A DNA stretch of 35,702 nucleotides from Acidimicrobiales bacterium (GTDB lineage: Bacteria > Actinomycetota > Acidimicrobiia > Acidimicrobiales > AC-14): assembly GCA_025463925.1 (NCBI GenBank), contig JAODBK010000043.1, positions 1-35,702 on the forward strand, read 5' to 3'. The position numbers and the translations under genes are program-made. Position 1 is the stretch's first letter. Every line of letters begins with the position of its first letter. The notes beneath the pieces are model-generated. The model saw nothing but the letters and a program-made list of their open reading frames with translations. It searched no databases and was not told the origin of the DNA. Positions 1 to 35,702 of the stretch are shown in pieces.

Positions 1-140
1 GTCGTGGCCGCAGCCGTCGGGCTCGTGACCGCCGCCGGGGCGGTGCGACCGTCGCCGGCGGTCAGCCGCAGGGCGGCCGCACCCGACGCGGTGGCGACCA
101 GGGCGACCGCGACGGCGAGATGCACCAGACGGCGGGACAC
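1..140 (-). CDS. Start of an exported or membrane-anchored protein, cut by the left edge
   Basis: Only the first 46 codons lie in the window; the rest runs off the left edge. From a GTG at 140 the product begins with a basic stretch (VSRRLVH), then an uninterrupted hydrophobic run rich in Ala, Val and Leu up to about residue 27, then a Thr/Ala/Pro-rich stretch. This is the layout of a Sec signal peptide or an N-terminal membrane anchor followed by a low-complexity linker. It lies 43 bases after the stop of the small acidic gene on the same strand, so the two may be co-transcribed. An ATG at 150 is in a different frame and opens an Arg/Gly-rich, non-protein-like frame, so I prefer the GTG. The function of the mature protein cannot be judged. 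Confidence 0.6.
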   Translation of the reverse strand, partial: MSRRLVHLAVAVALVATASGAAALRLTAGDGRTAPAAVTSPTAAAT

Positions 141-183
141 GGCCGTCCATTGTGCAGGACGTGGTGCGCCGGTGGCGCGACCC

Positions 184-402
184 CTAGCCCACCGGGGCGC
201 GGCCGACCTCGACGCCGACCCGGCCGAGGTAGGCCAACTTGCGCTCGACCGCGGCGCACCAGGCCGTCAGGTCGGTGAGGAAATGCTCGCGATCGCCGTC
301 CTCGAACGCATGCTCGAGCTCGTCGAACGCGGCATCTTCCTCGTCGAGAAGGGCCCGGTACCGGGCGAGGAAGTGCTCGTTGACCACCTCTTCCAAGGCC
401 AC
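184..402 (-). CDS. Small acidic hypothetical protein (72 aa)
   Basis: I do not recognise a family. The product is short, rich in Glu and Asp, and looks wholly helical, with aromatic residues spaced through it (LARYRALLDEEDAAFDELEHAF). There is no signal peptide, membrane segment or Cys pair. The GTG start at 402 is preceded by a strong ribosome binding site (AAAGGGGAG, a few bases upstream), and a TACCCT box stands at 439-444. Both support a real gene. It is divergent from the acyl-CoA synthetase across 86 bases. A small cytosolic binding or regulatory protein is possible, but nothing in the sequence shows it. Confidence 0.7.
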   Translation of the reverse strand: MALEEVVNEHFLARYRALLDEEDAAFDELEHAFEDGDREHFLTDLTAWCAAVERKLAYLGRVGVEVGRAPVG

Positions 403-438
403 TGGCTCCCCTTTCGGGTCGAGGTTGTGGTGACGGCG

Positions 439-444
439 AGGGTA
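439..444 (-). promoter_or_regulatory. Candidate -10 box (TACCCT) of the small acidic gene
   Basis: Read on the minus strand this is TACCCT, a match to the actinobacterial TANNNT box, 36 bases upstream of the GTG at 402. It predicts a leader of about 30 bases that includes the AAAGGGGAG ribosome binding site. No convincing -35 hexamer is visible. Confidence 0.4.
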
Positions 445-476
445 GCCCCTCCACGCCCGGCCCGCGGCGGCTCCAA

Positions 477-482
477 TAGGGT
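477..482 (+). promoter_or_regulatory. Candidate leaderless -10 box (TAGGGT) of the acyl-CoA synthetase
   Basis: TAGGGT ends 6 bases before the GTG start at 489, so the predicted transcription start falls on or next to the start codon. No ribosome binding site is present in between, as expected for a leaderless mRNA. The same arrangement recurs at eight other genes in this window. Confidence 0.6.
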
Positions 483-488
483 TGCCGC

Positions 489-2126
489 GTGAAGGAACTG
501 CGAGCCGATGCCGTCGCCGAACTGACGGCGCCGGGCGCCGACTGGGAGGTCGTCGACGAGGACGTCCTCGGCGAGCGCATGCCGGTGTTCGCGCGCCGGG
601 CGCGGTCGCTGCGCCAGCTGCTCGAGCGCTCGGCCCGGTTCGGTGACCGCGACTACCTGGTGCTCGACGACTGGCGCATCGGGTTCGCCGAGCACGTCAC
701 GCAGGTCGCGTCGTTGGCGCGCGCGTTGTCGGAGCGATACGGCGTCGGGCCCGGCGACCGCGTCGCGATCTGGGCCGAGAACCGGCCCGAGTGGGCAATC
801 GCGTTCTGGGCCACCGTCTCGTGCGGCGCCATCGCGGTCGCGTGCAACGGGTGGTGGACTCCGGACGAGCTCGCGTACGCGATCGACCACAGCAAGCCGA
901 CCGTGCTGATCGCCGACCGGCGCCGGCTCGAACGCCTCGGCGGCGCCGACCCGGCTGTGCCCGTCATCGAGATGGAGTCGGCCAGGCACGAGCTCCTCGC
1001 CGACACCGCGGCGGCGTTGCCCGGCGTGCCGATCGCCGAAGACAGCCCGGCGCTCATCCTCTACACCAGCGGGACCACCGGCCGACCCAAGGGCGCGCTG
1101 ATCTCACACCGCGGCCTCGTCGGCTTCGTGCAGGTGAACGGGTGCAACGCCGCCATCGGCTCCGCCATGGCCAAGCGGTTCGGCGTCGAGCTGCCGGCGG
1201 CGGAGCGCAACATCGTCCTGCTGACCTCGCCGATGTTCCACGTGTCGGGGTTGTTCGCCGGGATCATCACCGCCGCCGCGACCGGCGACACCCTCGTCAC
1301 CCGCACCGGCCGCTTCGACGCCCACGACGTGCTCCGGCTCATGGAGCGGGAGCGGGTCACCCAGTGGACGCCGTTGGGCGCGATGGGACCGCGTGTGCTC
1401 GAGGCGATGGCCACCAGCACCTGCGACGTGTCGAGCGTCCGGCAGCTCGGCTTCGGGGGTGCGCCGCTGAGCCCGACGTTGCGCGAGCGCCTGCGCGACG
1501 GGTTCAACATCACCGGGCGACTCGGCATGGGCTACGGCTCGAGCGAGACGGTGTCGGTGGTCTCGAGCATCGGAGGGCCCGAGTTCGACCAGTTCCCCAC
1601 CGCCACCGGTCGCGTCCTGCCCACGGTCGAGCTCGAGATCCGCGGCCCCGACGGCGCCCCGCTCCCCGACGGTGTCGAGGGCGCCATCCACGTGCGCAGC
1701 GCGTACATCATGCTCGGCTACTGGCGCGACGCCGACGCCACCGCGAAGAGCATCAAGCCCGGTCGCTGGCTCGACACCGGCGACATCGGGCACGTCGACG
1801 ACGGGATGCTCTTCATCAATTCGCGCGCCAGCGACATGATCCTTCGGTCGGGCGAGAACATCTACCCGGTCGAGATCGAGAACCGGCTGGCCGCGCACCC
1901 CGCGGTCGCGGATGCCGCGGTGCTCGGCGTCGACCACGAGGAGCTCGGGCAGGAGGTCAAGGCGGTGGTCGTGCCTGCGGCCGACGCCGACGTCGACACC
2001 GGCGCGCTGGCGGTGTGGGTCGGCGAGACGCTGGCCCGGCACAAGGTGCCATCGGTGTGGGAGGTTCGCACCGAGCCGCTGCCGCGCAATGCCGCCGGCA
2101 AGGTGTTGAAGAACGAGCTGCGCTAA
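489..2126 (+). CDS. Class I adenylate-forming acyl-CoA synthetase (FadD-like)
   Basis: A 545-residue ANL-superfamily enzyme that activates a carboxylic acid with ATP and transfers it to coenzyme A. The AMP-binding P-loop YTSGTTGRPKG is at 192-202, followed by a GYGSSE motif, TGD in the hinge region, and SDMILRSGENIYP. The C-terminal PRNAAGKVLKNEL carries the usual catalytic lysine (K538). Length is normal for the family. The start is the GTG at 489, placed 6 bases after a TAGGGT box. It is followed after 9 bases by a ferredoxin-reductase-like gene, so the two are probably co-transcribed. The substrate (fatty, aromatic or sterol side-chain acid) cannot be told from sequence alone; a P450 on the opposite strand downstream suggests hydrophobic substrates, which is an inference. 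Confidence 0.93.
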   Translation: MKELRADAVAELTAPGADWEVVDEDVLGERMPVFARRARSLRQLLERSARFGDRDYLVLDDWRIGFAEHVTQVASLARALSERYGVGPGDRVAIWAENRPEWAIAFWATVSCGAIAVACNGWWTPDELAYAIDHSKPTVLIADRRRLERLGGADPAVPVIEMESARHELLADTAAALPGVPIAEDSPALILYTSGTTGRPKGALISHRGLVGFVQVNGCNAAIGSAMAKRFGVELPAAERNIVLLTSPMFHVSGLFAGIITAAATGDTLVTRTGRFDAHDVLRLMERERVTQWTPLGAMGPRVLEAMATSTCDVSSVRQLGFGGAPLSPTLRERLRDGFNITGRLGMGYGSSETVSVVSSIGGPEFDQFPTATGRVLPTVELEIRGPDGAPLPDGVEGAIHVRSAYIMLGYWRDADATAKSIKPGRWLDTGDIGHVDDGMLFINSRASDMILRSGENIYPVEIENRLAAHPAVADAAVLGVDHEELGQEVKAVVVPAADADVDTGALAVWVGETLARHKVPSVWEVRTEPLPRNAAGKVLKNELR

Positions 2127-2135
2127 GAACCGCCG

Positions 2136-3344
2136 GTGCGCACGATCACGGTGGTCGGCGCCTCGCTGGCGGGACTGCGGGCCGCCGAGGCGCTGCGGCA
2201 GAAGGGCTTCGACGGCACCATCACCGTCGTCGGCGCCGAGTCACGGCTGCCCTACGACCGGCCGCCGCTGTCGAAGCAGGTGCTGGCCGGCGAGTGGGGC
2301 GTCGACCGCGTGCAGCTGCGCGACGAGGAGCGCTACGGCGAGCTCGACCTCGACCTGCGCCTCGGCGTGCGGGCCACCGGGCTCGACGTCGCCGCGTCCA
2401 CCGTCGCCCTCGCCGACGGCACCACCGTGCTGTTCGACGGCCTCGTCATCGCGACCGGCGCGTCGCCGCGCGTGCTGCCCGGCATGCCGGACATGCCCGG
2501 ACTGTTCACGCTGCGAACCCTCGACGACGCGATCGGGCTCTCCGACGCCGTCGGTCGCCCCGGGTGCCGGGTGGTCGTCGTCGGTGCCGGGTTCATCGGC
2601 TCGGAGGTCGCGGCGACGTGCCACCGGCGCGGCGCCACCGTCACCGTGCTCGAGGCCCTGCCGGTGCCGCTGGCCCGCGTCCTCGGCGGGGAGATGGGCA
2701 AGGTGTGCGGCCAGTTGCACGTCGACGAGGGCGTCGACCTGCGCTGCGGCGTCGGCGTGGCCGCGGTCGAAGGCGACGAGCGCGTCGAGCGGGTCGTGCT
2801 CTCCGACGGTCGGAAGATCGACGCCGACGTGGTGGTCGTCGGCGTCGGGGTGTCGCCGGCAACGGCATGGCTCGACGGGTCCGGCCTGGCGCTCCGCGAT
2901 GGCGTGCTGTGCGACGACCGCTGCTTCGCCGCCGGTAGTGCCGGCCGGATCGTCGCCGCCGGCGACGTGGCCCGCTGGCACAACCCGTGGCTCGGTGCCG
3001 ACATGCGCGTCGAGCATTGGACCAACGCGGCCGAGCAGGGCGATCACGCGGCCAAGAACCTCCTCGCCGGCCCCGATGCCGCCGAGCCCTACGCGCCGGT
3101 GCCGTTCTTCTGGTCCGACCAGTACGACGTGAAGATCCAGTATGTGGGCCACTCGGCGCCCGATGACGAGATCGCCCTGGTCCACGGCTCACCCGCCGAC
3201 CGCAAGTTCGTGGTCCTCTACGGGCGGGACGGTCGGCTCACCGGCGCGCTGGCCTTCAGCCGGCCCCGACAGCTCATGACCTACCGCCGCCTGCTGGCCG
3301 AGGGGGCGTCATGGGAGACCGCTCTCGCCCAGGAGGTCGGCTGA
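2136..3344 (+). CDS. FAD/NAD-dependent ferredoxin (or rubredoxin) reductase family protein
   Basis: A 402-residue pyridine-nucleotide-disulfide-type flavoprotein. The N-terminal FAD-binding Rossmann segment (VVGASLAGLRAAEAL) is at 6-20, the DRPPLSK stretch typical of ferredoxin reductases at 41-47, the ATG motif at 107-109 and the second, NAD-binding Rossmann motif (VVGAGFIGSE) at 148-157. GDVARWHN further on is the FAD-binding GD motif. There is no redox-active CxxC pair, which separates it from thioredoxin and lipoamide reductases. It probably passes electrons from NAD(P)H to a small iron-sulfur protein serving a P450 or dioxygenase. No ferredoxin gene is next to it. It follows the acyl-CoA synthetase by 9 bases. 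Confidence 0.9.
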   Translation: MRTITVVGASLAGLRAAEALRQKGFDGTITVVGAESRLPYDRPPLSKQVLAGEWGVDRVQLRDEERYGELDLDLRLGVRATGLDVAASTVALADGTTVLFDGLVIATGASPRVLPGMPDMPGLFTLRTLDDAIGLSDAVGRPGCRVVVVGAGFIGSEVAATCHRRGATVTVLEALPVPLARVLGGEMGKVCGQLHVDEGVDLRCGVGVAAVEGDERVERVVLSDGRKIDADVVVVGVGVSPATAWLDGSGLALRDGVLCDDRCFAAGSAGRIVAAGDVARWHNPWLGADMRVEHWTNAAEQGDHAAKNLLAGPDAAEPYAPVPFFWSDQYDVKIQYVGHSAPDDEIALVHGSPADRKFVVLYGRDGRLTGALAFSRPRQLMTYRRLLAEGASWETALAQEVG

Positions 3345-3378
3345 GGGAACCGTGGTCGCCGGTGCGTCGTTGCCTCCG

Positions 3379-3384
3379 TAGACT
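3379..3384 (+). promoter_or_regulatory. Candidate -10 box (TAGACT) of tatA
   Basis: TAGACT lies 29 bases upstream of the tatA ATG. A ribosome binding site (AAGGAG, 3402-3407) sits between them, so this would be an ordinary leadered promoter. No clear -35 is visible. It suggests tatA is transcribed independently of the flavoprotein gene 69 bases upstream. Confidence 0.4.
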
Positions 3385-3413
3385 CGTGGGAGATCGCTGA
3401 GAAGGAGCCCCGC

Positions 3414-3617
3414 ATGGCTGCAGTCATCGCCGAGATCTTCGGCTGGGAGTTTTTCGCCGTCGTCATCGTCGTCGCGCTCCTGTTCGGCGGCTCGCAGCTG
3501 CCCAAGCTGGCCCGCTCGCTGGGGTCGGCGAAGAGCGAGTTCGAGAAGGGCCTGCGCGAGGGCGGCCGGGACGACGAGGCCGACGAGAAGCGGGCCGACG
3601 AGAAGCCGGCGACCTAG
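3414..3617 (+). CDS. tatA: Twin-arginine translocase subunit TatA/E
   Basis: A 67-residue protein with the TatA layout: a short N-terminal transmembrane helix (about residues 7-23, FGWEFFAVVIVVALLF), the hinge FGGSQLPKLARSLG with its conserved Phe-Gly and Leu-Pro, an amphipathic helix (SAKSEFEKGLREG), and a highly charged C-terminal tail. TatA oligomers form the conduit that moves folded proteins across the cytoplasmic membrane with TatB and TatC, which are not in this window. The start is supported by an AAGGAG ribosome binding site. At least one Tat substrate, the phosphoesterase at 28969-30429, is encoded here. TatE or TatB-like naming is possible, but the short length favours TatA. Confidence 0.92.
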   Translation: MAAVIAEIFGWEFFAVVIVVALLFGGSQLPKLARSLGSAKSEFEKGLREGGRDDEADEKRADEKPAT

Positions 3618-3637
3618 ACCCCCGTCAGCGTCGGGTC
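3617..3637. terminator. Weak inverted repeat between convergent tatA and P450 genes
   Basis: GACCC (3617-3621) pairs with GGGTC (3633-3637) around an 11-base loop, spanning the gap between the two convergent stop codons. It could act as a short bidirectional terminator. The stem is only 5 base pairs and there is no T tract. Confidence 0.25.
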
Positions 3638-4865
3638 ACGAGTCGAACACCACCGGCAGCCGGTTCGGCGACCGGAAGATCATCCCGTGGATGTGCGGGT
3701 CGTCGCCCGCCGGGTCGAGCCGCAGGTTCGGCAAGCGGTCGAGCAGTGCGTCGGCCGCGACGCGCATCTCCATGCGAGCCAGGTGCATGCCGAGGCACAG
3801 GTGCGGCCCGAACCCGAAGCTGATGTGCTGGCCGGGGTCGCGGAAGATGTCGAAGGTGTCGGGGTCGCGATAGCGGCTCTCGTCGCGGTTGGCGGCACCC
3901 AGTGAGACGCCCATCTGCGACCCGGCCTTCACCGCGACACCGCCGAGCTCGACGTCCCTCGCCGCGGTGCGCGTGATGAAGAGCAGCGGTGGCTCCCACC
4001 GCAGCGTCTCCTCGATCGCCTGCTTCATCAGGCTGCGGTCGGCTCGCAACGCCTCCATCTGCTCGGGGTGGGTGAGCAGCGCATAGAGGAAGTTGCCGGT
4101 CGACCGGTAGGTCGTCTCGACGCCGGCCGGCAGCAGCAGCCGCAGGAACGCGAAGATCTCCTCGTCGTCGAGGGTGTTCCCGTCGAGCTCGGCCTGCGCC
4201 AGGTCGCTGATGAGGTCGTCGGACGGATCGGAGCGCCGCTGGTCGACGATCGGCTTGAAGTAGTCGCGCAGCGCGTTGCTGCTGGCGAGGGCTCGCTCCC
4301 AGTTGGCGGTGACGCTGATCAGCTCGATCGACCAGCGCTGGAACTTGACGTAGTCCTCCTTCGGCAGGCCGAGGATGCGGGCGATGACCCGCACCGGGAA
4401 CGGGAACGTGAACTGGCGCACCAGCTCGGCGTGGCCGGCGCCGGCGAAGTTGTCGACGAGCTCGTCCACCGTCGCGCGCACCAGGTCGGCTTCCCAGCGG
4501 GCCAATGTCTTCTCGCGGAACGCCTGGGCCACGAGGCCGCGATGGTGGCGGTGCTCGGGCTCGTCCATCTCGAGGATCGTGTGCCCCATCAGCACACCCA
4601 TGATCTCGGCGTAGCCCGACGACGAGAACGTCTCGTTGTCGAGCAGCACCCGCTGCACCAGCTCGTGGCTGTACACCGTGTAGGTGTCATGGGCCGGGGT
4701 GGCCGGCAGGTTCGGGTCGCCGTCGCCCATCGCCAGCTCGCCGAAGTCGATGCGCTCCACCGGGTTGGCGCGCCGGGCATTCGCCAGATCGGGGTACGGG
4801 TCGCGCACGTCACCGAAGACGTCGGCGATCTCGGAGGGGTCGTAGGCCTCGGCCAGGTCGGTCAT
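3636..4865 (-). CDS. Cytochrome P450
   Basis: A soluble bacterial P450 of 409 residues, the normal length. The oxygen-activation I-helix motif AGVETT is at 247-252, the K-helix ExxR (ETLR) at 286-289, and the heme-ligand loop FGFGPHLCLG at 350-359 with the thiolate Cys357. The acidic E250 before T251 is as expected for a monooxygenase. It needs electrons from a ferredoxin and reductase; a ferredoxin-reductase-like gene lies nearby on the other strand (2136-3344), but no ferredoxin is present. It follows the Gfo/Idh/MocA gene by 29 bases and has its own GGAG ribosome binding site plus a possible internal -10 (TAGTCT, 4899-4904). It may therefore be both the last gene of that operon and separately transcribed. 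Substrate unknown. Confidence 0.95.
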   Translation of the reverse strand: MTDLAEAYDPSEIADVFGDVRDPYPDLANARRANPVERIDFGELAMGDGDPNLPATPAHDTYTVYSHELVQRVLLDNETFSSSGYAEIMGVLMGHTILEMDEPEHRHHRGLVAQAFREKTLARWEADLVRATVDELVDNFAGAGHAELVRQFTFPFPVRVIARILGLPKEDYVKFQRWSIELISVTANWERALASSNALRDYFKPIVDQRRSDPSDDLISDLAQAELDGNTLDDEEIFAFLRLLLPAGVETTYRSTGNFLYALLTHPEQMEALRADRSLMKQAIEETLRWEPPLLFITRTAARDVELGGVAVKAGSQMGVSLGAANRDESRYRDPDTFDIFRDPGQHISFGFGPHLCLGMHLARMEMRVAADALLDRLPNLRLDPAGDDPHIHGMIFRSPNRLPVVFDS

Positions 4866-4894
4866 CGTTCGTCTCCAGTTCCCTGACGGCGATG

Positions 4895-5956
4895 TCAGAG
4901 ACTAACCCGTCGGCCGCCGCCCGCCGCCGATGCCCGGATGGCGTCGAGGACCGCCATCGAGGCCACGCCGTCGTCGAAGGTCGCGGCTGCCGGACCAGGG
5001 GCCGGCCGGCCACGGATGGCCGCCAGGAACGCCTCGGCCTGCCGGATCGACGGGCCGAGCTCGAGGTGGGTGAACCGGTGGCGGGTGTCGCCGCTCGGCG
5101 GTGGCGGGTCCGGCAACCGCAGGTCGGCCGGCGGTTCGACGAGCGTCCCCTGCGGGCGGTCGTGGTCGGCCAGCCAGACGTCGCGGCCGTCGAGCCACAC
5201 CGTGCCGCGGGAGCCGGCGACGCGGGTCGTCATCGCCATCGCGCCCCACGCGCCGGCGGTCTGCTGCACCACCACGTCGGCGCCGCTCGCCATGCGCAGG
5301 TACGCCGTGAACGAGTCCTCGGCAGTGCCGGCCGGGCGATCGCTTGTCAGGGTCAGGCCGGCGGCGACGGACTGGACGTCGCCCAGCCACGCCCGCACCT
5401 GGTCGACGACGTGCGACCCCGACGCGCCCAGCCAGCCGCCGCCGCGTACCGGGTCGAGCCACCACTCGGGCACCGGCGCGTCGGGGTCGGCGACCAGCCC
5501 GACGTACGAGACGAACGTCGCCAGGCGCGCGTCACCGATGGCACCCCGCTCGATCAGCCGGCCGGCAGTCGCGCGGTCGGTCGCGAACCGGAACTCGTGA
5601 CCGACGAAGCCGACGAGACCTCGGTCGCGGGCGGCATCGCGCATCGTCACCGCTTCGGCGTGGTCGAGCGCGAACGGCTTCTCGCACAGGATGTGCTTGC
5701 CGGCGGCCAGCGCCGCCAGGGTGACGGCGGCGTGGGTGTGCGGCGGCGTGACGACGCTCACGACGTCGACGCCGTCCAGCCCGAGGGCGCGATCGAGGTC
5801 GGTGCCGCCGTGCGGGACCGCGAGGCGCTCGGCCCGCCGCGCCGTCTTCTCGGCGTCGCGCCCGACGAGGGCGACCACATCGAAGCCCGCGGCGCGCAGG
5901 GCCGGCACGTGCACCCGGCACCCGAATCCCGTGCCGACGACGATCGCGCCCGGCAT
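4895..5956 (-). CDS. Gfo/Idh/MocA family NAD(P)-dependent oxidoreductase
   Basis: A 353-residue dehydrogenase of the glucose-fructose oxidoreductase / myo-inositol dehydrogenase family. The N-terminal Rossmann motif (VVGTGFG) is at 6-12, the family hallmark EKP at 92-94, and a downstream GASGSHVVD segment carries the His and Asp usual in the active site. Members oxidise or reduce sugars, inositols and related polyols. It starts 7 bases after the stop of the hydroxyacid dehydrogenase, and a TIM-barrel isomerase-like gene lies further upstream. The three together look like a short catabolic route for a sugar-like or polyol compound. The actual substrate is not deducible. Confidence 0.9.
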   Translation of the reverse strand: MPGAIVVGTGFGCRVHVPALRAAGFDVVALVGRDAEKTARRAERLAVPHGGTDLDRALGLDGVDVVSVVTPPHTHAAVTLAALAAGKHILCEKPFALDHAEAVTMRDAARDRGLVGFVGHEFRFATDRATAGRLIERGAIGDARLATFVSYVGLVADPDAPVPEWWLDPVRGGGWLGASGSHVVDQVRAWLGDVQSVAAGLTLTSDRPAGTAEDSFTAYLRMASGADVVVQQTAGAWGAMAMTTRVAGSRGTVWLDGRDVWLADHDRPQGTLVEPPADLRLPDPPPPSGDTRHRFTHLELGPSIRQAEAFLAAIRGRPAPGPAAATFDDGVASMAVLDAIRASAAGGGRRVSL

Positions 5957-5963
5957 CTGCCGG

Positions 5964-6893
5964 TCAGTAACCCGCGGCCGGGTCGACGACGCCGAAGAGC
6001 TCGGGCAGCGGCGTCCCGGCCATGCGGGACCGGACGTTGTCGCACACCTGCGACACCATCCGCTCGGTCAGCCACGGCGAGCTCCACGACACGTGGGCGC
6101 TGAGCCGCACCTTCGGATGGTCGTAGAGCCAATGACCCGCGGGCAGCGGCTCGGGCTCCACCACGTCGAGACTGGCCACGGCGACGCGGCCGTCGTCGAG
6201 GGCGACGCGCAGCGCGTCCTGGTCGACGAGCGTGCCGCGCGCGATGTTGACGAGGTGGACGCCGGGCTTCACCCGCTCGAAGGCGGCGGCGTCGACGAGG
6301 TGACGGGTGGCGGCGGTCGCCGGCGCGGCGATGACCAGGTGATCGGCTTCGGGGAGCAGGTCGGCCAACGACGCCGCCGTGCGCGCGCCGTCGACCGGGC
6401 TCGGGCCGGTGCGGCGTCGCAACCCCACGACGTCGCACCCGAACGCCAGCGCCCGCACCGCGACCGCACTGCCGATGCCGCCCATCCCGACGATGCCGAC
6501 GGTTCGGCCCGCCAACCCGCCGAGCTGCGTCCAACCCCAATGCCGCGGCGGCTCGTGGATCCACGTGTCGGGCAGCTGCTTCTCGAACGCCAGCATCGTC
6601 GCCAGCACGAACTCGCTGATCGGCACCGCGCCGGCACCGCGTGCGCAGGTGACGACGCGGCCGTCGTAGATCTCGGCCGGCAGGCCATCCACGCCGGTGC
6701 CGAACACCTGCACCCATGGCACCTTGCGCGCCAGGTCGAGGATGGCCGCGCTCTTGTGACTGGCCACCAGCACATCGGCGTCGGGCACGTCGGAGACGTC
6801 GCCCTCGAGCGGTACGACCATCACCTCGACCGACGGGTCGATGGCTGCCAGCGCGTCGGCGATCCCGCCGCCCATCTGGGTGAGCACCCGCAT
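5964..6893 (-). CDS. D-isomer-specific 2-hydroxyacid dehydrogenase
   Basis: A 309-residue NAD-dependent dehydrogenase that interconverts D-2-hydroxy acids and 2-keto acids. The NAD-binding GMGGIG is at 136-141. The catalytic triad is visible as R219 (in NIARGTLVD), E246 (in DVVEPEPLP) and H267 (in SAHVSW). All three are in their usual order and spacing, so the enzyme should be active. The ATG at 6893 follows the stop of the upstream gene by one base, so translation is probably coupled. Family members include phosphoglycerate, glycerate and glyoxylate reductases; this one is closest in look to the short hydroxypyruvate/glyoxylate reductase-like group, a weak assignment. Confidence 0.9.
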   Translation of the reverse strand: MRVLTQMGGGIADALAAIDPSVEVMVVPLEGDVSDVPDADVLVASHKSAAILDLARKVPWVQVFGTGVDGLPAEIYDGRVVTCARGAGAVPISEFVLATMLAFEKQLPDTWIHEPPRHWGWTQLGGLAGRTVGIVGMGGIGSAVAVRALAFGCDVVGLRRRTGPSPVDGARTAASLADLLPEADHLVIAAPATAATRHLVDAAAFERVKPGVHLVNIARGTLVDQDALRVALDDGRVAVASLDVVEPEPLPAGHWLYDHPKVRLSAHVSWSSPWLTERMVSQVCDNVRSRMAGTPLPELFGVVDPAAGY

Positions 6894-6894
6894 G

Positions 6895-7536
6895 TCAGTC
6901 CTCCCGCTCGAGCAACGGCAGGAGCATCTCGCGCAACGCCAGCGCGTGGCCCAGCGGGTCGGCGAGCGGCCAGCCGTACTCGGGCAGGTCGAAGTACTCG
7001 ATCGACAGCAGGCCGGGGTAATCGAGGGCGTCGAGGGCGCCGATCACCGCGGTGAAGTCGACGTCGCCCTGGTCGGGCGCGGGTGCCTGGACGACCCCGC
7101 TGCTGGCCTGCCGCAGCTGGACGTGGTCGGCCCATGGCAGGAGCTCGACCGGGTCCTCACCCCACGACGCCACGTGTCCGGTGTCGACGAGCAGCCGCAG
7201 GCCGGGGACCTCGTCGATCATGGCTCGCACCTTCGCGACACTGTTGACGATCGAGCCACCCCACGGTTCGAGTCGCATCCCGGGTGATCGGCGGTACGCC
7301 GCGACGGCGCGCTCCCACGCGCCTTCACTCTCAGGTGGAGCCGGGCACGAGCGGTCGGGCCGCGGCGACGGGAACGACATGCGGTCGCCGATCGGCACCG
7401 CGTACTCGTCGTCGACCTCGACCGACACGTCGATGTGCGCGAAGCCCAGCCGCTTCGCCTCGACCGCCGCCTCGGCCAGTGGCCGCGGCCCGAACACCAC
7501 GTCGACGACGCCGAGCGGGAAGCGCACGGCCGGCAT
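6895..7536 (-). CDS. Sugar phosphate isomerase/epimerase-like TIM-barrel protein
   Basis: A 213-residue protein of the xylose-isomerase-like TIM-barrel group (AP endonuclease 2 superfamily). Probable divalent-metal ligands are E90 (in RLEPWGG), D118 and H121 (LVDTGHVASW), H138 (ADHVQLR) and E180 (LLSIEYFDLP), the usual Glu-Asp-His-Glu pattern. It is shorter than the typical 260-290 residues, with little between the first strand and the first metal ligand, so some strands may be trimmed. It is the first gene of the run ending with the P450, and lies 39 bases after the response-regulator stop. It could act as an isomerase, epimerase or dehydratase on the same compound as the two dehydrogenases behind it. 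Confidence 0.75.
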   Translation of the reverse strand: MPAVRFPLGVVDVVFGPRPLAEAAVEAKRLGFAHIDVSVEVDDEYAVPIGDRMSFPSPRPDRSCPAPPESEGAWERAVAAYRRSPGMRLEPWGGSIVNSVAKVRAMIDEVPGLRLLVDTGHVASWGEDPVELLPWADHVQLRQASSGVVQAPAPDQGDVDFTAVIGALDALDYPGLLSIEYFDLPEYGWPLADPLGHALALREMLLPLLERED

Positions 7537-7575
7537 TCTGGCGCACTCCCCGGGCGTTGCCTCCCGGCACTGACC

Positions 7576-7974
7576 TCAGGGGCCGGAGCCCAGGCCGCGA
7601 TCGCGGGCGATGGTCTCGAGCAGCTCGGGGAGCCGGGTGACCTCCGACTTCGGGAGGAAGAGGTCGATGGCGGGACTCGAGAGGACCTGGGCCCCGACTG
7701 GTTGGGCCGAGAAGAGGATCACGAAGGTGTCGGGATGCGCGGCCTTGAGCGTCTCCGCCACGCCGAGCCCGGTGCCGTCGGGCAGCGAGTAGTCGAGGAC
7801 GGCGACATCCGCGTGGTCGCGCAGGTCGATGGTGATCGCGGTCTCGGCGTCGCTCGCAGTGCCGCTCACCTCGTAGCCCTCGGCGCGGACGACTCGATCG
7901 AGCAGGACCACGATGTCGGGTTCGTCGTCGACGACGAGGACCCGCAGCAGTCGCGGCTGCGCGCCCTCCGTCAC
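7576..7974 (-). CDS. Receiver-only response regulator (CheY/Spo0F-like)
   Basis: A 132-residue protein consisting of a single phosphoreceiver domain and nothing else. The acidic pocket is in VLVVDDEPD near the N terminus, the phospho-acceptor Asp is in VLDYSLPDGTG, the switch Ser in ILFSAQ and the conserved Lys in LFLPKSE. All needed residues are present. I chose the GTG at 7974: the open frame extends upstream to 8106, but that extra part is Arg/Pro-rich and not domain-like, and a promoter (GTGACA at 8004-8009, GATTGT at 7982-7987) ends 7 bases before this GTG. There is no adjacent histidine kinase. The only kinase in the window is at 22390-24183, and nothing shows they are partners. Confidence 0.88.
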   Translation of the reverse strand: MTEGAQPRLLRVLVVDDEPDIVVLLDRVVRAEGYEVSGTASDAETAITIDLRDHADVAVLDYSLPDGTGLGVAETLKAAHPDTFVILFSAQPVGAQVLSSPAIDLFLPKSEVTRLPELLETIARDRGLGSGP

Positions 7975-7981
7975 AACACCG

Positions 7982-8009
7982 ACAATCGGCGACGCCCTCG
8001 CTTTGTCAC
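7982..8009 (-). promoter_or_regulatory. Candidate promoter of the receiver gene
   Basis: On the minus strand a GTGACA hexamer (8004-8009, one mismatch to TTGACA) is separated by 16 bases from GATTGT (7982-7987). The latter ends 7 bases before the GTG start at 7974. This is the best -35/-10 pair in the window and again predicts a leaderless mRNA. Confidence 0.5.
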
Positions 8010-8023
8010 ACACGATCAACGAC

Positions 8024-8039
8024 GAACCGCGGGCGGTTC
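8024..8039. promoter_or_regulatory. 16-bp palindrome, candidate operator
   Basis: GAACCGC (8024-8030), two bases, then GCGGTTC (8033-8039) form a perfect 7-bp inverted repeat. Its near edge is 15 bases upstream of the proposed -35 of the receiver gene. The 2-base gap is too short for a good RNA loop at full stem length, so a dimeric DNA-binding protein is a better explanation than a terminator. A terminator for the upstream phosphoesterase (68 bases past its stop) cannot be excluded. Confidence 0.4.
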
Positions 8040-8106
8040 TCGCGCTCACGCCCGACGTCGTCCGATATGGACGGATTCGCAAAGCCGGGATCGGGGGTCG
8101 CGGCAC

Positions 8107-8601
8107 TCACCCGAGCGGCAGCACGCGGTGCCCGGCGAGGCGCCCGCCGTCGATGGTCAGAACACCCATCGTGTGAACCGCCTGCCACCGGCGCTCGGTC
8201 GGTGAACCCGGGTTGAAGAGCCGCTGCCCATCGACCCCGACCTCATCGACCGGCGCGTGGCTGTGGCCGAAGACGACGACGTCGGCCGCGGGAAACCGTC
8301 GGCGCATGCGAGCCACCCGTCCGGCCGTGGGACCGCTGTCGTGGATCATGCCGACCGAGACACCGCCCAGGTCGACGACCGCGGTCTCGGGCAGCCGGGC
8401 CGCCAGCGCGGCATCGTCGTTGCTGCCGAGCACGGCGTGCACCGGAGCGAACCCGCCCAGCTCGTCGAGCAGCTCCGGCGTGACGACGTCGCCCGCGTGC
8501 AGCACCGCGTCGGCCCGGTCGAGCTCGGCGTACACCGCGTCGGGCAGGCGACGATGGCGGCCGGGCCGGATGTGGGTGTCGGACAGCACCACGACGTGCA
8601 C
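8107..8601 (-). CDS. YfcE/MJ0936-type metallophosphoesterase
   Basis: A 164-residue calcineurin-like phosphoesterase of the small YfcE group, which hydrolyses phosphodiesters with two divalent metals. The ligands are all visible: D8 and H10 (LSDTH), D38 (HAGDV), N61 with D62 (GSNDD), H87 (MIHDSG), H113 and H115 (FGHSHAP), then LFNPGSP. The loop GSNDD replaces the commoner GNCD or GNND but keeps the essential Asn and Asp. It is divergent from the HhH-PHP gene with only about 38 bases between starts, and its TAGCGT box lies next to that gene's promoter. The physiological substrate is unknown for the family in general. Confidence 0.92.
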   Translation of the reverse strand: MHVVVLSDTHIRPGRHRRLPDAVYAELDRADAVLHAGDVVTPELLDELGGFAPVHAVLGSNDDAALAARLPETAVVDLGGVSVGMIHDSGPTAGRVARMRRRFPAADVVVFGHSHAPVDEVGVDGQRLFNPGSPTERRWQAVHTMGVLTIDGGRLAGHRVLPLG

Positions 8602-8609
8602 GCCGCGAG

Positions 8610-8615
8610 ACGCTA
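8610..8615 (-). promoter_or_regulatory. Candidate leaderless -10 box (TAGCGT) of the metallophosphoesterase
   Basis: TAGCGT on the minus strand ends 8 bases before the GTG at 8601, giving a leader of about 0-2 bases. It is separated by 12 bases from the oppositely directed box at 8628-8633, so the two promoters overlap and RNA polymerase could probably use only one at a time. Confidence 0.5.
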
Positions 8616-8627
8616 CGCGCTGGTGGG

Positions 8628-8633
8628 TACGCT
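8628..8633 (+). promoter_or_regulatory. Candidate leaderless -10 box (TACGCT) of the HhH-PHP gene
   Basis: TACGCT ends exactly 6 bases before the GTG at 8640, the spacing seen at several other genes here. This supports GTG 8640 over the in-frame TTG three bases earlier as the true start. Confidence 0.55.
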
Positions 8634-8639
8634 CGGTTG

Positions 8640-9647
8640 GTGGACGCCGTCGAGGCCCTCGAGCGAATCGCCTACCTGCTGGAGCGCGCCCGCGAGCCGA
8701 CGTATCGCGTGCAGGCCTTCCGCCGGGCCGCCGCCACCGTCAAGAAGACCCCGCCCGACGAGCTGGCCGAGCTGGCGTCGAGCGGCCGCTTGCGCGAGCT
8801 GGCCCACATCGGCGAGAAGACCGAACGCGTGGTGCTGGAAGCGCTGCGGGGCGAGAAGCCGGCGTACCTCGCCAAGCTGGAGGAGACCGACCCCGGCGAG
8901 GCCGAGCTCACCGGGGCCGCGGCCGACTTGCGGGCCGCGCTGCGGGGTGACCTCCACAGCCATTCGGACTGGAGCGACGGCGGCAGCCCGATCGACACGA
9001 TGGCCGAGACGGCGCGGGGCGTCGGACACGAGTATTGGGCGCTCACCGACCACTCCCCTCGGCTCACCGTCGCCCACGGGCTCGACCGTGAACGGCTGCT
9101 CGAGCAGCTCGACGTCGTCGGCGAGCTCAACGAGCGCCTGGCGCCGTTCCGCATCCTCACCGGCATCGAGGTCGACATCCTCGAGGATGGCACGCTCGAC
9201 CAGGACGACGACCTGCTGGAGCGCCTCGACGTCGTCGTGGCCAGCGCGCACTCGAAGCTGCGGATGGAACGCGACGCCATGACCCGCCGCATGGTGGTCG
9301 CCGTCGCCAACCCGCACGTGGACATCCTCGGCCATTGCACCGGCAGGATGGTCGTCGGCCGGGGCCGGCCCGAATCCGAGTTCGACGCCGAGCTGGTGTT
9401 CGCGGCGTGCGAGAAGTTCGACACCGCGGTCGAGATCAACTGCCGGCCCGAGCGCCTCGACCCGCCGCGGCGATTGCTCCGCATGGCGGTCGACGCCGGT
9501 TGCACGTTCTCGATCGACACCGACGCCCATGCGCCGGGCCAGCTCGAGTGGCAGCGCTATGGCGTGCCACGCGCCGTCGAATGCGGGGTGCCCACCGAAC
9601 GGGTCGTCAACACCTGGCCGTTGGAGCAGCTGCTCGCGTGGCATTGA
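8640..9647 (+). CDS. HhH-PHP domain phosphoesterase (polymerase-X-like ends without the polymerase)
   Basis: A 335-residue protein. Residues 1-80 resemble the N-terminal helical and helix-hairpin-helix part of family X DNA polymerases (YRVQAFRRAA, then ELAHIGEKTERVV). A full PHP metal-dependent phosphoesterase domain follows. The PHP ligands are visible in GDLHSHSDWSD (103-113), WALTDHSPR, GIEVDIL, ASAHSK, DILGHCTGR, VEINCRP and IDTDAHAP. The nucleotidyltransferase palm found between these parts in bacterial PolX is absent. Family knowledge suggests a 3'-phosphatase or nuclease acting on DNA ends, but many solo PHP proteins hydrolyse phosphoesters in metabolism. Its end overlaps the GH15 start by 10 bases. 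TTG 8637 is the alternative start. Confidence 0.88.
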   Translation: MDAVEALERIAYLLERAREPTYRVQAFRRAAATVKKTPPDELAELASSGRLRELAHIGEKTERVVLEALRGEKPAYLAKLEETDPGEAELTGAAADLRAALRGDLHSHSDWSDGGSPIDTMAETARGVGHEYWALTDHSPRLTVAHGLDRERLLEQLDVVGELNERLAPFRILTGIEVDILEDGTLDQDDDLLERLDVVVASAHSKLRMERDAMTRRMVVAVANPHVDILGHCTGRMVVGRGRPESEFDAELVFAACEKFDTAVEINCRPERLDPPRRLLRMAVDAGCTFSIDTDAHAPGQLEWQRYGVPRAVECGVPTERVVNTWPLEQLLAWH

Positions 9648-11461
9648 GGATCGAGGACTACGCCATGATCGGCGACACCGGGACCGCGGCCCTCGTCGGT
9701 CGGGACGGCTCCATCGACTGGCTGTGCTTCCCACGCTTCGACTCGGCCGCCTGCTTCGCCGCCCTGCTCGGCGGGCCCGAGAACGGGCGCTGGCAGATCG
9801 CGCCCGTCGGCGCGTGCACCGCGACCCGGCGTCGGTACCGAGACGGGACGCTCGTGCTCGAGACCGAGATGGACGTCGGCGGTGGGACAGTGCGGATCAT
9901 CGACTTCATGCCGGTGCGCGGCGAGGCCCCCGACGTGGTGCGCATCGTCGAAGGCGTCAGCGGCACGGTGCCGATGCGCATGGAGTTGACGATGCGCTTC
10001 GACTACGGATGGATCGTGCCGTGGGTCAACCGCCGCGAAGGTGCGCTCTCGGCCGTCGCCGGGCCCGACGCACTGCTGCTCCGCACTCCCGTTCGCACCC
10101 GCGGGGTCGCGATGACGACCATCGCCGAGTTCGAGGTCACTGCCGGCGACCGGGTGCCCTTCGTCCTCACCTGGTACCCGTCGTTCCGCGACCTCCCGAA
10201 ACCCATCGACGCCGAGGAAGCGCTGTCCGACACGGAACGGTGGTGGCGCGAGTGGTCGGGCCAGTCGACGTGCCGCGGCGAGCTGGCCGACCCGGTGAAC
10301 CGGTCGCTGATCACCCTCAAGGCGCTGACCTACGCGCCGACCGGTGGCATCGTCGCCGCACCGACGACCTCGCTGCCGGAGAAGCTGGGCGGGATCCGCA
10401 ACTGGGACTACCGCTACTGCTGGTTGCGCGACGCAACGTTCACGTTGTGGGCGTTCCTGCTGGCCGGCTACCGTGACGAGGCCGGCGCGTGGCGCGACTG
10501 GTTGTTGCGCGCCGTCGCCGGCGATCCGTCACGCCTCCAGATCATGTACGGCCCGGCGGGCGAGCGGCGGCTCCCCGAGACGGAGCTCGACTGGCTCCGC
10601 GGGTATGAGGGGTCGCGTCCGGTGCGGGTCGGCAACGGCGCGGTGCAGCAGTTCCAGCTCGACGTGTACGGCGAGGTGAACGACGCGCTGTACCAGGCCC
10701 GCAAGGTCGAATGTACCGGCGACGATGCCGCGGCCTGGGCGTTGCAGGCCAAACTGCTCGAGTTCCTCGAGACGGCATGGGACGAGCCCGACGAGGGCAT
10801 CTGGGAAGTGCGAGGCCTGCAGCGCCAGTTCACCCACTCCAAGGTGATGGCGTGGGTCGCGTTCGACCGCGGTGTGAAGATGATCGAGCGGTTCGGCATG
10901 CCGGGTCCGGTCGACCGCTGGCGCAGGCTCCGCGACGACGTCCACCGCGCGGTGTGCGAGCAGGGCTACGACGCCGACCGGGGCGCGTTCACGCAGTTCT
11001 TCGGCGGCAAGACGCTCGACGCCAGCCTGATGCTGATTCCCCTCGTCGGCTTCCTGCGCCCCGACGACGAGCGCGTCGTCAACACGGTGGCGGCCGTCCA
11101 GCGCGAGCTCACCACCGAGGACGGATTCGTCATGCGCTATGCCCACGAGGGCGACGTGTGCGAGGTCGACGGCTTGCCGCCGGGTGAGGGCGCGTTCCTC
11201 GCGTGCACGTTCTGGATGGCCGACAACCTCGCCCTCCAGGGACGGGTGGCCGAAGGCCGGCGCCTCTTCGATCGGCTGCTCGCGGTGCGCAACGACGTGG
11301 GCCTCCTGTCCGAGCAGTACGACCCGGTGACCCGCCGCCAGCTGGGCAACTTCCCCCAGGCGTATTCCCACGTGTCGCTGGTCAACACCGCGCGCAACCT
11401 CAGCAAGGCCGAGGCCCACTGGCCGGTCGCCCAGCGCGCCGAGGGGTGGCCCGACCCCTGA
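9638..11461 (+). CDS. Glycoside hydrolase family 15 protein (glucoamylase or trehalase type)
   Basis: A 607-residue cytosolic GH15 enzyme with no signal peptide. An N-terminal beta-sandwich (RIEDYAMIGDTGTAALVGRD, then GSIDWLCFPRFDS) leads into an (alpha/alpha)6 barrel. Typical barrel signatures are GGIRNWDYRYCWLRDATFT (251-269), a probable catalytic Glu in RGYEGSRPV (321-329), and the second Glu region PPGEGAF followed by CTFWMADNLA near the C terminus. The start is the GTG at 9638, overlapping the upstream stop; the frame is open further upstream but that part is only a shadow of the PHP gene. Bacterial relatives include glucoamylases and the actinobacterial GH15 trehalases. The treXYZ operon directly downstream on the opposite strand makes a role in glycogen or trehalose turnover likely, trehalase being my first guess. 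Confidence 0.9.
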   Translation: MALRIEDYAMIGDTGTAALVGRDGSIDWLCFPRFDSAACFAALLGGPENGRWQIAPVGACTATRRRYRDGTLVLETEMDVGGGTVRIIDFMPVRGEAPDVVRIVEGVSGTVPMRMELTMRFDYGWIVPWVNRREGALSAVAGPDALLLRTPVRTRGVAMTTIAEFEVTAGDRVPFVLTWYPSFRDLPKPIDAEEALSDTERWWREWSGQSTCRGELADPVNRSLITLKALTYAPTGGIVAAPTTSLPEKLGGIRNWDYRYCWLRDATFTLWAFLLAGYRDEAGAWRDWLLRAVAGDPSRLQIMYGPAGERRLPETELDWLRGYEGSRPVRVGNGAVQQFQLDVYGEVNDALYQARKVECTGDDAAAWALQAKLLEFLETAWDEPDEGIWEVRGLQRQFTHSKVMAWVAFDRGVKMIERFGMPGPVDRWRRLRDDVHRAVCEQGYDADRGAFTQFFGGKTLDASLMLIPLVGFLRPDDERVVNTVAAVQRELTTEDGFVMRYAHEGDVCEVDGLPPGEGAFLACTFWMADNLALQGRVAEGRRLFDRLLAVRNDVGLLSEQYDPVTRRQLGNFPQAYSHVSLVNTARNLSKAEAHWPVAQRAEGWPDP

Positions 11462-11494
11462 CGGGTGCATCCCGCGGCCGGTGTCCGATCGAGA

Positions 11495-13204
11495 TCAATC
11501 GGTTGCGATGACCACGCTGTCGGGCCGGACGACGAGGCATCCGTCCGACAGCGTCGTCGTCGCGTCCGAGGTCAGCGCGATCGCGCTGGCCTGGGTGGCC
11601 ACGGTGACGTCGCCGGGTCCGATGTTCACCGCGACGGTCACCCGACCCCTGCGCATCACCAGCGACTCATGGTCGACGTCGACGCGGACCGCGCCGAGGT
11701 CGCCGTCGGTGAGCTCCGGCCACTGCCGCCGGAGTTGGATCAGCTGCCGCGACCAGGCCAGCACTGCGGCATGGTGCGGCTTGTCGAGCTCGGCCCAGTC
11801 GAGCCGCGATCGCTCGAACGTCTGCGGGTCCTGCGGGTCCGGGACGTCGTCGGGCTTCCAGCCGAAGGCCACGAACTCCCGGCGGCGACCCGCGCTGACC
11901 GCGTCGGCGAGCCCGGCGTCGTCATGATCCGTGAAGTACTGGAACGGGGAGGACGCCGCCCACTCCTCGCCTTGGAACAGCATCGGCACGAACGGCGCGC
12001 ACAGTACGAGGGCGGCTGCCACCTGGAGCCGTTCGACCGGCACCAGGTGGCTCAGCCGCTCGCCCGCGGCCCGGTTGCCGACCTGGTCGTGATTCTGCGC
12101 GTAGCCGACGAATCGGTGCCCGGGGAGGTCACCGATCGCTCGGCCATGACGGCGGCGGCGGAACCGCGAGTAGCGCCCGGCGTACACGAAGGCGGCGCGC
12201 AGCGCAGTTGCCAGGTCGTCGAGTGACCCGAAGTCGCCGTAGTAGCCGGTGCGCTCACCGGTGAGCACGGCGTGCAGCGCGTGGTGGAAGTCGTCGCTCC
12301 ACTGCGCGTGCAACCCGAGGCCGTGGCTGTCGCGTGCCCGGATCAGCCTCGGGTCGTTCAGGTCGCTCTCGGCGACCAGCCAGAGCGGCCGCCCGAGATG
12401 GGCCGCGAGCTGGTCGACTCGGACCGAGAGCTCCTCGAGCACGTGGGTTGCCGAGAGGTCGACGATGGCGTGCACCGCGTCCAGGCGAAGGCCGTCGACG
12501 TGATAGTCGCGGAGCCACATCAGCGCGTTGTCGATGACGAACGCGCGCACCTCGTCACTGCCTCCCCCGTCGAAGTTCACCGCGTCGCCCCACGGCGTAC
12601 GGTGCCGATCGGTGAAGTACGGCCCGAACTCGCGGAGGTAGTTGCCGGCCGGGCCGAGATGGTTGTAGACGACATCCAGGACCACGCCGAGGCCGCGCGC
12701 GTGGCAGGCGTCCACGAGCCGCTTCCATCCGTCGGGCCCGCCATACTCGTGGTGCGGCGCGTAGAGCGCGACGCCGTCGTAGCCCCATCCGCGGCGCCCC
12801 GGGAACTCGGCGATGGGCATCACCTCGATCGCGGTCGCGCCGAGATCGACGACGTGATCGAGGCGTTCGATCACCCCGTCGAAGGTCCCCTCCGGGCTGA
12901 ACGTGCCGACGTGCAGCTCGTAGACCACCGCCGCCGGGAGGTCGAACCCGTGCCACCCGCCGTCCGTCCAGGGGAACGTCGCGTGGTCGACCGGCCGGCT
13001 CGGGCCGTGAACGCCGTCGGGCTGCCAGGGCGAGCGCGGGTCCGGGCGGGGCGGCCCACCGTCGAGCGAGAACGCGTAGGACTCCACGCGACCGTCGACC
13101 TCGGCGAGCCACCAGTCGCCGTCCGACCGCGCCATCGGCAGCCGGTCGCCGCCGACGACCGCATCCACTCGCGACGGCCACGGCGCCCACACCCGCAACG
13201 CCAA
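11495..13204 (-). CDS. treZ: Malto-oligosyltrehalose trehalohydrolase
   Basis: A 569-residue GH13 enzyme that cleaves maltooligosyl-trehalose to free trehalose, the last step of the TreXYZ route. An N-terminal beta domain (LALRVWAPWPSRVDAVV) precedes the barrel, which begins with AVVYELHVGTFSPEGTF. The barrel carries VILD-like VVLDVVYNHLGP, the nucleophile Asp in GLRLDAVHAI (about residue 240), the acid Glu in LVAESDLND (about 278) and the GYAQNHDQVGNR motif typical of TreZ. I place the start at TTG 13204, 2 bases after the treY stop, because GGGAGG lies 7 bases upstream of it; the open frame continues inside treY but is not protein-like there. It converges on the GH15 gene with 33 bases between stops. 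Confidence 0.93.
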   Translation of the reverse strand: MALRVWAPWPSRVDAVVGGDRLPMARSDGDWWLAEVDGRVESYAFSLDGGPPRPDPRSPWQPDGVHGPSRPVDHATFPWTDGGWHGFDLPAAVVYELHVGTFSPEGTFDGVIERLDHVVDLGATAIEVMPIAEFPGRRGWGYDGVALYAPHHEYGGPDGWKRLVDACHARGLGVVLDVVYNHLGPAGNYLREFGPYFTDRHRTPWGDAVNFDGGGSDEVRAFVIDNALMWLRDYHVDGLRLDAVHAIVDLSATHVLEELSVRVDQLAAHLGRPLWLVAESDLNDPRLIRARDSHGLGLHAQWSDDFHHALHAVLTGERTGYYGDFGSLDDLATALRAAFVYAGRYSRFRRRRHGRAIGDLPGHRFVGYAQNHDQVGNRAAGERLSHLVPVERLQVAAALVLCAPFVPMLFQGEEWAASSPFQYFTDHDDAGLADAVSAGRRREFVAFGWKPDDVPDPQDPQTFERSRLDWAELDKPHHAAVLAWSRQLIQLRRQWPELTDGDLGAVRVDVDHESLVMRRGRVTVAVNIGPGDVTVATQASAIALTSDATTTLSDGCLVVRPDSVVIATD

Positions 13205-13206
13205 GG

Positions 13207-15828
13207 TCAGCCCTCCCGCACGAGCAACGCGACCGGGAACCTCGCCAGCAGCCGGACGAGCGGCACCGGCCCGCCGCCGTGCGCGGTGCCGGTGAAGCGG
13301 TCGACCCACTGACCGGGCGGGAGCGCCACCGACTCGTTCTCGGGATCGTTCAGGCCGAGCACGAGGCGGGGGACGACCACTGCAACGTCGTCACCCCGGA
13401 GGTAGGCCACCGCGTGCTCGCCGGACGGGAGCGGGTGGTACGCGGCTCCGGGCGCGAAGGCGTCGGGCCGCTCGGCGCGCACGGCCAACGACTCGCGGAT
13501 GACGAACAGCTTGGGCGCGCCGCTCTCGGCCTCGCCCGCGGCCTCCGGAAGCTCGGCCAGCAACTCGGCCCGGCGGCCGAAGTCGACCGCCCGGCGGTTG
13601 TCGGGGTCCACCAAGCTGTTGTCCCACAGCTCGCACCCTTGGTAGATGTCGGGCACGCCCGGCGACGTCAGCTCGAGCAGGGTGAGCGCCAACGCCACGA
13701 CCCAACCGGCGTCGGTGAGCGGCGCCACGAACTCGGCGAGATCGGTGACGAAGGCCTCGTCAGCGAGCACGTCGGTGGCGAAGTCGGCGACCGCGGCCTC
13801 GTAGGCCGCGTCGGGATCGGCCCACGACGTGTGCACCTTCGCCTCACGGGTCGCCTTCTCGAGGTACGCCAGCACCCGCGCGGTGTCGATCGGCCACGCG
13901 CCGACGAGCGTCTGGTACAGGAGGTACTCCGTCGCCGGGTCCGGCCACGGACCGCGACGATGACGATCGTTGGCGCCCTGCCAGCGGGCCACCGCCTCGG
14001 CCCACACCTCAGGGATCTCCGAGAGCAGTCCGATGCGAACGCGCACGTCCGCGCTTCGCTTCGTGTCGTGGGTCGACGTCGTCAGCATCGTCGCCGGCCA
14101 CCGCTCGGCCGCGGCCGCGTTGTGCGCGTGGAACTCGGCCACGCTCGTCGCGAAACGATCGGGCGCGCCGCCCACCTCGCACCGCGAGGCCAACCGCAGG
14201 TCACGGTAGAGCGCCGTGTCCTCCACCCCTTTGGCCATCACCGGGCCGGTGGTCTGCTGGAAGCGCATGGCCAGCTCCGCCTCGACGGCGCCATCCACCC
14301 GCAGGCACAAGATGTCGGCCGCGAACGCGAGGAGCTCGGCGTCGATGTCGGAGCGCCGCCGGCCCGCGGCGGCCACTGCTTCTTCGATGCGCGCCACATC
14401 GCCGGCGCTCGCTGGCGTCCCGGGCTGCAGATAGGTCCGGTAGACGGGGAACGCGGCGACGATCTCGCGCAGGGCCTCGCGCAACGCGACGCGCGTGTGA
14501 TCCCGATGGCGACGCTGCCGCTCGCACACCTGCACGAGCAGCTCGGTGAGCCGCTCGACGTCGGCCGCCAGGTCGCGCGCCATCACCTCGTGCTTGGCCC
14601 GCCACGCCTGCTCGGCGAAGTCGGCGGCCTCGCCGGTGATCGAGCACCACAGGGCGACGAGCGGCGCCTCGCCGGCCGGGTCGACGAAGACCCCGCCTGC
14701 GGCGTGCAGCCAGTCGTACCCCGTCGTCCCGGCGACCGGCCACCCGGCCGGGAGCTCCTCTCCCGGCTCGAGGATCTTCTCGACCACCGTCCACACCCCC
14801 TCCGATCCCTCGGCCAGCCGGCCGAGGTAGCCCCGAGGGTCGTGGAGCCCGTCCGGATGGTCGACACGCAATCCGTTGATGGCGCCGTCCCAGACGAGAT
14901 CGAGCAACAGCGTGTGGGTGTCGGCGAACACCGACTCGTCCTCCATGCGCAGCGCGACGAGGCTCGGCACGTCGAAGAAGCGGCGGTAATCGAGCTCCTG
15001 CCCGGCCACGCGCCACCACGCGAGCCGGTAGTTCTGGCGGGCCAGCAGCTCGTCCAACGCGTCCGGGCTGGCGTTGATGCGGGCAACGACGTCGTCGATG
15101 GCCTTGGCGACCAGAACGTCGCCATCACACAGCCGGGCGATCCGCACGCCGAGGAGCTCCTTGTCGCGGTGCCGGCGGCGCACGCTCTCACGATCGGTCG
15201 CAGACGCCGGCGGGAGGGAACGGCAGCCCTCGGCGATGTCGGCCAGCTCGGCGCTCCCGCACTCGGCCGCCGCGACCGCCAACAGGTCGTCGAGCGTCCG
15301 CGGGGAGACCGGCATCTCGTGCTCGAAGTACCGCACCGCGAACGAGCCCTCGTCGCGCTCGATCGCGATGCGGCCGCCCTCGAGCTCGCGCCCGTAGTGA
15401 TCGGCGAGGATCGGCGCCAGCACGACCTGCCGGAGCTTCGCTTCGGGTGGGTCCCAGTCGATGTCGAACGCCGATGCGTACCGGCTCGCCGGGCCGTTCT
15501 CCAGCACGTCCCACCACCAGGGATTGGCGCGCGGATCGGCGGCCATGTGGTTCGGCACGATGTCGACGATCAGGCCCATGCCGAACGCGACCAACGCCGA
15601 CCGCAACCGGGCGAACCCCTCCGCGCCGCCGCGCTCCCCGGACAGGCGCGTGGGATCGACGACGTCGTAGCCATGCATGCTGCCGGGCGCCGACTCCAGG
15701 ATCGGCGAGACGTAGAGGTGGCTGATCCCCAGGCGGGCGAGGTACGGCACGATGGCGGCGGCGGCGTCGAACGTGAACCCGGCGTGCAGTTGCACGCGGT
15801 AGGTCGCCCGGGGCGTGGCGTCAGGCAC
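13207..15828 (-). CDS. treY: Maltooligosyl trehalose synthase
   Basis: An 873-residue GH13 enzyme that turns the reducing-end alpha-1,4 bond of a maltodextrin into an alpha,alpha-1,1 bond, making maltooligosyl-trehalose. The N terminus is diagnostic ([13 protein letters not shown], then [16 protein letters not shown]). The barrel motifs are [21 protein letters not shown] (nucleophile near residue 320), [13 protein letters not shown] (acid Glu near 348) and, toward the C terminus, [15 protein letters not shown] and [13 protein letters not shown]. Length is in the upper part of the normal range. Its GTG start overlaps the end of treX by 8 bases and its stop lies 2 bases before treZ, so the three genes form one tightly coupled operon. 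Confidence 0.95.
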
Positions 15829-17929
15829 GCTCGAGCACCACGACCGAGCGACCGGTGACGGCGAGGTCGTCGCCCGCCTTGCACTCGCGGTCGCCGTCCA
15901 GCAGCTCCGGAGCCGCGGTGTCGATGAGCAGGCTCCACCGCTCGCCCCACCGGTCGTCGGGCATGGTGAAGTCCAGGGTGTCGTCGTGGGCGTTGAACAG
16001 GATCAGCAGCGAATCGCCGCGCACGCGATGGCCGCGTTCGTCGACCGACGGGATGCCGTCGCCGTTCAGGAAGACCGCGAGTGACTTGGCGAAGCCGACC
16101 TCCCATTCCTCGTCGGTCATCTCGACGCCGCCCGGCGTGAACCAGGCGATGTCGCTCAGGCCGCGGATCGGCCGGCCGACGAACCATCGGCGCCGGCGGA
16201 GCACCGGCTGAGACCGACGCAACTGGACCAGCCGGCGAGTGAACCCGAGCAGCGTGAGGTTGTCATCCCGCAGGCTCCAGTCCACCCATGACAGCTCGTT
16301 GTCCTGGCAGTACGCGTTGTTGTTGCCGAGCTGCGTCCGGCCCATCTCGTCGCCGTGCAACAGCATCGGCACGCCCTGGCTCAGGAAGAGCGTCGCGAGG
16401 AGGTTGCGTTGCTGACGGGCGCGCCGGGCGAGCACGTCGGGATCGTCGGTTGGGCCCTCGACGCCACAGTTCCAGGATCGGTTGTCGTCGGCGCCGTCGC
16501 GGTTGCCCTCGCCGTTGGCCTCGTTGTGCTTGTCGTTGTACGAGACGAGGTCGGCCAAGGTGAAGCCGTCGTGACAGGTGACGAAGTTGATCGATGCGTA
16601 CGGTCGCCGACCGTCGTCCTGGTAGAGATCGCTGGAGCCGGTGAAGCGGTTGCCGAACTCCCGGAGCTGCTCGTCGGCGCCGCGCCAGAAGTCGCGGACG
16701 CAGTCCCGGTACTGGCCGTTCCACTCGGACCACAGCACCGGGAAGTTCCCGACCTGGTACCCGCCGTCGCCGACGTCCCACGGTTCGGCGATGAGCTTCA
16801 CCTGGCTGACGACCGGGTCCTGGTGGATCACGTCGAAGAACGTCGACAGCCGGTCGACGTCGTGCAGCTCCCGGGCGAGCGTCGCCGCCAGGTCGAACCG
16901 GAAGCCGTCGACGTGCATCTCGGTCACCCAGTACCTGAGGCTGTCCATCAGCAACTGCAGCACCGACGGGGGCCGCATGTACAGGCTGTTCCCGGTGCCG
17001 GTGTAGTCCTGGTAGAAGCGGCGGTCGTCCTCGACCAGCCGGTAGTACGCGTCGTTGTCGATCCCTTTGAACGACAGCGTCGGCCCGAGATGGTTTCCCT
17101 CGGCGGTGTGGTTGTAGACGACGTCGAGGATCACCTCGATGCCCGCGGCGTGCATCGCCCGCACCATCGCCTTGAACTCGTCGACCTGTTGCCCGGCCCG
17201 CCCGGACGACGAGTACTCGTCGTGGGGCGCGAAGAAGCCGATGGTGTTGTAACCCCAGTAGTTGCGCAGCCCCTGCCGCACCAGCCGGTGGTCGTGCACG
17301 AATTGATGCACCGGCATCAGCTCGATCGCAGTGACGCCGACCAGCCCGAGGTGCTCGATCACCTCGTCGGTGGCCAGCCCGGCGTAAGTGCCGCGCAACT
17401 CGGGCGGGATCGTCGGGTGCCGCATCGTCAGGCCCCTCACGTGCGCCTCGTACACCGACGTCTCGTGCCACGGCGTGTCGGGCCGCCGGTCGTCACCCCA
17501 GTCGAACGACGACTCGACGACGACGGACCGCGGCATGAACGGTGCCGAGTCGGAGTCGTTGTACGACAGGTCGGCGTCGTCGCCGCCGAACCGGTAGCCG
17601 TACACCGCCTCTCGCCAATCGACCGCGCCCTCGATGGCGCGCGCGTACGGGTCGATCAGCAGCTTGTCGGGATTGAAGCGGTGCCCCGCCGCCGGCTCGT
17701 ACGGGCCATGCACGCGGAACCCGTACCGCTGGCCGGCGCCCACGCCCGGCAGGCAACCGTGCCAGCAGTGCGCGGTCGTCTCCGGGAGCCGGACCCGGGT
17801 CTCCTGGCCGTCCTCGTCGAGGAGGCAGAGGTCCACGCCGGTCGCATGCTCCGAGAACACCGAGAAGTTCGTGCCGCTGCCGTCTGGCGTCGCGCCGAGT
17901 GGGTATGGACGGCCCGGCCAGACTTCCAC
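15821..17929 (-). CDS. treX: Glycogen debranching enzyme (isoamylase-type)
   Basis: A 702-residue GH13_11 enzyme that hydrolyses alpha-1,6 branches in glycogen and feeds linear maltodextrins to TreY. It opens with a CBM48 domain ([20 protein letters not shown]), then the barrel: [45 protein letters not shown] (nucleophile near residue 345), [14 protein letters not shown] (acid near 382) and [18 protein letters not shown]. It is the first gene of treX-treY-treZ. A TTGACG (17957-17962) and TAGCGT (17936-17941) pair precedes it, the latter ending 6 bases before the GTG start, so the operon mRNA is predicted to be leaderless. A divergent CBM48 gene shares the 54-base upstream region. Confidence 0.95.
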
Positions 17930-17935
17930 CTCAGC

Positions 17936-17962
17936 ACGCTACCCGTGGCCAGAGTGCGTCAA
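17936..17962 (-). promoter_or_regulatory. Candidate treXYZ promoter
   Basis: On the minus strand TTGACG (17957-17962) and TAGCGT (17936-17941) are separated by 15 bases, somewhat short of the usual 17. The -10 ends 6 bases before the treX GTG, predicting a leaderless transcript. It lies back to back with the promoter of the CBM48 gene. Confidence 0.55.
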
Positions 17963-17971
17963 TCCGACGCG

Positions 17972-17977
17972 TATCAT
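17972..17977 (+). promoter_or_regulatory. Candidate leaderless -10 box (TATCAT) of the CBM48 gene
   Basis: TATCAT ends 6 bases before GTG 17984. No -35 match is visible at 16-18 bases upstream. Only 30 bases separate it from the treX -10 on the other strand, so the two promoters share their upstream contacts. Confidence 0.5.
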
Positions 17978-17983
17978 GCCCCC

Positions 17984-18280
17984 GTGATCAAGAAGACTCC
18001 CGCGAAGAACGGCAAGACCGCGAAGGTCACGTTCGAGCTGCCGGGGGCCGCCGGCGCGGGAGCGGTCGCGCTGTGCGGCGAGTTCAACGAGTGGTCGGAG
18101 ACCTCCCATCCGATGACCAAGCGCAAGGACGGCCGCTTCAGCATCACCGTCACCCTCGACGCCGGCGCGAGCTACCGCTTCCGCTATCTCATCGACGGCG
18201 AACGGTGGGAGAACGACTGGCAAGCCGACTCGTACGTCCGCAACGACTTCGGCGGCGACGACTCCGTCGTCGACATCTGA
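17984..18280 (+). CDS. Small glycogen-binding (CBM48 / isoamylase early set) protein
   Basis: A 98-residue protein that is essentially one CBM48 or AMPK-beta-type carbohydrate-binding module. Its beta-sandwich signatures are VTFELPGAAGAGAVALCGEF, then NEWSETSHPMTKRKDGRFSI, then YRFRYLIDGERWENDWQADSY. The Trp, Lys and Asn positions used by AMPK-beta modules to bind alpha-glucans are kept (NEWS, then WENDWQADSY). There is no catalytic domain, signal or membrane segment. I start it at GTG 17984; the ATG at 17977 is in another frame and stops at once. Its position head to head with treX suggests it binds glycogen and perhaps targets or regulates the trehalose route, which is inference. Confidence 0.88.
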   Translation: MIKKTPAKNGKTAKVTFELPGAAGAGAVALCGEFNEWSETSHPMTKRKDGRFSITVTLDAGASYRFRYLIDGERWENDWQADSYVRNDFGGDDSVVDI

Positions 18281-18304
18281 CCGCGTCGCCCGGAGCATCT
18301 GCCC

Positions 18305-19123
18305 ATGGCCCGCGCCACCGAGACCCGCAAGGTCGTCCGCGTCGAAGGCGGCCGGGCGACGACCGTCGTCGATGCAGTCGCGGCCGAGGAGCCACTCGAG
18401 ATTCGCGTCGACGGCGACGCGTTGGCCGTCACCATGCGCACGCCGGGACACGACTTCGAGCTGGCGCTCGGGTTCCTCCTCACCGAAGGCGTCGTGCGCC
18501 GGGCCGCCGACGTCCTCGCCCTCCGCTACTGCGTGGACGACACCCAGCAGTACAACGTGGTCAACGTCGACCTCGCGCCGGGCGTGCGCCGGCCGACGCC
18601 GAGCCAGCGGCGGGCCTTCGTCACGACGTCGTCGTGCGGGCTGTGCGGCAAGGCCAGCATCGACTCCGTCCGCACCCGTTCGCGTTACCGCGTCGCCGAC
18701 GACCCGGTCGTCCTCGACGCCGCGGTCGTGGCGACGCTGCCGTCGATGCTCGTCGAGGAGCAGCGGGTGTTCGAGCAGACCGGTGGGCTGCACGCCGCCG
18801 GGATCTTCACCGCCGACGGCGGCCTCGTGTGTCTCCGCGAGGACGTCGGCCGCCACAACGCCTTCGACAAGGTGATCGGCTGGGCCGCCGGCGAGGGTCG
18901 GCTGCCGCTGCGCGGCCATGTCCTCGTCGCGTCGGGCCGCGCCAGCTTCGAGCTCACCCAGAAGGCGCTGATGGCCGGCGCCCCCGCCCTCGTCGCGGTG
19001 TCGGCCCCGTCCAGCCTGGCGGTGCAACTGGCCGAGGAGACGGGGATGACACTCGTCGGCTTCGCGCGCGGCGACCGCATGAACGTCTACGCCGGCGCGG
19101 AGCGCATCAGCACCATCTCTTGA
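18305..19123 (+). CDS. fdhD: Formate dehydrogenase accessory sulfurtransferase FdhD
   Basis: A 272-residue FdhD protein. FdhD takes sulfur from a cysteine desulfurase and delivers it to the molybdenum or tungsten cofactor of formate dehydrogenases. The Cys loop TSSCGLCGKASID (108-120) holds C111 and C114. Conserved RTPGHDFELALGFLLTEG (45-62), EDVGRHNAFDKVIG and ASGRASFELTQKA are all intact. No formate dehydrogenase is in the window, but a mobA homologue lies 2 kb downstream. It starts 24 bases after the CBM48 gene; GAGCAT (18293-18298) is placed 6 bases before the ATG and may be a degenerate -10. Its 3' end overlaps the convergent M23 gene by 17 bases. Confidence 0.95.
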   Translation: MARATETRKVVRVEGGRATTVVDAVAAEEPLEIRVDGDALAVTMRTPGHDFELALGFLLTEGVVRRAADVLALRYCVDDTQQYNVVNVDLAPGVRRPTPSQRRAFVTTSSCGLCGKASIDSVRTRSRYRVADDPVVLDAAVVATLPSMLVEEQRVFEQTGGLHAAGIFTADGGLVCLREDVGRHNAFDKVIGWAAGEGRLPLRGHVLVASGRASFELTQKALMAGAPALVAVSAPSSLAVQLAEETGMTLVGFARGDRMNVYAGAERISTIS

Positions 19124-19961
19124 GGGTCGGGAACGGGTCGACCGCGAGCCCGCTGCCGGGATGGACCTCGAAGTGGAGGTGCGACGAGGTGAAGCGGGCG
19201 TCGCCGGTGTTGCCGACCAGCCCGACCACCGCGCCCTGCGCCACCCGGCCCACACTCCCGCGGAACACCGCGAGGTGGGCGCCGTAGTACCGCACACCGT
19301 CGTCGCCGTTGAGATAGAAGGCGTTGCCACCGATCGGGCCGACCCGGCGCTCCACCACTCCGGACACCGGCGCCACGACGGGCGTGCCGGCCGCGGCGAA
19401 GATGTCGTTGCCGGCGTGGGGTCCGCGGCCGGGGCGCACGTACCCGAAGTCGTCGGTGAAGTGGTGCGGCCCGGCAACCGGGCACTTCCACGTCGAGCCC
19501 GGCACCGCGAGCACCTTGCCGATCGGCAGGACGTTCGGGTGGGCGAGCTTGTTCATCGCGACCAACGTCGCGGTCGTCGTGTGGAACTTGATGGCGATCG
19601 CGCTGAGCGAGTCGCCGGGCTTCACGGTGTAGGTGCCCGCGCCGGTGCCACCGGCGACGAAGTAGGCGCGTGAGATCGTTTCCGGCGGGGGCGGTGGGGC
19701 CGCTCGGCCGGGGATCACCAGCAGCTGGCCGGCCCGAATGCTGTTCGGGTTCTTGATCTTGTTCGCCGACACCAGCGCGCCGGTACTGGTGTGGAACCTG
19801 GACGCGATCCCGCCGAGGGTGTCGCCCGGCATCACGCGGTAGCACGGCCCCGCGGTCGCGGCGATGCCCGTCATGAGCAGTCCCAAGACGATGAGCAGGG
19901 GTCGGAGGCGTCGCACGACTGGCCACCCAGCCTTTCCCGCCCGCTCCCGCCCGACGAGCAT
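19107..19961 (-). CDS. LysM and M23 (LytM) peptidoglycan hydrolase
   Basis: A 284-residue secreted or membrane-anchored wall enzyme. After a basic N terminus comes a hydrophobic segment (about 19-36, LRPLLIVLGLLMTGIAA), then two LysM modules (41-84 and 111-154) joined by a Pro-rich linker, then an M23 metallopeptidase domain. The zinc site is intact: H182 and D186 (HAGND), plus HLHFE with H261 and H263; H229 in YYGAHL fits the remaining catalytic His. It should therefore cleave peptidoglycan cross-links rather than act only as an activator. The frame is open further upstream across the ligase gene, but the ATG at 19961 is the first sensible start. Divergent from the ligase gene by 27 bases. 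Confidence 0.92.
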   Translation of the reverse strand: MLVGRERAGKAGWPVVRRLRPLLIVLGLLMTGIAATAGPCYRVMPGDTLGGIASRFHTSTGALVSANKIKNPNSIRAGQLLVIPGRAAPPPPPETISRAYFVAGGTGAGTYTVKPGDSLSAIAIKFHTTTATLVAMNKLAHPNVLPIGKVLAVPGSTWKCPVAGPHHFTDDFGYVRPGRGPHAGNDIFAAAGTPVVAPVSGVVERRVGPIGGNAFYLNGDDGVRYYGAHLAVFRGSVGRVAQGAVVGLVGNTGDARFTSSHLHFEVHPGSGLAVDPFPTLKRWC

Positions 19962-19973
19962 ACCGATCGCGAT

Positions 19974-19982
19974 GCCTAGGCT
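19974..19982 (+). promoter_or_regulatory. Palindromic leaderless -10 region (GCCTAGGCT) of the DNA ligase gene
   Basis: TAGGCT (19977-19982) ends 6 bases before the ligase ATG. It sits in the perfect 8-bp palindrome GCCTAGGC (19974-19981), so the opposite strand offers TAGGCA toward the M23 gene, 12 bases from that gene's ATG. One element may thus serve both directions. Confidence 0.5.
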
Positions 19983-19988
19983 GCGCGC

Positions 19989-21059
19989 ATGGACCTCCCG
20001 GTCATGCCGCCGGTCAAGCCGATGCTGGCCAAGCTGGCGCGTGCGCTGCCGCCGGCCGACGGGGTGTCGTACGAGCCGAAGTGGGACGGCTTCCGGACCA
20101 TCGTCTTCCGCGACGGCGACGAGATCGAGCTGGGGAGCCGCAACGAGCGGCCGCTGACGCGGTACTTCCCGGAGATCCTGGATCCGTTGCGCGCCAACCT
20201 GCCGGCGCGGTGCGTCATCGACGGCGAGCTCGTCGTGGCCGGCGAGCACGGCCTCGACTTCGACGCGATGCTGCAACGGATCCACCCTGCGGAATCGCGG
20301 GTCCGCATGCTCGCCGAGAAGACACCGGCCAGCTTCGTCGCCTTCGACCTGCTCGCCATCGGCGACGAGGACCTGCGGTCGCAACCCTTCCGTGCGCGCC
20401 GGGCCCGGCTCGCGGATGCGCTGCGTGGCGCGCGGCCACCGGTGCACCTCACTCCCACGACCGGTGACGCAGCCGTCGCGACGGACTGGTTCGATCGCTT
20501 CGAGGGCGCGGGGCTCGACGGCGTCATCGTCAAGAACCTCGACCAGCCCTATCGCGAGGACGAGCGGGTCATGCTCAAGGTCAAGCACCAGCGCACCGTC
20601 GACTGCGTGGTCGCGGGCTTCCGCTGGCACAAGAGCGGCGGGATCATCGGCTCGCTCCTGCTCGGTCTGTACAGCGCCGCCGGCGACCTGCAACACGTGG
20701 GGGTGACCGCGGCGTTCACCGCGGCGCGGCGCCGCGAGCTGGTCGACGAGCTGGCGCCGTATCGGGAGCACGCGCTGGAGGGCCACCCGTGGGCCGGATG
20801 GGCCGAGGCCATGGCCGATGCCGGCGGCCGGCGCATGCCGGGCGCGGGGAGTCGGTGGAACGCCGGCAAGGACCTGTCGTGGGAGGCCGTCCGGCCCGAG
20901 CTGGTGTGCGAGGTGGCGTTCGAGCACATGCAGGGCGACCGGTTCCGCCACGCCGCCCGCTTCGTCGCCTGGCGCCCCGACCGCGACCCGCGCTCGTGCA
21001 CCTACGACCAGCTGGAGGTCGTGGTGCCGGAGGAGCTCGCCCGCGTGTTCGGCGCATGA
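19989..21059 (+). CDS. ligC: ATP-dependent DNA ligase, LigC-type
   Basis: A 356-residue nucleotidyltransferase-plus-OB-fold ligase of the short LigC/LigD-core type. The adenylated lysine motif is EPKWDGFR (29-36; K31). Downstream are SRNERPLTRYFPE, VIDGELVV, FVAFDLL, GLDGVIVKN and VMLKVKHQRTVD, covering motifs Ia to V in order. It has no polymerase or phosphoesterase domain and so is a stand-alone ligase. In actinobacteria such enzymes join nicks during base-excision and stationary-phase repair alongside NAD-dependent LigA; that role here is inferred. It overlaps mobA by ATGA, so the two are translated together. Confidence 0.93.
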   Translation: MDLPVMPPVKPMLAKLARALPPADGVSYEPKWDGFRTIVFRDGDEIELGSRNERPLTRYFPEILDPLRANLPARCVIDGELVVAGEHGLDFDAMLQRIHPAESRVRMLAEKTPASFVAFDLLAIGDEDLRSQPFRARRARLADALRGARPPVHLTPTTGDAAVATDWFDRFEGAGLDGVIVKNLDQPYREDERVMLKVKHQRTVDCVVAGFRWHKSGGIIGSLLLGLYSAAGDLQHVGVTAAFTAARRRELVDELAPYREHALEGHPWAGWAEAMADAGGRRMPGAGSRWNAGKDLSWEAVRPELVCEVAFEHMQGDRFRHAARFVAWRPDRDPRSCTYDQLEVVVPEELARVFGA

Positions 21060-21655
21060 GGCCCGGCCCGATCGACGGGCTGGTCCTCGCCGGCGGCGCC
21101 GGCCGGCGCTTCGGCCGGCCCAAGGCCATCGTGCCGATCGGCGGGGGCACCCTCGTCGAACGGGCGGTCGCACAGTTGCTGTCGCGGTGCTCCGGCCGCG
21201 TCGTCGTTGCCTCGCACGCGTCGATCGACCTCCCGACGCTGCCGGTCGACGTCGTCGACGACCGGCCGGGCCCGCGCGCGGCGCTGAACGGCATCGTCGC
21301 CGGCCTGGCCGAGCTCCCGTCCGACGACGTGGTCGTGCTGGCCTGCGACCTGCCGGCGGTCGGCGACATCCTCGACCGGTTGCTGGCGGCCGACGGCCCG
21401 GTCGTCGTCGCGGTCGACGAGCTCGGCCGCCGCCAACCGCTGTGCGCGCGCTACCGCCGCGAGCCGACCCTGCGAGCCGCCGAGCGCCTGCTCGCCGACG
21501 GGCAACTGCGGCTGTCGGCCCTGCTCGACGCGCTCGGCCCGGTAGTCGAGGTGGTCGCCGGTCCAGGCGAGTTGGCCAACGTCAACACGCCGGCCGACCT
21601 CGCCAACGCGCTCCTCCCCGGTCGGGATGGCGGATTACGCCGGTTCGACCGGTGA
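21056..21655 (+). CDS. mobA: Molybdenum cofactor guanylyltransferase, MobA-like
   Basis: A 199-residue nucleotidyltransferase that attaches GMP (or CMP) to molybdopterin. The nucleotide-binding loop GLVLAGGAGRRFGRPKA (8-24, with K23) is typical, followed by DDRPGPRAALNGIVAGL and the metal Asp in VLACDLPAV (D98); NVNTPADLA is the usual C-terminal signature. Its ATG overlaps the ligase stop (ATGA). The closely related MobA-like CMP transferases (MocA) cannot be separated by eye. Together with fdhD it implies that the organism makes a molybdenum or tungsten enzyme, probably a formate dehydrogenase. The 3' end overlaps the convergent SDR gene by 21 bases. Confidence 0.9.
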   Translation: MRPGPIDGLVLAGGAGRRFGRPKAIVPIGGGTLVERAVAQLLSRCSGRVVVASHASIDLPTLPVDVVDDRPGPRAALNGIVAGLAELPSDDVVVLACDLPAVGDILDRLLAADGPVVVAVDELGRRQPLCARYRREPTLRAAERLLADGQLRLSALLDALGPVVEVVAGPGELANVNTPADLANALLPGRDGGLRRFDR

Positions 21656-22423
21656 GAACGAGCGGAGCAGGCCGTCCACGCCGGAACCGTGCAGCGTCAT
21701 CCCGCCGTCGATCACGAGGTTCTGGCCGGTGATGAAGCGGGCGGCGTCGGAGCACAGGAACACGACCACGTCGGCGATGTCCTCCGGCGTGCCGATGCGG
21801 GCCAGTGGCGTCTTCTCGACCATGCGATCGCTGATCTCCGGGAAGTTGTCGAGCAGGGGGGCGGTCAGGCCGGTCGCGATCATGCCGGGTGACACCGCGT
21901 TGACGCGGACCGTCGGCGCGTACTCGAACGCCGCGGTCGCGGTGAGCGCGACGACGCCGGCCTTCGCGGCCGAGTAGGGCCCCTCCCCCGCCGCCGGTCG
22001 GGTACCGCTGATCGATGCGGTGCTGACGATGGCGCCACCACCCCCCGCGACGAGGATCGGTGCCGCGGCGCGGATGCCGTGATACACGCCGAGCAGGTTG
22101 ACCCGGACGATGCGCTCCCACTCGTCGGGGTCGTACGCGTCGGTGGCCGCGAGGTTGCTCCCACCGGCGTTGTTGAACAGCAACGACAGCCCGCCCAACT
22201 GCTCGGCCGCGTCGGCGACCGCGATCGCCATCGCCTTGCTGTCGGCGACGTCGACGTTGAGCGCGATCCCACCGATCTCCCCGGCGACGGCGCCCGCGGC
22301 GTCGCCGTCGACGTCGACCACCGCAACGGTCGCGCCCTCGGCGGCCATGCGCCGGCACGTGGCCCGCCCGATGCCCGACCCGCCGCCGGTCACGAACGCT
22401 CGGTGCCCGTCGAGGAGTCCCAT
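21635..22423 (-). CDS. Short-chain dehydrogenase/reductase (classical SDR)
   Basis: A 262-residue SDR. The cofactor loop TGGGSGIG is at 12-19, NNAGG at 84-88, and the catalytic Ser-Tyr-Lys set is S137 (in STASISG), Y150 and K154 (YSAAK). NAVSPGMI and the C-terminal ARFITGQNLVIDGGM segment are standard. D37 and D39 after the second beta strand (VAVVDVDGD) favour NAD over NADP. The ATG at 22423 lies inside the end of the histidine kinase gene (34-base overlap), so it is the last gene of a three-gene coupled operon. Substrate unknown; 3-oxoacyl or hydroxysteroid-type reactions are common in this class. Confidence 0.93.
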   Translation of the reverse strand: MGLLDGHRAFVTGGGSGIGRATCRRMAAEGATVAVVDVDGDAAGAVAGEIGGIALNVDVADSKAMAIAVADAAEQLGGLSLLFNNAGGSNLAATDAYDPDEWERIVRVNLLGVYHGIRAAAPILVAGGGGAIVSTASISGTRPAAGEGPYSAAKAGVVALTATAAFEYAPTVRVNAVSPGMIATGLTAPLLDNFPEISDRMVEKTPLARIGTPEDIADVVVFLCSDAARFITGQNLVIDGGMTLHGSGVDGLLRSFSPVEPA

Positions 22424-24183
22424 GGCGCGAGCGTAGGAGGTGCCGCCCGCGCCATGCGGAACGAGAACTCCGTCCGACCCGGCACGCTGCTGATGTCGAG
22501 GGGCCGCCCGTGCAGTGCCATCACCTCGCGCCCGAACGCCAGCCCCAACCCGGTGCCGCGCGTGTTGCGGGTGTGGGCGTCGCCGCCGCGGAAGAACCGC
22601 TCGCCGAGATGGGCCAGATCGGCGGCGGCGATGCCCGGCCCGTCGTCCACGACCGACACGATCGCGTCGTCGGCGGTGGTGCGCACCGCGACGACGACGT
22701 GCGCGCTGTCGGGCGTGTGCTTCGCCGCGTTGGCCAGCAGGTTGTCGACGACCCGTTCGAGCAGGCGCTGGTCGCCGAGCACCCAGCAGTCGGGCTCGAT
22801 GTCGACCCGCAGGCTTCGGGCCCCGAACAGGCTGCCGAGGCGCGCCGTCGCCAGCGTCACCGACGCGCTCAGGTCGAAGGGCACCAGCCGGGCCTCGAGC
22901 CGGCCGGCCTCGAGCTGCGCGAAGTCGAGCAACGTGTCGATCGTCCCGCCCAGCACCGCGGCGTTGTCGTTGACCCGGTGCAGCAGCTCCTGGCGCAGGT
23001 CGTCGTCGAGGTCGGCCCACCGTTGCTCGAGCGTCTTGCCGAGGCCGTGGATCACCGTCAGCGGGGTGCGCAACTCGTGCGAGACGGTGGCGATGAAGTC
23101 CTGCTTCAGGCGGTCGAGCTCGGCCAGCCGGCGCACCATCGCCCGCTCGGCCTCGAACCGCTCGGCGTTGGTGAGGGCAACACCGGCTTGCGCCGCCAGC
23201 AGCTCGACCGCTTCCACCTCCTCTGGCGCGATCGCATGACGCTCGAGTGACCCGCCGACGAGCACCGCGGCGATCCTCCCTTCGACGCGTACCGGCACGG
23301 CCACCACCGCCTTGAACCCGGCCTGGCGGAGCTGCGGCACCCCGCGAGCGTTCTTGGCGTAGTCGTTGATGACGACGGTTGCGGCCCGCTCGCGCACGAG
23401 CCCGACCATCCCGATCGTGTTCGGGTGCACCGCGTCCACGTACTCGGGAGGGAGACCGTGCGAGTGCGGGACGCGGTAGACCGGCTCGTCGGCATCGAGC
23501 AGGTTGATGTTGCAGGCCGAGAACCCGAGGTCGGCGACGCAGCCGACCACCCGCTGCAGGACGACGTCGGGGTCCAGGTCGGCGATCGAACGGGATGCCG
23601 CAGCCACGGCAGCGAGCAGGTGCGCCCGCCGCTCGGACTCGACGCGGGTCGCCGCTTCGGCGGCGATGCGCTCGACGAGCTGACCCGACAGGAAGGCGGC
23701 CAGCAAGGTGACGCATCCCAGCACGACCAGCTCGAGGAGCACCACGGCCGAGCCGGGACCGCTGTCGCCGACGACCACGACGGCGACCAGGCACGCACAC
23801 GTGAAGCCGAGGACCGCGAGCTGACCGTTGCGCGGGTAGGACGACGCCGCGAACACCGTCGTGAGGGCCCACAAGAACACCAGCGGGCTGCGCCCGCCAC
23901 CGGTCGCGGCGACGGCCAGCGTGATCAGCACGACGTCGAACGCCGACCACCCGTAGAGCAGCCACACCCCCGCGCCGGTCTGGAACAACCGGTGCCACGG
24001 GAGCGCGGCGATCACCACCGCGCCCACCGACGCGGCGACGATCAAGGCAATGTACGACCCACGGTGGATCTCGCCGTGGCCCGACATGAACGGGTAGACC
24101 GCGAGCTCGCCGATGACGATGAGCGTGACGACCACGCCGACGCGGACGGTCTTCAGGCGGTACTCGATGAGGAGGTCGCTCAC
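22390..24183 (-). CDS. Membrane sensor histidine kinase with GAF domain
   Basis: A 597-residue kinase. Residues 1-170 hold about six hydrophobic segments (roughly 13-31, 43-61, 70-93, 101-115, 121-139, 145-167), a membrane sensor region I do not recognise. A GAF domain spans about 195-342 (VVLQRVVGCVADLGF to AAQAGVALTNAERF). The phospho-acceptor H369 is in TVSHELRTPLT, and the ATPase domain shows the N box NLLANAAKHT (481-490), G1 DDGPGI (513-518) and G2 GTGLGL (543-548). All catalytic motifs are intact. The GTG start overlaps the quinone oxidoreductase stop by 4 bases. No response regulator is adjacent, which is unusual. GAF plus redox-enzyme neighbours hint at sensing a redox or small-molecule cue. 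Confidence 0.92.
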   Translation of the reverse strand: MSDLLIEYRLKTVRVGVVVTLIVIGELAVYPFMSGHGEIHRGSYIALIVAASVGAVVIAALPWHRLFQTGAGVWLLYGWSAFDVVLITLAVAATGGGRSPLVFLWALTTVFAASSYPRNGQLAVLGFTCACLVAVVVVGDSGPGSAVVLLELVVLGCVTLLAAFLSGQLVERIAAEAATRVESERRAHLLAAVAAASRSIADLDPDVVLQRVVGCVADLGFSACNINLLDADEPVYRVPHSHGLPPEYVDAVHPNTIGMVGLVRERAATVVINDYAKNARGVPQLRQAGFKAVVAVPVRVEGRIAAVLVGGSLERHAIAPEEVEAVELLAAQAGVALTNAERFEAERAMVRRLAELDRLKQDFIATVSHELRTPLTVIHGLGKTLEQRWADLDDDLRQELLHRVNDNAAVLGGTIDTLLDFAQLEAGRLEARLVPFDLSASVTLATARLGSLFGARSLRVDIEPDCWVLGDQRLLERVVDNLLANAAKHTPDSAHVVVAVRTTADDAIVSVVDDGPGIAAADLAHLGERFFRGGDAHTRNTRGTGLGLAFGREVMALHGRPLDISSVPGRTEFSFRMARAAPPTLAPWDSSTGTERS

Positions 24184-25130
24184 GTGACGAGGACGACCTT
24201 GCCGAGCTTGCCCCCGGCGGCGAAGCGCTCGTACGCCGCCGCCGCCTCGGCCAGCGGGAACGTCGCCGCGATCGGCACCCGCACGCGACCGTCGGCGAGC
24301 AGCGGCACCACCTCGCGCTCCACCCCTCGGGTCACCAGCGCCTTCTCCTCCAGGGGCCGGGCCCGCAGCGTCGACGCGTGAATGCGGCCGCGGCGCGCCA
24401 TCAACGCCAGCAGGTCGACCTCGGCCCGAGCGCCGGCGCCGACCCCGATCACGACGATGCGACCGCCGGTCCCGAGCGATGCCAGGTCCCCGGCGAGGTT
24501 CGGCGCACCCACGAGCTCGAGCACGACGTCGAACGGGCCGTGGTCCTCGAACCCCTCGGGCGCGATCGCCAGCACCCGACCATGTTCCGCCAAAGCGGCG
24601 ACGGCGTCGCGGAGGCTCTCGTTGCGGACCGTGGCCGTGACGCGCGCGCCGGCGGCGGCCGCAAGCTGCACGCCCGCGGTGCCGACGCCGCCGGCGGCGC
24701 CGTGCACGAGCACGTGCTCGCCCATCGCCAGCCGGCACTGCCCGAACAGCGCGTCGTGCGCGGTGACGAACGCCTCGGGAAAGCCGCCGGCCTCCGGCCA
24801 CGAGATGCCGTCCGGCACTGGCATCGCGACCCGCTCGTGGACCAAGCAGCGCTCGGCCTGGGCGCCGCCGCCGACGATCGCCATGACCCGATCGCCCACC
24901 GTGAACCGGGTGACGCGCTCCCCGACGGCCGCGACCTCACCGGCGAGCTCCATGCCCGGAATGTCCGGCGGGCTGCCGGGCGGCGCGGGATAGAAGCCGT
25001 CCACCTGCATCTGGTCGGCGCGGTTGAGACCGGCGGCCCGCACGTCGACGAGCAACTCCCCGGCGCCCGGCACCGGATCGGGGTGCTCGCGCACCTCGAG
25101 CTGACCGTCGACGATCGTCACCGCGAGCAT
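24180..25130 (-). CDS. Zinc-independent quinone oxidoreductase (MDR family)
   Basis: A 316-residue NADPH-dependent medium-chain reductase of the quinone oxidoreductase / PIG3 group. The N-terminal GroES-like part includes GLNRADQMQVDGFYP and PGMELAGEVAAVG. The Rossmann motif AAGGVGTAGVQ is at 145-155. The zinc-ligand residues of alcohol dehydrogenases are missing, as expected. I choose ATG 25130 rather than the in-frame GTG at 25136, because TAGCGT (25138-25143) ends 7 bases before this ATG in the leaderless pattern and would overlap transcription start with the GTG. It is the first gene of an operon with the kinase and the SDR. Confidence 0.92.
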   Translation of the reverse strand: MLAVTIVDGQLEVREHPDPVPGAGELLVDVRAAGLNRADQMQVDGFYPAPPGSPPDIPGMELAGEVAAVGERVTRFTVGDRVMAIVGGGAQAERCLVHERVAMPVPDGISWPEAGGFPEAFVTAHDALFGQCRLAMGEHVLVHGAAGGVGTAGVQLAAAAGARVTATVRNESLRDAVAALAEHGRVLAIAPEGFEDHGPFDVVLELVGAPNLAGDLASLGTGGRIVVIGVGAGARAEVDLLALMARRGRIHASTLRARPLEEKALVTRGVEREVVPLLADGRVRVPIAATFPLAEAAAAYERFAAGGKLGKVVLVT

Positions 25131-25137
25131 CGACACG

Positions 25138-25143
25138 ACGCTA
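25138..25143 (-). promoter_or_regulatory. Candidate leaderless -10 box (TAGCGT) of the quinone oxidoreductase operon
   Basis: TAGCGT on the minus strand, 7 bases before ATG 25130, in the 51-base gap after the LCP gene. The hexamer is identical to the treX -10. It would drive the oxidoreductase, kinase and SDR genes. Confidence 0.5.
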
Positions 25144-25181
25144 CCGGCGAGCGGCGCTGGTCCCCGATCCGACCCGGGTCG

Positions 25182-26081
25182 CTAATGCGAATCGAGCAGC
25201 GCGTTGTCGCGGAAGTCGGCGAAGAGCCCGTCGGCACCGGGACCGACGAAGACGACCGACGCCGGACCGACGAAGCCGAGCGTCCACGGCATGACGACGT
25301 TGCGCACGTTGGCCGGGTCGATCGACAACCCGAGCCGCCCGAGGTGATAAAGGTCACGCAAGCCGACGCCGTGGAGCTCGGTGTGGCGGGCCAGCACGCC
25401 GATGTCGCGCAGCATCTTCGTCGGTGAGGTGCGGTCGGTCCGGAGCTTCCCGAGCGCGGCGAGGATCATCAGCGCCTGGTCGTAGCTGCGCGTGATGTCG
25501 CCGTCACCGAGATGGCGGTTGCGCGAGAAGGCCAGGGCGGCGTGACCGTCCATGTGCTGCAGCCCCGGCGAGAACACGGCACCCGAGAAGCTGTCGTTCA
25601 TCGGGTACGGCACGTTGACGTCGACACCGCCGAGCTCGTCGACCATCCCGATGAAGCCGTCGAAGTTCGTCGTCATGGCCCAGTTGATCGGCACGCCTGT
25701 CAACTGGCTGACGGCCGCGGCCTCGAGCTCGGGGCCGCCGTAGGTGAAGGCGGCGTTGATCTTGTCCCGCCCATGTCCCGGGATGGGCACGTACGTGTCG
25801 CGCGGGATGTCGAGGATCGTCGCCTTGCCGGCTGCCGGGTTCACGCCGATGAGGTGGATGGCGTCTCCGCGCGCGCCGTCGACGCCGGGCCGACCGTCGT
25901 TGCCGATCGCGAGGATGAACACGGGCTGGTCGGGCGCGCCCGTGAAGTGGGCCTCGCTGGTCGCCGCGATCTTGTCGACGCGGATGACCGTGCGGCCCTT
26001 CGCCAGCGGCGCCACGGCCGTCATGAGGCACAGGACACCGACCGGCACGCCGACCAGCACGAGCACGCGCCGCCGCTTCAC
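25182..26081 (-). CDS. LCP (LytR-CpsA-Psr) family wall-polymer transferase
   Basis: A 299-residue protein with one N-terminal membrane anchor (about 5-25) and an extracellular LCP domain. LCP enzymes move lipid-linked glycopolymers such as arabinogalactan or teichoic-type polymers onto peptidoglycan. The polar and charged pocket residues are visible: R71 and D73 (GARGDAIHLI), R94 and D95 (DIPRDTYVPI), and R105 with K107 (GRDKINAAFTYGG). A GGVDV motif and SRNRHLGDGDITR follow. It lacks the LytR C-terminal extension. The GTG start overlaps the lipoprotein stop by 4 bases, tying the two to one envelope function. Confidence 0.9.
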   Translation of the reverse strand: MKRRRVLVLVGVPVGVLCLMTAVAPLAKGRTVIRVDKIAATSEAHFTGAPDQPVFILAIGNDGRPGVDGARGDAIHLIGVNPAAGKATILDIPRDTYVPIPGHGRDKINAAFTYGGPELEAAAVSQLTGVPINWAMTTNFDGFIGMVDELGGVDVNVPYPMNDSFSGAVFSPGLQHMDGHAALAFSRNRHLGDGDITRSYDQALMILAALGKLRTDRTSPTKMLRDIGVLARHTELHGVGLRDLYHLGRLGLSIDPANVRNVVMPWTLGFVGPASVVFVGPGADGLFADFRDNALLDSH

Positions 26082-26704
26082 TTGCCGGCCGCCTTGACGG
26101 TGGTCGTCGTCGCGGTCGTGCTGGTGACGCCGGCCGCGTCCTCGTGCACGGACCGGACGTCGTACCCCGCGATCCGCCAGGTACCGCCGTCCTGCTGGAG
26201 CATCAGCTCGCCGAGGTGCGTGACCGAGTACGGCCCGCCGACCGCGGCGATGTCGAGCCGCACGTCGAGCGTCGCGGTCACCAGCGCGACCGCGCCGACG
26301 GCGTCGATCAACGCGGTGAGCTTGACCGTCTGGGCGGCTGGGGTGATCCCGGTGGCGCGCGGCAGACCCTCGTCGACCAGCGCGACGCGGTCGGGTCCGG
26401 CGAGGCGCGGCGCGACCTCGGGGCTGAACAAGGGGCTGATGTCGCCCGCGGCACCGGACTGCAGCGGCGTGACGACCGCACCGGTCAACCACTGGTCGAG
26501 CGTGGCCATCACCCCCGCTTTGGTCGCGTCGGGGAACGATCCGGGCTTGCCGGTCCAGATCACGTCGGTGCCGCTCACCGAGAGCTTGACGACCGGCGCG
26601 GCGGTCGTCGGCGGCGCGACGGCCCGCTTCGGTGACGAGGACCCCGAGCACCCACTGGCGCCGAGCCCGAGAACGACGACGAGAGCTGCAACCGCCGGGC
26701 GCAT
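26078..26704 (-). CDS. Hypothetical lipoprotein
   Basis: A 208-residue exported protein of unrecognised family. The N terminus is a lipoprotein signal peptide, MRPAVAALVVVLGLGASGC, with the lipidated Cys at 19 (lipobox position -3 is Ala rather than Leu, so slightly atypical). A Ser/Pro/Thr linker is followed by a globular alpha-plus-beta region with LGELMLQQDGGTWRIAGYDV, resembling the last strands of a small cystatin/NTF2-like fold, and a Thr-rich tail. It lies 14 bases behind the RidA-like gene and overlaps the LCP gene, suggesting it helps or accompanies wall-polymer transfer. That role is inference only. Confidence 0.75.
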   Translation of the reverse strand: MRPAVAALVVVLGLGASGCSGSSSPKRAVAPPTTAAPVVKLSVSGTDVIWTGKPGSFPDATKAGVMATLDQWLTGAVVTPLQSGAAGDISPLFSPEVAPRLAGPDRVALVDEGLPRATGITPAAQTVKLTALIDAVGAVALVTATLDVRLDIAAVGGPYSVTHLGELMLQQDGGTWRIAGYDVRSVHEDAAGVTSTTATTTTVKAAGK

Positions 26705-26718
26705 GGCGCCGACGATTG

Positions 26719-27213
26719 TTACCAGGTGTTCCCGCCCTCCTGGCGGAGGGCCACCTCCACCTCGATCTCCACCGCGCCGCCGCGGGGCAGGGCGGCGACA
26801 CCGACCGCCGACCGGGTGTGCCGGCCGGCCTCGCCGAACACCTCGTGGAGGACGTGGCTGGCGCCGTCGACGACGGCCGGCTGCGCGTCGAATCCCGGTG
26901 CCGAGGCGACGAACGCCAGCACCGTCAGGACCCGCTCGATCCGGTCGAGCGAGCCCAGCTCGGCCTTCAGCACCGAGAGGGCGTTGAGGGCGCACAACCG
27001 GGCGGCGTGGTACCCGGCCTCGACGGTGACGGTGTCGCCGAGGACGCCCGGGTGGGCCAGCTGGTGGTCGGCTCCTCTCGGGAGTTGACCCGACGTCCGG
27101 GCCCGACCGCCGTGGACGACGACCGCGACCAACGGGTCATGGGGCGGGTGGGGGCCCGGCAGCTCGATGCCGAGCGCGGCCAGGCGGGCGTCGGGACCAT
27201 CGGCGGCAGGCAC
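26719..27213 (-). CDS. RidA/YjgF-family protein
   Basis: A 164-residue protein of the RidA (YjgF/YER057c/UK114) superfamily, long subgroup. LAALGIELPGPHPPHDPLV and GRARTSGQLPR (37-46) near the N terminus, and RSAVGVAALPRGGAVEIEVE near the C terminus, are characteristic. Classic RidA hydrolyses reactive enamine/imine intermediates, but this subgroup often lacks a proven activity. I chose GTG 27213: a TACGCT box (27222-27227) lies 8 bases upstream, and starting further upstream would overlap the divergent FAH gene. It is the first gene before the lipoprotein and LCP genes. Confidence 0.85.
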   Translation of the reverse strand: MPAADGPDARLAALGIELPGPHPPHDPLVAVVVHGGRARTSGQLPRGADHQLAHPGVLGDTVTVEAGYHAARLCALNALSVLKAELGSLDRIERVLTVLAFVASAPGFDAQPAVVDGASHVLHEVFGEAGRHTRSAVGVAALPRGGAVEIEVEVALRQEGGNTW

Positions 27214-27221
27214 GGCCGCCG

Positions 27222-27227
27222 AGCGTA
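27222..27227 (-). promoter_or_regulatory. Candidate leaderless -10 box (TACGCT) of the RidA-like gene
   Basis: TACGCT on the minus strand ends 8 bases before GTG 27213, in the 34-base gap to the divergent FAH gene. It predicts a leader of 0-2 bases for the RidA-lipoprotein-LCP mRNA. Confidence 0.45.
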
Positions 27228-27247
27228 GGTGGTGGTTGACTGCGCAG

Positions 27248-28093
27248 ATGCGACTCGCCAACGCCGACGGCCGGGCCGCCTTCCTGGTCGACGGCCGGGT
27301 TCACGACGTCGCCACCATGTCGGGTGGCGCCCTGCCCAGTGACCCGATGGCGGTGCTGGCCGGCCACTGGTCGGAGGCGGCGGCCCTCTGGACGCAGGGC
27401 ACGACGGGGGCCGGCATCGCGGTCGAGGACGCCGACCTGCGGGCGCCGGTGCCGCGCCCCGGCGCGGTGTTCGCGGTCGGCCTCAACTATCACCGCCACG
27501 CCGAGGAGACCCGGGCCGAGGTGCCCGAGCTCCCGGCGATCTTCACCAAGTTTCCGCCGTCGATCAACGGGCCGTTCGGCGACGTGGTGCTGCCGCCCGA
27601 CGAGGACACCGTCGACTACGAGGCCGAGCTGGCCTTCGTGATCGGCCGGGGCGGGCGGCACATCCGCGAGGGCGACGCCCTCGACCACGTCGCCGGGTAC
27701 CTGGCGGCGCAGGACATCTCCTGCCGCCGCGTGCAACGGGCCGCCGGGAACCAATTCTCGATGGGCAAGAGCTTCGACTCCTTCTGCCCGCTCGGTCCGG
27801 CGGTCGTGAGCCTCGACGAGCTGGCCGACCCGCTCGACCTCCGGATCACGTGCCGCGTCAGCGGCGAGGAGTTGCAGGACTCGCGCACGTCCGACTTGAT
27901 CCGCAACGTCCCCGAGCTCGTCGCGTTCCTGTCGTCGGTGCTCAGCTTGCAATCGGGCGACGTCTGCCTCACCGGCACGCCGGCCGGCGTCGGCGTGGCC
28001 CGCACCCCGCCCCGGTTCCTCCGCGACGGCGATGTCATCGAGACCGAGATCGAGGGCGTCGGCGCGCTGCGGAACCGCTGCGTTGCCGGGTAG
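27248..28093 (+). CDS. Fumarylacetoacetate hydrolase family protein
   Basis: A 281-residue FAH-superfamily enzyme. The metal site is visible as E125 and E127 (VDYEAELAFVIG) and D156 (AAQDISCRR), with VFAVGLNYHRHAEE (74-87) and SMGKSFDSFCPLGP (171-184) as further signatures. Members hydrolyse or decarboxylate beta-diketo acids in aromatic and sugar catabolism (fumarylpyruvate hydrolase, 2-keto-4-pentenoate hydratase-like or oxaloacetate decarboxylase types). The ATG at 27248 is 34 bases from the divergent RidA-like start; the frame is open farther upstream but not protein-like. It overlaps the following ABC ATPase gene by about 11 bases. Confidence 0.92.
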   Translation: MRLANADGRAAFLVDGRVHDVATMSGGALPSDPMAVLAGHWSEAAALWTQGTTGAGIAVEDADLRAPVPRPGAVFAVGLNYHRHAEETRAEVPELPAIFTKFPPSINGPFGDVVLPPDEDTVDYEAELAFVIGRGGRHIREGDALDHVAGYLAAQDISCRRVQRAAGNQFSMGKSFDSFCPLGPAVVSLDELADPLDLRITCRVSGEELQDSRTSDLIRNVPELVAFLSSVLSLQSGDVCLTGTPAGVGVARTPPRFLRDGDVIETEIEGVGALRNRCVAG

Positions 28094-28889
28094 TCGACCG
28101 GCCGGCGGCCCGGCGCTGGCCCTCGGCGGGGTCGGCGTCGTCCGCGACGGCCGGTGGATCCTCCGCGACGTCGACTGGGCGGTCGCACCCGGCGATCGTT
28201 GGGTCGTCGTCGGTGCCAATGGGTCCGGCAAGACGACGCTGCTCCGCATCGCCGCGCTGTACTTGCATCCGTCGGTCGGGCGCGTCGACGTGCTCGGGCA
28301 GCGACTGGGGCGCGTCGACGTGCGGGCGCTGCGCCGCCGCATCGGCCTGGCGAGCGGTGGCCTCACCGCGATGCTCCGCCCGCAGTTGACGGCGGCCGAC
28401 GCGGTGATGACGGCGCGCTTCGCGGCACTCGAGCCGTGGTGGCATCAGTACGAGCCCGCCGATCGCGATCGCGCCGTCGCCCTGCTCGAACGCATGGGGG
28501 TCGGCCACGCCGCCGAGCGCGAGCTGCTGACGCTCTCGGACGGCGAGCGGCAACGGGTCGCGCTGGCTCGTACGCTGATGAACGAGCCCGAGCTCCTGCT
28601 GCTCGACGAGCCCGCAGCCGGCCTCGACCTCGCGGCGCGCGAGGAGCTCGTCGCCCGCCTGGCGCAGCTCGCCGACGACCCCACCGCGCCCCCGCTCGTC
28701 CTGGTCACCCATCACGTCGAGGAGATCCCGCGCCGCTTCACCCACGCCATGTTGCTGCGCGACGGTCGGGTGGTCGCCGCCGGCCCGCTGTCCGACGCGC
28801 TCACCGCGGCCACCCTCTCCGAGGCGTTCGGGCTGCCGGTCCGGCTCGAACAGCGCGAAGGGCGGTTCACCGCATGGGTGTCCGGGTAG
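28083..28889 (+). CDS. ABC-type ATPase, no adjacent permease
   Basis: A 268-residue single ABC nucleotide-binding domain. Walker A is GANGSGKTT (44-52, K50), the signature is LSDGERQRVALA, Walker B is LLLLDEPAAGLDL and the switch His is in VTHHVEEI. The signature has Asp where Gly is usual (LSDGE), a known variant. No membrane subunit is nearby, so it may pair with a distant permease or act as a soluble ATPase. The start is uncertain: I use TTG 28083, which begins just before the first conserved strand; ATG 28032 in the same frame would overlap the FAH gene by 62 bases. Confidence 0.85.
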   Translation: MPGSRPAGGPALALGGVGVVRDGRWILRDVDWAVAPGDRWVVVGANGSGKTTLLRIAALYLHPSVGRVDVLGQRLGRVDVRALRRRIGLASGGLTAMLRPQLTAADAVMTARFAALEPWWHQYEPADRDRAVALLERMGVGHAAERELLTLSDGERQRVALARTLMNEPELLLLDEPAAGLDLAAREELVARLAQLADDPTAPPLVLVTHHVEEIPRRFTHAMLLRDGRVVAAGPLSDALTAATLSEAFGLPVRLEQREGRFTAWVSG

Positions 28890-28924
28890 CCGACCGTTTG
28901 CTCGTCGTTCACCGCGATGTCGGT

Positions 28925-28942
28925 CTCCGGCTGGTTCCGGAG
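28925..28942 (+). terminator. GC-rich hairpin after the ABC ATPase gene
   Basis: CTCCGG (28925-28930) and CCGGAG (28937-28942) form a perfect 6-bp stem with a 6-base loop, 36 bases past the ABC stop and 27 before the phosphoesterase start. There is no T tract, which is common for actinobacterial terminators. It may equally be a leader hairpin. Confidence 0.35.
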
Positions 28943-28968
28943 GCCTCCGTTCGGGCAGCATCTGGCCC

Positions 28969-30429
28969 GTGTTGACCCGGCGCCAGTTCCTCCGGACCGC
29001 GGCCGGAGCCACCGCCCTCACCGCCCTCCGACCGGAACGCGCCTTCGCGGCGCTCGCCGAGGGCGCGCCGGCGGCGCTCCCGGCCCCGGCCGCGGCGCCG
29101 TTCGACCACGTGGTGCTCCTCATGCTCGAGAACCGGAGCTTCGACCACTTGCTCGGCTGGTTGCCCGGCGCCGACGGGCGTCAGGGCGGCCTCTCCTACG
29201 CCGACACCAAGGGAACCGTGTACCCGACGTACCCGCTGGCGCCCGACTTCCAGGGCTGCGGCTACGCCGACCCCGACCACTCGTGGGAGGGCGGGGTCAA
29301 GCAGCTCGACGGCGGGAAGTGCGACGGCTTCCTGAAGACGGCGGCTCCGGGCGACACCTTCCCCATCGGCTACTACACCGCCGCCGACCTGCCGGTGCTC
29401 GCCGCGCTGGCGACCAACTACACGACGTTCGACAACTACTTCTGCTCGATCCTCGCCGAGACGTTCCCCAACCGCTTCTACCAGCACGCGGCGACGACCG
29501 ACCGCGACCACAACATGGGCGTGACGCAGTCCGTCATCACCAAGACGATCTGGACGCGACTCGAAGCCGCGGGGATCAGCAAGGCGTACTACTTCATCGA
29601 CGAGCCGTTCATCGGGCTCTTCGGCGCGCAGCACCTCACGTACGGTCGGCCGTACGCGCAGTTCCTGGCCGACGCCGCCGCCGGCACGTTGCCCGCGGTG
29701 TCCTTCGTCGACCCGTCGTTCGCCGGCGAGGGCCAAGGCGCGTCGGGCGACGAGCATCCGCACGGCGACATGCGGGCCGGCGAGGCGCTGATCGCCGAGA
29801 TCTACCACGCGCTGCGGATCGGGCCGCAGTGGTCGAAGACCGTCTTCGTCGTGAACTACGACGAGTGGGGCGGCTTCTACGACCACGTGCCGCCGCCGCG
29901 CGTGATCGACGACACCAAACCGGGGCCGACGTTCCTGTCCCCGGCGCCCCACCCGGACTACCACCAGCTCGGCTTCCGGGTGCCCTGCGTCGTGGCGTCG
30001 CCGTTCGCGCCCAAGAAGATCGTGTCGGGCGGCGCGCCGTTCGAGCACACGTCCGTCCTCAAGATGATCGAGTGGCGGTGGGGCCTCCAGCCGCTCACGG
30101 CGCGCGACGCCAACGCCCGCAACCTGGCCGAGGCCCTCGACCTCACCGGCCCGCCGCGCACCGACAGCCCGGCGATCCCGCTGCCGCCGGCGCAGGCCTC
30201 GATCGCGTGTGGCCCCACCAGCGTGGCGGCCAAGCCGCCGCAACCCCTCGCGCCGGCCGGCCCCGGCGGCGCCGCCGGCGGCGGGAGCGGCGCCCCGTCT
30301 GCATCCGGCGTGAGCGGGACGACTGCGGCCACGGGTGGTCGGAGCACCGTGGCCGTCGTCGCCGGCGCGGCGGCGATCGGCGCCGGCCTGGCCGCCCGCC
30401 AGGTGAAGGCGAAGGCCGCGGGTCCGTGA
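28969..30429 (+). CDS. Tat-exported phosphoesterase (phospholipase C / acid phosphatase family)
   Basis: A 486-residue member of the PF04185 phosphoesterase family, which includes bacterial phospholipases C and acid phosphatases. The N terminus is a clear Tat signal (TRRQFLRTAAGAT, 3-15), cut probably near residue 27. The catalytic domain begins with FDHVVLLMLENRSFDHLLGW (45-64), where E54 and N55 bind metal. Further family segments are ETFPNRFYQHA, VFVVNYDEWGGFYDHVPPP and RVPCVVASPFAP. After a Gly/Ser/Pro linker there is a C-terminal hydrophobic segment (TVAVVAGAAAIGAGLAA) and a basic tail, so the enzyme probably stays anchored in the membrane facing outward. It overlaps the next phosphoesterase gene by one base or more (TGATG). 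Confidence 0.92.
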   Translation: MLTRRQFLRTAAGATALTALRPERAFAALAEGAPAALPAPAAAPFDHVVLLMLENRSFDHLLGWLPGADGRQGGLSYADTKGTVYPTYPLAPDFQGCGYADPDHSWEGGVKQLDGGKCDGFLKTAAPGDTFPIGYYTAADLPVLAALATNYTTFDNYFCSILAETFPNRFYQHAATTDRDHNMGVTQSVITKTIWTRLEAAGISKAYYFIDEPFIGLFGAQHLTYGRPYAQFLADAAAGTLPAVSFVDPSFAGEGQGASGDEHPHGDMRAGEALIAEIYHALRIGPQWSKTVFVVNYDEWGGFYDHVPPPRVIDDTKPGPTFLSPAPHPDYHQLGFRVPCVVASPFAPKKIVSGGAPFEHTSVLKMIEWRWGLQPLTARDANARNLAEALDLTGPPRTDSPAIPLPPAQASIACGPTSVAAKPPQPLAPAGPGGAAGGGSGAPSASGVSGTTAATGGRSTVAVVAGAAAIGAGLAARQVKAKAAGP

Positions 30430-31667
30430 TGCGCCGGGCCCTCGCCGCGCTGGCGGTGGTGTCGACCGCGTGGGCGTCCACGGTGACTGGCGCGCACGCG
30501 TCCGCCCTCCCGCCGGTGAAGCACGTGTTCGTCATCGTGCTCGAGAACGAGAACTACGACGCCAGCTTCGGACCCGGCTCGAAGGCCCCGTACCTCGCGA
30601 ACACGCTCACGTCGATGGGCCAGCACCTCAGCCAGTACTACGGCATCGGGCACTTCAGCCTCGACAACTACGTCGCCATGGTGAGCGGCCAGGCGCCCAA
30701 CGTCCAGACGCAGGCCGACTGCATGATCTACACCGACTTCCTTCCCGGAGTCGTGGGTCCCGACGGCCAGGCGATCGGCCAGGGATGCGTGTACCCGAAG
30801 GCGGTGGCCACCGTGGCCGACCAGCTGACCGCCAAAGGCCTGTCGTGGAAGGGCTATCTCGAGAGCATGGGATCGCCCTGCCGCCATCCCGACCTCAACA
30901 CCCAGGACACGACCCAGCAGGCCAAGGTCGGCGACCAGTACGCCGCCCGCCACAACCCGTTCGTCTACTTCCACTCGATCATCGACAGCCCGGCCTGCGT
31001 CGCCAACGACGTGCCGCTCGAACGGCTGCCCGGCGACTTGGCGACTACGTCGACGACGGCATCGTTGTCGGTGATTGTCCCCGACCTGTGCCACGACGGT
31101 CACGATTCGCCGTGCGTCGACAAGCAACCGGGCGGCCTCGTCTCGGCCAACGCCTTCCTCGAGCAGTGGGTGCCGAAGATCCTCGGTTCGGCCGGCTACC
31201 GCGACGGTGGCCTGCTCGTCGTCACCTTCGACGAGGCGTCGAACAGCGACACCACCGCGTGCTGCGGCGAGGCTCCCGGCCCGAATTCCCCCATGCCGGG
31301 CCAGCAGGGCCCCGGCGGCGGCCGCGTCGGCGCGGTGCTGGTTTCACCGTTCATCGCGCCCGGCGGCAGCAACCCGACGCCGTACAACCACTACTCGCTG
31401 CTGCGATCGATCGAGGACCTGTTCGGTCTCGAGCATCTCGGCATGGCGGGGGCCGCCGGCCTGAAGGCGTTCGGCGACGACGTGTTCACCAACCCGCCGG
31501 CGTCGACCGTCGTCGGTCCGGTCCCGGCGCCGCCACCGGCGCCCGCGCCGGTCGCGACCCTCCCGGTCACTGGTGCGAGCACCCTGCCCGTCGCGCTGGG
31601 TGCCGCGCTGCTCCTTGCCGCCGCACTTGCCGGCCGGCGAGTGGTTCGGTCGTCCCGCGGTCGATAG
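30429..31667 (+). CDS. Sortase-anchored (LPVTG) surface phosphoesterase
   Basis: A 412-residue PF04185-type phosphoesterase, a distant paralogue of the gene before it. It has a Sec signal peptide (cut near AHA at 22-24) and the catalytic opening VKHVFVIVLENENYDASF (30-47; E39, N40), followed by SLDNYVAMVSGQAPN and VVTFDEASNSD. The tail is a textbook cell-wall sorting signal: a Pro-rich spacer, LPVTG at 378-382, a hydrophobic run (LPVALGAALLLAAALAG) and a final RRVVRSSRGR. A sortase should cleave after Thr and link the protein to the wall. No sortase gene is in the window. Start ATG 30429 overlaps the previous stop; GTG 30426 is an alternative. Confidence 0.9.
   Translation: MRRALAALAVVSTAWASTVTGAHASALPPVKHVFVIVLENENYDASFGPGSKAPYLANTLTSMGQHLSQYYGIGHFSLDNYVAMVSGQAPNVQTQADCMIYTDFLPGVVGPDGQAIGQGCVYPKAVATVADQLTAKGLSWKGYLESMGSPCRHPDLNTQDTTQQAKVGDQYAARHNPFVYFHSIIDSPACVANDVPLERLPGDLATTSTTASLSVIVPDLCHDGHDSPCVDKQPGGLVSANAFLEQWVPKILGSAGYRDGGLLVVTFDEASNSDTTACCGEAPGPNSPMPGQQGPGGGRVGAVLVSPFIAPGGSNPTPYNHYSLLRSIEDLFGLEHLGMAGAAGLKAFGDDVFTNPPASTVVGPVPAPPPAPAPVATLPVTGASTLPVALGAALLLAAALAGRRVVRSSRGR
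31560..31664 (+). other. LPXTG-type cell-wall sorting signal
   Basis: The codons for LPVTG start at 31560. They are followed by about 20 hydrophobic residues and a basic C terminus at the end of the second phosphoesterase gene, in the order sortase substrates require. Confidence 0.85.
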
Positions 31668-31698
31668 CGAGCACCACCGATCCCGCCGGGCCGGTCGA

Positions 31699-31704
31699 TA
31701 GGGT
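31699..31704 (+). promoter_or_regulatory. Candidate leaderless -10 box (TAGGGT) of the MgtE-N/CBS gene
   Basis: TAGGGT ends 7 bases before ATG 31712, in the 44-base gap after the LPVTG gene. It is the same hexamer as at 477-482. It suggests a separate transcription unit starts here. Confidence 0.5.
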
Positions 31705-31711
31705 CAGGCCC

Positions 31712-32914
31712 ATGCCCGGGCCGCCGATCTACGTCTCGCGGCTGGTGGGCCTCCCGCTGCTCGACGCCGACGGCGCCACCGTGGGTCGGGTCGCCGACGT
31801 GCTGCTCGGCCCGTCGGCCGCGTCCGAGCCTCCTCGGGTGCTGGGCTTCGTCGTGTCCGTCCAGCGGCGCCGCATCTTCGTCGGCGCCGGCCGGATCGCC
31901 GAGGTCGACGCCTCCGGTGTCCGGCTCGCGGGCGGCACCGTCGACCTGCGGCATTTCCGGCAACGACCAGGTGAGCTGCTGGCGACGAGCCTGCTCGACC
32001 GCCGGATCGACGGCGAGACGCTGCACGATCTCGCGCTGGCGCCGTCGGCGACGCGGGCCCGCGCGTGGGAGGTGACCTCGATCGCGCTGGGCAGCGTCGG
32101 ACCACTGCGCCGGCGCCGGACCCATCGCGTCATCGGCTGGCAGGACGCGACATCGTTGTTCGACTTCGGCCCGATCGACCGCGAGATGGCGCGCCTCCGC
32201 GAGATGCATCCGTCCGATCAGGCGGCGGCCCTGCGCGACGTGCCATTGGCCCGGCGCCGCCAGCTGGCCGAGGGCATGGAGGACCAGGAGCTGGCCGACG
32301 TGCTCGAGGAGCTGCCCGAGACCGATCAGGTGGTGCTGCTCGAGGGCCTCGAGGTCGAACGCATCGCCCACGTCCTCGAGGAGATGGCGCCCGACGACGC
32401 CGCCGACCTGCTGGCCGAGATGCCGGGCGATCGCCGGGCTCGCCTGCTGGCGGCGATGGAGCCCGACGAGGCCGACCCGCTGCGCCGCCTCCTGCTCTAC
32501 GCCGCCGACACCGCCGGCGGGCTCATGACGCCCGAGCCGCTGATCCTCCAGCCGACGGCCACGGTGGCCGAGGCGCTGGCCCGCCTGCGCGATCCGGACC
32601 TCCCACCGGCGCTCGCCGCCCAGGTGTTCGTGGTCTCGCCGCCGACGGAGACACCGACCGGCCCGTACCTCGGCGTCGTCGGCTTCCAACAACTGCTGCG
32701 CGAGCCGCCGTCGTCCGAAGTCGGCGCGTGCCTCACCGACTCGCCCGATCCCGTCGGCGCCGACCTGTCCGAGGTCGGGGTGGCCGAGCGGCTCGCGGCG
32801 TACAACCTGCTCGCCGTCGCGGTCTGCGACGACGCCGGCCGGATGCTCGGCGCGGTCAGCGTCGACGACGTCCTCGACCGGACCCTTCCCGCCGGCTGGC
32901 GAGGTCGACCGTGA
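31712..32914 (+). CDS. PRC-barrel, MgtE N-domain and CBS protein without a channel
   Basis: A 400-residue soluble protein. Residues about 6-80 and 90-150 each look like a PRC-barrel (VSRLVGLPLLDADGATVGRV; then LLATSLLDRRIDGETLHDL). Residues 155-265 are an MgtE intracellular superhelical domain with repeated ADVLEELP- and ADLLAEMP-type helices, followed by the linker TAGGLMTPEPL and a CBS pair up to the end. The five-helix membrane channel of true MgtE is absent, so it cannot transport magnesium by itself. It may sense magnesium or nucleotides and regulate a partner. A DUF1003 membrane protein is encoded just downstream. It ends in GTGA, overlapping a short reading frame. Confidence 0.88.
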   Translation: MPGPPIYVSRLVGLPLLDADGATVGRVADVLLGPSAASEPPRVLGFVVSVQRRRIFVGAGRIAEVDASGVRLAGGTVDLRHFRQRPGELLATSLLDRRIDGETLHDLALAPSATRARAWEVTSIALGSVGPLRRRRTHRVIGWQDATSLFDFGPIDREMARLREMHPSDQAAALRDVPLARRRQLAEGMEDQELADVLEELPETDQVVLLEGLEVERIAHVLEEMAPDDAADLLAEMPGDRRARLLAAMEPDEADPLRRLLLYAADTAGGLMTPEPLILQPTATVAEALARLRDPDLPPALAAQVFVVSPPTETPTGPYLGVVGFQQLLREPPSSEVGACLTDSPDPVGADLSEVGVAERLAAYNLLAVAVCDDAGRMLGAVSVDDVLDRTLPAGWRGRP

Positions 32915-33000
32915 GCGCGTCCGCAGGACGCGCGTGGCCCGAGCGGCCCTCTGAGCGGGAAGGCGTGAGCGCGTCCGCGTCCGCCGGCGAGCGGGAAGGC
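32911..33000 (+). repeat. Imperfect tandem duplication between two genes
   Basis: Unit 1 (32911-32964, 54 bases) and unit 2 (32965-33000, 36 bases) both begin GTGAGCGCGTCCGC and both end GAGCGGGAAGGC; the middle differs. Each ends in a ribosome-binding-site-like GGGAAGG just before a start codon (GTG 32965 and ATG 33003), as if a translation initiation region had been copied. Both unit lengths are multiples of three. Confidence 0.8.
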
Positions 33001-33006
33001 CCATGA
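32911..33006 (+). CDS. Possible 31-codon coupling peptide with an internal repeat
   Basis: GTG 32911 overlaps the MgtE-N/CBS stop (GTGA), and the stop at 33004 overlaps the DUF1003 start (ATGA). This gives an uninterrupted frame of 31 sense codons that exactly bridges the two genes. The peptide consists of two related units, VSASAGRAW...SEREG (18 residues) and VSASASAGEREG (12). Nothing resembling a folded domain is visible. It may only carry ribosomes between the genes, or be an accidental frame in a duplicated DNA segment. Confidence 0.3.
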   Translation: MSASAGRAWPERPSEREGVSASASAGEREGP

Positions 33007-33467
33007 AGCGCGCCGGCGACCTGTCGACGCCGCGCAGCGGCCGCAGCCTCGGGATCCACTACGACCCCGAGGCCTTCGGCCGCTTCTCGGAGGCCATCGC
33101 CCGCACCCTGGGCACGGCCCGCTTCCTCGTCCTGCAGACGGGCCTCGTCATCGTCTGGATCTCGGTCAACGTCGTCGCCGCCGCGCTGCGGTTCGATCCC
33201 TACCCCTTCATCCTGTTGAACCTGGCGTTCTCGACGCAGGCGGCCTACGCGGCGCCGCTCATCCTGCTGGCGCAGAACCGGCAGGCCGATCGCGATCGCG
33301 CCATCGCCGAGCAGGACCGCGCGGTCAATGCCCGCACCCAGGCCGAGACCGAGTTCCTCGCGCGCGAGATCGCGTCGATCCGCCTCGCCCTGGCCGACGT
33401 CGTCACCACCGACGACCTGCGCGACGCGGTCGACCGGCTCGCGGCCGCGATGGAGCGGCGCCCGTGA
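33003..33467 (+). CDS. DUF1003 family membrane protein
   Basis: A 154-residue protein of the DUF1003 family. Two transmembrane helices lie at about 38-62 (TARFLVLQTGLVIVWISVNV) and 70-90, with the family's FDPYPFILLNLAFSTQAAYAAP between and across the second helix. A soluble, charged helical tail follows (AQNRQADRDRAIAEQDRAVN), probably coiled. Function is unknown for the family; it is often found next to CBS/MgtE-N and CorA-type proteins, and I infer a role with the gene upstream. The ribosome binding site is the GGGAAGG at the end of the upstream repeat. Its stop overlaps the AlkA-like start by 4 bases. Confidence 0.92.
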   Translation: MKRAGDLSTPRSGRSLGIHYDPEAFGRFSEAIARTLGTARFLVLQTGLVIVWISVNVVAAALRFDPYPFILLNLAFSTQAAYAAPLILLAQNRQADRDRAIAEQDRAVNARTQAETEFLAREIASIRLALADVVTTDDLRDAVDRLAAAMERRP

Positions 33468-34393
33468 TCGAGTCCGAGGCGCCCGACGCCGAGGCCCGCT
33501 TCCGGCCCGGCTGGTCGATCGACCTGCGCCGCTCGCTCGGTCCGATGGCCCGCTGGCCGGCCATGCGGGTCGGGCGCGACGGCATCTGGCGCGCCACCAA
33601 CACCCCGGACGGCCCGGCCACCACCCACGTGTGGGTCGATCGCAACGGCGACGTGCGCATGCGCGCGTGGGGCCCGGGCGCGTCGTGGGCCGGCGCCGGG
33701 CTGCCCGCGCTCGCCGGCGCCGGCGACGACGTCGGCGGCTTTGGCGACGTGGCGGCCCGGCACCCGCTCGTCGCCGACCTGGCCCGTCGCATGCCAGGCC
33801 TCCGGATGCCACGCACCCGCCAGGTGTTCGAGGCGCTGGTGCCGACGGTCATCGAGCAGAAGGTCACCGGCCACGAGGCCCGCCGCTCCTACGCCCGGCT
33901 CGTGCGCACGCTCGGCCGGCCGGCGCCAGGTCCCGGCGCCGCCCTCGGCCTCGTCGTCCCGGCCACCGCCGACGTGTGGGCCGCAACCGCGTCGTGGGTG
34001 TTCCATCGCGCCGGCGTCGAGCGGCGGCGGGCCGACACGGTGCGCGTCGCCGCGACGTACGCCCGGCGGCTCGACGAGGCCGCCTCGTTGCCCATGGAAG
34101 CCGCCCGGCGGAGGCTCACCGCGCTGCCCGGCGTCGGTCCGTGGACCGCGGCCGAGGTCGCGCAGATCGCGCTGGGCGACGCCGACGCCGTGAGCGTGGG
34201 CGACTACCACATCCCCAACACCGTCGCCTGGGCCCTCGCCGGCGTGGCCCGCGGCGACGACGACCGCATGCTCGAGCTGCTCGAGCCCTTCCGCCCCCAC
34301 CGCGGCCGCGTCGTCCGGCTCATCGAGGCCGCCGGCATCGGCGCCCCGAAGTTCGGCCCCCGCAGGCCGATCGACTCGATCGCCGACCGGTAG
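33464..34393 (+). CDS. AlkA-like DNA-3-methyladenine glycosylase (HhH-GPD)
   Basis: A 309-residue HhH-GPD DNA glycosylase that excises alkylated bases. EALVPTVIEQKVTG (123-136) is the conserved helix before the hairpin, LPGVGPWTAAEVAQ (221-234) the helix-hairpin-helix, and D247 in VGDYHIPNTV the catalytic Asp. The N-terminal domain (1-110) is AlkA-like. There is no iron-sulfur cluster Cys set, so it is not an EndoIII/MutY type. The GTG start overlaps the DUF1003 stop (GTGA), so the repair gene is translated with two apparently unrelated membrane-related genes. It converges on the SbcC-like gene with 2 bases between stops. Confidence 0.9.
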   Translation: MIESEAPDAEARFRPGWSIDLRRSLGPMARWPAMRVGRDGIWRATNTPDGPATTHVWVDRNGDVRMRAWGPGASWAGAGLPALAGAGDDVGGFGDVAARHPLVADLARRMPGLRMPRTRQVFEALVPTVIEQKVTGHEARRSYARLVRTLGRPAPGPGAALGLVVPATADVWAATASWVFHRAGVERRRADTVRVAATYARRLDEAASLPMEAARRRLTALPGVGPWTAAEVAQIALGDADAVSVGDYHIPNTVAWALAGVARGDDDRMLELLEPFRPHRGRVVRLIEAAGIGAPKFGPRRPIDSIADR

Positions 34394-34395
34394 CG

Positions 34396-35702
34396 CTAGA
34401 CACCGACGACGCGGGCGGTGGCCCGGCGGCCCGGCAGCCTCACCACCTCGATGGCGCTCGGCATCTCCTCCTTGATGCTGCTGTCGTGGGTGATGACGAG
34501 CACTTGGCGGAACCGGCCCCGCAGTCGTTCGAGCGCCAGCAGCATCCGGGCCTTGCGATCGTCGTCGAGCGGGCCGAAGACCTCGTCGAGCACCAGCAGT
34601 CCCACTTGGCCGCCGGACTGCAGGCGCACGTGCTCGCTGATCGCGATCCGCAGCGCGAGGTTGGCGAGGTCGGTCTCCGATCCGGAGAACCGGCCCAGGC
34701 CGTGCTCGATGCCGTCGTCGGTGATCTGGATCTCGTAGGTCTCCGGGTTGACGTCGAGGGCGTCGTACTCGTGGTCGGTGAGCTCGGCGAACAGCTCGGA
34801 CGCCTGCTGCGCGAGCAGCGGCCCGACCGACTGCACCACCGTATTGCGGAACTCTCCGAGCAACTCGGCGACCCGCCCGGTGTGGCGCACGTCCTCGACG
34901 AGCACCGTCATGTCGGCGTGGCGCACCTCGCCCTCGGCCAGCTTCTCCTTGGCGTTGTCGACCGCACTGCCCGCCCGGGCGGCGCCCACCCGCACGTCCT
35001 CGGCCTCCTTGGCGAGGCGATCGGCCGCCTTGCGGGCGGCGTCGCGCCCGGCCTTCGCGACCGCGAGCGCGTCCTTGTCGAAGCCGACCTTCTTGACCTT
35101 GACGCGCAACGCGTCGCGCGTCGCGGTGAGCTCGTCGATCTTCTCGGAGCGGGCCACGATCTCGTCGGCGATCGCGGGCGAACGCTCGAGCCGGCCCTCG
35201 AGGGTGTGGAGCTCGGCCGACGCCCGCTTGCCGGCGTCCACCTCCCCCAGCAGGCGCGCCAACTCATCGTCGGCCGGCGGCTCGCCGAGGACCGCCAGCG
35301 CGCCGGCGAGCCCCTCTTCGGCCGAGGTCCGGCGGGTGGCCCGCTCCTGCCACGCCGCCCACGCCTGGCGCGCCGCCGCCAACGTCGTCCGCGCCTCGGA
35401 CACCGCGCCCCTCGCCACCGACTCCTGCTGCGCCGCGGCGCGCTGCTCGGTGGCGAGGGCCTCGACCCGCGCCGCGGCATCCTCCACCTCCCGGCGCCGG
35501 TGCGACTGCACCTGCTCGAAGGCGTCGCCGAGGGACTGACCGCACACCGGGCACTCCTCGTCGGGCGACAGCGTCGCCGATCGCGCCGCCGCCGCTTCCG
35601 CCCGCACCAGCTCGTCCTTCGCGGCCCGCAACTGGCCGGCCAGGTCGGCCGCCGCGCCGGCCGCGGCCTCCGATGCCTGGCGGGCCGCCTCGACCACCGA
35701 CT
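34396..35702 (-). CDS. SbcC/Rad50-like SMC-family ATPase, C-terminal part
   Basis: The last 435 codons of an SMC-type ATPase; the start lies beyond the right edge and the frame is open to the end. The zinc hook CPVCGQ is about 50 residues in, flanked by long coiled coils of Ala, Arg and Glu. The C-terminal ATPase half has the signature LGRFSGSETDLANLALRIA, Walker B GLLVLDEVFGPLDDD and the switch LVITHDSS. These identify a Rad50/SbcC-type DNA-end processing protein that pairs with an SbcD/Mre11 nuclease, presumably encoded to the right. The signature reads SGSE rather than the common SGGE. With AlkA next door it makes a small repair neighbourhood. Confidence 0.9.
   Translation of the reverse strand, partial: SVVEAARQASEAAAGAAADLAGQLRAAKDELVRAEAAAARSATLSPDEECPVCGQSLGDAFEQVQSHRRREVEDAAARVEALATEQRAAAQQESVARGAVSEARTTLAAARQAWAAWQERATRRTSAEEGLAGALAVLGEPPADDELARLLGEVDAGKRASAELHTLEGRLERSPAIADEIVARSEKIDELTATRDALRVKVKKVGFDKDALAVAKAGRDAARKAADRLAKEAEDVRVGAARAGSAVDNAKEKLAEGEVRHADMTVLVEDVRHTGRVAELLGEFRNTVVQSVGPLLAQQASELFAELTDHEYDALDVNPETYEIQITDDGIEHGLGRFSGSETDLANLALRIAISEHVRLQSGGQVGLLVLDEVFGPLDDDRKARMLLALERLRGRFRQVLVITHDSSIKEEMPSAIEVVRLPGRRATARVVGV

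Follow-up and report, generated by a model that had tools for sequence, protein, structure and literature searches.

The window, a stretch of 35,702 nucleotides, is the entire contig C34 of a 4.08 Mb draft genome of an Acidimicrobiales bacterium. Two adjacent genes, A and B, lie towards its end and both encode phosphoesterases of the PF04185 family (Table 1). As the first-pass annotation had stated, the two genes overlap at their stop and start: position 30429 is at once the last base of the TGA codon of A and the first base of the ATG codon of B. Both proteins pass the PF04185 cut-off of 23 bits. A scores 228.6 bits and covers the profile from end to end; B scores 75.7 bits and covers profile positions 122-355 of 356.

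A and B are probably co-expressed from a shared transcript. A scan for a promoter and a terminator found nothing. According to Pfam, the genes flanking the pair encode an FAA hydrolase, an ABC ATPase, an MgtE_N/CBS protein and a DUF1003 protein; no link to phosphate was found among these Pfam matches, and the flanking frame at 33464-34393 has no Pfam match. On the minus strand of the window, the frame at 25182-26801 matches LytR_cpsA_psr (113 bits), a family of wall-polymer ligases.

Table 1. Positions of genes A and B in the window, with their predicted export signals and C-terminal features.
Feature	Position	Strand	Evidence
Gene A: PF04185 phospholipase-C-like phosphoesterase, 486 aa	28969..30429	+	Reading frame, GTG start, PF04185 match
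Tat-type signal of A (TRRQFLRTAAG...AFA)	28969..29049	+	Sequence; Pfam TAT_signal below cut-off; TatC in genome
TAATG, sortase-like motif of A (T instead of L)	30322..30336	+	Sequence; leave-out tail model
Hydrophobic stretch and basic end of A	30343..30426	+	Best 17-residue mean hydropathy 1.96, then RQVKAK
Gene B: PF04185 acid-phosphatase-like phosphoesterase, 412 aa	30429..31667	+	Reading frame, ATG start, PF04185 match
Sec-type signal of B	30429..30506	+	Judged by eye from sequence; without RRxFL motif
LPVTG sortase motif of B	31560..31574	+	Sequence; like tails in G010 (LPVTG) and G012 (LAATG)
Hydrophobic stretch and basic end of B	31575..31664	+	Best 17-residue mean hydropathy 2.19, then RRVVRSSRGR

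The N-terminus of A (V/M-LTRRQFLRTAAG...) contains the twin-arginine motif TRRQFL. Pfam TAT_signal matches it with 19.6 bits (E 8e-4), which is under the cut-off of 22.7, and a TatC gene is present in the genome on contig C26. A Tat signal is usual in bacterial PF04185 phospholipases C. B begins with MRRALAALAVVSTAWASTVTGAHASA, which we assign to the Sec type by eye. The predicted signals support two export routes, Tat for A and Sec for B, in agreement with what had been read from the DNA at first.

The solved structures nearest to A by sequence are phospholipases C. When B is used as the query for a PDB sequence search up to E 0.1, two antibody chains are the only matches. The predicted structure of B (mean pLDDT 81.4) has an alkaline-phosphatase-type fold, and a fold search with it places phospholipase C and AcpA structures first (TM 0.42-0.53) and sulfatases next. 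The predicted structure of A is poor (mean pLDDT 61.8). Against the NCBI model for phosphocholine-specific phospholipase C (TIGR03396, the PC_PLC equivalog), A scores 167.2 bits with a cut-off of 580.25; against the acid phosphatase model TIGR03397, A scores 112.3 and B 35.3 bits with a cut-off of 362.75. Both proteins stay below the cut-offs of the named NCBI families, and we therefore infer their substrates. Residues E54, N55, T165, D298 and E299 are invariant in the alignment of A (18 rows), as are E39, N40, S86, D268, E269 and H321 in that of B (28 rows); we take these positions to be residues of the catalytic type. A division of work would be reasonable, in which a lipase frees the phosphorylated head group and a phosphatase then frees the phosphate.

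How common is such a pair? In a sample of 248 genomes from the order, 22 have B-type and 56 have A-type matches (E up to 1e-30). Counted by hand from the coordinates, the pair occurs in 10 of the 22 B-bearing genomes (G037, G055, G063, G086, G098, G121, G130, G189, G236 and the window's own). For named genomes, we used the best 80 of 220 confirmed B-type loci, several of them cut by contig ends, and this choice biases the set toward close relatives of B. Twenty of these best 80 loci carry an A-type and a B-type gene next to each other on one strand and less than 600 bases apart, 14 in the order A-B and 6 in the order B-A. The bearers are Actinomycetota (Amycolatopsis, Nocardia, Nocardioides, Sinomonas, Gandjariella, Dactylosporangium, Planosporangium, and Acidimicrobiia and other actinobacterial MAGs) and also Proteobacteria (Ralstonia, Limnobacter, Perlucidibaca). 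The pairing itself is hence nothing new.

Nor is the division between export routes special to the window. A Tat-like motif is found in 17 of the 20 A partners but in only 3 of the 20 B partners. Of the three A partners that lack the motif, one has a problem with its frame, one lies on a truncated contig and one starts at an unclear position. In L085 and L143 the start of the B partner is short or truncated, and the B partners of L098, L105 and L106 look lipoprotein-like by eye. Where the ends are present, the 20 paired loci show no L[PA]xTG tail; the C-terminus of the A partner is missing in L092. Since an operon-like pair with two export routes is ordinary elsewhere, what this lineage adds is the tails. 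We read A and B as a lineage-specific, probably wall-anchored form of a common gene pair found widely among soil bacteria; a tail for attachment to the wall is clear on one of the two proteins and probable on the other.

A different arrangement is found on contig C17 of the same genome (L035:347-4367). A 955-residue frame there matches both a lactonase-type beta-propeller and PF04185, and a B-type frame overlaps its end. Neither of these two frames has a sorting tail.

The tail of B is classical by eye: LPVTG is followed by 20 mostly hydrophobic residues and then by RRVVRSSRGR. All the features of a sortase substrate (LPXTG, hydrophobic stretch, basic end and, by eye, an N-terminal signal) are present, as had been claimed for B together with its Sec signal. 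The NCBI LPXTG model gives the tail 15.3 bits, just below the curated cut-off of 15.9, and the tail is unlisted in the NCBI whole-protein search.

A search of the genome for sortases found three PF04203 genes (on contigs C70, C76 and C115), so that the lack of a sortase, which would have refuted the first-pass annotation, does not apply. The C70 sortase passes the cut-off of the NCBI class E model (190 bits, cut-off 160). Class E is also the best NCBI match of the C76 and C115 sortases, which stay under this cut-off with 126.9 and 93.6 bits. The C76 sortase adjoins a protein with an LPRTG end. At L002:1471-3327, an LPRTG-tailed gene has a sortase gene directly 3' on the same strand, and the two are likely a dedicated pair. 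The tails found in the genome are LPRTG (four times), LPATG (twice), LPFTG, LPVTG and VPKTG. In addition, three tails start with T: those of A (TAATG), C65 (TAATG) and C93 (TPATG). An A-type paralogue in the same genome (C70:11979-13586, L037:2480-4087) combines a Tat-type signal with an LPATGG tail. This paralogue is a cleaner candidate for a Tat-exported sortase substrate than A of the window.

The end of A had been described as a membrane segment, but it is not a bare one: TAATG precedes the helix and basic residues follow it. The C-terminus reads TAATG-GR-STVAVVAGAAAIGAGLAA-RQVKAK..., where about 18 weakly hydrophobic residues are followed by RQVKAKAAGP. The tail thus has the overall layout of a sorting signal and lacks the canonical L[PA]XTG motif. 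The NCBI LPXTG model, run at E 10, does not match it. We built a profile from 20 hand-picked tails starting with L or I, excluding A as well as G004 and G006 (near-copies of G008), G009:C263, G007:C35 and G005:C115. In this leave-out model the tail of A scores 19.1 bits (E 2e-4 for 4000 sequences), a score that includes a large composition correction of 10.7 bits. Full shuffles of the tail never reach this score (0 of 2000, best 12.2 bits). Scrambling restricted to the residues ahead of the helix, with helix and basic end left in place, gives 6 of 2000 sequences that reach it. Since the tail does better than its controls under a model that excludes A, A is more likely a sortase substrate with an odd motif, and a sorting signal is a better reading of its end than a plain anchor. 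We judge a plain membrane anchor to be less likely on the same leave-out score and scramble controls.

The other T-first tails behave differently from that of A. TPATGG in G007, the tail of the homologue nearest to A, obtains 8.0 bits, a value reached by 1499 of 2000 scrambles. For the C93 tail (TPATGG) the score is 13.2 bits and for the C65 tail (TAATG) -5.2 bits, reached by 122 and 1794 of 2000 scrambles, respectively. The C93 (L265) and C65 (L260) tails belong to proteins unrelated to A. An unrelated membrane protein (C70:47388) carries a chance PPATG ahead of its helix and scores 8.8 and 8.1 bits in two runs; a sorting-like motif alone can therefore arise by chance. We also searched the 248 genomes with a narrow T-first model, scoring at most 30 candidates per genome, and its only strong matches are its own four training rows. 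Three weak matches are a 57-residue frame without such a tail and two L-first tails (LPATGG and LPRTGG). That T-first motifs form a class of sorting signals of their own is only a suggestion, unsupported because the three other T-first tails fail their scramble controls. It is improbable that T[AP]ATG is a second sorting motif beside LPXTG, perhaps read by a different sortase, so that the two enzymes of one operon would reach the wall by different routes and through different sortases.

To place these tails among relatives, we surveyed the distinct frames of the retrieved loci, 72 of A type and 116 of B type, dropping alignments of less than 180 residues and copies that share identical last 150 residues. 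An automatic rule (hydropathy of at least 1.3 and two basic residues) marked four A-type and three B-type tails; four further A-type tails (IPTTG, LAATG twice, LPATG) were added by eye. Eight of the 72 A-type frames, A of the window included, thus end in a hydrophobic stretch with arginine or lysine after it. Their motifs are LALTG, TAATG (window), TPATG, LPKTG, IPTTG, LAATG (twice) and LPATG. The presence of x[PA]xTG in each of the eight is partly circular, because the survey printed only rows with a hydropathy of at least 1.0 or a motif, and a weak helix without a motif would escape. LAATG, the class E motif, ends the A-type phosphoesterases L245 and L246 (G007:C562 and G009:C424), which come from genomes of the same family.

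B-type tails are rare (3 of 116, window included). The tail of B recurs in only two relatives, G010 (LPVTG, 57% identity) and G012 (LAATG, 53% identity). The expectation that pair and tails would both return in relatives is borne out for the pairing, which is common among the best 80 loci, and not for the tail of B. In G012 the 7 kb around B show no adjacent A-type gene, and none is seen next to B in G010 either, where the contig is 3.9 kb long and extends just 555 bases upstream of B. Anywhere in G010, there is no A-type match at E 1e-30. The nearest homologue of A (G007, 67% identity) ends with its TPATGG, a weakly hydrophobic stretch and RR. In a tree of 69 A-type rows, A of the window falls inside a supported set of nine, three of them tailed and six tail-less. 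The tail label requires six changes on this tree, at least three of them forced by starred branches, and some tail-less rows are cut by contig ends. Tails were hence gained or lost several times.

To explain the locus, we propose that A and B are an exported pair, both anchored to the wall by sortase and jointly releasing phosphate near the cell. In our judgement the chances of this reading are even. A, a phospholipase-C-like enzyme with the alkaline-phosphatase fold, would fold in the cytoplasm and then leave through Tat. B, an acid-phosphatase-like enzyme with the same fold, would be threaded out through Sec. The C-terminal helix would hold each of them in turn, until class-E-like sortases encoded elsewhere in the genome cut the T-G bond of TAATG in A and of LPVTG in B. 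The cut proteins would be joined to the wall, where together they may release phosphate beside the cell, from phospholipids or from other organic phosphates.

Alternatively, only B is bound to the wall and A is retained in the membrane by its C-terminal helix, as a Tat tail-anchored protein that sortase leaves uncut because its motif has no leucine. This split between membrane and wall is what the first-pass annotation had proposed. Tat tail-anchored proteins do occur in Actinobacteria, according to the available text of PMC10924467, and a T in the first position is not among the class E choices described in the available text of PMC5148588. The silence of the NCBI LPXTG model on the tail of A, and the failure of the other T-first tails in scrambled controls, that of the nearest homologue included, fit such an anchor as well. 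However, the tail of A beats its own controls in a model that excludes A (6 of 2000 and 0 of 2000), and a paralogue with a Tat signal in the same genome carries LPATGG. Since the tail scores as a sorting signal and the paralogue has its LPATG, the reading with two anchors is doubtful and probably does not hold, though it stays a serious competitor of lesser probability.

The tails might also be little used, drifting remains, with A and B mainly released like their tail-less homologues. Such homologues form the majority (no sorting tail is seen on 64 of the 72 A-type frames and 113 of the 116 B-type ones, some of them cut at contig ends). However, motif, helix and basic end are all intact in the tail of B, and G010 and G012, at 57% and 53% identity, have retained it. 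We consider disused tails unlikely.

If both enzymes are anchored to the wall, a common exported pair has become cell-bound in this lineage, and the phosphate it releases would stay near the cell. Phosphoesterases would then join the short list of Tat-exported sortase substrates. The first residue of the motif in A also raises the question of how strict class-E-like sortases are.

Several known systems resemble parts of the pair. By sequence match, A is like the PF04185 phospholipases C of bacteria, fungi and plants (8hav, 8k3g, 9gy2, 9gye); unlike them, it falls far under the PC_PLC cut-off and has a sorting-type tail. B resembles the AcpA-type acid phosphatases of PF04185 (2d1g, TIGR03397), with a weak match to TIGR03397 and 2d1g in its fold search, but it lies below the TIGR03397 cut-off and ends in an LPVTG tail. 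A literature search that reached few subscription journals recognised no publication that describes an LPXTG tail on a PF04185 protein. The pairing and the Tat/Sec split are common.

Part of the initial surprise is also removed by published Tat-exported sortase substrates. To the knowledge of Gallego-Parrilla et al. 2024 (PMC10924467, available text), no natural Tat-dependent sortase substrate had previously been described; with reporter fusions in E. coli, that study verified four proteins that have both a Tat signal and a C-terminal helix and are predicted to be sortase substrates. A and its LPATG paralogue are like these proteins in Tat signal, sortase motif, helix and basic end. The verified substrates, as given in the same text, include HtaA-domain, SCO1860-family and other LPXTG proteins, unlike A, and the words phospholipase, phosphoesterase and phosphatase are absent from the main text of PMC10924467 as available. 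Class E sortases prefer LAXTG, whose leucine sits in a non-polar pocket (PMC5148588, available text). By this preference, neither LPVTG nor TAATG would be an ideal substrate: A differs by its T in the first position and B by its P in the second. Like the described class E system, however, the family to which this bacterium belongs has both class-E-like sortases and LAATG tails.
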